50,849 bases of DNA from Candidatus Minthosoma caballi (GTDB lineage Bacteria > Bacteroidota > Bacteroidia > Bacteroidales > Bacteroidaceae), in assembly GCA_018064505.1 (NCBI GenBank), contig JAGHVC010000017.1, positions 1 to 50,849 of the forward strand, given 5' to 3'. Under the pieces are notes generated by a model, which made no database searches, was not told the origin of the DNA, and was given only the letters and a program-made list of their open reading frames with translations. Each line of letters opens with the position of its first letter. Position 1 is the first letter of the stretch. Made by a program: the position numbers and the translations under genes. This document shows, piece by piece, positions 1-50,849 of the stretch.

Positions 1-90
1 GGGCTCGACATCTAAGCTAAAATCTAAACAAAAATCATAGAACAAACACTTGCGAAAGTTAAAAAAGTGATTTTTTTATACAAAATATAG

Positions 91-119
91 TTGTATATCA
101 AAATTAATTTGTACTTTTG
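91..119 (+). promoter_or_regulatory. Promoter P1 of galE (Bacteroidota -33/-7 type)
   Basis: TTG at 91-93 and TACTTTTG at 112-119 are separated by 18 bases, matching the TTG / TAnnTTTG promoter known for the Bacteroidota housekeeping sigma factor. Transcription would start near 124-126, about 115 bases before the galE start codon. The -7 element runs into the left arm of an inverted repeat. Confidence 0.65.
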
Positions 120-173
120 CTCTCGATAACCAAAAAATGACATAAATCAAGTTTTTGAGATTGTCGAGAGCAA
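117..173. repeat. Inverted repeat between two galE promoters
   Basis: The arms TTGCTCTCGATAA (117-129) and TTGTCGAGAGCAA (161-173) pair over 13 positions with one G:T, around a 31-base centre. The left arm overlaps the end of P1 and the right arm abuts the -7 box of a second promoter at 174. It could be an operator for a dimeric regulator, or a leader hairpin in transcripts from P1. No regulator is identifiable from the sequence. Confidence 0.55.
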
Positions 174-181
174 TAATTTTG
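152..181 (+). promoter_or_regulatory. Possible second promoter P2 of galE
   Basis: TAATTTTG at 174-181 matches the TAnnTTTG -7 consensus. A TTTTTG at 152-157 lies 16 bases upstream, a slightly short spacing. The -7 box directly follows the right arm of the inverted repeat, so a protein bound there would cover it. Confidence 0.45.
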
Positions 182-238
182 CAATCGCTTCTCATTGAAC
201 AGAAACTCAACAAACACATTTACCTAAAATAAATACAA

Positions 239-1273
239 ATGAAAGAGACTATCCTCGTAACAGGTGGAACTGGTTTCATCGGTTCACACACAACAGTAGA
301 ACTGCAGCAAGCAGGCTATGATGTTGTCATCATCGACAACCTCTCAAACTCAAATGCCAATGTAGTAGATGGCATTGAAAAGATCACAGGCATTCGTCCT
401 GCATTCGAGCAGGTTGACCTCAACGACTACGAAGCAACAGAAGCTGTATTCAAGAAATATCCAATAAAGGGCATCATACATTTCGCAGCAAGCAAGGCTG
501 TAGGCGAGTCAGTGCAGAAGCCACTTCTCTACTATCGCAACAACCTCAACTCGCTCATGAATGTGCTCGAGCTCATGACCAAGTACGGTGCAAAGGGAAT
601 CATCTTCTCATCATCATGCACAGTATATGGCCAGCCAACAGAAGAGAACCTCCCTGTCACAGAGCAGGCTCCAATCCAGAAGGCACTCTCTCCTTACGGC
701 AACACTAAGCAAATCAATGAGGAAATCATCCAGGACTACATCCACTCAGGCGCACCAATCAAGAGCATCATCCTGCGCTACTTCAACCCAATCGGCGCTC
801 ACCCATCAGCACTCATCGGCGAGCTTCCAAACGGTGTTCCAATGAACCTCATCCCATTCGTCACTCAGACAGCCATTGGCATTCGCCAGCAGCTCAAGAT
901 ATTCGGCAACGACTACAACACACCTGACAAGACTTGCATCCGCGACTACATCTATGTGGTTGACCTCGCAAAAGCACATGTCAAGGCAATGCAGCGCGTT
1001 CTCGAAGTAGAAACAGACCCTGTAGAAGTGTTCAACATCGGCACAGGCCATGGCTACTCAACCCTCGAGATCGTAGAAGGATTCGAGCGCTCTACAGGCG
1101 TAAAGCTCCCATGGGAGTTTGCACCTCGTCGCGAAGGCGACATCGAAGCAATCTGGGGCAATGTTGACAAGGCAAACAAAGTGCTCGGCTGGAGTGCCGA
1201 CACACCTCTCGACGACATCCTCCTCTCTGCATGGAAATGGCAGGAAAAGCTTCGCGCTGACGGTATACAGTAA
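239..1273 (+). CDS. galE: UDP-glucose 4-epimerase GalE
   Basis: The 344-residue product interconverts UDP-glucose and UDP-galactose in the cytoplasm with bound NAD, feeding galactose use and glycan precursor supply. It is a short-chain dehydrogenase: the Rossmann motif TGGTGFIGSH lies at residues 8-17, the catalytic serine stretch SSSCTVYG at about 124-131, and the YxxxK pair at Y153 and K157. The length is normal for GalE. The ATG at 239 begins right at the conserved N-terminal strand and follows an A-rich leader without a clear ribosome site, as is usual in this phylum. It stands alone, with two candidate promoters and an inverted repeat upstream and a GC-rich repeat element downstream. Confidence 0.96.
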   Translation: MKETILVTGGTGFIGSHTTVELQQAGYDVVIIDNLSNSNANVVDGIEKITGIRPAFEQVDLNDYEATEAVFKKYPIKGIIHFAASKAVGESVQKPLLYYRNNLNSLMNVLELMTKYGAKGIIFSSSCTVYGQPTEENLPVTEQAPIQKALSPYGNTKQINEEIIQDYIHSGAPIKSIILRYFNPIGAHPSALIGELPNGVPMNLIPFVTQTAIGIRQQLKIFGNDYNTPDKTCIRDYIYVVDLAKAHVKAMQRVLEVETDPVEVFNIGTGHGYSTLEIVEGFERSTGVKLPWEFAPRREGDIEAIWGNVDKANKVLGWSADTPLDDILLSAWKWQEKLRADGIQ

Positions 1274-1280
1274 AAAAAAA

Positions 1281-1420
1281 AGACCAGACCCACCCCAACC
1301 CTCCCTGTAAGGGAGGGGGCTCAAAGCCAACGGACAACACCCGCATGGCATCTTCCCCCTCACAGGGGGATAAGAGGGGGTCTATCCCGCCACAGGGGGA
1401 TAAGAGGGGGTCTTTGCTTT
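1281..1420. repeat. GC-rich intergenic repeat element (same family as the one between pyrK and pyrD)
   Basis: This non-coding stretch after galE has short hairpins (CCTCCCTGTAAGGGAGG near 1300, CCCCCTCACAGGGGG near 1356) and a tandem duplication: CACAGGGGGATAAGAGGGGG at 1361-1380 and again at 1391-1410, period 30. A CCGCATGG-C block followed by a G/C hairpin and a terminal GGGGGTC resembles the right end of the element at 8569-8714, which carries CCGCATGGCTGCCCCC and a terminal GGGGGCTTT. It may act as a transcription barrier after galE, but its function is unknown. Confidence 0.6.
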
Positions 1421-1424
1421 CCCC

Positions 1425-1553
1425 ACAACTACTCGGGCGTGGGTTACGACTTCATTAACTTTTGCCCACCAACAACCCGAAGTAGTTTGTCGTGTTTTAT
1501 TTTGTGTTTGTGTTGTGGCTATTCTTTTTCGTGAGAAAGGGGGTAGCCCTTTT
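1425..1553. other. Non-coding stretch with an imperfect inverted repeat
   Basis: No credible gene is visible between the GC-rich repeat and the esterase fragment. CAACTACTCGGG near 1426 and CCCGAAGTAGTTTG near 1477 form an imperfect inverted repeat around a 40-base centre. The rest is low-information sequence. It may be debris from the event that removed the 3' part of the neighbouring esterase gene. Confidence 0.35.
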
Positions 1554-1919
1554 TTATGACAACACTGGGACGGGTTCTCTAACTTCTTTAACTTCAATGA
1601 TATAGTTATACCAACGCTCATGCAATGCTATGCGCTCGTGATAACGACTCTTTTCTTTATCTGATACAAACTGCACATTAGAGCCATTCACGCCATTGCT
1701 CCAGGTCTCATTGTCAATGCTATCACAACAAATAAGATGAAGCTTTCCTGCTTCAATCATTGGTGCAAGAACATCAATCATGCCATTGTCCTCCCATTCA
1801 TAGAATCTCTGATCCTGTGATGGAAACACTAACACTCCATTGCCTTCTGTGCCGTACACCTTATATTCCATGTCACGGCCAAGGCTATTGCTCCAATGTT
1901 TGCGATACTGTACTTTCAT
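1554..1919 (-). pseudogene. N-terminal fragment of an esterase-family alpha/beta hydrolase
   Basis: About 121 residues from the ATG at 1919 resemble the start of the putative-esterase (esterase D-like) family: MKVQYRKHWSNSLGRDMEYKV, then GVLVFPSQDQRFYEWEDNGM, a CCDSIDNETWSN segment and HERWYNYIIE. Family members run to roughly 230-250 residues, and the nucleophile elbow (GxSxG), acid and histidine all lie in the missing part. The reading frame degenerates after HERWYNYIIE and stops at 1554, beside intergenic repeats. A TAACTTTG box (minus strand, 1952-1959) remains upstream, so it may still be transcribed. I call it a remnant; a very short functional protein is unlikely. The family assignment is from memory of its N-terminal pattern. 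Confidence 0.6.
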
Positions 1920-1951
1920 AATTCTTTGCACTTATTTGTTATTTTCTGGTG

Positions 1952-1959
1952 CAAAGTTA
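1952..1959 (-). promoter_or_regulatory. Possible -7 box upstream of the esterase fragment
   Basis: The minus strand reads TAACTTTG here, matching TAnnTTTG, 33 bases ahead of the ATG at 1919. No TTG is seen at the expected upstream distance, so the promoter is only partly supported. Confidence 0.35.
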
Positions 1960-1990
1960 CGAAGTCATAGCATTTCGCCCAAGAATAAAG

Positions 1991-2037
1991 AAAAGATTAG
2001 AAAATATCACTATTATCGCAATATTTTCTAATCTTTT
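1991..2037. terminator. AT-rich inverted repeat, possible terminator
   Basis: Perfect 17-base arms AAAAGATTAGAAAATAT (1991-2007) and ATATTTTCTAATCTTTT (2021-2037) surround a 13-base loop, followed on the plus strand by more T residues. The stem is long but very AT-rich. It lies between the start of the esterase fragment and the end of the histidine kinase gene, so termination is not its obvious role; it could be a protein-binding palindrome. Confidence 0.4.
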
Positions 2038-2064
2038 TTTCTAAATATAAAAGAAATTGTGTAT

Positions 2065-2152
2065 TTATGCAGAATTGTCTTTTTACATTGACTTATGCAG
2101 AATTGTCTTTTCCACATTCACCTATCCCCAATGTCGTTTCCCACATTCACCT
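2065..2152. repeat. Degenerate 28-29 bp tandem repeat at the 3' end of the histidine kinase gene
   Basis: TTATGCAGAATTGTCTTTT occurs at 2065-2083 and again at 2093-2111. CCACATTCACCT follows at 2112-2123 and recurs at 2141-2152, giving roughly three units of 28-29 bases. The last unit contains the stop codon of the kinase gene (minus-strand TGA at 2149-2147). Confidence 0.55.
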
Positions 2153-4054
2153 GAGCGGAATGGTGAAAACGAATCGGGCGCCATCCCTGTAAGTGGTGTC
2201 GAGGGTGACTTGACCTCCCAGCTTGCTGCTGATGACTCGGCAAAGGCTGAGGCCAAGACCTGTGCCGGGTATGAACTGGTCGAGCTTGGTGAATCGCTGG
2301 AAGATGATCTCTTCTTTGCCTGGCGGTATGCCTATGCCTGTGTCGGTGACGGCAAAGGTGATGCTGCTGCGGTTGGCGGCTATGTCGGCTGAGACGCATA
2401 TCTCGCCATTGTCGGTGAACTTGACTGCATTGCTTATGAGGTCTTCGAGCAGGCGCTGCACCATGCTGGCGTTGGAGTGGATGAGGTGTCCGTCGGGCGT
2501 GTTGATGGCATAGTAGAGTCGCACTCGGTCGGTGCGTGGCTGCACCACATTCTGTATGGCTGGTATGATGACTTGCTCGGCTGTGAAGTCGGTCTTGGCT
2601 GGTTCTTCTTCGGAGGATTCGTAGCTGTTGAGCAGCACGATGTCGTCGATGAGGCGCGTGAGCTCCATGGAGCTGTCGGAGATGGCTTTGAGCATCTCGC
2701 TGCGCGACTCGGCGTCGAACTCCATCTCGCTGGTGGAGAGCAGGGCGGCAAAGCCGTTGATGGCGTTGAGGGGCGTGTGGAGCTCGTGCGTCATGCTCTG
2801 AATGAAGTGCGCCTTGGCTTCGTTGGCTTTGTTGAGCCTGCGGTTGATGTGCGCCATCTTCATCATGTTCTCCTTGCGGCGGCGGTTGATGTAGATGAGC
2901 ACTATGACGGCACAGGCGAGGAGGATGACGAATGAGCCGATGATGGTGACGGTGACGATTAGACGGCTGCGTGCTGCCTCTTCGCGGAGGTCGATGTTGC
3001 GCATCTGTCCGTCCATGGCGAGCATGAGCTCTTCGCTGAGGTGGTGGTTGATGGAGTCGCGCACGGCTTCGAGCGAATCGTTCATTGCCACGAAGGCGTC
3101 GAATTTGCGCGTCTTCCTGTAGATGTCGCACCGCATGAGGTACTGGTCTTTGGGTATCTTGAGCGAGTAGCTGAGCTTGAGTGCCTCGGGGCATCGGTCG
3201 GTCATGATGAGCCAGCGTATGTGGTAGAAGAGGCGCGTGTCTTCGTCGATCATGGTGTTGATGTAGGTGTTGCTCAACATGCGACGATGGAGGGCATCGT
3301 ACTCTTGTGCTGACACATTTTTGTTGTAGGCAATATCCAGCTCTGCCACAATGATCTGCAGCGAATCGAGCTCATCGTCGGAGATGGAGTATGCTTTCTC
3401 CACGGCTGCCTGTGCCTGGTCGTAGTGTCGCGATTCGTTGTAGGACTTGGCAAGGGAGATGTATTGACGCACCATGTCGAGGTTGGCGCAGTCGGGATAC
3501 TTTGATGCTATCTTGATGCTTTCGTCAAACTTCTGCGCTGCTTCAAGGAAGTCGTCACGATAGAAAAGGTTGACTTCGCCAAGGAGCGAGTAGCCCCATG
3601 CCACGCCTTGGGGATAGTCCAGTTCCTCTGCTTTCTTCATCATCTCCTGCGCCATGAGCACTGCCTCGGCGGAGTTGTAGTCCATCTTGACATTGCAGAG
3701 CTTGTAGTAGCCTGTGAAGTACTGCACCATGTTGTTGTTGTCGAGAGCAAGAGCCATCATGCTATCAGTTGCCGCCTTGAAGTCGTCGAACCTATCGGCA
3801 ATCTGGTACATGTGCATCTTTATTTTATAAGCTATGATGCACACCATGTAGTTGTTCTGCTGTTCCCCCACTCTCATGAGGGAATCTCCGATGGCAATGC
3901 CGCGCTCAAGCTCGTCAGAAGAGATTTTCAGCACTCGGCTGAAAGCTGCATCAGCTGTTGCCACCTGCTGATGGTCGTAGGCTTTTGCATCTTTCTTGCC
4001 ATAGCTTAGCAATGGTATGATGAATAGAATCAGTATTAATATATTTCGAATCAT
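2147..4054 (-). CDS. Orphan membrane sensor histidine kinase with TPR-like periplasmic domain
   Basis: This 635-residue protein has an N-terminal signal/anchor (residues 1-18), a helical periplasmic region resembling tetratricopeptide repeats (about 35-340), one transmembrane segment (about 364-389) and a cytoplasmic kinase core. The phospho-acceptor H box is MTHELHTPLN with His423. The ATP-binding domain shows an N box (SNAVKFTDNG), G1 (DTGIGIP) and G2 (GTGLGLSLC). It should autophosphorylate in response to an envelope signal and pass phosphate to a response regulator, but no receiver domain or regulator gene adjoins it. The 3' half is visibly richer in G and C than the 5' half and the neighbours. 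The target is unknown. Confidence 0.9.
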   Translation of the reverse strand: MIRNILILILFIIPLLSYGKKDAKAYDHQQVATADAAFSRVLKISSDELERGIAIGDSLMRVGEQQNNYMVCIIAYKIKMHMYQIADRFDDFKAATDSMMALALDNNNMVQYFTGYYKLCNVKMDYNSAEAVLMAQEMMKKAEELDYPQGVAWGYSLLGEVNLFYRDDFLEAAQKFDESIKIASKYPDCANLDMVRQYISLAKSYNESRHYDQAQAAVEKAYSISDDELDSLQIIVAELDIAYNKNVSAQEYDALHRRMLSNTYINTMIDEDTRLFYHIRWLIMTDRCPEALKLSYSLKIPKDQYLMRCDIYRKTRKFDAFVAMNDSLEAVRDSINHHLSEELMLAMDGQMRNIDLREEAARSRLIVTVTIIGSFVILLACAVIVLIYINRRRKENMMKMAHINRRLNKANEAKAHFIQSMTHELHTPLNAINGFAALLSTSEMEFDAESRSEMLKAISDSSMELTRLIDDIVLLNSYESSEEEPAKTDFTAEQVIIPAIQNVVQPRTDRVRLYYAINTPDGHLIHSNASMVQRLLEDLISNAVKFTDNGEICVSADIAANRSSITFAVTDTGIGIPPGKEEIIFQRFTKLDQFIPGTGLGLSLCRVISSKLGGQVTLDTTYRDGARFVFTIPLR

Positions 4055-4149
4055 GTGTTGAGAGTTATCGTTTTTTATTTTCTACGAACAAAGATCGAAC
4101 AAATCTGAACGAAAAATAAACTCAAAATTTTTAATTCCTTTTTTTTGTA

Positions 4150-4227
4150 CATCCAAAGAAAAAGAAGAACGCTTCGCTAAAGAAGAGATTCCGCAGGGTC
4201 TTCTTCTCTCTTTTTCCTCTTTGGATG
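4150..4227. repeat. Imperfect long inverted repeat between kinase and helicase genes
   Basis: CATCCAAAG at 4150-4158 and CTTTGGATG at 4219-4227 are perfect outer arms. Inside them, a purine-rich left arm (AAAAAGAAGAA) faces a pyrimidine-rich right arm (TCTTCTTCTCTCTTTTTCC). The whole could fold into one long imperfect hairpin. It occupies the 260-base gap between two minus-strand genes, where I see no reading frame worth calling. It may be a terminator for the helicase transcript or a repeat-family member. Confidence 0.45.
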
Positions 4228-4314
4228 CCTATTTTTTTAGTTCCTTTTTTATTCAGCTTAGAGGTTCTTTTGTCGGAAAAAATATCGTCATCGTTTTCGT
4301 TTTTGTCTTAGTTA

Positions 4315-7300
4315 TCATAATCCCTTTATCATCTCTGCATAAATCTTATTCTGCATCAGCAACTCCTTGTTCCCTAATACGAAAAGCTGTTTTCTCGCTC
4401 TCGTAATTGCCACATTCAGCTTTCTGTCCACATCGCCAGAGGCTGTGGAGGAGATGTTGGAAAGGATGTCAAGTTCGTACCTTTGAGAGATGGTAGTGCC
4501 ATATATGATGATGTCACGCTGAGAGCCTTGGTAGCGTTCCACGGTGTCAATAACCATAAATGGCAAGGACTTGAGCATTTGCTGGGCAATGACTGAGTCG
4601 CTGCTCTTTGCCATTTTGTAGAGCTCGTTTCTCACCATAGCTATCTGACGACGGAATGGCACGATGATGCCTATATGGCGTGCGCAGTCAAACTCTTGCC
4701 CATTCTTGTGCTGAAGCTCAGCAAGCACTTTCACAAGGAGAGCTATCTTCTTGGCTTCAAGGATATTAGCTTTCGTTTGTCGCATCTCCACCGATGGTCG
4801 AGGCACATCGATGAAAGCGAATCGTGAAGTGGCTACGAGGCGCTCAAGCTCGTTGGCTGAGTCGTAAACGGCATAGCATAATTCTTCTTTCTGATGAGGC
4901 AATCCCACTGGGAGGAGCTTGCCATCGTAGAAGAGGATTGATGCGAAGTTGCATATCTGCGGATGCATGCGGCCTTGATGGTCAAGCATCGCAATGACAT
5001 CGCTGTTGTCTTTGTTCTGTTCGTATAGTCGCTCAAAGAGCGAGTTGCGGCAATTGGTGAGGCCTATGCCATTGAGCATTGGAGAGGCAACGCTCGACTT
5101 ATCCTCATTCTGCACCACCACGGCTGGCAACTGCTTGTGATCGCCTATCATGATGAACTTGCCGATGGAAGGATGAGTGAGCAAGCCAAGAATCTGAGGC
5201 TCGAGAATCTGAGATGCTTCATCGAAGATTGCAACACCGAACTTCTTCATCTCAAGCAAGCTCATGTGCCCATTCATAGAAGCAACGGTAGATACGAATA
5301 TCCTCGTTCTGGCTATCATGTCTCGCACCTCGCTTCGCTTCTTCAGTTTGCCTAAGGTATTGACAACCAAGTGAGACTGATGCTGTGGAGCACATGAGAG
5401 CTCGCGTCCCAAACGGATGTAGTCTGGCTGTCCATCAATGGTGGAGAGCATCTCACATATTTCGTCAACAGCTCGGTTGGTATAGGACAGTAGCAGGATG
5501 TTTTCGCCAGAGGCAAGCATCTCCTCAACCATAGACTTGAGCGCAACGGATGTCTTTCCCGTGCCAGGAGGCCCCATGAGCAAGAAGAGGTCGTTAGCCA
5601 TCTTTGCTTTTAGCACAATGCTGTCTATCTGCTCGTTGAGATAATGCTTGGTGAGCTGCTGGCTCTTATCTACTGCAGGCTCACGCTGACAAAGAATCAA
5701 CTCCCTCCTCCCCTTCTCAGCCGTGACGAGAGAGAAAAGGCCGCTGTAAAGCGAACGCGCACTTGCCTCAATGTGGTCGTGCTCAATGGCATAGAGCGAC
5801 TTCTTGTCGAACACATCCACATTGCGCTGAGGGAACTTGAGACGGAGCCAGATGCTGTCGTCATCATAATTCTCCACATTGCATCTCACAACTTGCTGAC
5901 TCACAGCATTGTCTTCATCTTTGTTGCGCTTGTATAGCACAACGGAATCGCCTATTCGGAAGTTAGGAAGAGCAAGCACATCGTCACTCTCCTCTTGTCT
6001 TTTCTGCAAACAAACGGCTTCAACTCCATCCGACATTCTCAAGTCTGTGATGCTGAGGTTGAGGAAGATGTCACCGTTTTCTATTTTTGTATTGATATCA
6101 GCATTCCACAATGCCGACATTGCTCTTGTGGAGTCTGGACGCGAGTCGCACACCTTACTCTCATATTGCTCACGCTCAATGAATTGCAAGAATGTGTAGA
6201 AGTACTCCGCCGTCAGCTCGTCCATACTGTGCAAGGCATTGGTCACTGCTGACAACTCTGGCAAGCACCACACGCTCCAGAACTTATCGCTGCAGGAAGC
6301 ATCTCTTCGCAGTGCATTAGGAGTGATGCGAGGCACCCACTCTTTGCCTTTGCCATCAACAAGCCCTCGCTCCATGCACACGATGCTGTTTCTTATGTCC
6401 ATCGCCTGGAACACAACATCCTGAAAGGAGCGCTGCTCTTGCAGCTTAGGGTATTTTGAATAGAGGAGATTGCCAATCACTTCCGATTGTCTCACTCCCA
6501 TGTTGTAGTATAGAATCTCTTTGTAGAGAAGCATCTGCATCAAATGCTCCATCTTTGCTCGGTTGCGATACTCATCCCACTTGCCCGACTTGAGCTCGAT
6601 GAGGAAATACTTGTCATCCTCCATCTCAATCAAGCAGTCCATACGGCCTTGAATGCCCATAGCCTCGCAAAAGAACGAAGGCTCGAGGTTAATGTTCTTC
6701 ACCTTGTCTTTAGCGGCAGGCAACTCATGAATCTCAGCCACGGTCTTGAGTATGTTCTGAAACTGCTGACGAGTTGTGCTAAAGAACTCATCGTCAATAT
6801 CTTCGCATGCACAGATATCAATTATCTTGTCATTGAAAGTCTTCTGCATAGACTTTGCATACTCAGGATCGGCAAGATTGAAAGCATCGTCGAGAAACTG
6901 GTTGGCAAAGTCACCAAGCAAAGTGTGCACGGTAGATTTGTTAGGCTTCAGCTTGTCTATGAAGTGATTGAACGCACTGTCGCCGTATGGCTTCAAACAA
7001 CCTGTAATCGATGTGATGTCAAGCAGAAAGTCTGGCTCAACTATAATATATAAAGGATGAAAAACGCCATCAGCATCCACGGTGTAAGAGAGCGCATTGA
7101 ACTGCATGCCTGGCTGAAGCATCATGCCAGCCTTCATGGTGTGAGAGTTTGAACGGATATCTACACGGAACAAGTCCTCGGAAGGAACATCCTTGCTAAC
7201 ACACATGACGAATGGCTCATCGATGCTCACCGCAGTGAATCGCATCCTCTTCTGCCTATGCGCCCACTCCACTTGCTGAAGGGAAACAGGCACAGAATCA

Positions 7301-7650
7301 AGTCCTTGAGGAAGCTTGACAAGGATTTCAGCAGGAATCTTTGTGTTGGTGAAATGAGCATAAGCATCAGCAAATACTCTCACATCGCACATGAATGTGT
7401 GCTCATCCACTGGCATGTCATCATGAGAGACACGCCTTGCTCTCCAGCGGAATGTGTCAATCCGATAGAGAGGATAGTTGGTGACACGACACACCGCCTG
7501 AAGGCGCGAGAAGAAATCGCTGTACTCCGTCGGCATCTTTGCCGTGATATCGATGCACACTCGATGCAGCGAATCATACAAGTAGCGATACTTCTGCGCT
7601 ATAGACTTCTGCGAGAAAATCATCTCGCCTATGTCATGCCATGCTTCCAT
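4315..7650 (-). CDS. Dna2-like nuclease-helicase (PD-(D/E)XK domain plus superfamily 1 helicase)
   Basis: The roughly 1111-residue protein joins a RecB/Dna2-type nuclease domain (about 230-400; GRMD near 336-339, ELKSGK near 353-358) to an SF1B helicase: Walker A GPPGTGKT at about 694-701, Walker B DEAS near 811, GDHKQLP near 837, a VERYQGSQRDIII motif and the terminal VAITRARKQLFVLG. It should unwind and cut DNA in repair, replication or defence. Scattered cysteines (about 281, 283, 454, 463) might hold an iron-sulfur cluster as in Dna2, but the spacing is not canonical. I prefer the ATG at 7650, which overlaps the pyrD stop by one base (TGATG), implying translational coupling; a TTG one codon upstream is less likely. 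Confidence 0.88.
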   Translation of the reverse strand: MEAWHDIGEMIFSQKSIAQKYRYLYDSLHRVCIDITAKMPTEYSDFFSRLQAVCRVTNYPLYRIDTFRWRARRVSHDDMPVDEHTFMCDVRVFADAYAHFTNTKIPAEILVKLPQGLDSVPVSLQQVEWAHRQKRMRFTAVSIDEPFVMCVSKDVPSEDLFRVDIRSNSHTMKAGMMLQPGMQFNALSYTVDADGVFHPLYIIVEPDFLLDITSITGCLKPYGDSAFNHFIDKLKPNKSTVHTLLGDFANQFLDDAFNLADPEYAKSMQKTFNDKIIDICACEDIDDEFFSTTRQQFQNILKTVAEIHELPAAKDKVKNINLEPSFFCEAMGIQGRMDCLIEMEDDKYFLIELKSGKWDEYRNRAKMEHLMQMLLYKEILYYNMGVRQSEVIGNLLYSKYPKLQEQRSFQDVVFQAMDIRNSIVCMERGLVDGKGKEWVPRITPNALRRDASCSDKFWSVWCLPELSAVTNALHSMDELTAEYFYTFLQFIEREQYESKVCDSRPDSTRAMSALWNADINTKIENGDIFLNLSITDLRMSDGVEAVCLQKRQEESDDVLALPNFRIGDSVVLYKRNKDEDNAVSQQVVRCNVENYDDDSIWLRLKFPQRNVDVFDKKSLYAIEHDHIEASARSLYSGLFSLVTAEKGRRELILCQREPAVDKSQQLTKHYLNEQIDSIVLKAKMANDLFLLMGPPGTGKTSVALKSMVEEMLASGENILLLSYTNRAVDEICEMLSTIDGQPDYIRLGRELSCAPQHQSHLVVNTLGKLKKRSEVRDMIARTRIFVSTVASMNGHMSLLEMKKFGVAIFDEASQILEPQILGLLTHPSIGKFIMIGDHKQLPAVVVQNEDKSSVASPMLNGIGLTNCRNSLFERLYEQNKDNSDVIAMLDHQGRMHPQICNFASILFYDGKLLPVGLPHQKEELCYAVYDSANELERLVATSRFAFIDVPRPSVEMRQTKANILEAKKIALLVKVLAELQHKNGQEFDCARHIGIIVPFRRQIAMVRNELYKMAKSSDSVIAQQMLKSLPFMVIDTVERYQGSQRDIIIYGTTISQRYELDILSNISSTASGDVDRKLNVAITRARKQLFVLGNKELLMQNKIYAEMIKGL

Positions 7651-8561
7651 CAAGCGTTGAGCTGACCTATGATCTCACTCACCGACTTGCATCCATGAGC
7701 ATCAAGCCAGTCAGAGATGCCGTTAGCAACCTTGACTGTAACTGCTGGATCAACGAAATTCGCTGTGCCTATTTCGATTGCAGATGCACCTGCAAGAAGG
7801 AACTCAATGGCATCGTGCGCATTCATGATGCCTCCAAGTCCAATAACAGGAATGCTAACAGCCTTAGCCACTTGCCATACGCAGCGAACAGCAACAGGCT
7901 TCACAGCAGGGCCCGACATGCCACCTGTTGCTATGCTGAGCACAGGCTTACGCTTCTCAATGTCGATGACCATGCCCATCAAAGTGTTGATGAGCGAAAC
8001 GGCGTCAGCACCAGCATCTTGCACAGCAAGAGCAATGTCGGTGATGCTTGTTACATTTGGTGAAAGCTTCACAATGAGCGGCTTCTTGTACGCCTCACGC
8101 ACAGCCTTAACCACTGCAGAAGCGCCCTCAGTAGTCACGCCAAAAGCCATACCACCTTGCTTCACATTAGGGCAAGAGATGTTGAGCTCGATTGCAGGGA
8201 TATTCTCCAGTTCGTTGATTCTTGCAGCACATTCTGCATAATCCTCTGGACATGAACCAGATACATTGACAATCATGTTTGTCTTGATATCCTTAATCTC
8301 TGGATAGATGTGCTTGCAGAAATAATCCACTCCCTTGTTCTGCAATCCAACGCAATTGAGCATACCGCTGGCAGTCTCCACCATGCGAGGATAGTCGTTG
8401 CCCTCACGAGGATTGAGCGTTGTGCCTTTCACAATAATGCCGCCAATGTCTTCAAGATTTACGAAGTCAGCAAACTCCACTCCGTAACCAAATGTGCCAG
8501 AAGCTGTCATCACAGGATTCTTCAGTGTGAGACCAGCAATATTAGTAATCAGATTAGCCAT
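7650..8561 (-). CDS. pyrD: Dihydroorotate dehydrogenase B, catalytic subunit
   Basis: The 303-residue FMN enzyme oxidises dihydroorotate to orotate in pyrimidine synthesis. It is class 1B: it begins directly with the barrel ([21 protein letters not shown]), shows the substrate loop [11 protein letters not shown] with catalytic base Cys130, and the phosphate-binding stretch [20 protein letters not shown] near the C-terminus. Class 1B enzymes work with an iron-sulfur flavoprotein partner, supplied by the next gene upstream (pyrK). The two are separated by 151 bases, most of it an inverted-repeat element, which is unusual because pyrK and pyrD normally abut. Its stop codon overlaps the start of the nuclease-helicase gene. 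Confidence 0.95.
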
Positions 8562-8568
8562 ATAATAA

Positions 8569-8714
8569 AAAGCCCCCCGTCCCCCGAAGGGGGCGCGCCA
8601 TCCGGTTGGGGGTGGATGACAAAATTAAAAACATTATTCCCCAAATGCTGCCATCAGAAACTCTATGTTCAAGACTTTCCGCATGGCTGCCCCCTTTGGG
8701 GGTTAGGGGGCTTT
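8569..8714. repeat. Intergenic element with terminal inverted repeats between pyrK and pyrD
   Basis: The left end starts AAAGCCCCC, continues with CCCCCGAAGGGGGC and GCGCCATCCGG. The right end, read on the minus strand, starts AAAGCCCCCTAACCCCCAAA, then GGGGGCAGCCATGCGG. The two ends are therefore about 36-base imperfect terminal inverted repeats, each with its own internal G/C hairpin, around an AT-rich centre of about 70 bases. It fills the gap from the pyrK stop codon (8715-8713) to 7 bases before the pyrD start. It resembles a small non-autonomous mobile or repetitive element; no coding capacity is visible. Confidence 0.65.
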
Positions 8715-9483
8715 ACCAAGTTAAATCATTAATATCAAACACAGGGCCTTCCTTGCAAACGCACACATTGCCCTTCACCGTTTTCTCCACGCAGCAAAGG
8801 CAAGCGCCCAAACCGCAAGCCATCATATTCTCAAGGCTCACTTCGCATGGAGTGCTGCTCTGCTTAGCATACTTAGCCACACTAACCATCATTGGCTTAG
8901 GGCCACACACAGAAATGCGGTCAAACTTCTCGTTGCTGAGCAATGAGTGCTGAGTCACAAATCCCTTCTCACCTTCTGAGGCATCCTCGGTAGTCACATA
9001 AACAGGAGCTATCGCCTTGAACAAATCCTGCTCCAGCAAATCGCCCTTGCTTCTTGCGCCAAGCAAGAACACAGGCTGAGCGCCATTCTCCTTCAAGTAT
9101 TTGCCATATTGCAGCAAAGGAGCAACACCAACACCACCGCCAACAAGCAACACTTTCTCGCCAGCCTTCTGCACAGTAGAGAAGCCATTACCCAAAGGGA
9201 ACACGAGATTGAGCTTATCGCCAGCCTTAAGCTCTGCAAGCTTGTGAGTGCCTTCACCGACTGTCTGAATAAGCAGCCAAAGCTGATTCTTCTCTCTATC
9301 CACATAATTAATAGAAATAGGACGGCGAAGGAATGTTTTAGGACTTCCCTCAACCTTTACCTCGACAAACTGTCCAGGCATCATCTCTGGCAGAGGCTCA
9401 CTGTCAGTAAGCTTCAGCAACACATAGCGTGAGTGAGGAAACTCAACCTCAGCCACAGTTAAGTCTTTTACATATTTCTTCAT
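8713..9483 (-). CDS. pyrK: Dihydroorotate dehydrogenase B, electron-transfer subunit
   Basis: This 256-residue protein carries electrons from the PyrD flavin to NAD in the cytoplasm through FAD and a [2Fe-2S] cluster. The FAD-binding RRPISI motif is near residues 43-48, the NAD-binding GGGVGVAPLL segment near 115-124, and the C-terminal cluster ligands follow C-x4-C-x2-C-x11-C (Cys223, 228, 231, 243). Length and order match PyrK. It is first in the minus-strand pyrK-pyrD-helicase run. The 330 bases upstream hold repeats and no recognisable strong promoter. Confidence 0.95.
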   Translation of the reverse strand: MKKYVKDLTVAEVEFPHSRYVLLKLTDSEPLPEMMPGQFVEVKVEGSPKTFLRRPISINYVDREKNQLWLLIQTVGEGTHKLAELKAGDKLNLVFPLGNGFSTVQKAGEKVLLVGGGVGVAPLLQYGKYLKENGAQPVFLLGARSKGDLLEQDLFKAIAPVYVTTEDASEGEKGFVTQHSLLSNEKFDRISVCGPKPMMVSVAKYAKQSSTPCEVSLENMMACGLGACLCCVEKTVKGNVCVCKEGPVFDINDLTW

Positions 9484-9594
9484 GTCTGTAGTTGTATTTC
9501 GTTATTTTCTTTATTTACTTCACTTGTTTTTATCAGCCTTTCTCAATCGAGAAGCCTAACCCCTTGATTGATAAAGCCTTTACCTCCTTTGGCG

Positions 9595-9680
9595 TATCCT
9601 CATAACCTTACACCCTTATATCCTCATAACCTTACACCCTTACAGCCTTACAGCCTTACACCCATAAACCTTACACCCTT
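9595..9680. repeat. Short-period repeats built on CCTTACACC
   Basis: A 24-base unit starting TATCCTCATAACCTTACACC is repeated perfectly in tandem at 9595-9618 and 9619-9642. Further CCTTAC blocks begin at 9646, 9654 and 9669, so spacings run 24, 16, 8 and 15. The stretch lies in the 332-base gap between pyrK and the nuclease gene, where no gene is visible. Confidence 0.6.
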
Positions 9681-9786
9681 ATGCCCCTTTGGACTGTAGC
9701 CTTGCAGGCTCGCGGACCTACGCTCGTTACCTCCGTGAGCTGACACTCGTACAGTTCAGATGTGTATGCTCGTTGCGTCTGTGAGC
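9673..9786. repeat. REP-like palindromic element, copy A
   Basis: A 26-base left arm (9691-9716), a 15-base centre (9717-9731) and a 26-base right arm (9732-9757) form a degenerate palindrome. The left arm matches the reverse complement of the right arm of copy B (31776-31801) at 25 of 26 positions, while the arms within this copy agree at only about 17 of 26. A further TATGCTCGTTGCGTCTGTGAGC-like half follows. No reading frame is supported. Confidence 0.6.
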
Positions 9787-9815
9787 TAACACTCGCTCAG
9801 TTCAGAGGAGGAAAA

Positions 9816-10760
9816 TCAGATTCCCCATTCAGCAGGCTTGCAAACAGACTCAAGCTTCTTTTCTTGATCGTCAGGCAACTGATAGAAGAAGTCATAACCT
9901 GTAATCTCCTCTACCTTATCGACAGACACAGCATAAGAGCGCATGTCGCGATGGGTGTCATCATTAGGGTATATGAAGCCGATAGCTTTTGGCACGCGGC
10001 CCATTGACAAAATCACCTTGAAGAAACGGTCAGGCACAGCAATACGCAAATCCCTGCGCTTGCCAATTGTCTTAGGATTCTTCGAATCATAGATTGGTCC
10101 GCAGCAGATGTAAAGAGTGCCATAATCACGCACCCACTGACGGCACTGCTGCTCAAGGTCGTTCCAGTCACCAGTATTAAGATTATGTGCCTGAGGACAG
10201 ATGTTTGTCATGCAGAATGATTCGTCCATCGCCTTAGCATCATTCTTGTTGTCTCCTGCAGGACACATGTGACCTCTATCATATCCTGAACCGCTATAAT
10301 CGAAAGTCTGCACCTGCGAGTTTTCTGAAATAACAGGATCGCCGTGGAAGTTGTCTGAGCGCTGAACATTTATCTTCAGCCTATCTTTAGTAAGGCTCCA
10401 GCAAACATAGTTAGGACAATGTGTTTCAACATTATAAGAGATAATGAACTGTGTCTTGAAAAGAAGAGTTTCATTTACACCTTTCAGCGGAGCAGGCTGT
10501 TCCAGATCCTCGTATGCAATTCGAGAAAGCCCTTCCTCTGGAGCCTCCATCATGTTCTCATCCACCGCTTCCGACTTCTCTGCATCCTGTGCCTTGAAAG
10601 CAGCATTCTTCTCTTCGCTCGACTCCACATAGCGACCGTCATTCACCTCAGACGGCAGCTTGTCGCCAGCATTGATGCAGCCAGCAAATGTAGTCAACAC
10701 GAATAATGCTGCAGAAAATGAAAAGGCAGACAACAAGACAGACAATGATGATTTCTTCAT
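9816..10760 (-). CDS. Secreted lipoprotein DNA/RNA non-specific endonuclease (NucA/NUC1 family)
   Basis: The 314-residue protein starts best at the ATG at 10760, giving a lipoprotein signal that ends TTFAGC with lipidated Cys28; a start nine codons upstream would spoil the signal. The nuclease domain (about 110-310) has the ββα-metal signature SGYDRGHMCPAGD, where the histidine is the general base, followed by NICPQAHNLNTGDWNDLEQ with the metal-binding asparagine. It should degrade DNA and RNA in the envelope or outside the cell, for nutrient recovery or biofilm DNA. The linker after the lipid anchor is rich in Glu and Ala. It lies divergent from the tRNA and alone on its strand. A TAAATTTG box on the minus strand (10819-10812) may be its -7 element. 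Confidence 0.92.
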   Translation of the reverse strand: MKKSSLSVLLSAFSFSAALFVLTTFAGCINAGDKLPSEVNDGRYVESSEEKNAAFKAQDAEKSEAVDENMMEAPEEGLSRIAYEDLEQPAPLKGVNETLLFKTQFIISYNVETHCPNYVCWSLTKDRLKINVQRSDNFHGDPVISENSQVQTFDYSGSGYDRGHMCPAGDNKNDAKAMDESFCMTNICPQAHNLNTGDWNDLEQQCRQWVRDYGTLYICCGPIYDSKNPKTIGKRRDLRIAVPDRFFKVILSMGRVPKAIGFIYPNDDTHRDMRSYAVSVDKVEEITGYDFFYQLPDDQEKKLESVCKPAEWGI

Positions 10761-10863
10761 TTTTATATTCTTTTTGGTTAGGTACATTTAGTATTAGCTA
10801 CAAATGAATTGCAAATTTATAAAACATTTACTGAAAAACATATTATAATTAGAAAAAAGTTGC

Positions 10864-10871
10864 TAACTTTG
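10864..10871 (+). promoter_or_regulatory. Probable -7 box of the tRNA-Thr transcript
   Basis: TAACTTTG matches TAnnTTTG and lies about 38 bases before the mature tRNA. A TTG at the ideal distance is missing, so only the -7 part is supported. Confidence 0.45.
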
Positions 10872-10908
10872 CAAAAAATATCGAACAGACACCGATTATT
10901 GACAGTTT

Positions 10909-10981
10909 GCCGAATTGGCTCAGTTGGTAGAGCGTCGCATTCGTAATGCGCAGGTCGCGGGTTCGAGTCCCGCATTCGGCT
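10909..10981 (+). tRNA. tRNA-Thr (anticodon CGT)
   Basis: A complete cloverleaf is readable: acceptor GCCGAAT pairs with ATTCGGC, D arm GCTC/GAGC, anticodon stem CGCA/TGCG with loop TTCGTAA, and T arm GCGGG-TTCGAGT-CCCGC. The anticodon CGT (10942-10944) reads ACG, threonine. The discriminator is T, and CCA is not encoded. Confidence 0.95.
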
Positions 10982-11008
10982 CAACAAAGATTAGCAGTTT
11001 TTTTCACA

Positions 11009-11314
11009 ATGCTTATTTACAACACCACTTTTCAGGTTGGAGTGGCAGATGCTCAAAACCTGGTCATTTACCTACACGAATCTTACATTCCTGAAGCAAC
11101 AAAATCCGGCATAATGAAGAATGCCAGGATGGCAAGAATCATCTCTCACAGAGACCAGGATTCGGAGTGCTTTTCTGTGCAGTTTGAAGTAGAAAGCATG
11201 GCATTAATTCACAAATGGTATTCTGCTGAAGGTAAGAGAATTAATGACGATTTATTAAAGGCTTTCAAGAACGATGTGGTAGGCTTCCCAACAATGATGG
11301 AAGTCATTGAATAA
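11009..11314 (+). CDS. DUF4286 family protein
   Basis: A 101-residue cytoplasmic protein without signal or membrane segment. It begins MLIYNTTFQVG, has a conserved YIPEATKSGIMKNARMARI block and ends in a conserved LLKAFKNDVVGFPTMMEV segment, the layout of DUF4286, a small ferredoxin-like alpha/beta family common in Bacteroidota. The function is unknown. An in-frame start upstream would lie inside the tRNA, so I chose the ATG at 11009, where family similarity begins. It sits 27 bases after the tRNA and 31 before ruvC; co-occurrence with ruvC hints at co-transcription but not role. Confidence 0.85.
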   Translation: MLIYNTTFQVGVADAQNLVIYLHESYIPEATKSGIMKNARMARIISHRDQDSECFSVQFEVESMALIHKWYSAEGKRINDDLLKAFKNDVVGFPTMMEVIE

Positions 11315-11345
11315 AGCATATTAAAAACGGCACTAATTTCACAAG

Positions 11346-11915
11346 ATGAACAAGAGCAAGCTGGAGAAAATTATCATCGGCATTGACCCTGGCACAAACC
11401 TCATGGGCTATGGCGTTCTCAAGGTGACAGGCAACAAGGCTGAGATGATGGCAATGGGCGTGATTGAGCTCAAGAAATACGCAAGCCATTATCTGAGACT
11501 TGGCAAGATCTTCGAGCGAGTGACAGGGCTGATTGACGAGTATTTGCCAGACGAAATGGCTATTGAGGCCCCCTTCTTCGGAAAGAATGTTCAATCCATG
11601 CTGAAGCTCGGAAGAGCTCAGGGCGTTGCCATCACTGCTGCAATCATGCGCGACATTCCTATCACAGAATATGAGCCGCGAAAGATTAAAATGGCCATCA
11701 CTGGCAATGGAGCCGCAGCCAAGGAGCAAGTGGCTGGCATGCTGCAGAGAATGCTGAAAATCCCGAAGGAAGACATGGATGTGCAGATGGACGCCACCGA
11801 CGCTCTCGGTGCTGCTTATTGCCATTTCATTCAGATGGGAAAGCCTGAAACTGAGCACAAATTCTCTTCTTGGAAAGATTTTGTCAACAAAAACTCGGAC
11901 AAGATTCATAAATAG
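11346..11915 (+). CDS. ruvC: Holliday junction resolvase RuvC
   Basis: The 189-residue endonuclease cuts four-way DNA junctions symmetrically after recombination, acting with RuvAB. The RNase H-like fold shows its acidic residues: Asp in [15 protein letters not shown] (Asp14), Glu in [11 protein letters not shown], and the [12 protein letters not shown] pair near the C-terminus. The segment [13 protein letters not shown] and the [21 protein letters not shown] junction-binding part are typical. Length is normal, with a short basic tail. It follows DUF4286 by 31 bases. Confidence 0.96.
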
Positions 11916-11926
11916 TGTGAAATAAG

Positions 11927-11957
11927 TTGCGAGGACTGAGAAAAATCCTTACCTTTG
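11927..11957 (+). promoter_or_regulatory. Promoter of the DUF4199-GT2 pair
   Basis: TTG at 11927-11929 and TACCTTTG at 11950-11957 are 20 bases apart, a good Bacteroidota promoter. The start codon of the next gene is at 11975. Confidence 0.7.
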
Positions 11958-11974
11958 CATAATTATTTATAATT

Positions 11975-12538
11975 ATGGCAGAGACATTCAACTATAGAGC
12001 ATATTCCATGGAGTACGGCACATTTGTCGGAATCGCATGGAGTTTACTTTTCCTCTCTTACTTTTATGGGGTAAGAGACAATAACGCATTACTTCTTTTG
12101 GCCAGCTTCGCTTTATGCGCAGTAGGCTTTTTCCTACCTTTCATTCTTGGCTTAAGGCTAAACGCTATCATGTCGTTCAACAACATGAGGCTATCATACC
12201 TGAAAGCGCTGATGTTTTCTTTCAGCATGTTTATGTACGCCTGCTTGCTGAGCGGATTGATTTCATATTTCTACTTTGAGTTCCTTGACGATGGCGAGCT
12301 CCTTTCTGCCATAAGCACAATGCTGAACAACAAGGAAATCATAAGCATGTATAATGAAATGAAGCTGGCAGAGCAATATGGTGAGCTGCTGAACATGATT
12401 AAGGAATTAGAGAATCTAAGCAGCTTTGAATCTGCTCTTTTGATATTCAACAACAACTTCACATGGAGCATGATAATGTCGTTTCTTGTTCCATTTGCGG
12501 TAATCTACAGATTGCCCCAGAAAAACAAGAGCAATTAG
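11975..12538 (+). CDS. DUF4199 family inner-membrane protein
   Basis: A 187-residue integral membrane protein with four predicted hydrophobic segments (about 17-32, 39-61, 71-98 and 160-178) and a charged loop between the third and fourth. It matches the layout of DUF4199, a Bacteroidota family usually found just upstream of a dolichol-phosphate-mannose-synthase-like glycosyltransferase, as here (56-base gap). The function is unknown; proximity suggests it helps the transferase in membrane glycolipid work, which is inference. It has its own promoter. Confidence 0.82.
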   Translation: MAETFNYRAYSMEYGTFVGIAWSLLFLSYFYGVRDNNALLLLASFALCAVGFFLPFILGLRLNAIMSFNNMRLSYLKALMFSFSMFMYACLLSGLISYFYFEFLDDGELLSAISTMLNNKEIISMYNEMKLAEQYGELLNMIKELENLSSFESALLIFNNNFTWSMIMSFLVPFAVIYRLPQKNKSN

Positions 12539-12594
12539 TTCACAGGAAAGGCTAAGAGCAACTAAGTAAAAACAGTCAAATCAATTAACACATC

Positions 12595-13554
12595 ATGGAT
12601 ATTTCAGTAATTGTTCCTTTGTACAACGAGGAAGAGTCGATAGCAGAACTTCACGCATGGATTAAGCGCGTGATGGATGAGAACAAATTCACATACGAGG
12701 TGATTTTCGTCAATGACGGAAGCACAGATCATTCTTGGGATGAGATTGAGAAACTTGCACAAGCATACCCAGAAGTGCACGGAATAAAGTTCCGCAGAAA
12801 CTACGGCAAGAGCCCTGCATTGTTCTGCGGCTTTGAAAGAGCTGAGGGCGAGGTTGTCATCACAATGGATGCCGATCTTCAGGACAGCCCAGACGAAATC
12901 CCTGAGCTCTACAGAATGATTGTGGAAGACGGCTACGACCTTGTGAGCGGATTCAAGATGAACAGAAAGGAAGGCGACCCGCTTTCGAAGACCATACCTA
13001 CAAAGCTTTTCAATGCCACTGCACGCAAGGTGAGCGGAATCAACAACTTGCACGACTTCAACTGCGGATTGAAGTCTTACCGCAAGGATGTGATCAAGAC
13101 AATCGAAGTGTATGGCGAGATGCACCGCTACATCCCTTACCTTGCTAAGAATGCCGGTTTCGACAAGATTGGAGAGAAGCCTGTTCACCACCAGGCAAGG
13201 CAGCATGGCGTGAGCAAGTTCATGGGATGGAACAGATTCGTGAACGGCTATCTCGATCTCATCAGCCTTTGGTTCATTGACAGCTTCGGATACAAGCCAA
13301 TGCACATCTTCGGCTTCATAGGCTCACTGATGTTCTTCGTAGGCTTTATCGCTGCCATCTGCGTTGGAGCATTCAAGCTTTACAACATGTACAGCGGCAA
13401 CGACTACATTCTTGTGACAGATTCCCCTTATTTCTACATCTCTCTCACAATGATGATTCTTGGCACTCAACTTTTCCTCACAGGCTTCCTTGGCGACATG
13501 ATTAGCCGAAACAGCCAGGAAAGAAATAAGTATCAAGTGGCAAAAATGATTTAG
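12595..13554 (+). CDS. Family 2 glycosyltransferase, polyprenyl-phosphate sugar transferase type
   Basis: The 319-residue enzyme has an N-terminal GT-A domain (about 1-220), starting ISVIVPLYNEEESI, with NDGSTD near 39 and the metal-binding DADLQDSP near 92-99. Two C-terminal transmembrane segments follow (about 238-264 and 279-302). This is the GtrB/DPM1 arrangement: transfer of a sugar from a nucleotide donor to a polyprenyl phosphate at the inner membrane. The donor cannot be read from sequence. It is the second gene behind the DUF4199 promoter and is followed by a long hairpin. Confidence 0.9.
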   Translation: MDISVIVPLYNEEESIAELHAWIKRVMDENKFTYEVIFVNDGSTDHSWDEIEKLAQAYPEVHGIKFRRNYGKSPALFCGFERAEGEVVITMDADLQDSPDEIPELYRMIVEDGYDLVSGFKMNRKEGDPLSKTIPTKLFNATARKVSGINNLHDFNCGLKSYRKDVIKTIEVYGEMHRYIPYLAKNAGFDKIGEKPVHHQARQHGVSKFMGWNRFVNGYLDLISLWFIDSFGYKPMHIFGFIGSLMFFVGFIAAICVGAFKLYNMYSGNDYILVTDSPYFYISLTMMILGTQLFLTGFLGDMISRNSQERNKYQVAKMI

Positions 13555-13580
13555 TAACGAGAAATAAATCACTAATAGCT

Positions 13581-13672
13581 TTTAAACTCAGAGGACACAG
13601 AGGACTCAGAGTTTTAAATTCCCGTTCAGGCCAAGAGATAACTCTGAGCCCTCTGTGTCCTCTGAGTTTAAA
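13581..13672. repeat. Long near-perfect inverted repeat (33-base arms)
   Basis: Arms at 13581-13613 and 13640-13672 are complementary over 33 positions with one G:T mismatch, around a 26-base loop. Each arm itself contains short repeats of CAGAGGAC-like sequence. It lies between the GT2 gene and the DUF6452 lipoprotein gene. No T-run follows, so a simple intrinsic terminator is not clear; it may still stop or protect transcripts. Confidence 0.75.
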
Positions 13673-13709
13673 ACTTTATAAGATAATTTTCTATTATCAC
13701 TTAATCCAC

Positions 13710-14306
13710 ATGAAGATAAAGACAACATACATATTCAGCATTTTGTTTGCTATTGCTATGCTTGCCAGCTGTTATTCCAACAACTGTCCTCTCAACAATA
13801 GCGTCACTTGCAATTACCACTTCTACGACATGGAGGGCAACGCCATTAAATACGGCGACCAGATAAAGGTATCTACCTTGAAGCCAGGAATGAAGGATGT
13901 GTGGGTGTACAAAAAGCTTGGATATAAAACTCTCACCCTGGATTCTCCCGACTCTGCCCTCGTAGCAGATGGATATTCAGAGACAAAGACACAGCAGCGC
14001 AAGGACACCGTGATTGTGGGACAGGCAAACTCAGACAAGATTCAAATCCCGATGAGCTATTACTACAACTGCGACACGCTCGTGTTTGAATATGGCAGCA
14101 TTTCAAAGAAAGACACTATCAAGATCAACCACGAGAGCTACCCTCATGTGGAATTACCTGAGTGCGGTACATACCGCTTCCATTCTCTGAAAGGCATTAG
14201 CTGCACCAATGCTGCAATCGACCATGTCGAAATCAGCAATCCTGTAGTCAACTTTGATGGCGCAGAAAACATCAAAATATACTTTAACGGCGTGGCAGAA
14301 CAATAA
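13710..14306 (+). CDS. DUF6452-like lipoprotein
   Basis: The 198-residue product has a lipoprotein signal ending AMLASC (Cys21), then a beta-rich domain with several cysteines (NNCPLNNSVTCNYHFYD, YYNCDTLVFEYG, ISCTNAAIDHVEI). The pattern matches what I recall of DUF6452, a Bacteroidales family encoded beside DUF6048, as here. Its biochemical role is unknown. The next gene starts three bases after its stop, so the two are surely co-transcribed and probably interact in the outer membrane. Confidence 0.75.
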   Translation: MKIKTTYIFSILFAIAMLASCYSNNCPLNNSVTCNYHFYDMEGNAIKYGDQIKVSTLKPGMKDVWVYKKLGYKTLTLDSPDSALVADGYSETKTQQRKDTVIVGQANSDKIQIPMSYYYNCDTLVFEYGSISKKDTIKINHESYPHVELPECGTYRFHSLKGISCTNAAIDHVEISNPVVNFDGAENIKIYFNGVAEQ

Positions 14307-14309
14307 TTG

Positions 14310-15215
14310 ATGACAATGAAAGAACTGTTTTTCAAACATATAATACTAATTGCATTCTTAGTTCAATGCGGTGCAGCTATAGCCCAGACAGAGAACGAGA
14401 ATCAAGAGGTGCTAATGCCTGGAGAAACTCCAAAGCCAACGAAGTATATTGCCGTTGAGGAACAAAAGCAGAAACTTGTTTTCTTTCAGGGATTCACTCT
14501 TTCTGTCGATGCATTCGGACCACTGATGTCTGTTGTGTCCGACTACGGCACAATCGAAGCTGCTCTGAGATTAAATCTTAAGAACACATTCTTGCCAATT
14601 GTTGAGCTGGGATACGGCAAATGCAATAAGACTGATGACAACACTAATGTCAGTTTCAAGACAAATGCTCCCTTTGCAAGAATAGGCATGGACATCAACA
14701 TGCTTAAGAATAAGTTCCAAGACAACCGATTGTACTTAGGCGCACGAGTGGGCGTGAGCAAATTCAATTACGAGATTTCTGGTCCAGAAATAAAAGACCC
14801 TATTTGGGGAGGCAGCAAGCCGTTTGATGTTGACAACATTGACTGCACAAGCACTTGGGGCGAGATTGTATTTGGAGCAGAAGTGAAGATTTACAAGAAC
14901 TTCCACATGGGATGGCTTGTCAGATACAAGTCGGAGTTCTCTTCATCTAAAAGCAAATTCGCAAAGCCATCATGCATTCCTGGCTATGGATACACGACCA
15001 ACTCCACATGCTGGGGAGGAACATACAGCTTGATCTTCGACCTCAACTGGGGTATGAAGAAGAGCCGCAAGGCTGGCTACAATATAGAAATTCGTGATAT
15101 AAACTACGACAATAATGAGCAACAAAATGGAACAGTCAACGAATCAGAATCAGGAACAGGAGCAGCAGAAGGAGATGACAACGGAAGCGGAGGAGAAGGA
15201 AGCGAAGAAGAATAG
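14310..15215 (+). CDS. DUF6048-like outer-membrane beta-barrel protein
   Basis: A roughly 301-residue secreted protein: signal peptide ending GAAIAQ, then alternating hydrophobic strands typical of a small outer-membrane barrel (for example FTLSVDAFGPLMS, LGARVGVSKFNYEI, FHMGWLVRYKSEF, YSLIFDLNWG). This fits DUF6048. A final tail of about 35 residues, rich in Glu, Gly, Ser and Asn, overlaps the beginning of apbE in another frame. ATG at 14310 or 14316 are both plausible starts; the TTG at 14307 is less likely. Function unknown. Confidence 0.78.
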   Translation: MTMKELFFKHIILIAFLVQCGAAIAQTENENQEVLMPGETPKPTKYIAVEEQKQKLVFFQGFTLSVDAFGPLMSVVSDYGTIEAALRLNLKNTFLPIVELGYGKCNKTDDNTNVSFKTNAPFARIGMDINMLKNKFQDNRLYLGARVGVSKFNYEISGPEIKDPIWGGSKPFDVDNIDCTSTWGEIVFGAEVKIYKNFHMGWLVRYKSEFSSSKSKFAKPSCIPGYGYTTNSTCWGGTYSLIFDLNWGMKKSRKAGYNIEIRDINYDNNEQQNGTVNESESGTGAAEGDDNGSGGEGSEEE

Positions 15216-16290
15216 CTTTGACCCTTATGCTCCTCACAAGATAAAGTGGTGGGGATGGCCTCTGCTCATCGCCCTCATCTTCGGAACTATCTACATTTAC
15301 CGCCAGCAACATCCGCAAGAAAAAGCAAACGAGAATGCTGTGGCTGAGATGTGGACAGACGAAATGACAAAGAAAGCTGAAGGCTCTGTTTTCGGCACAT
15401 TCTATCACATCACATATTGCAGCACCGAGGATTTAGCTGCCGGCATCTCCGAAACACTTGATAAAGTGAACAACTCTCTTTCGCCGTTCAACAAGCAATC
15501 AACAATAACTGCTATCAACGAGAATAAGAACATGGGAGTTGACAGCATGTTTGAAAGCGTGTTCAACCTTGCAAAAGAAGTATCGGCAGAGACTGACGGA
15601 GCATTTGACATCACTGTTGCACCGCTTGTAAACCTCTGGGGATTTGGCTTCAAGACAGGCGAAAAGGTGTCTGACAAGACTGTGGATAGCCTTCGCCAAT
15701 TTGTTGGTTTCTCCACTGTCAAGATTGAAAACGGCAAGGTTGTGAAGGAGCATCCTGAGACAATGCTCGATTGCAGCGCAATTGCCAAAGGATATGGAGT
15801 TGATGCCGTAGGCGAATACCTTGAAAGCAAGAACATCCATTCATACATGGTTGAGATTGGAGGCGAGGTGAGACTCCGCGGGCACAACCCGAAGGGAGAG
15901 AACTGGAGCATAGGAGTGGCAAAGCCTGAGGATGATGCGCTTGCAACAAATAACGAAATGCAGCAAGTGATTAAGACTACTGACATTTCGATGGCAACTT
16001 CTGGCAACTACCGCAACTTCTATGTGAAAGATGGAAAGAAGTATGCCCACACTATTGATCCACGAACAGGTTACCCTGTACAGCACAACATCCTTTCAAG
16101 CACTGTGCTTGCAAAAGACTGCGCCACTGCTGATGCCTACGCAACATCATTCATGGTGCTTGGGCTTGATGGAGCGAAAAAAGTACTGGCTAAGCACAAG
16201 GAACTGATAGCGTATTTCATCTACGCAGACGACAAAGGCAACATGTGCGATTGGTACTCTGACGGAATGAAGGAATATTTACAAAGATAA
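15115..16290 (+). CDS. apbE: FAD:protein FMN transferase (ApbE family), membrane-anchored
   Basis: ApbE enzymes attach FMN from FAD to threonine residues of exported or membrane flavoproteins such as Nqr and Rnf subunits. Here a charged cytoplasmic tail (about 1-40) precedes one transmembrane anchor (about 44-63), and the catalytic domain (about 85-391) would be periplasmic. Family motifs include GTFYHITY, a WGFGFKTG loop, GYGVDAVGEYL, and MATSGNYRNFY with HTIDPRTGYPV, the metal- and FAD-binding part. If the ATG at 15115 is used, the gene overlaps DUF6048 by 101 bases in another frame. A second ATG at 15175, directly after AAGGAG, would reduce this to 41. Both starts keep the anchor. Confidence 0.92.
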   Translation: MSNKMEQSTNQNQEQEQQKEMTTEAEEKEAKKNSFDPYAPHKIKWWGWPLLIALIFGTIYIYRQQHPQEKANENAVAEMWTDEMTKKAEGSVFGTFYHITYCSTEDLAAGISETLDKVNNSLSPFNKQSTITAINENKNMGVDSMFESVFNLAKEVSAETDGAFDITVAPLVNLWGFGFKTGEKVSDKTVDSLRQFVGFSTVKIENGKVVKEHPETMLDCSAIAKGYGVDAVGEYLESKNIHSYMVEIGGEVRLRGHNPKGENWSIGVAKPEDDALATNNEMQQVIKTTDISMATSGNYRNFYVKDGKKYAHTIDPRTGYPVQHNILSSTVLAKDCATADAYATSFMVLGLDGAKKVLAKHKELIAYFIYADDKGNMCDWYSDGMKEYLQR

Positions 16291-16293
16291 GAT

Positions 16294-16998
16294 ATGGAAG
16301 ATTTGACAATGTTTGAGCGCTTGCTTACTCTCCCACTCTTTCAAGGCATGACATTGAAAGAGCTGTCAGATGTGCTTGCATTTGTGCGCTTGGATTTTGT
16401 CAACTACCAAAAAGGTGATGAGATTGTCTGCCAGGGCGACCCGTGCAAAAACTTGCTTTGCATCATCAACGGAGATGTGAAGACAAGGTACCGAGAGGAA
16501 AACGGGCTTTTCACTATGACAGAGACATTGCCCCGCCTCGGAGTGATTGAGCCATACAATATGTTTGGCATGTATCAAAAGTACTCCCGTGATTACATCT
16601 TCGACAGCGATGGCGTGACTCTGAATATCGAGAGAAAGGTTTTCATCAACCATGTGCTCAGCAACCAGTTTGTGAAGATAAACATGATGAACATCATCTG
16701 CAACAGATACCAGCAAGCTCAAAAAAACTTGTGCGATTATTCAATTGGCGGTGTTGCTGACAAGGTGATACGATTCATCTGCAACAATTCTTCCATACAA
16801 AAAGGCACTAAGTCGTTGCAAATAAAGATGGTAGATTTAGCATCCATGCTTCAGGAAACGCGTCTCAATGTGTCTATTACCTTAAACAAAATGCAGAAGC
16901 AAGGCTTGCTAAGCCTGCAAAGAGGCATAATTGAGATACCAGACATCCAAGAGCTAAAGCGACGAGGAGGCTTTTCAACAAAAATAGCAAACAATTGA
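16294..16998 (+). CDS. Crp/Fnr-family transcription regulator
   Basis: A 234-residue DNA-binding regulator. The N-terminal cyclic-nucleotide-binding-like beta-roll spans about 10-125 (NYQKGDEIVCQGDPCKNLL, then LGVIEPYNMFGMY). A C-terminal winged helix with helix-turn-helix follows at about 145-220, where VDLASMLQETRLNVSITLNK is the recognition region. The cNMP phosphate-cassette arginine is not evident, and no cysteine array for an iron-sulfur cluster is present, so the effector is unknown. It starts three bases after apbE and probably belongs to the same transcript. Confidence 0.88.
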   Translation: MEDLTMFERLLTLPLFQGMTLKELSDVLAFVRLDFVNYQKGDEIVCQGDPCKNLLCIINGDVKTRYREENGLFTMTETLPRLGVIEPYNMFGMYQKYSRDYIFDSDGVTLNIERKVFINHVLSNQFVKINMMNIICNRYQQAQKNLCDYSIGGVADKVIRFICNNSSIQKGTKSLQIKMVDLASMLQETRLNVSITLNKMQKQGLLSLQRGIIEIPDIQELKRRGGFSTKIANN

Positions 16999-17017
16999 AA
17001 TAAATAAAGCAACATAT

Positions 17018-19075
17018 ATGAATCCGTTTTTTACGACATACGATTATATTCCTTTTGACAAAATCACAAATGCAGACTATGAGCCTGCAATGATGAAAGG
17101 AATTGAGGAGGAAGACAAGGAAGTTGACGCTATAGTGAACAATCCCGAAGCGCCAACTTTTGAAAACACCATCGAAGCGTTAGAGAACAGCGGCGAACTT
17201 CTGGGAAAGGTCACTGAGGTTTTCTTCAATTTGCTCAGTGCAGAGACTAATGATGAAATGGATGAGCTTGCTCAGAAGATGTCCCCTATCCTTTCAGAGC
17301 ATTCGAACAACATTTCTCTTAACGAAAAGCTTTTTGCAAGAGTAAAAGCAGTGTATGATGATCATGTGACTGATGACTTTGCAAGGCTTGACACTGAAGA
17401 AAAGATGCTCTTGAAGAACACCTATGAAGGATTTGTTCGCAATGGAGCTAATCTTTCTGATGACAAAAAAGAAGAGCTTAGAAAAGTGTCGGCACAACTT
17501 GGTGTTTTGTCACTGCAATTCTCTCAGAACAAGCTGAAAGACACAAACGACTTCATCCTTCACATCACAAATGAAGAAGATCTTGAAGGACTTCCTGAAA
17601 GCAGCCTTGACTTAGCAAAGCAAACGGCCAAAGAAAAGGAGATGGAAGGATATGTGTTCACATTGCAAATGCCATCATATTCGCCATTCATCACTTATAG
17701 CGCAAAGCGTGATTTGAGAGAAAAGATGTATATGGCGTACAACACTCTTTGCACGCACGACAATGAGAATAATAATGTTGACATTGTTGGGAAGATTGTC
17801 AATTTACACAGGGAATTGGCTCAACTGCTTGGCTACAAGACTTACGCAGACTATGCTCTTGCTCGCCGCATGGCAGAAAAAACAGAGAATGTGTATGGCC
17901 TCCTGAACAACTTGATTGATGCATACATGCCAACTGCAAAGGAGGAAGTGGCAGAAGTGGAAGCTATGTACTATGCTGACAACGGTATCGATGTTAGCAC
18001 CCTTGACGAACATTCACCTCTTAGATTTATGCCATGGGATTTCTCCTACTATTCAAACAAGTTGAAAGAAAGCAAATTCAACATCAATTCAGAGATGCTC
18101 AGGCCATACTTCGAATTGTCAAAGGTGAAAGAAGGCGTCTTTGGCTTAGCGACAAAACTCTATGGCATCACATTTGTCAAGAATGATAAAGCTCCTGTTT
18201 ACCATCAAGATGTTGATGTTTATGATGTTATTGACAAAGATGGCAGCTATCTTGCCCTTTTCTATTGCGACTTCCATCCGAGAGCATCGAAGAAGTCTGG
18301 TGCTTGGATGACAAGCTACAAAGACCAAAGAATTGACAAGGACGGAACAAACATAAGGCCTCAGGTAAGCATTGTGACTAACTTCTCGAAGCCTACTGAA
18401 AACAAACCTGCTTTGCTGACACTTGGAGAGGTAGAGACCTTCTTGCATGAGTTTGGACATTCTCTTCATGGAATATTTGCAAATTCTCACCATCGTTCAC
18501 TTTCAGGAACAAGCGTTTATTGGGATTTCGTTGAGCTTCCTTCACAGTTCATGGAGAACTACAGCATTGAGAAGGATTTCCTAAACACATTTGCATCGCA
18601 CTACGAAACAGGTGAGCCATTGCCACAAGAGTTAATTGACAGAATCGTGGCTAGCCGAAACTTCAATGTTGCCTATGCATGCATGAGACAAGTTAGCTTT
18701 GGACTCCTTGATATGGAATTCTACACTCTGACAGAGCCATTCTCTGCAGATCTAATTCAATTCGAGCAGAATGCATGGAGTAAGGCACAAGTATTGCCAA
18801 AAGTTGATGGAACTTGCATGACCGTGCAATTCTCTCACATAATGGCAGGCGGTTACTCAGCTGGATTCTACAGCTACAAATGGGCAGAAGTTCTTGATGC
18901 AGATGCATTCTCTTTGTTTAAAGAGAAAGGAATATTCAATACAGAAACAGCTCAAAGCTTTAGAGACAACATTCTGTCAAAAGGCGGCTCAGAACATCCG
19001 ATGACTTTGTATAAGCGCTTCAGAGGGCAAGAGCCAACAATTGATGCATTGCTTAAGAGAAACGGTATAAAATGA
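17018..19075 (+). CDS. M3-family metallopeptidase (oligopeptidase A / Dcp type)
   Basis: The 685-residue zinc peptidase should cleave short peptides in the cytoplasm; no signal peptide is seen. The catalytic motif HEFGH starts at His477 (nucleotides 18446-18460), and a glutamate about 25 residues on, in WDFVELPSQFMENY, would complete the zinc site. The C-terminal GGYSAGFYSYKWAEVLDADAF segment with substrate-binding tyrosines is typical of M3A enzymes. Length agrees with Dcp and OpdA. Whether it acts as a dipeptidyl carboxypeptidase or an endopeptidase cannot be told from sequence. Its stop overlaps the start of the next gene (ATGA). Confidence 0.94.
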   Translation: MNPFFTTYDYIPFDKITNADYEPAMMKGIEEEDKEVDAIVNNPEAPTFENTIEALENSGELLGKVTEVFFNLLSAETNDEMDELAQKMSPILSEHSNNISLNEKLFARVKAVYDDHVTDDFARLDTEEKMLLKNTYEGFVRNGANLSDDKKEELRKVSAQLGVLSLQFSQNKLKDTNDFILHITNEEDLEGLPESSLDLAKQTAKEKEMEGYVFTLQMPSYSPFITYSAKRDLREKMYMAYNTLCTHDNENNNVDIVGKIVNLHRELAQLLGYKTYADYALARRMAEKTENVYGLLNNLIDAYMPTAKEEVAEVEAMYYADNGIDVSTLDEHSPLRFMPWDFSYYSNKLKESKFNINSEMLRPYFELSKVKEGVFGLATKLYGITFVKNDKAPVYHQDVDVYDVIDKDGSYLALFYCDFHPRASKKSGAWMTSYKDQRIDKDGTNIRPQVSIVTNFSKPTENKPALLTLGEVETFLHEFGHSLHGIFANSHHRSLSGTSVYWDFVELPSQFMENYSIEKDFLNTFASHYETGEPLPQELIDRIVASRNFNVAYACMRQVSFGLLDMEFYTLTEPFSADLIQFEQNAWSKAQVLPKVDGTCMTVQFSHIMAGGYSAGFYSYKWAEVLDADAFSLFKEKGIFNTETAQSFRDNILSKGGSEHPMTLYKRFRGQEPTIDALLKRNGIK

Positions 19076-19524
19076 GGATACAAATGAACAAAGTTCTTAC
19101 TATATTAATAACAGCATTTTCTTTACTATGCTTCTGTTCATGCGCCAATGAAGATGACATCGATGAGCTTTTCATTGGTAAAACATGGTACATGAATGGA
19201 GCAAGCATTAATGGGAAAGTCTTAAATGACGATGTGAAAAAATTCTTCACTGAAGATGGCGCCAGTGTTTACAAGATTTCCTTTACAGATAGTAAATTCA
19301 CAGGCACATTATCTAAGAATTCTGTTTTCAGTGGCAGATGGGAAGCTGATCCTAAAAAACAAACCATAAGGCTTGTCATTGAAAAAGAGCCTGATGTGAA
19401 TAATGATTTTGACAGACTTGTGTATAAGATAATAAAGAATGTTACGAAGTATAAGGGCGATACAACGATTATGAAGTTGTCCGAGGACGGAAATAACTAT
19501 GTGAATCTAACAAATAAAAGATAA
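19072..19524 (+). CDS. Small lipocalin-like lipoprotein (possibly DUF4847)
   Basis: A 150-residue (or 146 if the ATG at 19084 is used) lipoprotein with signal ending CFCSC, then a short beta-rich domain: a GKTWYMNGASING opening, FTDSKFTGTLS and FSGRWEADPKKQTIRLVI strands. This resembles small lipocalin-like proteins of Bacteroidales; the DUF4847 label is from memory and uncertain. Function unknown. The upstream ATG overlaps the M3 peptidase stop, so the two are probably translated from one message. A 22-base direct repeat covers its stop codon. Confidence 0.7.
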   Translation: MRIQMNKVLTILITAFSLLCFCSCANEDDIDELFIGKTWYMNGASINGKVLNDDVKKFFTEDGASVYKISFTDSKFTGTLSKNSVFSGRWEADPKKQTIRLVIEKEPDVNNDFDRLVYKIIKNVTKYKGDTTIMKLSEDGNNYVNLTNKR

Positions 19525-19552
19525 ATATACGAATCTAACAAATAAAAGATAA
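19503..19552. repeat. 28-bp tandem duplication at a gene end
   Basis: GAATCTAACAAATAAAAGAT followed by AA occurs at 19503-19524 and again at 19531-19552. The first copy carries the TAA stop of the small lipoprotein gene; the second forms the spacer before the dCMP deaminase gene. It looks like a recent local duplication. Confidence 0.8.
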
Positions 19553-19556
19553 GACT

Positions 19557-20000
19557 ATGGAAGAAAAAGAAATAAAACAGCTTAATCTTGACAAGCGATA
19601 TGTGCGCATGGCTCGCATCTGGGCTGAGAACTCCTATTGTCAACGCAGACAGGTTGGAGCAATTGTTGTCAAGAATAAGATGATCATCTCTGACGGATAT
19701 AATGGCACGCCTGAAGGCTTTGAAAATGTTTGCGAAGATGAATACAATGTGACTAAGCCATATGTTCTCCATGCAGAGGCCAACGCCATAACAAAACTTG
19801 CTCGCAGCCACAATTCAAGTGAAGGGGCTACCATGTATGTAACTGCCTCGCCATGTATTGAATGCGCTAAGCTCATAATTCAAGCAGGAATTAGGCGTGT
19901 GGTATATTCTGAGAAATACCGTCTTGAAGATGGTATTAACTTGCTGAAGCGCGCCAACATTCAAGTTGATTATATTAACCCAACAGAAAACAATGAGTAA
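19557..20000 (+). CDS. Deoxycytidylate deaminase (ComEB-type)
   Basis: A 147-residue zinc deaminase that converts dCMP to dUMP, supplying thymidylate synthase. The zinc site is visible as HAEANAI and ASPCIECAKLI, with the glutamate of HAE as proton shuttle. The substrate-binding stretch RRQVGAIVVKNKMIISDGYNG is typical of the family. The length fits. Its last eight bases overlap the start of the S41 protease gene (ATGAGTAA), giving translational coupling. Confidence 0.93.
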   Translation: MEEKEIKQLNLDKRYVRMARIWAENSYCQRRQVGAIVVKNKMIISDGYNGTPEGFENVCEDEYNVTKPYVLHAEANAITKLARSHNSSEGATMYVTASPCIECAKLIIQAGIRRVVYSEKYRLEDGINLLKRANIQVDYINPTENNE

Positions 20001-21693
20001 CATAAATAGAAAAAATCGTTTTGTTCCTTTAATTATTGCAGCAAGCGTTATCGTCGGAATAATCATTGGCACATTCTTTGCTAATAGGTTTGCTGGCAAT
20101 AGATTGAACATCATCAATACTTCAAGTAACAAATTAAATGATTTGCTTCACATTATTGATGATCAATATGTTGATACTGTTGACATTCCGAATATTGTTG
20201 AGCAGTCTATGCCAAAAATCCTTGAAGAGCTGGATCCTCATTCCACTTACATCTCTGCAAAAGATGCTAAGACGGCTAATGATGACTTGAAAGGATCATT
20301 TAGCGGAGTTGGCATTCAATTCACTATCAGGGAAGACACGGTAAGAATCACCAACATAATTAAAGGTGGTCCTTCAGAAAAAGTCGGCATCATTGCTGGA
20401 GACAAAATAGTATCAGTGAATGACGAGCCGTATGTAGGCAAAATCGTAACAAACGAAGAAACTCTGCATAGACTGAAGGGAGAAAAAGGAACTAAAGTGA
20501 AAATTGGCGTATTGAGACATGGACAAAAGAAACCAATATACTTCACTGTAGTCCGTGGCGACATTCCTCTGAAGAGCATTGATGCAACTTATATGATAAA
20601 CAAAGAGTTAGGTTACATCAAGATAAAGAATTTCGGAGAAACAACTTATGCCGAATTGCTTACATCTCTTGCAGAACTCGAGGTGGAAGGATTCAAGGGT
20701 CTTGTAATAGACCTTCGTGACAATGGCGGTGGCTACCTTTCCGCTGCTATCCAAATGGTTAATGAGTTTTTGCCAAAAGACCGACTTATTGTATATACAC
20801 AAGGAAGAAAAACAAAACGAGAAGATTATCGCTCGGACGGTAGAGGCTCATACCAGGATATTCCTCTTATTGTGTTGATTAGCGAGACATCGGCTTCTGC
20901 GGCAGAAATATTCTCTGGAGCTATACAGGATAATGACAGAGGCACAATTGTTGGTCGCAGATCATTCGGCAAAGGCTTAGTGCAACAGCCAATCGAATTT
21001 GCTGATGGATCTATGATTCATTTGACTATTGCCAGATACTACACTCCTTCTGGCAGATGCATTCAGAAACCTTATGTCAAAGGGCAGTCAAAGGACTATG
21101 AAATGGATCTCATCACAAGATATGAACGAGGTGAATTCTTTAGTCAAGACAGCATTCACCAAACGGGCGAGGAATATAAGACAAGCATTGGACGCACAGT
21201 GTATGGCGGTGGCGGCATTATGCCTGACTACTTTGTTGCAGAAGACACAACTGCATTTACCCCTTATTATTCTGAAGTTGTAACAAAAGGACTTGTTGCT
21301 CAATTCTGTTTTGAATACACAGACAACAATCGCCAAGAGCTCAGCAAATTCACGAAAGCAGATGAAATCGAGAAGTTTTTAAGAAAGAACGCTGTGATAG
21401 ACCAATTCATCAGATATGTGGATTCAAAAGGCATACAGCGTAGAAACAACATGATTTACAAATCACAGCATCTGTTTGAAAAAGCTGTTTATGGAAGCAT
21501 TATATATAATATGATGGAAATGAGCGACTATGTTGAGTATTTCAATCGCAATGATGTTACCATAGAAAAAGCTGTTGAGCTTTATAATAACAAAAAGACC
21601 AAACCAACTCTTAAACCTGAAGAGGAAACAAAGAATGCAAAAAAAAGAGCTGCGTGCATACATACGAGAATTGAAACGGCAGTATTCGCATGA
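19993..21693 (+). CDS. S41-family C-terminal processing protease (CtpA type)
   Basis: About 566 residues. An N-terminal signal anchor (about 8-28) leads to a periplasmic protein with a PDZ domain (about 85-170; GVGIQFTIRED, IIAGDKIVSVNDEPYVG) and an S41 catalytic domain. The Ser/Lys dyad lies in ISETSASAAEIFSGA and GRRSFGKGLVQ. It should trim or degrade envelope proteins from their C-termini. I chose the ATG at 19993, overlapping the deaminase stop, because it begins just before the anchor. Its 3' end overlaps the cyclo-ligase gene by 59 bases, past an A8 run at 21639-21646, so the last 17 or so residues may be a recent frame extension. Confidence 0.92.
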   Translation: MSNINRKNRFVPLIIAASVIVGIIIGTFFANRFAGNRLNIINTSSNKLNDLLHIIDDQYVDTVDIPNIVEQSMPKILEELDPHSTYISAKDAKTANDDLKGSFSGVGIQFTIREDTVRITNIIKGGPSEKVGIIAGDKIVSVNDEPYVGKIVTNEETLHRLKGEKGTKVKIGVLRHGQKKPIYFTVVRGDIPLKSIDATYMINKELGYIKIKNFGETTYAELLTSLAELEVEGFKGLVIDLRDNGGGYLSAAIQMVNEFLPKDRLIVYTQGRKTKREDYRSDGRGSYQDIPLIVLISETSASAAEIFSGAIQDNDRGTIVGRRSFGKGLVQQPIEFADGSMIHLTIARYYTPSGRCIQKPYVKGQSKDYEMDLITRYERGEFFSQDSIHQTGEEYKTSIGRTVYGGGGIMPDYFVAEDTTAFTPYYSEVVTKGLVAQFCFEYTDNNRQELSKFTKADEIEKFLRKNAVIDQFIRYVDSKGIQRRNNMIYKSQHLFEKAVYGSIIYNMMEMSDYVEYFNRNDVTIEKAVELYNNKKTKPTLKPEEETKNAKKRAACIHTRIETAVFA

Positions 21694-22177
21694 GCAACTT
21701 AAGCAAATGAGCTCTGCAATCACGAATCGTGCAATAGATTTCATACATAATTACGACAAGAAGGATGGCTGTAAAACCATCCTTCTTTACCATTCTTTGC
21801 CTGACGAGGTATATACCCATAGCTTAATCTCTTCTCTATCTGATAAAGGATACACGGTATTATTGCCTACAGTTATTGACAACGAAAACATGGAACTACA
21901 CATATATATAAATGATGAAGAATACCATGTCGGAGCTATGAATATCCAAGAAGCGAATGGGGATGCATTTGACTGCTATGAGAAGATTGATTTAGCAATA
22001 ATCCCAGGAATGGCATTCACAAAAGACGGACACAGATTAGGCAGAGGCAAAGGATACTACGACAGAATCCTACAGAAAATAAAATGTCCACTAATTGGAT
22101 TGGCTTTTCCTTTCCAAATAGTGGACAATATCCCGTGCGAAGAACACGATGTGAAAATGAACTATATCATTTCTTAG
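21635..22177 (+). CDS. 5-formyltetrahydrofolate cyclo-ligase
   Basis: A 180-residue cytoplasmic enzyme that uses ATP to convert 5-formyl-THF to 5,10-methenyl-THF, returning the stored folate to one-carbon metabolism. It begins MQKKELRAYIRELKRQ with the usual basic helix, has the YHSLPDEVYT block and ends with the signature GHRLGRGKGYYDRIL. The ATG at 21635 gives the family length; an upstream in-frame ATG would add residues with no family similarity. It overlaps the S41 protease gene by 59 bases and meets the DUF1573 gene tail to tail with an 11-base overlap. Confidence 0.93.
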   Translation: MQKKELRAYIRELKRQYSHEQLKQMSSAITNRAIDFIHNYDKKDGCKTILLYHSLPDEVYTHSLISSLSDKGYTVLLPTVIDNENMELHIYINDEEYHVGAMNIQEANGDAFDCYEKIDLAIIPGMAFTKDGHRLGRGKGYYDRILQKIKCPLIGLAFPFQIVDNIPCEEHDVKMNYIIS

Positions 22178-22577
22178 TCTTTTTACTTACAGGCACATCT
22201 GTCATTTCGCCTTGAATGAAGATTCTGACTACTTCATCTTTACAATTAGTAAAGACCTGGATGTTCTTCTTGAATCTACCAGGCATCTTCCCTGTACCAT
22301 TATAAGTTACTGTGATTTCACCGCTAGCTCCAGGGGCAATAAAATCCTTTGGATATTCTGGCTGAGTGCAGCCACAACTTGCATGTGCTGAATTAATGAC
22401 CAATTTAGCATTTCCCACATTAGTAAATTTGAAAACAACCTTCTGTACAGGGTCATCTTGAGAAAAGGTACCCATATCGATTGTTGTCTTCTCAAACTTA
22501 ATTTGAGGATACTTTTTTGCAGAAATTGGTAAGACACACAAACAAAGTGTAAGCAATAATAATAATTTTACTTTCAT
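22167..22577 (-). CDS. DUF1573 family secreted protein
   Basis: From the ATG at 22577 this is a 136-residue protein with signal peptide (KLLLLLTLCLCVLPISA) and a single immunoglobulin-like beta domain: FEKTTIDMGTFSQDDPVQKVVFKFTN and the conserved SAHASCGCTQPEYPKDFIAPG with its CGCT motif. This is DUF1573, a very common Bacteroidota periplasmic or surface family of unknown function, often thought to be a binding module. It is transcribed divergently from pyrG; a TACTTTTG box on the minus strand (22647-22640) is a likely -7 element. Confidence 0.88.
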   Translation of the reverse strand: MKVKLLLLLTLCLCVLPISAKKYPQIKFEKTTIDMGTFSQDDPVQKVVFKFTNVGNAKLVINSAHASCGCTQPEYPKDFIAPGASGEITVTYNGTGKMPGRFKKNIQVFTNCKDEVVRIFIQGEMTDVPVSKKTKK

Positions 22578-22639
22578 TTTGACATTTACGATTTTCTTAT
22601 AAATATGCACTTTTGTGCTATTTTAGCTAAATTTGGTTA

Positions 22640-22647
22640 CAAAAGTA
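22640..22647 (-). promoter_or_regulatory. Possible -7 box of the DUF1573 gene
   Basis: The minus strand reads TACTTTTG, fitting TAnnTTTG, about 63 bases ahead of the start codon. A matching TTG upstream is not evident. Confidence 0.4.
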
Positions 22648-22667
22648 ATACAAAAAGTTTTAATAGC

Positions 22668-22698
22668 TTGTAAGTTCGCCGTTTTTTTAGTAATTTTG
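22668..22698 (+). promoter_or_regulatory. Promoter of pyrG
   Basis: TTG (22668-22670) and TAATTTTG (22691-22698) are 20 bases apart, a well-formed Bacteroidota promoter 31 bases before the pyrG start codon. Confidence 0.72.
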
Positions 22699-22729
22699 CA
22701 CGAAATTTAGAAAAAATTAATAATTCATT

Positions 22730-24337
22730 ATGGCAAAGACTAAGTATATATTTGTCACAGGCGGAGTTGCAAGCTCACTTGGAAAAGGTATCATTTCTTC
22801 ATCTATTGGAAAATTGCTTCAAGCAAGAGGATACCATATCACTATACAGAAATTTGACCCATATATCAACATTGACCCAGGAACACTCAACCCTTACGAG
22901 CATGGAGAGTGTTATGTAACTATCGATGGACAGGAAACAGACCTCGACCTCGGTCATTACGAACGATTCACAGGAATTCAGACAACTAAAGCTAACAATA
23001 TCACCACAGGAAGAATCTACCAAAGCGTTATTGAAAAAGAACGCAGAGGTGATTACCTTGGCAAGACTATCCAGGTGGTGCCTCACATCACTGACGAGAT
23101 AAAGCGCAACATGCTTATCCTCGGCAAGAAAGGCAATTATGATTTTATCATAACAGAGATTGGTGGAACAGTCGGAGACATTGAAGGCTTGCCATTCCTC
23201 GAAGCAATTCGCCAGCTCAAATGGGAGCTTGGAAAAGATGCTGTTTGTGTTCATTTGACTTATGTTCCATACCTCGCTGCAGCTGGAGAGTTAAAGACAA
23301 AGCCAACGCAGCATTCTGTAAAGGAACTTCAGAGTCTTGGTATTCAGCCTGATGTGCTTGTGCTTCGCGCTGAACATGAACTCAGCCAGAACTTAAGGAA
23401 CAAGGTTGCTGCTTTCTGCAATGTTGATTGCGATTGCGTTGTTCAGTCGCTTGATTTGCCTTCAATCTATGAAGTGCCTATCAAAATGCATGAACAAGAA
23501 CTTGACACTGTAATCCTGAGAAAGCTCAATGTGGAAGTGGCTCCTGCCCCAGACTTGGCACCATGGAAAAACTTCCTCAGCAAGAGATACAATGCTACCA
23601 AGGAATTGCATATAGCTCTTGTCGGCAAATATGATTTGCAAGATGCATACAAATCTATACTGGAAGCACTTTCACAGGCTGGCACATACAATGACCGCAA
23701 GGTGAAGACTCATTTCGTTAATTCCGAGAAACTCACAGATGACAATGTCGAGGAACTTCTCAAAGACATGTCTGGTGTTGTGATTTGTCCTGGATTTGGA
23801 CAAAGAGGTATTGAAGGAAAGATTATTGCTGCAAGATATTGCCGTGAGAATAACAAACCAACATTTGGCATTTGCCTTGGCATGCAAATGATGGTGATTG
23901 AGTTTGCAAGAAATGTGCTTGGCTATGAAGATGCCAACAGCCGTGAGATGGATGAGAAGACTCCTCATAATGTCATTGATATCATGGAGGAACAGAAGAA
24001 CATCACTCACATGGGAGGCACTATGCGATTGGGCGGTTACGAATGTATTGTTGATAAAGATAGCCGTACATACGAAGCATATAACAGCACAAAGATTATT
24101 GAGCGCCATCGCCATCGCTACGAATTCAACAATGACTTCAAGCAGGAGTTCATCGACAATGGAATGGCATGTGTAGGCATTAACCCAGAGAGCGATCTTG
24201 TTGAAATTGTTGAAGTTCCATCTAACACATGGTACATTGGCACACAATTCCATCCAGAATACTCTTCAACGGTGCTCAATCCTCACCCTCTTTTCCTCAG
24301 TTTCATCCAGGCATCTATTGGTGTCGAAGAAGACTAA
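22730..24337 (+). CDS. pyrG: CTP synthase
   Basis: The 535-residue enzyme makes CTP from UTP, ATP and glutamine, the last step of pyrimidine nucleotide synthesis. The N-terminal synthetase domain (about 1-265) starts KYIFVTGGVASSLGKGI, with the ATP loop and the DPYINIDPGTLNPYEHGE metal/UTP motif. The C-terminal glutamine amidotransferase domain (about 290-530) has the nucleophile Cys382 in GICLGMQMM and the terminal GTQFHPEYSS histidine and glutamate. Full length and intact. It has its own promoter and is followed by a short hairpin before yidC. Confidence 0.97.
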   Translation: MAKTKYIFVTGGVASSLGKGIISSSIGKLLQARGYHITIQKFDPYINIDPGTLNPYEHGECYVTIDGQETDLDLGHYERFTGIQTTKANNITTGRIYQSVIEKERRGDYLGKTIQVVPHITDEIKRNMLILGKKGNYDFIITEIGGTVGDIEGLPFLEAIRQLKWELGKDAVCVHLTYVPYLAAAGELKTKPTQHSVKELQSLGIQPDVLVLRAEHELSQNLRNKVAAFCNVDCDCVVQSLDLPSIYEVPIKMHEQELDTVILRKLNVEVAPAPDLAPWKNFLSKRYNATKELHIALVGKYDLQDAYKSILEALSQAGTYNDRKVKTHFVNSEKLTDDNVEELLKDMSGVVICPGFGQRGIEGKIIAARYCRENNKPTFGICLGMQMMVIEFARNVLGYEDANSREMDEKTPHNVIDIMEEQKNITHMGGTMRLGGYECIVDKDSRTYEAYNSTKIIERHRHRYEFNNDFKQEFIDNGMACVGINPESDLVEIVEVPSNTWYIGTQFHPEYSSTVLNPHPLFLSFIQASIGVEED

Positions 24338-24370
24338 GATTTCAAACTTAAAACATATAATTCCAACAGT

Positions 24371-24394
24371 ACAAGACGGCTTAGACCGTCTTGT
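24371..24394 (+). terminator. Hairpin between pyrG and yidC
   Basis: ACAAGACGG (24371-24379) pairs perfectly with CCGTCTTGT (24386-24394) around a six-base loop. No T-run follows (CCGCAC comes next), so it may act as a weak terminator or attenuator rather than a full intrinsic terminator. Confidence 0.5.
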
Positions 24395-24426
24395 CCGCAC
24401 TTAAAACAAAACAAAAAATTATCATA

Positions 24427-26325
24427 ATGAACAAGAACACACTTATCGGCTTTTTGCTTATGGCTCTCGTTATTTTCGGCTTCATGGCATACGAGAATTA
24501 CGCAAGAACAAACCAAGCCGAAGAACTGCGTATCCAAGATTCCATTAATAGCGTGAATGCTATGAAGGAAGCTAAGAAAGCTCAGCTTAAACAAGCAAAA
24601 GAGGAAGAGGAAAAAGCTGACACTCTCAATCCTCTATACAATGCCTACAAAGGAACTGCCTCTACAACAACCATCGAGAACGAACTTCTTAAAGTCACTC
24701 TCACCACAAAAGGTGGCCAGCTTCAGAAAGTAGAGCTGAAAGATTCAACATATAAAGGTCGTGAAGGTGGCAATGTTGTTCTGTTTGACGGAACAGATCA
24801 GACCATGAATTTCCTTCTTGACGGCAAGACTGCCAATATTGAGACCAAAGATCTTTTCTTCACAGCAACAGCACAGTCGGCAAATGGCGTCACAATGCAT
24901 CTTCCTGTCTCAAACGGAGGTTTGGATATCATCTACTCTCTCAAGCCTAATTCTTATATCCTCGACATGGATGTGAAGGCAACAAACCTCAATGGCTTCT
25001 TCCCATCTGCCACAAAGACTATGCAGATTGAATGGGTAGAGAACATGAAGCAGCAAGAGAAAGGATATGACTTTGAAACTCGCTATTCTACAATTACATA
25101 CCGCGACATTGATGGCGACACTCATGAACTAAGCGTGAGTGGTGGCGATGAAGACGAAGACGAATTTGAAGAACAAGCAAAATGGATTGCTTATAAGACA
25201 CAATTCTTCAGTCAGGTTCTTGTTTCAGACGCTCCGATCAGCGTAAAAACAATGTCATCTGCTGCTCTTGAGAAAGGAACAGGATACCTCAAGACATACA
25301 ACACTTCTTTCTCCACAGATTTTGATGCTAAGGGTGTGAAGCCATCAAGCTTCCACATGTACCTTGGCCCTAACAAGTTCTCAACACTCAAAGAGAACGA
25401 GGAAATAATTGGCTCGACAGATGACCTTGACCTTCAGTCACTCGTATATCTCGGATGGCCTGTTGTTAAGTGGATTAACCGTTTCATCTTCCTTTATGCA
25501 TTCGATTTCCTCTCTGGCCTTGGACTCCACATGGCACTCGTGCTTCTCATTCTTACTATTCTGGTCAAGGTTCTCGTGTTCCCACTCATGAAGAAGTCAT
25601 ACCTTTCTTCAGCAAACATGCGAGTGCTTCGTCCAAAGATGGATGAGATTGCAGCTAAATATCCAAAGCCAGAAGATGCAATGCTCAAGCAGCAAGAGAC
25701 CATGAAACTCTATAGCGAGTATGGCGTAAGCCCAATGGGCGGATGTCTTCCAATGCTCATACAGATGCCTATCTGGATTGCCCTCTTCAACTTCATTCCT
25801 AACTACATCCAGCTACGCGGTGTTTCTTTCCTCTGGGCTGACGACATGTCTTCATACGATGACATTATCAATTGGGGAGTAAATATTTGGGGAATCGGCG
25901 ATCACCTCTCACTCTTCTGCGTGCTCTGGTGTGCATCTACAATCTTCTCATCAATGATTACTACAAAGCAGCAGTCATATGCTATGACAGCTGAACAGCA
26001 ACAGCAAATGGGAATGATGAAATGGATGACTTACCTCATGCCACTCATCTTCTTCTTCTCATTCAACAGCTACAGCTCGGGCCTTAACTACTACTACTTC
26101 ATCTCTACCCTCTCAAGCGTGCTCTTGATGTGGTGGCTTCGCAAGACAACTGATGACGCTAAGCTTCTCGCTAAGCTTGAGGAGCGTCACAAGCAGCGCA
26201 AGGCTGATGCTGGAAAGAAGAAAAAGACTTCAAGCTTGATGGAGCGACTCCAAGCTATGCAAGAGAAACAGATGGAGATTCTGCGTCAGCAGCAAGAAGC
26301 TCAGCATCAAAAAGATAGCAAATAG
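24427..26325 (+). CDS. yidC: Membrane protein insertase YidC
   Basis: The 632-residue inner-membrane insertase and chaperone folds membrane proteins with or without SecYEG. The ATG at 24427 starts directly at the first transmembrane segment (LIGFLLMALVIFGFMAY). A large periplasmic beta-sandwich domain follows (about 70-330), then the conserved five-helix core beginning near LGLHMALVLLILTILVKVLVFPL, with the hydrophilic-groove region MGGCLPMLIQMPIWIALFNF. The basic, Gln-rich tail resembles the ribosome-contacting tail of Bacteroidota YidC. Length is as expected for the long Gram-negative form. Confidence 0.96.
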   Translation: MNKNTLIGFLLMALVIFGFMAYENYARTNQAEELRIQDSINSVNAMKEAKKAQLKQAKEEEEKADTLNPLYNAYKGTASTTTIENELLKVTLTTKGGQLQKVELKDSTYKGREGGNVVLFDGTDQTMNFLLDGKTANIETKDLFFTATAQSANGVTMHLPVSNGGLDIIYSLKPNSYILDMDVKATNLNGFFPSATKTMQIEWVENMKQQEKGYDFETRYSTITYRDIDGDTHELSVSGGDEDEDEFEEQAKWIAYKTQFFSQVLVSDAPISVKTMSSAALEKGTGYLKTYNTSFSTDFDAKGVKPSSFHMYLGPNKFSTLKENEEIIGSTDDLDLQSLVYLGWPVVKWINRFIFLYAFDFLSGLGLHMALVLLILTILVKVLVFPLMKKSYLSSANMRVLRPKMDEIAAKYPKPEDAMLKQQETMKLYSEYGVSPMGGCLPMLIQMPIWIALFNFIPNYIQLRGVSFLWADDMSSYDDIINWGVNIWGIGDHLSLFCVLWCASTIFSSMITTKQQSYAMTAEQQQQMGMMKWMTYLMPLIFFFSFNSYSSGLNYYYFISTLSSVLLMWWLRKTTDDAKLLAKLEERHKQRKADAGKKKKTSSLMERLQAMQEKQMEILRQQQEAQHQKDSK

Positions 26326-26374
26326 CATCATCTTTACATGAATTGCTGTTTTGAAATATAATCAGACAAAACAC

Positions 26375-26399
26375 AGGGCGGGCCATTGAGGTTCGCCCT
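26375..26399 (+). terminator. Hairpin after yidC
   Basis: AGGGCGGGCC (26375-26384) pairs with GGTTCGCCCT (26390-26399), using two G:T pairs, around a five-base loop. The stem is strong, but only a weak T stretch follows. It probably ends yidC transcripts before the S9 peptidase gene at 26436. Confidence 0.55.
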
Positions 26400-26435
26400 T
26401 CACTGCCTTAAAACGAAAAACATATTCTACCTTTT

Positions 26436-28622
26436 ATGAACAAATCATTTATGGCACTCTTAATTGCATCGGCTATTGCGGCAGGCAAGGCAGAAGCACA
26501 GCCAAAAACATTCATTGGCCGCTCTCAGCCAAAGATAGAAAACCGCGCACTTACCCCCGAACTTCTCTGGGCAATGGGACGAATCGGAGGAGCAGATGTT
26601 GCACCTGATGGCAATAGCATCGTATATAATGTTAGCTATTATAGCGTTGCAGAAAATAAAAGCCATACAGTCATCTACTCTCAGAACGCAGATGGCTCAA
26701 ACGAAAAGCTTCTCACAACAGCAAAATCGAGCGAAGTTGCTCCTCAATACATTGCTAACGGCACACGAATAGCGTATCTTGGCCTTGACGAAGAAGGCAA
26801 CATGCAAATCTGGTCAATGGCCCTTGATGGAAGTGACCGCAAGCAGCTATCTAATGAAGCAGAGGGCGTGGACGACTTCAAGTTCTCTCCTGACGAGAAG
26901 AAAGTCATCCTTGTAAAAACAATCAAATACGGAAAGCGCACATCAGACATCTATCCAGATCTTGACAAGTCATCAGGCAGAGTTATTGACAACCTTATGC
27001 ACCGCCATTGGGACGAATGGGTAGAGTCTATTCCTCATTCATATGTGGCTGATTTCGATGGCAATGCCATTAAAAACTCAACTGACATTCTCAATGGTGA
27101 ACCATACGAATGCCCGATGAAACCTTTCGGAGGCATTGAGCAGTTAGCTTGGAGTCCAGACAGCAAGACGATTGCCTACACATGCCGCAAGCTGGAAGGC
27201 AAAGACTATGCTTGTTCAACAGATGCTGACATCTATCTTTATGATGTTGAGTCAAAAGCCACAAAGAACATCTGCAAGGGCGAAGGCTACAAGCGCCCTT
27301 CAGTCGATTACACAGAATCATTGAAAAACCAGAAGGTTAACGACCGCTCTTACACTGGCAATGTGGTGAGCGGATTCCTTCTCTCTGGCTATGACACCAA
27401 CCCTGCGTTTTCGCCAGACGGCAAGTACATAGCTTGGCAGAGCATGGAGCGCGATGGCTATGAGAGCGACATAAACCGCCTTCTCATCATGGACTTGAGT
27501 ACAGGCAAGATTCAGCAGTTGGCTCAGTCGCTCGACACTCCTGTTGACTCATACGCATGGTCAGCCGACAGCAAGACCATATACTTCGTTGCTACATGGC
27601 ACGGAACAACCCACATCTATTCTGTCAACTTGAAGGACAATGTGAAGCAGATTACCGATGGGCAGTACGACTATTCTTCCGTTCAGCTCTGTGGCAAGAA
27701 GCTCCTATGTGGTCGCCACAGCATTTGCGACAGCCATGATCTCTACCTTATCGATCCAGCCGGCAAAAAGCCTGTGGTTCAGCTCACTCACGAGAATCAG
27801 TATTTCCGCAACAACATCGACTGGGGCACATGCGAGCCTCTTTGGTCAAAGACTGTTGACGGAAAAGACTTGCTCTCATGGATCATCCTTCCTCCAAACT
27901 TCGACCCAAACAAAAAATACCCTACTCTTCTCTTCTGCGAAGGCGGTCCACAGTCGCCTGTGAGTCAGTTCTGGTCATATCGATGGAACTTCATGATGAT
28001 GGCATCTCAAGGTTATATTGTTGTTGCTCCAAACCGCCGAGGCCTTCCTGGATTTGGAAAGAAATGGCTTGAGGAAATCAGCGAGAACTATGGTGGCAAG
28101 TGCATGGACGACTATCTCTCTGCGATAGACCACGCAGTCCAGAGCCTTCCTTATGTTGACAAAGATCGTCTTGGATGTGTTGGCGCTTCATTTGGCGGAT
28201 ATTCAGTCTATTGGCTTGCAGGCCATCACGACAAGCGCTTCAAGGCATTCATTGCCCATGACGGCATCTTCAACATGGAGCAGCAGTATCTTGAGACAGA
28301 GGAAATGTGGTTTGCAAACTGGGATATGGGCGGAGCATACTGGAATGGTCATCCAAAGACTTTTGAGAACTCGCCTCACCGCTTTGTTGACAAATGGGAC
28401 ACTCCAATTCTCTGCATCCAAGGAGAAAAGGACTATCGCATCGTCACCTCTCAGGCAATGTCTGCATTCAATGCTGCCCAGCTGCGAGGCATTCCGTCTC
28501 AGTTCCTTGTTTTTCCTGATGAGAACCACTGGGTGCTGAAGCCTCAGAATGGCATTCTCTGGCAGAGAACATTCTTTGCATGGCTTGACAAATGGGTGAA
28601 GAATCCTTCAAAAAACAACTAA
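26436..28622 (+). CDS. Secreted S9-family prolyl oligopeptidase / dipeptidyl-peptidase
   Basis: A 728-residue serine peptidase with signal peptide (residues 1-21, cut near KAEAQ). An N-terminal beta-propeller (about 50-450) with repeated WD40-like PD40 strands (KFSPDEKKVIL, AWSPDSKTIAYT, AFSPDGKYIAW, AWSADSKTIYF) is followed by an alpha/beta-hydrolase domain. The nucleophile is Ser585 in GASFGGYS, and the acid and base lie in GEKDYRIVTSQAM and DENHWVL. Such enzymes release dipeptides or short peptides in the periplasm. The two peptide transporters directly downstream (31-base gap to the first) fit use of its products. Confidence 0.93.
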   Translation: MNKSFMALLIASAIAAGKAEAQPKTFIGRSQPKIENRALTPELLWAMGRIGGADVAPDGNSIVYNVSYYSVAENKSHTVIYSQNADGSNEKLLTTAKSSEVAPQYIANGTRIAYLGLDEEGNMQIWSMALDGSDRKQLSNEAEGVDDFKFSPDEKKVILVKTIKYGKRTSDIYPDLDKSSGRVIDNLMHRHWDEWVESIPHSYVADFDGNAIKNSTDILNGEPYECPMKPFGGIEQLAWSPDSKTIAYTCRKLEGKDYACSTDADIYLYDVESKATKNICKGEGYKRPSVDYTESLKNQKVNDRSYTGNVVSGFLLSGYDTNPAFSPDGKYIAWQSMERDGYESDINRLLIMDLSTGKIQQLAQSLDTPVDSYAWSADSKTIYFVATWHGTTHIYSVNLKDNVKQITDGQYDYSSVQLCGKKLLCGRHSICDSHDLYLIDPAGKKPVVQLTHENQYFRNNIDWGTCEPLWSKTVDGKDLLSWIILPPNFDPNKKYPTLLFCEGGPQSPVSQFWSYRWNFMMMASQGYIVVAPNRRGLPGFGKKWLEEISENYGGKCMDDYLSAIDHAVQSLPYVDKDRLGCVGASFGGYSVYWLAGHHDKRFKAFIAHDGIFNMEQQYLETEEMWFANWDMGGAYWNGHPKTFENSPHRFVDKWDTPILCIQGEKDYRIVTSQAMSAFNAAQLRGIPSQFLVFPDENHWVLKPQNGILWQRTFFAWLDKWVKNPSKNN

Positions 28623-28653
28623 AGACAACTAATAATATAAAAAATAAACTAAT

Positions 28654-30258
28654 ATGGCACAAAACGGACATCCAAAAGGACTCTATCTCTTGTTTGTAAC
28701 AGAGATGGCAGAGCGCTTCTCTTATTATGGAATGCGCGCACTCTTTACGCTGTACCTTGTTGCAGCATTCTTCAACAGCGCTGATGCGAGCCAAATCTAC
28801 GGCTCATACACAGGCCTTGTTTACCTCACTCCACTCCTCGGCGGCTACATTGCAGACCGCTACTGGGGCAATCGCCGTTCCATCATCGTGGGCGGTATCG
28901 TCATGGCTATCGGCCAATTCCTCATGTTTTCATCGGCTTGCTTCGTGCAGCAATCCATCATGACTGAGGGCGGAGCTATTGATGCGTCGGTTGACAACAA
29001 CTTCTCGCTCATCCTCATGTTCTGCGGTCTTGCAGCCCTCATCATCGGTAATGGCTTCTTCAAGCCAAACATCTCAACAATGGTGGGCGACCTCTACGAT
29101 CCACAAGACAAGCGCAAGGACTCTGCATTCACAATCTTCTACATGGGCATCAATGTAGGTGCTTTCATTGCTCCTCTCATTTGTGGTCCTCTCGGCAATG
29201 GTAACTGGGCAAACCCATCAGCCTTCAAGTGGGGCTTCTTCTGCGCTGGCTGCGCAATGATTCTCTCTGTAGTAGTGTTCTGGGCTCTTAAGAATAAGTA
29301 CCTCAAGACTCCAGAAGGACTCCAGATTGGTCTTGCTCCAAGCAAGTCAGAGCTTCGTCATCAGAAGGATGCAGCAGCAGAATCAGCTGCTCAGGCAGAG
29401 AAGAAAGCAGAAGTGAAGAACTCGCCTCTCCGCCTCTGGGGATGCGTGCTTGCAGCAGTTGCAATGATGATTGCTTTCTCATGGACAGCTCAGAACTTCA
29501 ACGACTACATCTCGGCTGCAATCTACTCAATATCAATTGCTCTCCCTATCTTTATCATCACAGACAAAGGCCTCACAGGTACAGAAAAGTCACGCATTGG
29601 CGTAATCTACATCATCGCAGTATTCGTCATCTTCTTCTGGAGTGCATTTGAGCAAGCAGGCTCATCGCTCACAATATTTGCTGACCAGCAGTGCGACCGA
29701 CACATTGGTGATTGGGAAATGCCAACAACATGGTTCCAGTCAATCAACCCAATCGTTGTCGTTTGCTTCGCACCTGTAATGGCAATGCTCTGGGAGTTCC
29801 TCCTCAAGCGCGGTATCAATGTTCCATCGCCAATTAAGCAGGCAATCGGTCTTCTCCTCCTCGCAATCGGCTATGTAGTGATTGCAATTGGCACAAACGG
29901 TCTTGAAGGCAATGCTAAGGCTTCTATGTGGTGGCTCTTCATCCTCTACTTCATCCACACTCTCGGTGAGCTCTCGCTTTCTCCAATTGGCCTTTCTATG
30001 GTGAACAAGCTCTCTCCTGCACGCCTCGCTTCACTCCTCATGGGCGTTTGGTTCATGTCGAATGCTGCATCAAACATCCTAGCAGGCAACCTTGCTACTC
30101 TCCTCCCAACAGGCGGCGAGCCAAAGTCTTTCTGCGGATTTGAAATTGCCACACTCACCGACTTCTTCACACTCTTTGCCGTAATGGCAGGCGTAGCAGC
30201 AGTTATCCTTTTCTGCCTCTACCCTGTGCTCAAGAAGATGATGAAGGGAGTGGAATAA
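28654..30258 (+). CDS. POT-family proton-coupled oligopeptide transporter, first copy
   Basis: A 534-residue inner-membrane symporter of the major facilitator superfamily importing di- and tripeptides with protons. The proton-coupling motif is MAERFSYYG near residues 17-25, and the GGYIADRYWGNRRSI loop and FFKPNISTMVGDLY signature of the family are intact. A charged Ala/Glu/Lys-rich loop of about 30 residues (near 228-256) between the helical bundles distinguishes it from the next gene and explains part of the length difference. It follows the S9 peptidase and precedes a close paralogue by 17 bases. Confidence 0.93.
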   Translation: MAQNGHPKGLYLLFVTEMAERFSYYGMRALFTLYLVAAFFNSADASQIYGSYTGLVYLTPLLGGYIADRYWGNRRSIIVGGIVMAIGQFLMFSSACFVQQSIMTEGGAIDASVDNNFSLILMFCGLAALIIGNGFFKPNISTMVGDLYDPQDKRKDSAFTIFYMGINVGAFIAPLICGPLGNGNWANPSAFKWGFFCAGCAMILSVVVFWALKNKYLKTPEGLQIGLAPSKSELRHQKDAAAESAAQAEKKAEVKNSPLRLWGCVLAAVAMMIAFSWTAQNFNDYISAAIYSISIALPIFIITDKGLTGTEKSRIGVIYIIAVFVIFFWSAFEQAGSSLTIFADQQCDRHIGDWEMPTTWFQSINPIVVVCFAPVMAMLWEFLLKRGINVPSPIKQAIGLLLLAIGYVVIAIGTNGLEGNAKASMWWLFILYFIHTLGELSLSPIGLSMVNKLSPARLASLLMGVWFMSNAASNILAGNLATLLPTGGEPKSFCGFEIATLTDFFTLFAVMAGVAAVILFCLYPVLKKMMKGVE

Positions 30259-30275
30259 CATACTTATCTTAATCA

Positions 30276-31706
30276 ATGAAACAATCTCATCCAAAGGGAT
30301 TATACCTTCTCTTTGCGACAGAAATGGCAGAGCGTTTCTCATACTACGGTATGAGAGCGCTCTTTACGCTTTACATGGTCTCGGCACTCTTTACCACTGA
30401 AGATGCCTTTGAGATTTATGGCACATACACAGGGCTCGTCTATCTCACCCCATTGATTGGCGGATACATAGCCGATCGCTATTGGGGAAATCGCCGCTCC
30501 ATCATTGCAGGCGGACTGGTCATGGCACTTGGGCAATTCCTGATGTTTCTTTCAGCATGTTTTGTACAAAACAGCATAGCGTCAGAAGGAGCAGCCATCG
30601 ATGCCACAATAAACAATCACCTATCTGTCATGCTGATGTTCACAGCATTAGGATGCATAATACTTGGCAATGGTTTCTTCAAGCCAAACATTTCCACAAT
30701 GGTTGGCGACCTCTACGCTCCAACAGACAAACGCAAGGATTCTGCATTCACAATCTTCTACATGGGCATCAACATAGGAGCTTTCATTGCTCCGCTTGTA
30801 TGCGGATTGTTTGAAGGAGACTTCTCCAATCCTTCTCGTTTCCGCTGGGGATTTCTTATCGCATGCATTGCAATGGTCATCTCCGTCATTTTGTTTGTTC
30901 TTCTCAAAAACAAATACCTTGTCACATCAGACGGCGAACCAATAGGCCTTGCTCAATCAGACAAGCCAAAATTTCAGCAAGAACAAAGCAAGCCACTCAC
31001 GCGTCAGGAGAAATACAACATCTGCGTAATATTCATTGTGGCACTGTTCGTCATATTTTTCTGGGCATCATACGAACAAGCAGGCGTGTCACTCACCTAC
31101 TTCGTCAATCAGCAAACCGACCGCAACATTCTCGGATGGGAAGTGCCAACATCGTGGTTCCAGTGTCTTCCTGCCATATTCTGCGTAGCATTAGCACCTG
31201 TGATGGCTGGTCTATGGGAGTTTCTTGGCCGACGAAAGCTCAAGAACGGCAAAACACTTGAGCCTACCTCAATTCAGAAACAAGCCTTAGGACTTGCTTT
31301 CCTCGCCATCGGCTATCTGGTCATTGCAATCGGAGTGGACGACATCGCCCCAGGCACTAAAGTCAGCATGATGTGGATTACAAGCCTATACTTCATTCAC
31401 GAACTTGGCGAGCTCTCGCTTTCTCCTATCGGCCTATCTATGGTTAACCGATTGAGCCCTAAGCGTTTCGCATCGCTCATCATGGGAGTATGGTTTATGA
31501 GCACTGCCATAAGCAACTTCCTTGCAGGCCACCTTGCCACACTCTATCCGGACGGTGCATCAGAAGTCAAGAGCATTCTTGGCTTCCAAATCAGCACAAT
31601 CCACGACTTCTTCCTCGTTTTTGTTGTAATGTCAGGCATTGCATCAATACTTCTTTTTGCCATTTGCCCAATCATGAAGAAAATGCTTGGCAATCAAGAA
31701 GTTTAG
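30276..31706 (+). CDS. POT-family proton-coupled oligopeptide transporter, second copy
   Basis: The 476-residue protein is a tandem paralogue of the preceding transporter, with near-identical N-terminal motifs (MAERFSYYGMRALFTLYM, GGYIADRYWGNRRSI) but a much shorter central loop and many substitutions in the second half. Conserved acidic and tyrosine residues for proton and peptide binding are kept, so it should also import short peptides, perhaps with different specificity. The 17-base gap implies one transcript. A repeat-rich non-coding stretch follows. Confidence 0.93.
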   Translation: MKQSHPKGLYLLFATEMAERFSYYGMRALFTLYMVSALFTTEDAFEIYGTYTGLVYLTPLIGGYIADRYWGNRRSIIAGGLVMALGQFLMFLSACFVQNSIASEGAAIDATINNHLSVMLMFTALGCIILGNGFFKPNISTMVGDLYAPTDKRKDSAFTIFYMGINIGAFIAPLVCGLFEGDFSNPSRFRWGFLIACIAMVISVILFVLLKNKYLVTSDGEPIGLAQSDKPKFQQEQSKPLTRQEKYNICVIFIVALFVIFFWASYEQAGVSLTYFVNQQTDRNILGWEVPTSWFQCLPAIFCVALAPVMAGLWEFLGRRKLKNGKTLEPTSIQKQALGLAFLAIGYLVIAIGVDDIAPGTKVSMMWITSLYFIHELGELSLSPIGLSMVNRLSPKRFASLIMGVWFMSTAISNFLAGHLATLYPDGASEVKSILGFQISTIHDFFLVFVVMSGIASILLFAICPIMKKMLGNQEV

Positions 31707-31717
31707 ACAAAACACCT

Positions 31718-31830
31718 ACGCCCTTTCCCCCTTTAGACTTACGCCTTTGCAGCTCACAGACCTATGCTCGTCACCTCCGTGAGCCTGCAAGGCTACAGTC
31801 CAGATGCTTATGCTCGTTGCGTCTCACAGC
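31718..31830. repeat. REP-like palindromic element, copy B
   Basis: It has the same 26-15-26 layout as copy A: left arm 31735-31760, centre 31761-31775, right arm 31776-31801, then a TATGCTCGTTGCGTCT half. The right arm is the better-kept one here: it matches the reverse complement of copy A's left arm at 25 of 26 positions, whereas its own left arm has drifted. Together with the array that follows, it fills the 322-base gap between the transporter and lysozyme genes; no gene is visible there. Confidence 0.6.
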
Positions 31831-31834
31831 GTAT

Positions 31835-31984
31835 GCCTTATGTCACTCGCAACGCTTGCCTTGATTGTCACGCAACTTGCGCCTTATACCTCTCGCAACT
31901 TACGCCTTGTATCGCACATGCGTTATGCCTTATATCGCACATGCAATACGCCTTGCATCGTACAAGCGATACAAGGCGTAAGTT
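31835..31984. repeat. Array of six degenerate 23-bp repeats ending in a long inverted repeat
   Basis: GCCTT blocks begin at 31835, 31858, 31881, 31904, 31927 and 31950, an exact 23-base period. Units share a GCCTTRTATCGCACATGC-like core with variation. The array closes with a perfect 19-base inverted repeat: 31897-31915 against 31966-31984, around a 50-base loop. Period 23 is not a codon multiple, and there are no unique spacers, so it is neither coding nor CRISPR. Confidence 0.75.
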
Positions 31985-32028
31985 TGGAGCATTATCAAGT
32001 ACTTGAAAAACAGAGTGAAAGGTCTGTT

Positions 32029-32856
32029 TTATCGATACATTATCTCGTTTATCGTATGTCTTCCCACAAATCGGCTGCAATCCACATTTCCACGAATGCC
32101 ACGGATAGAGCCTTGAGCTGAGTACTGCCACATCAGGAAGTCATCGTCACTGTAGAGCGTTGGCTCAATGAAAGAGTATGCAGCAATGAAATACTTGTAT
32201 GTACGAAGCTGCATATTGCTGTGAATGTGGTTGTTATAGAAATTCTTACCAGTATAGATAAGCGGCTTCTTGCCATACTCTTTTTCAAACAAGTCGCATA
32301 GCTCAAGAAGGCGCATCTGCAGAGTTGTGGTGCTCACTCCATTTGTCACCTCCACATCGATGAGCGGAAGAAGATCCTGCTTCTTTGTATCCACTACCGA
32401 AACGAAATGCTCGAACTGCGCACGAGCAGAATACTGAGGACGGAAGAAGAGGTATGAGCCAACCTTGAGGCCAAGACGCTTGCACTCGGCAAAATTGTAG
32501 CTGTACATGTTATCAGTTATGTTAGTGCCTTCGGTTGCTTTCATATACACATAGCCAACCTTCGGGTCACGAGCCACTTCGTCCCAATTGATGCGTCCTT
32601 GATGATGGCTGATGTCGATACCATGCATGTGATTGTCAGGATTAACCGATTTACCTGCAATCGATGGCATTGGGATAGCTTTTGGATGGCGATCAGGCCT
32701 TGCCTTTCGGGCAATTGGGTCTGGCTGTATGTCACCTGTAATTTCCACTTCATGCACCTTCTTCGTTTTCGTCTTGTTCGACTTCTGCGCATAAAGAGGA
32801 CTCAAGGCAAAAGATTGGAAGATGAGCAGAGTTATAAGTATAGTGAGTTGCTTCAT
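32029..32856 (-). CDS. Secreted glycoside hydrolase family 25 lysozyme-like protein
   Basis: The 275-residue protein (start at the ATG at 32856, just before a signal peptide ILITLLIFQSFALSPLYAQ) has a basic linker and a GH25 barrel (about 80-275). Catalytic acidic residues are visible in HGIDISHHQGRINW, VYMKATEGT and LLPLIDVEV. GH25 enzymes cleave the beta-1,4 bond between N-acetylmuramic acid and N-acetylglucosamine, so it should act on peptidoglycan in the periplasm or on other cells. It is transcribed divergently from nudC from a well-formed promoter. Confidence 0.92.
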   Translation of the reverse strand: MKQLTILITLLIFQSFALSPLYAQKSNKTKTKKVHEVEITGDIQPDPIARKARPDRHPKAIPMPSIAGKSVNPDNHMHGIDISHHQGRINWDEVARDPKVGYVYMKATEGTNITDNMYSYNFAECKRLGLKVGSYLFFRPQYSARAQFEHFVSVVDTKKQDLLPLIDVEVTNGVSTTTLQMRLLELCDLFEKEYGKKPLIYTGKNFYNNHIHSNMQLRTYKYFIAAYSFIEPTLYSDDDFLMWQYSAQGSIRGIRGNVDCSRFVGRHTINEIMYR

Positions 32857-32881
32857 GAATATATACAATGTAAATTCTGTA

Positions 32882-32912
32882 CAAATATAGAAATTTTAGC
32901 CGTAAATAGCAA
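32882..32912 (-). promoter_or_regulatory. Promoter of the GH25 gene
   Basis: On the minus strand, TTG (32912-32910) and TATATTTG (32889-32882) are 20 bases apart, 26 bases ahead of the ATG at 32856. Confidence 0.65.
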
Positions 32913-32984
32913 TTAAAATAGTGCATCTTAACTTTTTTAAGGATTTTAAATACTAAATATAGCCTTCATATCGGAAATTAGCTG

Positions 32985-32992
32985 TAATTTTG
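32985..32992 (+). promoter_or_regulatory. Probable -7 box of nudC
   Basis: TAATTTTG matches TAnnTTTG 14 bases before the start codon at 33007. The upstream half (CTTC around 32964) is poor. If used, the leader would be very short. Confidence 0.45.
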
Positions 32993-33006
32993 GACGATTT
33001 TATTAC

Positions 33007-33789
33007 ATGAAGATGAATAAAGATCTGAAATATTGGTTTGTTTTCATTAGCAACAGCTTGCTGGTGGAGCGTAATGAGAACAGAGCATCTGTACCGCTGC
33101 TTGAATCTGCTCCTACCGAGGTGAAATCATGGACTAAGATGCAAGAGCTGCCAGACATGAATGGCCATAAGTGCTTAGCTTACAGCATCAGCGTTCCTCC
33201 TGAAAACCTGGGAAATCTTGTCACTGTAGGACTTAGGGAATCGTGGAATATCCTCGCTCGCGAACAGTATAATATGGCAAGCAAAGCAAGTGAGCTTCTC
33301 TACTGGGATTCGAACACGAAATACTGCGGCGTATGCGGTGCACCTATGGAACGAAGCACTGTCATAAGCAAGAAATGTACTAATTGCGGCAAGGAAGTTT
33401 GGCCACAGGTTAGCCCTGCAATTATTGTCAGAATCAAGCGCGACGACAATATTCTTCTTGTGCATGCTCGCAATTTCAGACGAAGCGAGATGTATGGATT
33501 GGTTGCAGGATTTGTCGAAACAGGTGAAACCTTGGAAGAATGCGTTGCACGAGAAGTTCAAGAAGAAGTTGGACTCAAGATAAAGAACATCAAATACTTT
33601 GGCAGTCAGCAATGGCCTTACCCTTGCGGAGTGATGATAGGCTTCACAGCCGATTGGGAATCAGGAGAAATAATGCTTCAGGAAGAAGAGCTTAGTCATG
33701 CAGGATGGTTCAACAAGAACAATATGCCTCCTATTCCAGACAAGATGTCGATTGCAAGACAGCTGATTGACGATTATATTGAAAATTAA
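33007..33789 (+). CDS. nudC: NAD(+) diphosphatase / RNA NAD-decapping Nudix hydrolase
   Basis: The 260-residue protein hydrolyses NAD(H) to NMN(H) and AMP, and NudC relatives remove NAD caps from RNA. A zinc ribbon is formed by CGVC and CTNC (about 112-133), followed by the Nudix domain with the full box GFVETGETLEECVAREVQEEVG. Downstream SQQWPYPCGVM matches the NudC-specific SQPWPFPxS motif, with Gln and Tyr substituted, which separates it from other Nudix enzymes. An N-terminal domain of about 100 residues precedes the zinc ribbon, as usual. MKMNK versus MNK as the start cannot be resolved. Confidence 0.92.
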   Translation: MKMNKDLKYWFVFISNSLLVERNENRASVPLLESAPTEVKSWTKMQELPDMNGHKCLAYSISVPPENLGNLVTVGLRESWNILAREQYNMASKASELLYWDSNTKYCGVCGAPMERSTVISKKCTNCGKEVWPQVSPAIIVRIKRDDNILLVHARNFRRSEMYGLVAGFVETGETLEECVAREVQEEVGLKIKNIKYFGSQQWPYPCGVMIGFTADWESGEIMLQEEELSHAGWFNKNNMPPIPDKMSIARQLIDDYIEN

Positions 33790-33831
33790 GAGTTAAGATT
33801 TAGAAGACGAATAACACAAAACATACTGATT

Positions 33832-34587
33832 ATGAAAAAGATTAGAATTGGGGCTTTAGTTTTGGCTGGCACAATGCTCGTGTCAAGCTGCACAAGTAGC
33901 TATCAGGCTTCTGGAGGCGTGACAGGCGCCATGATTGGCAGCCACATTGGCGAAGCTATTGGTTTTCTCTCAGGACATGGACACTTCCGCGGACACAACG
34001 CTGCACTTGGCAGCTTGATTGGAGCTGGCATTGGAGCAGCTCTTGGCGTGGGCGTGGCTTCAGCTATCGAAGAGAATGAACAGAAGAAATATGAAGACTA
34101 TGAGCGTAGTCGCAAGAGTTCGCAGCAGAATGGTGGCTATGAGTCAAATGTTGGCCAGTCTTCAGGCGATTACCAAACTGGAGGTGGCGCCTATGCTGAC
34201 GCAAACAGCAGCGCAAGCAATGGCAGCTACAATTTTGGTTCAGAAAGCAAGTCACTGAATGTCAGCCTTTCAGAGCTTTCTTACATGGATGCTGATGGCG
34301 ACGGATTCTTCAGCAAAGGTGAGACTTGCGAGATTGAGGGATACATCACAAATACTTCAGGTGAGTCTCTTCGCGACATCGTCATCTATCTCAGCATCGA
34401 CGATAACAAGGATTTCAACATCTCTCCTTCACTCACAACCACACTCGCACCTGGACAGAAAATCCGATACACAGGACGAGTATATTGCAAGAAGGCAAGA
34501 AATGGTCAAACAGCAGTCATCAACCTCAATGCCACATGCAACAATAAGAACTGCACAAGCAGCAGCTTATGCATTGGCATGAAATAG
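33832..34587 (+). CDS. Glycine-zipper lipoprotein with C-terminal beta domain
   Basis: A 251-residue lipoprotein (signal ends LVSSC, Cys20). A glycine-zipper region (about 28-82: GAMIGSHIGEAIGF, then GSLIGAGIGAALGVGVASAI) could insert into or oligomerise at a membrane. A low-complexity Ser/Gly/Gln linker (about 95-135) leads to a C-terminal domain (about 140-251) that looks like a CARDB or immunoglobulin-like fold (LSELSYMDADGDGFFSKGE, IEGYITNTSGESLRDIVIYL). DADGDGFFSKGE resembles a calcium-binding EF-hand-type loop. I do not recognise the whole protein. An envelope structural or stress role is inference. Confidence 0.72.
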   Translation: MKKIRIGALVLAGTMLVSSCTSSYQASGGVTGAMIGSHIGEAIGFLSGHGHFRGHNAALGSLIGAGIGAALGVGVASAIEENEQKKYEDYERSRKSSQQNGGYESNVGQSSGDYQTGGGAYADANSSASNGSYNFGSESKSLNVSLSELSYMDADGDGFFSKGETCEIEGYITNTSGESLRDIVIYLSIDDNKDFNISPSLTTTLAPGQKIRYTGRVYCKKARNGQTAVINLNATCNNKNCTSSSLCIGMK

Positions 34588-34591
34588 AATA

Positions 34592-36088
34592 CTACATTTT
34601 CACTTTTACAGCCTTCGATTCATTGTGAAGGCGGTCAAGGGCAGTTACTACGACAGTACTGCCCTTTTTTGCTGTGTTAAGGGTGATGCTGGTGCTGCGA
34701 GTGATAGCAACAATGTGTGAAGAAGAATTCAGATTCACCTTTTCTCCCTTATCAAACTGATACACAACATACTGAATAGCTTTGTCCATTTCTTTCTTTG
34801 CCTTTGGCTCTTCCCATGAAAGAATTGTGCCCGAAGCTGCATACTTTGACTTCGACACGCTTCTTGGCTTGCCAGGAGCCTTGGCATCAATGAATGTCAT
34901 CAATGGCTGAAGAGCAGGAGTGCTGTGATATTGCTTTTCAAGCACAGTGCGGTAATTGCCTGGATTATTCACCACAGCTGCTGCATACCATTGGCAACTG
35001 CCTTTGATGTTGGAAAGATTGCGCTGCAAATCGTACTTGGCAAACATCTGATGGCGGTTTGCATTATTTGGATCAGACTCCTTAACTGTGCGCTCAACAT
35101 CTTGTCCGATGAACAAAGGACGCTGGCCACAATAGTCATTCCACCAATGCAGAAGAACTTCATAATCAGCAGCTTTTGTGCCAAAGTTCCAATACACTTG
35201 AGGAATGTTGTAATCAACCCAGCCTTGCTTTGTCCAATAAACAATGTCGGCATAGAGGTCTGTGTAGTTCTGCGTGCCATTCGTTGCACTACCCTCCTTG
35301 CAGTTCTGCCCATTTGGACTATTACGATAAATGCCGAAAGGAGAAACGCCAAACTTTGCCCATGGCTTTGTTGCTCGAACAATGTTGTGAAGGTCGCGAA
35401 TGAGAAGATTCACATTGTCACGGCGCCAGTCTTCAATTGTAGAAAAGCCTCTTGGCTCTCTCTCATAGAATGCTCTGTCAGGCAACTCTTGACCAGCAAC
35501 TGGATATGGATAGAAGTAGTCGTCAATATGAATTCCATCTACATCATAATGCTGAAGAATATCCTCTACAATCATGCATGTGTAAACTCTATTAGCTTCA
35601 ATTGCAGGATTGAAGATGTATAAATCACTGTACTGAAACATTCGCTCAGGATGCTTCACAGCAGCATGATTTGACGCAAGAGCTGTTGTGCCTTTTGTCT
35701 TTGCCCTGTAAGGGTTAATCCATGCGTGGCACTCCATATTGCGCTGATGACACTGCTCTACCATCCATGCAAGAGGATCCCAACCGTCAGCAGGAGCAAC
35801 TCCTTGAGTTCCTGTCAAATAACGGCTCCATGGCTCATAGCTTGACTTGTACAATGCATCACCTTCTGGACGAACTTGGAAGATAATTGCATTTATTCCC
35901 GCATTCTGCAACACATCGAGCTGCGATGATAGCATTGTGCGAATTTGTTCCATCGACTTGCCCAGATACTGGCCATTCACACACTGAATCCAAGCACCAC
36001 GGAATTCGCGCTTAGGATTCTCTTGTGCATTGACAAACGCAAAAGAATGAGCGAATAGTATCAGCAAAGCTATAAGGAGTCGTTTCAT
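34592..36088 (-). CDS. Secreted family-10-like glycoside hydrolase (GHL10 / YngK type)
   Basis: The 498-residue protein has a signal peptide (LIALLILFAHSFAFVNAQ) and a TIM-barrel domain of the GHL10/DUF187 type (about 25-370): REFRGAWIQCVNGQYLG, NAIIFQVRPEGDALYKS, ECHAWINPYRA, VDGIHIDDYFYPYP and WAKFGVSPFGIYR. The C-terminal part (about 395-498) looks like a fibronectin-type III fold. Relatives are proposed glycosidases, probably of peptidoglycan or exopolysaccharide; the substrate is not established. It ends tail to tail with the glycine-zipper gene, four bases apart. Confidence 0.88.
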   Translation of the reverse strand: MKRLLIALLILFAHSFAFVNAQENPKREFRGAWIQCVNGQYLGKSMEQIRTMLSSQLDVLQNAGINAIIFQVRPEGDALYKSSYEPWSRYLTGTQGVAPADGWDPLAWMVEQCHQRNMECHAWINPYRAKTKGTTALASNHAAVKHPERMFQYSDLYIFNPAIEANRVYTCMIVEDILQHYDVDGIHIDDYFYPYPVAGQELPDRAFYEREPRGFSTIEDWRRDNVNLLIRDLHNIVRATKPWAKFGVSPFGIYRNSPNGQNCKEGSATNGTQNYTDLYADIVYWTKQGWVDYNIPQVYWNFGTKAADYEVLLHWWNDYCGQRPLFIGQDVERTVKESDPNNANRHQMFAKYDLQRNLSNIKGSCQWYAAAVVNNPGNYRTVLEKQYHSTPALQPLMTFIDAKAPGKPRSVSKSKYAASGTILSWEEPKAKKEMDKAIQYVVYQFDKGEKVNLNSSSHIVAITRSTSITLNTAKKGSTVVVTALDRLHNESKAVKVKM

Positions 36089-36226
36089 AATAATCGTTGT
36101 TTAGGTTCGGGATTAGTATTTTATTAGTGGTATTACGGGAAATCGTGTGAAATCTTTTTTTTGCACTTCGTGCTGAAAGGAAAAACCTCGAAAAACCTTA
36201 TTAAAACCTTGACACATGTGAATACA

Positions 36227-37468
36227 TCAAAGCCATGGCGTGAGGAAATTGCCAAACCATCCTTGGAATTGCTTTCCTACAGAACGAGTCTTCCAGTATC
36301 CTTTCTCCATTTGAGTAGAGCTTTTAAGTTGCTCATTGAACAAATCGGTCAATTCTTTAGTCGTTTTCTTACTGAAAATTACAGTGTTAACCTCATAGTC
36401 GCATCGTAGGGAACGGCTGTCAAGATTACTTGAGCCTACTGTGCAATAAAGGTCGTCAACCATCATAATCTTTGTGTGGTGAAAACCTCCATGGAAAAGA
36501 TAAACCTTAGCTCCGCGCTTTGCAAGATTGTTGCCTACATAGTGTGAGGCCTCTGGCGTGAGAGGTATATCGCTTTTGGCAGAAAGAAGAATCTGTACAT
36601 CAATACCTCGGTCGATAGCTTGCTTCAATGCTTTTCTAACTTTATGAGTTGGCACAAAATAAGGATTGATTAGCAACACCTTATGCTGGGCACTATTAAG
36701 CATCGTGATGAAGAGGTCACGAATAGAATCTGGCGTTTTATGCGCATGACGGTCAACTATTGCTAATCGCTGATTGTCAAGGCTTGGAATATAACTTGGA
36801 AAATACTTCTCGCCTGCAATAATCTCTCCAGTAGCCATCTCCCACATTCGAGCAAAAATCTCATGAAGATCATTGACTGCAGGACCCTCTATATGCATGT
36901 GCATATCATGCCAATCGCCAATTCCCTCAATACCTTCAATATAATAGTCAGCAACATTCATGCCTCCAGTGTAAGCCACTTTGCCATCAATTACAACAAT
37001 CTTTCGATGGTCGCGAGGCACTATATGGTTTATCCAAGGGAACTTAATTGGATCAAACTGAACGAGATTAATTCCTAAGCCACGAATGCTGTCGTGCATT
37101 GCTGGCTTAATAGGCTTGTTGTTGGAAGAATTTCCAAACGCATCATACAAAGCACGCACCTCAACGCCCTCCTTTACTTTCTGAGCAAGGAGGTCGAAAA
37201 GTAGGCCTGCAATTGAATCGTTTCGGAAATTGAAATACTCAAGATGTATGAACTTCTTTGCCTTTCTCACTTCTTCAAACATATCAACAAACTTATCATG
37301 GCCCGAAGTAAGAAGCTGCACAGAGTTCCCGTCTGTGATATTAATTCCTCTTTGACGCAAATGCTTTGCCATCACACTGTCAGAAGACATACGCTCCTGA
37401 GCAGACAGAGTATTTGTGCAAAAGAGAAGAAATACTGCAATTATAAATTGTAAATATATGCGTATCAA
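36227..37468 (-). CDS. Secreted phospholipase D-family protein, cardiolipin-synthase-like
   Basis: The 413-residue protein has two HKD motifs, HRKIVVIDGKVAYTGGMN and HTKIMMVDDLYCTVGSSNLD, the duplicated PLD catalytic core of cardiolipin synthases. Unlike ordinary Cls, which has two N-terminal transmembrane helices, this one starts with a cleavable-looking signal peptide (IYLQFIIAVFLLFCTNTLSAQ), so the catalytic domains should be periplasmic without a clear anchor. It could make cardiolipin from phosphatidylglycerol or act as a phosphodiesterase; sequence alone does not decide. It starts 14 bases after the SGNH hydrolase gene. Confidence 0.85.
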   Translation of the reverse strand: MIRIYLQFIIAVFLLFCTNTLSAQERMSSDSVMAKHLRQRGINITDGNSVQLLTSGHDKFVDMFEEVRKAKKFIHLEYFNFRNDSIAGLLFDLLAQKVKEGVEVRALYDAFGNSSNNKPIKPAMHDSIRGLGINLVQFDPIKFPWINHIVPRDHRKIVVIDGKVAYTGGMNVADYYIEGIEGIGDWHDMHMHIEGPAVNDLHEIFARMWEMATGEIIAGEKYFPSYIPSLDNQRLAIVDRHAHKTPDSIRDLFITMLNSAQHKVLLINPYFVPTHKVRKALKQAIDRGIDVQILLSAKSDIPLTPEASHYVGNNLAKRGAKVYLFHGGFHHTKIMMVDDLYCTVGSSNLDSRSLRCDYEVNTVIFSKKTTKELTDLFNEQLKSSTQMEKGYWKTRSVGKQFQGWFGNFLTPWL

Positions 37469-37482
37469 CGGATTATTCCTTT

Positions 37483-38193
37483 TTATTTCGTGTTGAATTG
37501 ATCAATAAAGTCTTCTACTTGATCGGCAATAGCTTTCATGCCAAGAATAGATGGATGACATGCTTTCTTCTCAATGTCGTGAAGAGCGATAACAGGCACT
37601 AAATATTTCTCACAAATAGTGTAAGTCGACTCATTAATAGCATCACTCAGCTCACTATTTAAGATAAAATAAATCTCAACATTCAAGTAGCGTTTTGTCA
37701 TATAGTCAAGCATTCTGGCAAGAGCTGGACGATAAGCATAGCAATCTTCATGAGTCCAGTTGTCCCACTTATACTCTCCAATAGGCGCTGGCACCCACGA
37801 ATCGTTTGTAGCACCGAAAATCAGAATAATATCAGGATTGCCAAGGTTATCCATACGATTTGTAAATGCACGAGCCGTATAGTCTTCATTGCGATAGCCT
37901 GTGTTTGAGATTGTTGATCCGCTATATGAATTATTCTGACAAAGCTTCCATCCATTACGCTCGATGAGCTGATGCCACCAAGTCTGCTCAACACAAGCAA
38001 CATCGTTATCCTTTATTCTGTGGTCCTTGAAATACCAAACCTCATTGGTGTCAGGCTTCAAATACCCTTCATAAGTTGAGTAGGAATCACCAAGGATTGA
38101 CACTGACTTTTTATACTCATTATTCTGAGCAAAGCAAGAAACAACGCTGATGCTAACAAACAATAATAGGCATGCTATATTTCTAATTGTCAT
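37483..38193 (-). CDS. Secreted SGNH/GDSL-type hydrolase
   Basis: A 236-residue protein with a signal peptide containing a possible lipobox (SVVSC, Cys20). SGNH blocks are visible: GDSYS with nucleophile Ser37, a glycine/asparagine region (NSYSGSTISNTGYR), LIFGATNDSW (block III Asn) and a C-terminal ACHPSILGM histidine. Such enzymes remove acyl or acetyl groups from lipids, polysaccharides or peptidoglycan; the substrate is not readable. It sits between ung and the PLD gene with short gaps (32 and 14 bases), suggesting a common transcript. Confidence 0.83.
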   Translation of the reverse strand: MTIRNIACLLLFVSISVVSCFAQNNEYKKSVSILGDSYSTYEGYLKPDTNEVWYFKDHRIKDNDVACVEQTWWHQLIERNGWKLCQNNSYSGSTISNTGYRNEDYTARAFTNRMDNLGNPDIILIFGATNDSWVPAPIGEYKWDNWTHEDCYAYRPALARMLDYMTKRYLNVEIYFILNSELSDAINESTYTICEKYLVPVIALHDIEKKACHPSILGMKAIADQVEDFIDQFNTK

Positions 38194-38225
38194 AATGTTC
38201 TAAATTGTTTTATTGAAAATAATAA

Positions 38226-38891
38226 TTACCAATCAATTTCTGACAAGCCATGTTGTTTCAGATAACCATTGCATACTGAGAAATGATGATTACCGAAGAA
38301 ACCACGATATGCAGAAAGTGGAGACGGATGGGCTGAACGGAGAATACAATGCTTGCTTGCATCAATCAGCTGTGCCTTGCTTTGGGCATAACTACCCCAA
38401 AGAATAAAGACCACATTCTGCTTTGTTTCACTAATGATCTTGATTACTGCATCTGTGAATTCCTCCCAACCCTTCTTCTGGTGAGAAGCTGCTTGGTGAG
38501 CTCTTACTGTCAAAGTCGCATTGAGAAGAAGTACTCCCTGATTCGCCCATCGTGTCAAATTTCCTGACGCAGGCACAGGTTTTCCCAAGTCAGTTTGGAT
38601 TTCCTTAAAGATATTATTAAGCGATGGAGGAAACGGAATGCCATCATTCACAGAAAAGCACAATCCATGAGCTTGTCCTGGCTCATGATATGGGTCCTGA
38701 CCTATAAGCACAACCTTGACATTTTCAAACGGACATTGATTGAACGCATTGAAAATAAGTGAACCAGGTGGATAGCAAGTAGTAGTCTGATACTCCTTCT
38801 TCACAAATTGAATCAAGTTTTCAAAGTATTCCTTGTCAAACTCTGGCTGCAGCAATGGTTGCCATGAAGGATGGATTTTAACTTGTGCCAT
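38226..38891 (-). CDS. ung: Uracil-DNA glycosylase (family 1)
   Basis: The 221-residue repair enzyme removes uracil from DNA. All family-1 motifs are present: the catalytic water-activating loop GQDPYHEPGQAHGL, a LLNATLTVRAHQAASH segment, the phosphate-contacting GWEEFTDAVI region, and the DNA-intercalation loop AHPSPLSAYRGFFG. The length is normal. It follows the PqqD-like gene by 64 bases and may share its transcript, though functionally it is a housekeeping gene. Confidence 0.96.
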   Translation of the reverse strand: MAQVKIHPSWQPLLQPEFDKEYFENLIQFVKKEYQTTTCYPPGSLIFNAFNQCPFENVKVVLIGQDPYHEPGQAHGLCFSVNDGIPFPPSLNNIFKEIQTDLGKPVPASGNLTRWANQGVLLLNATLTVRAHQAASHQKKGWEEFTDAVIKIISETKQNVVFILWGSYAQSKAQLIDASKHCILRSAHPSPLSAYRGFFGNHHFSVCNGYLKQHGLSEIDW

Positions 38892-38955
38892 AATCAGATT
38901 AATGATTTACCTTTTCTTAAATCAAAATATGCGTGAGCTTGTCTTCAACGAACTA

Positions 38956-39225
38956 TTAGTTCTCAATAAGTCCGGCGTCGATCCAAGACGCAACAAGGTT
39001 GACAACATCACTCTGTGCAGTTACTTCATCTACCTCATATTCATCAAGAAGCACTTTCACCATATCTGATTCATTGAACTCCTGACCTGCCAATTTATTC
39101 CAAATAGCTGCAGCTGATTCGTTCAATGTTATCACTTTCGAAAAATCGATATTCTCAATACCGTGACTAATAATAATGTTCTCTCCGCAAATGGTACGGA
39201 GCTCAAATCCTTTTCTTACTCTCAT
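38956..39225 (-). CDS. PqqD-like peptide-binding protein
   Basis: An 89-residue winged-helix protein matching the PqqD fold: an N-terminal beta region (RVRKGFELRTICGENIII), the central LNESAAAIWNKLAGQEFNESDMV helix pair, and a C-terminal helix ending VNLVASWIDAGLI. PqqD proteins act as chaperones that bind the leader of a peptide substrate (RiPP recognition element). Here no other PQQ gene is near, so PQQ synthesis is excluded. Its partners appear to be the S26-like peptidase and HprK-like gene upstream on the same strand. No short precursor gene is visible in the adjoining gaps (64 and 48 bases). Confidence 0.85.
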   Translation of the reverse strand: MRVRKGFELRTICGENIIISHGIENIDFSKVITLNESAAAIWNKLAGQEFNESDMVKVLLDEYEVDEVTAQSDVVNLVASWIDAGLIEN

Positions 39226-39273
39226 GTCTTATTATTAATGTATTAAAATGTAGTTGTAATTGTTTTTAATCTA

Positions 39274-39753
39274 TCATCTCTGAAAACGAGCCGGCAACTG
39301 GTGCAACCAGAGCAAGCGATATAAAGCAAGAAGCACTCGACGGCACCAAAACAGCTTTGGCCAAATGAAAGAATACACTTTCCATGTTTTTGACTTATCT
39401 GTGTAATACACCTTTCCAAGCCTTTTGATTGCTATTAACTTAGCTCTAACTTCTGCAACTGTAAAAGATTCAGTGCCAAAAACATTTCCATCTCCACGCA
39501 TAGTTATCTGTTCTCCATCTATTCTTTCAATACGATGGCAAACAAAATGTCCTTGAGTTACCTCTGCAAGAATAACATCACCAACTTTTATCGCATCTGC
39601 CTTTCCAAAAACCAGTTTGTCTCTACCATCCTCAATGAATGGACGCATACTGTTTCCACGCGCAATAATTGTAACGAAGTGTCCATCGTCTTCGTTCATA
39701 ATCTCCAGCATTGCAGGAAGAAACTCGCTGTTATCCAATTCTAACTTATTCAT
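39274..39753 (-). CDS. S24/S26-like Ser/His signal-peptidase-fold protein
   Basis: From the ATG at 39753 it has 159 residues; a TTG start would add three. The nucleophile motif is GNSMRPF with Ser35. The second catalytic position is His73 in VCHRIERI, giving the Ser/His pair of SipW/ER-type signal peptidases rather than Ser/Lys. KVGDVILAEV and ITMRGDGN complete the fold. There is no N-terminal membrane anchor or LexA-like DNA-binding domain; the C-terminal 35 residues are aromatic and basic (SFIWPKLFWCRRVLLALYRL) and may lie on the membrane. It probably cleaves a specific substrate within this operon, but that is inference. Confidence 0.82.
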   Translation of the reverse strand: MNKLELDNSEFLPAMLEIMNEDDGHFVTIIARGNSMRPFIEDGRDKLVFGKADAIKVGDVILAEVTQGHFVCHRIERIDGEQITMRGDGNVFGTESFTVAEVRAKLIAIKRLGKVYYTDKSKTWKVYSFIWPKLFWCRRVLLALYRLLWLHQLPARFQR

Positions 39754-39790
39754 CGACAACAATTAAAGTAGGGATTCAAACATTTTTGAG

Positions 39791-40687
39791 TCATTGATGA
39801 TTTGCACTCATAGTCGAGTAGCTCAATTGACATGCAGCTTCGTCTGGCAAACATTCAAGGAAATAAGTAGGTACTTTTTCCAAAATCTTGCCTACTGTAT
39901 CGCATGTGCCAACATAATCGCGCGCATCCCACTTCATTACTGAACAAGAAGGCAGTAACGAAGCAAAGCCATCAACTGTTGATTGGCGCTGAATTTTATT
40001 ATAAGGAGCCTGCTTTAGCTGTAAGAATGCACCTATTGGAGCTTCAACATCACGATAGCAAGGAGTCTTACCGCTCCAAGGGGAACCAAAAACTCTAGCT
40101 ACTCCATCTTCACATACTCTAACTACAGGGTTATCATCATTCATCAAATCCGTATCACTTATATACTTGAGCCACAATCCTGTATGAGTGCTCTTCCCTG
40201 TGCCGCTAACACCTAAACAGAGGTAGCCATAACCGTCTTTTCTCACAACGGAAGCATGCATTAAAACTGTCTGCTTATCTGACCCGGCAAAAGCATACAT
40301 CATCATCAACGCATTATTCAAGCCAAATGTGCGCATATTGTAATTTCCATTCAAACAGACTTTAGCTGATGAAAAATCTGGAACGGCTTGAATTAGGCAG
40401 CATTGATTCTGACAAACATCGCTTACAAGAATCTGATATGATCCGTCTTCCAACACATATACTCCATGATTGTTTCCGCCACAATCAAACTGGCCAATCT
40501 CTTTTCCTTTTTTTGATGGACGCCAGTTGTCATCAACCATCAATGTGAAAAGAATAGACACACCATCATCAGGGGCGTCTTTCATCTTGAAAGGCTCACT
40601 TGACGGCAGCAGTTTATCAGTGTTTTTATCGTCACAAAACTCGACACAATAAATGTGGCGACCTACTTTATAGTAACTTTTACTCAT
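39791..40687 (-). CDS. HPr-kinase-like P-loop protein
   Basis: The 298-residue protein has a variable N-terminal region (about 1-130) and a C-terminal kinase-like core. The P-loop is GVSGTGKST at 159-167, preceded by LMHASVV (His144) and followed by the acidic pair in LMNDDNPVV (Asp184-185) and GSPWSGKT (201-208). These are hallmarks of HPr kinase/PEP-carboxykinase-fold proteins that accompany PqqD-like genes. There is no HPr serine target motif nearby and no true PtsK domain at the N-terminus, so phosphorylating a peptide substrate is more plausible than sugar control. The N-terminal part is rich in cysteine (Cys14, 18, 69, 92, 96, 97). It starts nine bases after the C11 gene. Confidence 0.78.
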   Translation of the reverse strand: MSKSYYKVGRHIYCVEFCDDKNTDKLLPSSEPFKMKDAPDDGVSILFTLMVDDNWRPSKKGKEIGQFDCGGNNHGVYVLEDGSYQILVSDVCQNQCCLIQAVPDFSSAKVCLNGNYNMRTFGLNNALMMMYAFAGSDKQTVLMHASVVRKDGYGYLCLGVSGTGKSTHTGLWLKYISDTDLMNDDNPVVRVCEDGVARVFGSPWSGKTPCYRDVEAPIGAFLQLKQAPYNKIQRQSTVDGFASLLPSCSVMKWDARDYVGTCDTVGKILEKVPTYFLECLPDEAACQLSYSTMSANHQ

Positions 40688-40696
40688 TCTTTATTA

Positions 40697-41983
40697 TTAT
40701 TCTATTGACCAAAGTTCTCTACCCCAATCAGTATTCATTATCGCTTCGTAGACATCTAAACTCATTCCTAAATACCAATACCTGTGAGGAATTGGAAGGA
40801 ACATAGACACTCCGCCGCATTGTTCTGCATCGACAGACAATCGCATGTTTGGATATCTTGAATACCAATATTGAGTAAACTTACAATTATCTATAATCTT
40901 TGAATATTCGTAATTCCATTCCGCATATTCTGTTTCAGAGAGTGCAGAGGCTGCAATTCCTTTTATATCTAAGAAATCAGGCATCTTCTGCGACGAGTAT
41001 ATGCTATAATCAAAATAGTTTTGGATATTTTTCAATGTTGCAGGCAAGAAACTATCAGGATGCTTTCTTACGACATTCTTCATGTATGCAAGGAAATTGT
41101 CTAATTTAGCAACCTCAACGGAAGAAATGATAACGCCATAATCAGCGTCATTCACATAAGTTTTATAATAAGCATCAACTATTGCATAAGCTGAGCTATC
41201 TGCTTTAAACAAAGCTGACATCGTCGATCGGTAGTCAGCACCAGGTCCAGGAATCTCGGCTGGAGAAGCAACAACATACTTTGTTGCATTTCTTAGTTCA
41301 TAATCAAGCTCTATACATTGCATAAAGCATGCATCAAAGAATATATACTCAAACTTGATTCTGGACTCAATGCATCTTGCCATGTCGGATATATTCATCT
41401 GATTACCACTATTATATGTGGTATTATTATTGTTGTCTAGTCCAAAAGCTCGATGCTTTGATTTGATTGCAATATTGTTATTGTCAGGAATCCAACCAGA
41501 GCCATGTGACCAAAGCACTAATCCATAAGATTCTGCAGGATGCTTTCTCTTAACATAGTCAATAACCTCTCCAAGATGATTAGCGTCTGCAGAATTCTTA
41601 TCTTCAGAATAAGTATATTCTGGCTTCAAGGTGAAAGCATTTAAAATTGTATCTTTTGGAGTAATATTATAGATTCGTGGCTTATCCGTATCATCAACAT
41701 ATACAACAAGATTGTCTCCTGGCTTCAAGTGTGAATACCTCATGCCATAAAGCATCTCGTTTATATCCGAAGCAGTATATGAAGCTAACGAATTCTCGGC
41801 AACCATATACACGAGTACTGTGCGACTATCCGCCATTGATTCGTCATAATAAGGAGGATTTGGAGCATCATTTTCCTCATCTTTGCTGCATGAGAAAAAC
41901 GAAGTGGTTGCAACAATACATACAAGCATTGCTACAACCATATTCATGAATTTTGATACTACACTTCTTAATGAGTTTTTCAT
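40697..41983 (-). CDS. Clostripain-family (C11) cysteine peptidase lipoprotein
   Basis: The 428-residue protein has a lipoprotein signal (SFFSC, Cys32), so it is anchored in an envelope membrane. The caspase-like C11 core shows the catalytic His160 in LWSHGSGW and Cys219 in FFDACFMQC. C11 enzymes usually cut after Arg or Lys and are often self-processed. This one could mature or degrade a surface or exported peptide. Its place between the small secreted protein (12-base gap) and the HprK-like gene (9-base gap) ties it to the PqqD-type module. Confidence 0.88.
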   Translation of the reverse strand: MKNSLRSVVSKFMNMVVAMLVCIVATTSFFSCSKDEENDAPNPPYYDESMADSRTVLVYMVAENSLASYTASDINEMLYGMRYSHLKPGDNLVVYVDDTDKPRIYNITPKDTILNAFTLKPEYTYSEDKNSADANHLGEVIDYVKRKHPAESYGLVLWSHGSGWIPDNNNIAIKSKHRAFGLDNNNNTTYNSGNQMNISDMARCIESRIKFEYIFFDACFMQCIELDYELRNATKYVVASPAEIPGPGADYRSTMSALFKADSSAYAIVDAYYKTYVNDADYGVIISSVEVAKLDNFLAYMKNVVRKHPDSFLPATLKNIQNYFDYSIYSSQKMPDFLDIKGIAASALSETEYAEWNYEYSKIIDNCKFTQYWYSRYPNMRLSVDAEQCGGVSMFLPIPHRYWYLGMSLDVYEAIMNTDWGRELWSIE

Positions 41984-41995
41984 CCTGCAACTCGC

Positions 41996-42442
41996 TTATT
42001 CTTCTGTATTTCCGACAAAGTTCAATGGGTGCTTAAACCTAAACTTGTTATCGTCAATAATAACAATCTTTGTATCAGGATTATCCAAAAAGCGCTTTTT
42101 AATCTTATAGAATTTCTTAGCTACTTTCTTGCGATTATCGCTAAAGAACACAGCTACTGTCTGCCCCTTCAAATTCAGCTTACCTTCGAGATACTGCTTC
42201 ATCTGCAAACTGAATTCTGAACGATAAGGCAAGAACTTTGTTTTCTTATCCAAATCAATGCTGTCTATCTGACTGATACTGCTTATATAAACAACAGAAT
42301 CTGTAAGCTGTTGACTTACTCCAAACAAATACACTGTACCTTTACCCATTCCATATTCTTGCTCTTCTTTCTTATTCTTAGAAGCCGCAAATGATGAAAT
42401 AGCAACTGAGAGAAACAATATAACTAATAAATACTTATTCAT
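41996..42442 (-). CDS. Small secreted protein of unknown function
   Basis: A 148-residue protein not recognised. It has a signal peptide (YLLVILFLSVAISSFAAS), then a basic, lysine-rich mature part with a beta/alpha look: GKGTVYLFGVSQQLTDSVVYI, QMKQYLEGKLNLKGQTVAVFF and a KIVIIDDNKF strand near the end. No cysteines remain in the mature part, so no disulfide or lanthionine chemistry is expected. It is the first gene of the run that includes the C11, HprK-like, S26-like and PqqD-like genes. The many Lys and Arg residues would suit cleavage by the adjacent C11 peptidase, which is only a guess. Confidence 0.7.
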   Translation of the reverse strand: MNKYLLVILFLSVAISSFAASKNKKEEQEYGMGKGTVYLFGVSQQLTDSVVYISSISQIDSIDLDKKTKFLPYRSEFSLQMKQYLEGKLNLKGQTVAVFFSDNRKKVAKKFYKIKKRFLDNPDTKIVIIDDNKFRFKHPLNFVGNTEE

Positions 42443-42463
42443 CTGAATCTTTTAAATAATAAA

Positions 42464-42502
42464 CGAATCATAAAGCGTTATGCCTAAGCGCTTTATGATT
42501 CG
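42464..42502 (-). terminator. Probable intrinsic terminator of rpoD
   Basis: A perfect 14-base stem, CGAATCATAAAGCG (42464-42477) against CGCTTTATGATTCG (42489-42502), has an 11-base loop. On the minus strand it follows the rpoD stop (42555) and is followed by TTTATTATTT, a loose T-tract. It should end rpoD transcripts just before the small secreted protein gene, whose start is only 22 bases further on. Confidence 0.7.
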
Positions 42503-42554
42503 AGTAAGTTTTACCACAAAGATTTTTAGGCTCTGTATTGAAAAGCGCTGCTTT

Positions 42555-43424
42555 TTACCCGAGGTATGTCTTTAACAATTTACTCTTTGAGCTTGTACGA
42601 AGTCGGCGAATTGCTTTCTCCTTAATCTGTCTAACACGCTCACGAGTAAGGTTAAATCTGTCTCCTATCTCTTCAAGAGTCTTTTCCTGCATTCCAATAC
42701 CAAAGAACATCTTAATGATGTCTTTCTCACGCTCGCTGAGAGTATCGAGAGCACGATCAATTTCTTTTGATAAAGACTCATTGACAAGAGTCTTATCAGC
42801 AGAAGGAGAATCGGGATTTGAAAGGATATCAAGCAAGCTATTGTCCTCACCTTCAACGAAAGGTGCATCAACACTAATGTGTCGTCCGCTTACCTTCATA
42901 GTATCAGCGACCTTGTCAACAGGCAAATCCAGTTGATCAGCAAGTTCCTCAGGAGATGGACGACGCTCGTTTTCCTGTTCAAATTTAGAGAACGCTTTTC
43001 CTATTTTATTGAGTGAGCCAACCTGATTGAGTGGGAGACGAACTATACGGCTTTGTTCTGCAAGAGCTTGAAGGATGCTTTGGCGAATCCACCATACAGC
43101 GTAACTGATAAACTTGAAACCGCGCGTTTCATCAAACTTCTCTGCTGCCTTTATCAAACCGAGGTTGCCTTCGTTAATAAGGTCTGGAAGGCTAAGACCT
43201 TGATTTTGATACTGCTTAGCAACAGAAACGACAAAACGGAGGTTTGCTCTTGTCAGTTTTTCAAGTGCCAATCTTCCTTCTTTTCCACCTTTGCGAATCT
43301 TTGCTGCAAGTTCTACTTCTTCCTCAACAGTGATTAGTTCTTCACGACCGATTTCTTGGAGATACTTGTCGAGTGAAGCACTCTCACGGTTCGTGATACT
43401 TTTGGTAATCTTTAATTGTCTCAT
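42555..43424 (-). CDS. rpoD: Primary sigma factor, RpoD/SigA type
   Basis: A 289-residue sigma-70-family factor lacking the long N-terminal region 1.1, the usual Bacteroidota housekeeping form. Region 1.2 begins at [12 protein letters not shown], region 2 includes [24 protein letters not shown] and [11 protein letters not shown] (the -10 recognition and melting segment), region 3 lies around 150-210, and region 4 ends with the [19 protein letters not shown] helix-turn-helix. It should recognise the TTG / TAnnTTTG promoters seen through this window. It has its own good promoter and a strong terminator. Confidence 0.95.
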
Positions 43425-43446
43425 ACAAATTTGTAGAAAAATCGTA

Positions 43447-43476
43447 CAAAGATAGTAAGTATATCGGTAAAATTCA
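43447..43476 (-). promoter_or_regulatory. Promoter of rpoD
   Basis: On the minus strand, TTG (43476-43474) and TATCTTTG (43454-43447) are 19 bases apart, about 22 bases ahead of the rpoD start codon. Confidence 0.68.
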
Positions 43477-43512
43477 AATAATTTAACATTTTTTTAGCCA
43501 GTACTAACAGAT

Positions 43513-44433
43513 TTAAGCTAACAAAGATGTGAAAGCATTTGGATATGGCGTTTCAAACTTCAAACGCTCACCCGTCACTGGATGTGTGAATTGCAATCGA
43601 AACGCATGCAAACAAACTCGGCCAATAGGGTCGGTATGATCTCCATGCTGCTCTTCATTGCTTCCATATTTGAAGTCACCTACTATCGGATGATTTAGAT
43701 CTTGCATATGAACACGAATCTGGTTCTTTCTGCCAGTATCAAGCTTGAGCTCAACCAACGAATATCCATTCTTTCTCTTCAAAGTACGATAATTTGTGAT
43801 TGCTCGTTTTCCGCCATTGTCAACTGTGCTCGAATAAGTCACAAACATCTTATTATCAGTTAGCCACGACATTACTGTACCTTCATCTTTCTCCATCTCA
43901 CCTTGTACAACTGCCACATAGCGCCTATCACTAACAATATCTTTCCAATTATCTGTGAAAATCTGTTGAATATCACGGCGTTTCGCAAAAAGAAGAAGTC
44001 CTGAAGTTTCTCTGTCAAGCCTATGCACAGTATGGACAGCAAATCCCTTATTAGTTCGCTTTACATACTCATCTAGAATGGACTTCACATTCAACTGCCT
44101 TGCTCCTGGCATTGTATTAGTCAAAATGCCTTCTTTCTTTTCAACAACAACAATAAACGCATCTTCATAAACAATCTTAACCCAACGGGAAACAAGATCA
44201 TGCTTGTGTCTGTTTTTTGCAACCTGCACAATTTGCCCTTTATGAAGAGGTGCATTATACTGAGTAGTAATTACCTTATCAACATACACCATTCTCTGAC
44301 TGAGCAACTCTTTTACTCGAGTACGAGAAACACCTGCAATTTTTGTCATGAGAAATTGCATTAACTCAGCGGGTTCATCTACATGATAATCAGTGTAGTG
44401 ATTCATCGCTTTTCTATCAAAAAACTTACTCAT
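43513..44433 (-). CDS. RluA-family 23S rRNA pseudouridine synthase
   Basis: A 306-residue enzyme with an N-terminal S4 RNA-binding domain (about 20-75; RTRVKELLSQRMVYVDK) and a RluA-type catalytic domain whose active-site aspartate lies in HRLDRETSGLLLFA. It converts specific uridines of rRNA to pseudouridine; the RluD type fits the S4 domain, but the target site cannot be read from sequence. Its start overlaps the upstream RlmD-type gene by four bases (ATGA), so the two rRNA-modification genes are translationally coupled. Confidence 0.93.
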   Translation of the reverse strand: MSKFFDRKAMNHYTDYHVDEPAELMQFLMTKIAGVSRTRVKELLSQRMVYVDKVITTQYNAPLHKGQIVQVAKNRHKHDLVSRWVKIVYEDAFIVVVEKKEGILTNTMPGARQLNVKSILDEYVKRTNKGFAVHTVHRLDRETSGLLLFAKRRDIQQIFTDNWKDIVSDRRYVAVVQGEMEKDEGTVMSWLTDNKMFVTYSSTVDNGGKRAITNYRTLKRKNGYSLVELKLDTGRKNQIRVHMQDLNHPIVGDFKYGSNEEQHGDHTDPIGRVCLHAFRLQFTHPVTGERLKFETPYPNAFTSLLA

Positions 44434-45851
44434 CTTCTTTCAAGTAATACTACATTTTCCACATGTTGCGTATGAGGGAACATATCTACAGGCTGCACTT
44501 TCAAGACCTTATATTCAGCATCCAGCAATTGCAAATCTCGTGCCTGAGTAGCAGGGTTGCAACTAACATAAACAATCCTCCTTGGAGATGCAAAAAGTAT
44601 TGTATCTATAACATCTTGATGCATTCCTGCACGAGGCGGATCTGTAATAATAACATCAGGCCTTCCATGCTCTTCGATGAATTCGCGATTAAGTATATCT
44701 TTCATGTCTCCTGCATAGAACAAGGTGTTTTTGATGCCATTAACTTCTGAGTTCACCTTCGCATCTTCAATTGCCTCAGGAACATATTCAATTCCAATTA
44801 CTTGCTTTGCCTTCTTTGACACAAAGTTAGCAATTGTACCAGTTCCTGTGTATAAGTCATAAACAAGCTCATTGCCTGTAAGACCAGCAAAATCTCTTGC
44901 TACTTTGTATAGTTCATAAGCCTGCTCTGTATTTGTCTGATAAAAAGACTTTGGGCCAACCTTGAACTTCAAATCCTCCATCTCTTCGTAGATGTAATCA
45001 TTGCCCTTGACAACATGAATCTCTTGATCTCCAAATGTATCATTAGCTTTGTGATTGTCAACATAAAGCAAAGAAGTGATTTCTGGGAAAGTATCTGCCA
45101 AATGCTGCATTAGCGCATCAGCTTGACGCTGTGCCTTCTCGTCTTCAATACGGAACTGAACTAAGAACATCAATTCCCCAGTGTTACTATTCCTGATCAT
45201 CAATGAGCGAAGCAATCCTCTGTTCTGGCGCAAATCGTAGAACTCCAAATTGTTCTCAAAAGCATATTGGCGAATCTCATTCCTGATGCGATTGTTTATG
45301 TCATCCATAAGATGGCACTCATCAATATCAAGAATCTTATCAAATGCTCCTGTTATATGGAATCCAACAGCATTCATCTGATCATACTTCACATCATTAC
45401 GAACCTCCTCTTCTGTCAGCCATCTTTTATTGCTAAATCCAAATTCAAGCTTATTGCGATAACCTCGGGTAAGCTTGCTTCCAAGTATAGGACTAATCTC
45501 TGGCAATTCTATTTTGCCTATTCGAGTCAGATTATCAGTAACTTGCTGCTGCTTTGCCTTAAGCTGCTCTTCATATTTTAGACATTGCCACTTACATCCT
45601 CCACAGACGCCAAAATGCTTACAAAATGGAGTGTCACGAAGCTGAGAGTACTCATGAATACTCACAGCTACTGCTTCCATGTATGAGTTCTTTTTCTTCT
45701 TCACTTGCAAATCAACAACATCACCTGGAACCACATAAGGCACAAACACAACCTTATCATCGACTCTTGCCAAAGCCTTTCCTTCTGCAGCAACTGCAGT
45801 GATTGTTATGTTTTCGAGCAATGGTAGTTGCTTTTTCTTGTTTCGAGCCAT
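44430..45851 (-). CDS. rlmD: 23S rRNA (uracil-C5)-methyltransferase, RlmD/TrmA family
   Basis: The 473-residue SAM-dependent enzyme methylates a uracil at C5 in 23S rRNA. It has an N-terminal TRAM domain (about 10-65), a [4Fe-4S] cluster site C-x5-C-x2-C (CKHFGVCGGC near 77-86, with a further cysteine in KWQC), a SAM-binding fold (LVYDLYTGTGTIANFV), DPPRAGMHQDVID and the catalytic cysteine in YVSCNPATQARD. Gram-positive RlmCD-like enzymes are the close alternative. A minus-strand TAACTTTG box at 45889-45882 is its likely -7 element. Confidence 0.92.
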   Translation of the reverse strand: MARNKKKQLPLLENITITAVAAEGKALARVDDKVVFVPYVVPGDVVDLQVKKKKNSYMEAVAVSIHEYSQLRDTPFCKHFGVCGGCKWQCLKYEEQLKAKQQQVTDNLTRIGKIELPEISPILGSKLTRGYRNKLEFGFSNKRWLTEEEVRNDVKYDQMNAVGFHITGAFDKILDIDECHLMDDINNRIRNEIRQYAFENNLEFYDLRQNRGLLRSLMIRNSNTGELMFLVQFRIEDEKAQRQADALMQHLADTFPEITSLLYVDNHKANDTFGDQEIHVVKGNDYIYEEMEDLKFKVGPKSFYQTNTEQAYELYKVARDFAGLTGNELVYDLYTGTGTIANFVSKKAKQVIGIEYVPEAIEDAKVNSEVNGIKNTLFYAGDMKDILNREFIEEHGRPDVIITDPPRAGMHQDVIDTILFASPRRIVYVSCNPATQARDLQLLDAEYKVLKVQPVDMFPHTQHVENVVLLERR

Positions 45852-45881
45852 TTTTCTCTATTATTATATTTATAATGTGTG

Positions 45882-45889
45882 CAAAGTTA
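45882..45889 (-). promoter_or_regulatory. Probable -7 box of the rlmD-pseudouridine synthase pair
   Basis: The minus strand reads TAACTTTG, fitting TAnnTTTG, 31 bases ahead of the start codon. No TTG is found at the ideal distance. Confidence 0.45.
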
Positions 45890-45942
45890 GTGATTTTTCA
45901 GGAATTAATAGAGTCACACCGAAACAAACTGACAATATTTCA

Positions 45943-45972
45943 TTGCTATTTCATCAAAAAAGTGTAATTTTG
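45943..45972 (+). promoter_or_regulatory. Promoter of the sigma-54-type regulator gene
   Basis: TTG (45943-45945) and TAATTTTG (45965-45972) are 19 bases apart. Transcription would begin near 45978, six bases before the leader hairpins. Confidence 0.65.
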
Positions 45973-45983
45973 TCACGATTTAT

Positions 45984-46020
45984 CAAATTGGGGGATATCC
46001 TGCACCCAATTTGCAGGATA
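45984..46020 (+). promoter_or_regulatory. Two mutually exclusive hairpins in the leader of the sigma-54-type regulator
   Basis: Hairpin 1 pairs CAAATTGGG (45984-45992) with CCCAATTTG (46005-46013), nine base pairs with a 12-base loop. Hairpin 2 pairs TATCCTGCA (45996-46004) with TGCAGGATA (46012-46020), nine base pairs with a seven-base loop. The 3' arm of the first fills the loop of the second and shares two bases with its 3' arm, so both cannot form together. They lie 29-65 bases ahead of the start codon. Switching could control transcription or translation; no ligand family is recognised. Confidence 0.6.
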
Positions 46021-46048
46021 CACATTATTATATTTAAAGCAATCACAG

Positions 46049-47326
46049 ATGGATGAAAGGAAAATAATGCAAGTGAAACAGCGCTACGGAATTGTTGGCA
46101 ATTGCGAAGGGTTAAATCATGCCCTTGACATTGCCGTACAAGTTGCGCCTACCGATGTTTCTGTGCTAATAGTTGGAGAGAGCGGAGTTGGTAAGGAAGC
46201 TATACCAAGAGTGATTCATGACAACTCTGCAAGAAAACACAACAAATACTTTGCTATAAACTGTGGTTCCTTGCCAGACGGAACTATTGATTCTGAATTG
46301 TTTGGGCACCGTAAAGGTTCGTTTACAGGAGCCGTTGATGATAGAGAGGGATATTTTGGCGTTGCAAACAATGGCACACTTTTTTTAGATGAAGTCGGGG
46401 AACTGCCATTAGCTACACAAGCCAGATTGCTTCGTGTGTTAGAAACTGGCGAGTACATTCGAGTTGGTGAAAGCGAAATTCGCAAGACGAATGTGAGGAT
46501 TGTTGCAGCAACAAATGTCAATCTTCAAAAAGCGATAAAAGAAGGAAAGTTCCGCGAAGATTTATACTATCGCCTTAACACAATTTCAATAACAGTTCCT
46601 CCGCTCAGAGAAAGAGGCAAAGACATTGAACGAATTTTCAAGAAATTTGCAATAGACATCGCAGATAAATATTCGTTTGAACCTATAAGGCTGACACCGG
46701 ATGCATGCGAATTAATCCAAAAGTATAAATGGCCTGGCAATATTCGTCAGCTTCGCAACATTACGGAGCAGCTAAGCATCATCAGTGAAGAGAGAGAGAT
46801 CTCTGCAGACACATTGATGAAATACGGAATTACAGACGACACAAAAGGAGAGCCTGGCCTTGTGCTTCATTCTGGTGCAAGAGACAGGCAGAGCGACGCC
46901 GAAGTTCACACATACGAAAGTGAGCGCGACTTGCTTTTCATGATGCTCAGCAAAATTGGCAACGAAGTCAAAGGTCTCAAAGAGTTCATTCAGAGCAACT
47001 TAGAGACTCAAAACAGAGGTACAGACATATATACCGTGTTCAACGAAGACAACATGCCTATCCAGAAGCCTGTATATAACCAACCTATATACCCATCTGG
47101 AGTCAGCGTGATTAACGATCATGAGTACCAGCAGTCGCAAAACATGCCTCCTGTTGAAGTAGAAGTTGTTAATGAGACTCCTTTGTCAAACAAAGAATTA
47201 ATGAAGAAGAATATCATTGAAGCTTTGAGAAGGAATAAAGGCAACCGCAAGAAAGCTGCTTTAGAACTTGGCATATCAGACAGAACTCTATACAGAAAAA
47301 TCAAATCATACGATCTTGATTTATAA
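46049..47326 (+). CDS. Sigma-54-dependent activator (AAA+ plus Fis-type HTH)
   Basis: The 425-residue regulator has no N-terminal receiver domain; it starts almost directly with the AAA+ domain (about 10-250): Walker A GESGVGKE, the sigma-54 contact loop GSFTGA (Ser in place of the usual Ala), Walker B LFLDEVGEL and the arginine region REDLYYRLNTI. A linker rich in Asn, Gln and Pro (about 280-370) leads to a C-terminal Fis-like helix-turn-helix (NRKKAALELGISDRTLYRKI). It should drive RpoN-dependent promoters, constitutively or through the leader structure. In Bacteroidales this gene typically precedes lptE and secG, as here. Confidence 0.92.
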   Translation: MDERKIMQVKQRYGIVGNCEGLNHALDIAVQVAPTDVSVLIVGESGVGKEAIPRVIHDNSARKHNKYFAINCGSLPDGTIDSELFGHRKGSFTGAVDDREGYFGVANNGTLFLDEVGELPLATQARLLRVLETGEYIRVGESEIRKTNVRIVAATNVNLQKAIKEGKFREDLYYRLNTISITVPPLRERGKDIERIFKKFAIDIADKYSFEPIRLTPDACELIQKYKWPGNIRQLRNITEQLSIISEEREISADTLMKYGITDDTKGEPGLVLHSGARDRQSDAEVHTYESERDLLFMMLSKIGNEVKGLKEFIQSNLETQNRGTDIYTVFNEDNMPIQKPVYNQPIYPSGVSVINDHEYQQSQNMPPVEVEVVNETPLSNKELMKKNIIEALRRNKGNRKKAALELGISDRTLYRKIKSYDLDL

Positions 47327-47348
47327 GTACATAAAGATTTCTCAACAA

Positions 47349-47867
47349 ATGAAGAAAACTAATATCATAGTAGGTCTTTGTGCATTAGTGCTTATGGCTG
47401 TTGCAACAGCTTGCAGCATTAGCTACGGATTCAACGGCACAAGCATCGACTACTCGAAAGTGAAGACTGTCAGTTTAGACAAATTCCCTATTCGAGCTAA
47501 TTATGTTTGGAGCCCTATGGAATCAATGTTCTACAACTCGCTTGTTGATGCATTTTCTCAAAAGACAAAATTATCTGTTCAAAAAAGAAACGGAGATTTG
47601 CAGCTTGCAGGAGAGATAGTAGAATACAGCCAGACAAATAAAAGCATTGCTGCAGATGGCTTTTCTGCTCAAACCCAGTTGAAAATCACCGTAAATGTGA
47701 GATTTGTCAACACAAAGAAGCATGACGAAGATTTTGAACAAAGATTTAGTGCAACAACGAACTACGATTCTTCACAACAGCTAGCAAGTGTGCAAGAAGA
47801 ATTAGTTCAAGAGATGATTGATGACATTGTTGACCAGATATTCAATGCAACAGTAGCAAATTGGTAA
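47349..47867 (+). CDS. lptE: LptE-like lipopolysaccharide-assembly lipoprotein
   Basis: The 172-residue lipoprotein (signal ends AVATAC, Cys22) has the short alpha/beta domain of Bacteroidota LptE: ISYGFNGTSIDYSKVKTVSLDKF, SPMESMFYNSLVDAFSQKTKL, and LQLAGEIVEYS. LptE plugs the LptD barrel and helps deliver LPS to the outer surface. The ATG at 47349 starts directly at the signal; an upstream in-frame ATG lies inside the regulator gene. It begins 22 bases after that gene. Confidence 0.86.
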   Translation: MKKTNIIVGLCALVLMAVATACSISYGFNGTSIDYSKVKTVSLDKFPIRANYVWSPMESMFYNSLVDAFSQKTKLSVQKRNGDLQLAGEIVEYSQTNKSIAADGFSAQTQLKITVNVRFVNTKKHDEDFEQRFSATTNYDSSQQLASVQEELVQEMIDDIVDQIFNATVANW

Positions 47868-47883
47868 AAAAGATTTTGGCCTG

Positions 47884-48669
47884 ATGATAAATATCAAAGA
47901 AAAAATAGAAGACACAAGTAAGCTAACTCCTAATGATGTTGCGGAATTAAGGGATCTAGTAGATCGCTACCCTTTCTTCCAAGCAGCCAGATTGCTCTAT
48001 CTCGCAGGATTATTTCAACAGCATTCGACTGAGTTTGGTAAAGAACTCAAAAAAGCCAGTGTGTTTGTTCCTGATAGAATTGCATTGTTCAGCATCACCG
48101 AAGGAATAAACTACGAGATACCGAAAGAAACACAGACATCACCTCTTAGCATTGAAACCGAGAGTGATGATAACCGTACAATCAAACTCATTGACAATTT
48201 CCTATCGGGAAGAAAAGCATCAGAAACTTCTGACACAACAGAAAGAAGTCAGCCAACTTTAGCAGACCTTACTACTGACTATGCGTCATTCCTCATGCAA
48301 GAAAGCGATGAAGACACTTCTAAAATAGCAGAGCCAACAGAGCCTGCAGAAGCACAAATGCATGCGAACAAAAAGAAGCCAACGCCAAAGCTTAGAGGTG
48401 AAGATCTGATAAACCTTTTCATTGAGGAAACAAAAGGAAAACAACGCTTTGAGATGCCTGACTTACCAAGCGAAGATTTCATTTCACCAGAGATTTCTGT
48501 CGAAGATGAAGAAATTTACACCGAAAGTATGGTAAATATCTATATAAAACAAGGAAGATATGCTCAAGCATTAGAAATATTACGCAAAATATGCTTGAAT
48601 AATCCGAAAAAAAATGCTAACTTTGCAGCGCAAATAGAATTGCTTGAGATTATTTTGAGCAAGAATTAG
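47884..48669 (+). CDS. TPR-like cytoplasmic protein between lptE and secG
   Basis: A 261-residue soluble protein without signal or membrane segment. The N-terminal part (about 1-85) is helical (LTPNDVAELRDLVDRYPFFQAARLLYL). An acidic, Ser/Thr-rich middle (about 90-165) looks disordered. The C-terminal ESMVNIYIKQGRYAQALEIL segment resembles a tetratricopeptide repeat. It has no known function but recurs between lptE and secG in Bacteroidales. The promoter of secG lies inside its 3' end. Confidence 0.78.
   Translation: MINIKEKIEDTSKLTPNDVAELRDLVDRYPFFQAARLLYLAGLFQQHSTEFGKELKKASVFVPDRIALFSITEGINYEIPKETQTSPLSIETESDDNRTIKLIDNFLSGRKASETSDTTERSQPTLADLTTDYASFLMQESDEDTSKIAEPTEPAEAQMHANKKKPTPKLRGEDLINLFIEETKGKQRFEMPDLPSEDFISPEISVEDEEIYTESMVNIYIKQGRYAQALEILRKICLNNPKKNANFAAQIELLEIILSKN
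48595..48625 (+). promoter_or_regulatory. Promoter of secG inside the upstream gene
   Basis: TTG (48595-48597) and TAACTTTG (48618-48625) are 20 bases apart and lie within the last 75 bases of the TPR-like gene, 84 bases ahead of the secG start. Confidence 0.6.
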
Positions 48670-48708
48670 CAACAAACAAATTGTAAATAGAATAAATTAA
48701 ATAAAAAA

Positions 48709-49041
48709 ATGTACTCATTAATTATCATTTTAGTAATTCTCGCATCAGTTTTGATGTGTGGAATCGTACTTATCCAGGAGTCAAAGGGAGGCGGTCTTGC
48801 ATCTGCATTCTCTGCTCAGAATTCAATGCTCGGTGTTCGCAAGACAACAGATTTCCTTGAGAAAGCTACTTGGGGACTTGCAGCAGCAATGGTTATTCTA
48901 AGCGTTGTTTCTGCAGCGTTCATCACTAACAAAACTATTGAGGAAGCTCCAGTAAACATTTCTGCTCCAGCTCCAACAACAGATGCAGGCAATGTTCCTT
49001 CTTTCCCTGCTACTGGCAACACAGAAGCTCCTGCTAAGTAA
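48709..49041 (+). CDS. secG: Protein translocase subunit SecG
   Basis: The 110-residue membrane protein assists SecYE during protein export. Two transmembrane helices (about 2-22 and 55-77) flank the conserved cytoplasmic loop QESKGGGLASAFSAQNSMLG, with the GGGLASAF signature of SecG. The C-terminal tail is rich in Ala, Pro and Thr and longer than in E. coli, as is common in Bacteroidota. It is followed by a strong terminator. Confidence 0.95.
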   Translation: MYSLIIILVILASVLMCGIVLIQESKGGGLASAFSAQNSMLGVRKTTDFLEKATWGLAAAMVILSVVSAAFITNKTIEEAPVNISAPAPTTDAGNVPSFPATGNTEAPAK

Positions 49042-49069
49042 TTTCTTTTTTCAGAAGAATTTAGGAAAC

Positions 49070-49101
49070 AAAGGTTGTAAGCAAATTTGCTTACAACCTT
49101 T
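49070..49101 (+). terminator. Intrinsic terminator of secG
   Basis: A perfect palindrome of two 16-base arms, AAAGGTTGTAAGCAAA (49070-49085) and TTTGCTTACAACCTTT (49086-49101), is followed by TGTTGTTT. It lies 28 bases after the secG stop. Confidence 0.75.
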
Positions 49102-49176
49102 TGTTGTTTATGTGCATTTTTACCCTAAAAACAAATAAAATATATTAAATTCGGAAAAAATATATTTAGATTCCTA

Positions 49177-49206
49177 TTGTTCATAATAAAAATCTTAGTA
49201 ACTTTG
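49177..49206 (+). promoter_or_regulatory. Promoter of the HU/SPOR protein gene
   Basis: TTG (49177-49179) and TAACTTTG (49199-49206) are 19 bases apart. The start codon follows only four bases after the -7 box, so the transcript would be leaderless or nearly so. Confidence 0.65.
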
Positions 49207-49210
49207 CAGT

Positions 49211-50305
49211 ATGATTTCAATAGCAAAACACATAGAAACATTATTGTTGGAGCACGATTGCGTCATTGTTCCTGGTTTTGGTGGTTTTATTGCCAACCAT
49301 GCAGATGCAAAGTACGACGAAAACTCTGACTCTTTGTTCCTGCCGCCTTATCGAACAATTGCTTTTAATCAGCAATTGCAAGTAAATGATGGCTTGCTAG
49401 TTCAGTCATACATGAATGCTTACGATGCGTCTTACCCTGCTGCATACTTGCAAATGGAGAAAGACATTGACCGCATGACAGAACAACTTGATGCCAAAGG
49501 AGAATATGAACTTGAAGGCATAGGCACTCTTAAGAAATCTATAAATCAAAACATCACATTTACCACTGGTGAAGCAGGAATTTTAACTCCTGCATTCTAT
49601 GGACTTTATTCTTTCGAAATGAAGTCTATTGAATCCGTGCTTAAAGATATTGAGATTGAAAAAGCACTGAATGCTGCATCATCAATCCCTGTCATAAACG
49701 AGAACAACAAAGAAGAGCAGAATCGCAAGGATGTTGTAATCAGACTTCGTCGCAGATGGATTGATTTCTCTATATCTGCAGCAGCTGCAGTATTGCTTTT
49801 CATTTGCTTCTCCTACCCTGCCCTTCACTCATCTGCACCAGAAGGTGACACAATTGTTGCTTCAAGCATTAGCAACATGAATGTTAAGCCTGCTGAAATT
49901 AAGAATACGGATAAGACAAAGGCTAATAAAACAGAAATCGCAACAACTACTAATCCTAAAATTGCCGAGGTTAAGGATGCTAAGGCAACACAGGAAACAA
50001 AAGCTAATAACACCAAATCTGCAGAACCAGCATCTACAGACGCAAAAAATGCAGCACCTGCTCCAAAAGCAAGTGAAATGAAATTCTCAATTGTTCTTGC
50101 CAGCTATGTTGGCAAAACAAACGCAGAGAACTTCATTAACAACCTTTCTAAAAAGGGACTTACTGAAGGACGCTATGTAAAAGATGGCAAGATCAGCCGA
50201 ATTCTTTACTCAGGATACGCATCGGAAAGTGAGGCTCAGTCAGCACTTGTGAATTTGCGAAAGGAAGCTTCTGAATTCTCTGAAGGTTGGGTTATAGAGC
50301 TTTAG
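49211..50305 (+). CDS. HU/CCDC81-like and SPOR domain membrane protein
   Basis: The 364-residue protein joins a Bacteroidota-specific pair of HU-like (CCDC81-type) domains (about 1-145; it opens ISIAKHIETLLLEHDCVIVPG and includes GFGGFIANHA) to one transmembrane segment (about 182-200), a Lys/Thr/Ala-rich linker (about 210-285) and a periplasmic SPOR domain (about 289-364; FSIVLASYVGKTNAENFINNL, RILYSGYASESEAQSALVNL). SPOR domains bind denuded peptidoglycan at the division septum, and HU-like domains may touch DNA or other partners, so a link between nucleoid and septum is a reasonable guess. The ATG at 49211 lies at the conserved start of the first domain. Confidence 0.87.
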   Translation: MISIAKHIETLLLEHDCVIVPGFGGFIANHADAKYDENSDSLFLPPYRTIAFNQQLQVNDGLLVQSYMNAYDASYPAAYLQMEKDIDRMTEQLDAKGEYELEGIGTLKKSINQNITFTTGEAGILTPAFYGLYSFEMKSIESVLKDIEIEKALNAASSIPVINENNKEEQNRKDVVIRLRRRWIDFSISAAAAVLLFICFSYPALHSSAPEGDTIVASSISNMNVKPAEIKNTDKTKANKTEIATTTNPKIAEVKDAKATQETKANNTKSAEPASTDAKNAAPAPKASEMKFSIVLASYVGKTNAENFINNLSKKGLTEGRYVKDGKISRILYSGYASESEAQSALVNLRKEASEFSEGWVIEL

Positions 50306-50329
50306 AAAACAGATTGTGACTAATAGGAT

Positions 50330-50351
50330 AACTCTACAGATGTGCAGAGTT
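50330..50351. terminator. Weak hairpin after the HU/SPOR gene
   Basis: AACTCT (50330-50335) can pair with AGAGTT (50346-50351), with an inner CA/TG pair, between two plus-strand genes. The stem is short and only TATAGC follows, so termination is uncertain. Confidence 0.3.
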
Positions 50352-50389
50352 TATAGCATTAAGAAAGAGAGAAATTATAATAAACTGAA

Positions 50390-50849
50390 ATGAAAAGAGT
50401 TCGTTGTCCCAAATGTGACAGCTACATTGTTTTTGACGAGACAAAATATGAGAATGGACAATCTCTTGTTTTCGTATGTGAGAATTGCAAGAAAGAGTTC
50501 GGTATCAGAATAGGAAAGTCAAAGCTAACAAACCGTCACGAAGAAAAGACTCTTGATGAGCAAGCATACAGCCAAGATTGTGGCAGTATTGTTGTCGTTG
50601 AGAATGCTTTTGCTTTCAAGCAGGTTATTCCTCTTGAAATGGGTGAAAATGAATTTGGCCGTTATTTGAAAGGCACAAACATAAACAAGCCCATTGAAAC
50701 TCGCGACCCAAGCATTGACACTTTTCATTGCGTCATCACTGTCAAACGCAACAAGAAAGGAAAATTGCAATACATTCTCAGGGATGCCCCAAGCGACACT
50801 GGTACTTTCTATATGAATAATATTCTAAAGGATCATGACCGCATTAATC
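50390..50849 (+). CDS. Zinc-ribbon plus FHA domain protein (truncated by the window end)
   Basis: The first 153 codons are present and the gene runs off the window. The N-terminal zinc ribbon has CPKCD and CENCKKE (about 6-36), as in the MJ0042 type. From about residue 85 an FHA domain is readable: a glycine-arginine pair (FGRYLKG), a DPSIDTFHCVIT core with Ser and His in the phosphothreonine-binding position, and DAPSDTGTFYMNN with the terminal Asn. FHA domains bind phosphothreonine, so it probably belongs to a Ser/Thr kinase pathway. The rest cannot be seen. Confidence 0.82.
   Translation, partial: MKRVRCPKCDSYIVFDETKYENGQSLVFVCENCKKEFGIRIGKSKLTNRHEEKTLDEQAYSQDCGSIVVVENAFAFKQVIPLEMGENEFGRYLKGTNINKPIETRDPSIDTFHCVITVKRNKKGKLQYILRDAPSDTGTFYMNNILKDHDRIN

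Follow-up and report, generated by a model that had tools for sequence, protein, structure and literature searches.

A conserved PqqD-like, S26-like and HprK-like gene trio of Bacteroidales that probably matures scattered YxxP peptides

Introduction

The SynChlorMet cassette joins an HprK-like protein, ScmC, to a PqqD-like protein, ScmD, and thereby shows the same type of pairing as the gene trio described here.

Within the open-licence PMC literature that was searched, the full gene set of this trio is pointed to by one report alone, i.e., the description of linear polyphosphorylated peptides (LPP) from Bacillota by Popov et al. 2026 (PMC13381572). According to the parts of that report that describe the clusters, an LPP cluster combines a SpI/S26 peptidase, a discrete RRE (PqqD) and an HprK-like kinase, to which the wider family adds an NTP transferase and an MsbA-like ABC protein (PMC13381572). 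The kinase phosphorylates core Ser3, which by our own count from the report lies 18 residues past the Tyr of the leader motif, and the leader is cut after Thr-1 by a Ser/His/Asp peptidase. Precursor without phosphate was still cut in vitro, cells without the kinase processed the precursor poorly, and the role of LPP is given as unknown by its authors (PMC13381572).

The locus and its conserved trio

The window, i.e., the whole stretch of 50,849 nucleotides that was analysed, belongs to a fragmented genome assembly (88% complete, 4% contamination). An earlier note on this DNA had described a packed minus-strand run of five genes with gaps of 12, 9, 37 and 48 bases, and five consecutive ORFs were indeed confirmed (Table 1), with the gap of 37 bases presupposing the ATG start of the S26-like gene. 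The remark that no precursor is visible was likewise right for the window, since a profile search of its 50.8 kb found no precursor-like ORF there.

Table 1. Genes of the five-gene run and its flanks (positions in the window)
Feature	Position	Strand	Product
ung, flanking gene	38226-38891		
PqqD-like (PqqD-fold, RRE)	38956-39225	-	89 aa
S26/S24-like serine peptidase	39274-39762	-	162 aa from TTG; 159 aa from ATG at 39753
HprK-like protein	39791-40687	-	298 aa
C11 (clostripain family) lipoprotein	40697-41983	-	428 aa
Small secreted protein	41996-42442	-	148 aa
rpoD-type sigma factor, other flank	42555-43424	-	Sigma70 regions 1.2-4

The trio of HprK-like, S26-like and PqqD-like genes is a real module: in 134 of the 161 HprK loci scored, that of the window among them, all three share a strand and fall within 6 kb. 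The PqqD-like gene by itself was found on the same strand and at most 6 kb from HprK in 146 of the 161 loci, and in one relative (locus L112) HprK and S26 are fused in a single ORF. An rpoD-type sigma gene, again on the same strand and at most 6 kb away, accompanies 59/161 loci and anchors the trio locus in the clade of the window. The absence of the usual partners, on which the earlier note had remarked, applies to the window trio, near which neither an ABC exporter nor an NTP transferase was found, but not to the family, since 49 of the 161 Bacteroidales loci have an ABC exporter and 22 have NTP_transf_5. Precursors were found inside ABC-bearing cassettes. The condition under which the earlier note would have given up its reading, i.e., poor neighbour conservation, holds by half: the trio is kept well beyond the genus, whereas the small gene is kept beside it in one clade and the C11 gene rarely.

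Indeed, the C11 protein (Peptidase_C11 PF03415, E=2.7e-48; solved relatives 6n9j and 6mzo) can no longer be held to be a lasting module member, since its gene was found in only 12 of the 161 HprK loci and also occurs without the trio. Its family is present in 93/101 host-family genomes, HprK-less ones included, and we regard the lipoprotein as a passenger or a lineage-specific partner of the trio. The family of the 148-aa protein is present in 98 of the 101 genomes (73/73 of the good ones), also including HprK-less ones, and of the 20 HprK-negative genomes with the small gene, 12 carry it next to C11 (read by hand). The protein itself has a signal-like hydrophobic N-terminal stretch without YxxP there, belongs to no Pfam family and gave NCBIfam matches at chance level only; it is an rpoD-linked core gene product of the host family.

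That the trio would mature this adjoining protein, or form one envelope module with the C11 protease, is very unlikely. The small gene does lie near HprK in 88/161 loci, the HprK proteins of which all fall in one clade of 94 rows. Nevertheless, the 148-aa family persists with or without HprK and its signal-like start offers no YxxP, while the scarcity of C11 at HprK loci speaks against an envelope module. Moreover, an ABC gene was found in one and a nucleotidyltransferase gene in none of the 88 small-gene loci, and ABC-type trios are without small gene or C11 except at locus L208, the sole ABC-type trio with the small gene. Both the C11 gene and that of the small secreted protein adjoin rpoD independently of the trio, and neither is required by it.

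Candidate functions of the three proteins

The PqqD-like protein matches PF05402 with E=1.1e-15 and 58.2 bits, above the gathering cut-off of 23.4, and its closest solved relative by sequence is the lasso protein TfuB1 (E=0.019). It is proposed to be an LppB-like binder of a YxxP leader (see below).

The S26-like protein matches Peptidase_S24 (PF00717, E=7.4e-7) and, below cut-off, the archaeal-type signal peptidase I model TIGR02228 (3.2e-6; 27.1 bits vs. a cut-off of 51.85). Ser38, His76 and Asp91 (TTG numbering) are invariant in 61/61 homologues; LppS shares this Ser/His/Asp set, and by order and spacing the three residues probably correspond to its S29, H68 and D93. With no predicted membrane helix and a hydropathy maximum of 1.18, the enzyme looks cytosolic, and it is proposed as the LppS-like leader peptidase.

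In the HprK-like protein, both the P-loop GVSGTGKST and the motif GSPWSGKT can be seen, as had been claimed. No variation is seen across an alignment of 53 rows in SGTGKST, in NDD or in most of GSPWSGKT, and S202 is kept in at least 90%. The HPr-rel-A family models had been named in the earlier note, but TIGR04352 rejects the protein. All NCBIfam matches stayed far below the curated cut-offs, i.e., ScmC (1.7e-5; 24.3 bits vs. 125), HprK-related kinase A (HprK_rel_A, 3.8e-4; 19.7 vs. 200) and HprK-related kinase B (12.5 vs. 200), and the likeness to ScmC of SynChlorMet and to both kinases is one of weak profile matches. Matches to PDB profiles were also weak (PEPCK, 4e-5; HPr kinase 1ko7, 0.0013), with P-loop-only ABC matches scoring equal to or above them. 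The protein is proposed to be an LppK-like kinase of a conserved peptide Ser, and the likeness to LppK, LppS and LppB throughout is one of gene content, motifs and published description rather than of compared protein sequences.

When the host-family genomes were scored for HprK, profile A2 also matched in 12 of the 23 HprK-negative ones. Eleven of these matches lay in frames of 537-571 aa, covered the P-loop part only and were read as PEP carboxykinase rather than HprK-like kinase, so that the genomes concerned stay HprK-negative; the twelfth match was weak and of 279 aa (G032). All 23 genomes were retained as negative despite the A2 matches.

YxxP peptides encoded elsewhere in the genome

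A loose DNA pattern, K-x-Y-x-x-P, was dropped when in ten genomes its hits about equalled the reversed control. A first regex motif screen yielded 25 hits vs. 18, 18 and 14 in three controls, and its clean cases were picked by eye, with profile and co-occurrence support coming afterwards. The resulting family follows the pattern MKKxYxxP … hydrophobic pair, Ala/Cys, x, Ser. A profile of 11 rows, none of them from the source genome, found 11 copies in that genome at E<=0.05, and a refined profile found 13, all on contigs other than that of the window; up to 51 matches occur per genome. The peptides scanned (six in NCBIfam, seven in Pfam) matched no family.

With profiles that were seeded in HprK-positive genomes, and with kinship ignored, peptides were found in 73/78 HprK-positive vs. 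4/23 HprK-negative host-family genomes (p=1.8e-12), leaving five HprK-positive ones without a match in the profile search. Outside the host family, in the remainder of the order sample, where some of the 46 HprK-positive genomes were called from short P-loop-region matches alone, the corresponding figures were 19/46 vs. 4/245 (p=8e-14, kinship again ignored), and the profile search found no peptide in the other 27 HprK-positive genomes. Peptides without a detected kinase thus occur in four host-family genomes and four others; three of the latter have E-values of 0.002-0.006, with ~2.5 chance hits expected per 245 genomes, and one kinase-less genome (G390) carries seven peptides.

Among 112 unique peptides, all selected for YxxP, 105 have a Ser at Y+18 to Y+21, mostly at +19 or +20. 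In these 105, the residue at S-2 is A, C, G, S or T in 82 and that at S-3 is hydrophobic in 103, and 40 of the cores show a basic pair preceding an aromatic residue, although cleavage of exported cores by C11 at basic sites would be no more than a conjecture. The peptides are under purifying selection: of 25 pairs, with sequences shared between pairs, 21 were usable and gave a median dN/dS of 0.17.

Taken together, the trio is probably an LPP-type module for peptide maturation that binds, phosphorylates and cleaves these scattered peptides. Its PqqD-like protein would bind the YxxP leader of short precursors encoded elsewhere in the genome, whereupon the HprK-like kinase would phosphorylate, perhaps several times, the conserved Ser mostly 19-20 residues past the Tyr. 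Next, the S26-like enzyme would cut the leader just ahead of this Ser and free an acidic, aromatic-ended core of ~35 residues, the export and role of which are likewise putative. The likeliest cut site is behind the small residue at S-2, usually an Ala or a Cys. The kinase-and-protease maturation module with unlinked substrates that the earlier note had envisaged is in this way backed only at the level of gene content and co-occurrence.

It is unlikely that the trio performs leader removal or quality control without phosphorylation, with the HprK-like protein serving as an ATPase or binding partner. The kinase identity does derive from motifs and weak profile matches, and the in vitro cleavage of unphosphorylated LPP precursor (PMC13381572) would fit such a step. 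However, the P-loop, NDD and HxS vary little or not at all, an acceptor-like Ser is kept near the LPP spacing, and the reported poor processing in LPP cells without kinase (PMC13381572) argues for a kinase contribution. It is highly improbable that the locus is the degenerate remnant of a lasso-peptide or LPP cluster from which exporter and precursor have been lost. Such decay could explain why almost every locus of the rpoD-linked clade lacks ABC and nucleotidyltransferase genes, yet little or no change is seen in the active-site residues, the peptides are under purifying selection, and more rather than fewer of them occur without ABC at the locus (median of 5.5 per genome in 26 genomes vs. 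2 in 19 of ABC type, as labelled by hand; p=0.0097).

Position behind T9SS-like cargo genes

In 60 regions, hand-chosen as mostly well-scoring from 439 host-family matches plus the order sample, 40 of 70 peptide genes follow, at a distance of 0-93 bp, a gene whose product ends with a T9SS-like short sorting domain, not counting two upstream genes of >200 aa without such a domain (L317, and L382 at peptide 4027). Speaking against the link to cargo, the other 30 have no such cargo directly upstream, the upstream gene being undefined at an edge in six, and a signal-peptide or lipoprotein gene lies downstream in 14 of the 23 peptides that have a near downstream gene. The cargo C-terminus reads TGI...YxLxGRRVxxxxKGIYIVNGKKVxxK; it gave no meaningful Pfam match, and the T9SS sorting domain model TIGR04183 was found in 5/35 cargo members at E<=1 (best 0.0037). 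In one complete genome, a peptide gene stands behind 11/21 extended-form vs. 0/20 shorter-form sorting-domain ORFs, the extended class being defined by a profile from peptide-linked cargo to which this genome contributed 3/35 rows.

These positions might reflect a Prevotellaceae cargo-companion system, a tentative reading that we hold to be possible rather than probable. Encoded immediately behind an extended-short-CTD T9SS cargo, the acidic, phosphorylated and leader-cleaved peptide would take part in secreting or anchoring its own cargo or in what that cargo does at the surface, with one trans-acting, rpoD-linked LPP-type enzyme set serving all.

If the maturation model is true, the LPP family, called Bacillota-restricted by its discoverers (PMC13381572), would extend to a lineage of major standing in gut, rumen and mouth, and RiPP-type maturation would be tied to type IX secretion cargo, giving a first hint of a phosphopeptide purpose. 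The model names a large short-peptide family, without database match among the members scanned, as likely substrates, and predicts which Tyr, Pro and Ser matter as well as the cut position.

Comparison with known systems

The paeninodin-like lasso clusters, as described in the relevant parts of PMC13381572 and PMC7533575, have the set of kinase, nucleotidyltransferase, PqqD and ABC that is also seen in the Bacteroidales cassettes, and their [Y/W]xxP leader recognition resembles the YxxP found here. They use a B2 protease, whereas the trio has an S26-like peptidase.

With LPP, as presented in the cluster and precursor descriptions of PMC13381572, the Bacteroidales trio shares a co-located S26 peptidase, discrete RRE and HprK-like kinase. 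Both systems have a YxxP leader and a conserved Ser, at +18 in LPP vs. mostly +19/+20 here. However, the LPP consensus YxxPxVLxHQxIxFETxxS is not matched, as HQ and FET are not conserved and a hydrophobic pair and mostly Ala/Cys stand in their place. LPP precursors are clustered, with 1-3 ORFs per cluster, whereas those of Bacteroidales are scattered and lie outside the window cluster; the rpoD-linked locus lacks the exporter and nucleotidyltransferase of the wider LPP family; and the present host belongs to Bacteroidales, whereas LPP is confined to Bacillota according to its authors.

Finally, unlike in LPP, many precursors here follow T9SS-like cargo genes. This cargo agrees by eye with the T9SS short CTD described for Prevotella intermedia (PMC11969387), both in its PT/GI cleavage site and in motifs B, D and E; the passages on that CTD mention no companion peptide gene.

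Conservation of the trio

The window operon consists of five tightly packed minus-strand genes, laid out exactly as the earlier note had described, i.e., a 148-aa secreted protein (here the small gene), a C11 lipoprotein peptidase, an HprK-like protein, an S26/S24-like peptidase and a PqqD-like protein, flanked by an rpoD-type sigma factor and ung. Scans against family models backed the C11, S24 and PqqD identities, and the matches of the HprK-like protein to known models all fell below their cut-offs. When the profile of the HprK-like family was searched against structures, PEP carboxykinase (4e-5) and HPr kinase (0.0013) were retrieved, with ABC proteins that have only the P-loop in common scoring equally well or better. 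Among the S26-like enzymes, Ser, His and Asp were kept in 61/61, and the 19-residue hydropathy was below 1.6 in 57/61. The small gene, whose product matched no Pfam family, adjoins rpoD in many loci and is near-universal in the family sample (98/101 genomes; 73/73 of good quality); with or without HprK, both it and C11 (93/101) are widespread.

Features and their coordinates in the window and at a fetched locus
Feature	Sequence	Coordinates	Strand
HprK-like, S26-like and PqqD-like genes (trio)	window	38956..40687	-
Tandem pair of similar transporter genes, by resemblance presumably POT-type	window	28654-31706	+
Single ORF joining HprK-like and S26-like peptidase domains	L112	8163-9371	-

Of the 101 family genomes, 78 have an HprK homologue; in the order sample, a profile (E<=1e-10) detected one in 48 of 295 genomes, a few of these being short matches to the P-loop region. 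Neighbouring genes were scored with profiles built here at 161 loci (80 regions from the genome sample, the best 80 named matches, and the window). HprK, S26 and PqqD genes lay on the same strand within 6 kb at 134 of these, in a set that favours relatives of the window protein because its named loci were those scoring highest against an alignment headed by that protein. Other neighbours, some of them concealed by contig ends, were the small gene (88 loci), rpoD (59), an ABC exporter (49), NTP_transf_5 (22) and C11 (12). Of the five genes, the trio was conserved as a unit, the small gene only partly, and C11 hardly. The HprK–S26 fusion ORF is a sign that both domains act together.

In a quick, midpoint-rooted tree, all 88 small-gene loci fell within one clade (94 of 159 rows, support 99), its remaining rows being five without a label and one of the ABC type; the trio may therefore have joined an rpoD–small gene(–C11) block a single time. 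The absence of an exporter and a nucleotidyltransferase, reported in the earlier note, stood for the window locus, where neither was found, but not for many trio loci outside its clade, which carry an ABC exporter and, in some cases, a nucleotidyltransferase.

A scattered family of putative precursor peptides

As the earlier note had proposed to check, short ORFs were indeed present near distant trio copies, with a common leader and in the gaps of the ABC/nucleotidyltransferase-type cassettes. A first peptide profile, built from 11 of these ORFs (none from the window's genome, four from other sample genomes) gave 11 matches in the window's genome and matched 68/101 family genomes (E<=0.05). 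A second, of 49 rows and including rows from the window's genome, matched 77/101 (E<=0.01), with 13 matches in the window's genome, 20 in G010 and 51 in G092. All 13 lie on contigs other than the window's. Eight of them (contigs C113, C126, C101, C61, C82, C137 and C3) are no more than 800 bp away from where a contig ends, so that they may be surrounded by repeats and the peptide count may be too low. Six peptides scanned against NCBIfam gave no match, and seven scanned against Pfam none better than E=0.049.

Among 112 unique peptides, every one picked for a YxxP near its start, 105 have a Ser at Tyr+18 to +21 (75 at +19, 25 at +20) and seven do not. Relative to this Ser, a hydrophobic residue occupies S-4 in 95/105 and S-3 in 103/105, and one of A, C, G, S and T stands at S-2 in 82/105. 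The core, counted from S-1, has a mean net charge of -4.5 (105 peptides), and in an earlier peptide set 66/68 cores had W, F or Y within their final six residues. Purifying selection acts on the peptides, with a median dN/dS of 0.17 across the 21 of 25 pairs that were usable; the pairs have sequences in common.

With profiles seeded in HprK-positive genomes, peptides were present in 73/78 HprK-positive versus 4/23 HprK-negative family genomes (Fisher 1.8e-12), and in 19/46 versus 4/245 of the remaining 291 order-sample genomes (8e-14), shared descent being ignored in both. Among the exceptions, G044, G067, G079, G100 and G390 belong to genera with HprK-positive members in the samples, and peptide matches are borderline in G264, G337 and G388. 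By analogy with the linear polyphosphorylated peptides (LPP) of Bacillota, the three enzymes would most likely mature these scattered peptides in trans.

Genomic settings of the peptides

In 60 regions hand-picked around matches (70 peptides, 28 genomes), a same-strand gene ended within 150 bp upstream of 45/70 peptides. A home-made heuristic assigned a signal peptide to 38/41 untruncated upstream neighbours versus 55/169 other genes. Forty of the 70 sit 0–93 bp (median 30.5) downstream of a gene encoding a common C-terminal domain (TGI...YxLxGRRVxxxxKGIYIVNGKKVxxK; 19 genomes, 8 genera), whereas the N-terminal parts of this cargo vary (BspA-type repeats, C10 protease and lectin-like domains among those scanned). 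By eye, the domain agrees with the short sorting domains published for T9SS cargo of P. intermedia (PMC11969387), while only 5/35 members reached TIGR04183. A profile of the domain was trained on part of the upstream cargo; of the neighbours outside that training, 23/25 carried the domain versus 6/219 other genes (p=1e-24, relatedness uncorrected). In the complete genome G082, 40 inspected regions held 41 sorting-domain ORFs, the best-scoring of 67 matches, and among these a peptide gene followed 11/21 extended-domain ORFs versus 0/20 shorter-match ORFs.

Such linkage could also arise without a functional role if cargo and peptide genes were duplicated together, and none of the domain was seen in six genomes checked for it, two of which (G013 and G027) have peptides. 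A role of the core together with the cargo is nevertheless worth testing, because the peptides stand behind secreted cargo, the cores are acidic, and the sorting domains are basic (mean charge +2.2 over the last 40 residues).

Short forms may be common, given that short T9SS-like sorting domains are abundant in the window's genome (62 matches), G010 (90), G082 (67) and G210 (79; all E<=0.001); a 2025 paper names P. intermedia as the phylum's only species for which both short and long forms have been reported.

In G092 and G068, the peptide gene lies directly upstream of lipoprotein genes; the one G068 lipoprotein scanned was FISUMP-like, below the curated cut-off. Of the 51 peptide matches in G092, each of the five fetched (L318–L322) stands ahead of a related lipoprotein-like protein (517–553 aa); the scan of one of these loci, L319, identified an HU-HIG protein nearby. 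The peptide-linked proteins of G092 look like an expanded surface-protein family.

Comparison with LPP

According to Popov et al. (PMC13381572), LPP loci encode LppB (an RRE), LppK (HprK-like), LppS, LppN and LppD, and their precursors carry the motif YxxPxVLxHQxIxFETxxS. LppK puts several phosphates on core Ser3. LppS, which has the residues S29, H68 and D93 and is a signal peptidase I of the archaeal type, cleaves behind Thr-1, assisted by LppB. The authors describe LPP as confined to the Bacillota, and their main text does not contain the stem "bacteroid". The present module differs in exact leader consensus, precursor clustering, the exporter and nucleotidyltransferase at the locus, and host phylum, but resembles LPP in gene set, leader logic, Ser spacing and catalytic residues. 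Given this mixed agreement, we class it as a putative LPP-like variant rather than a proven member of LPP.
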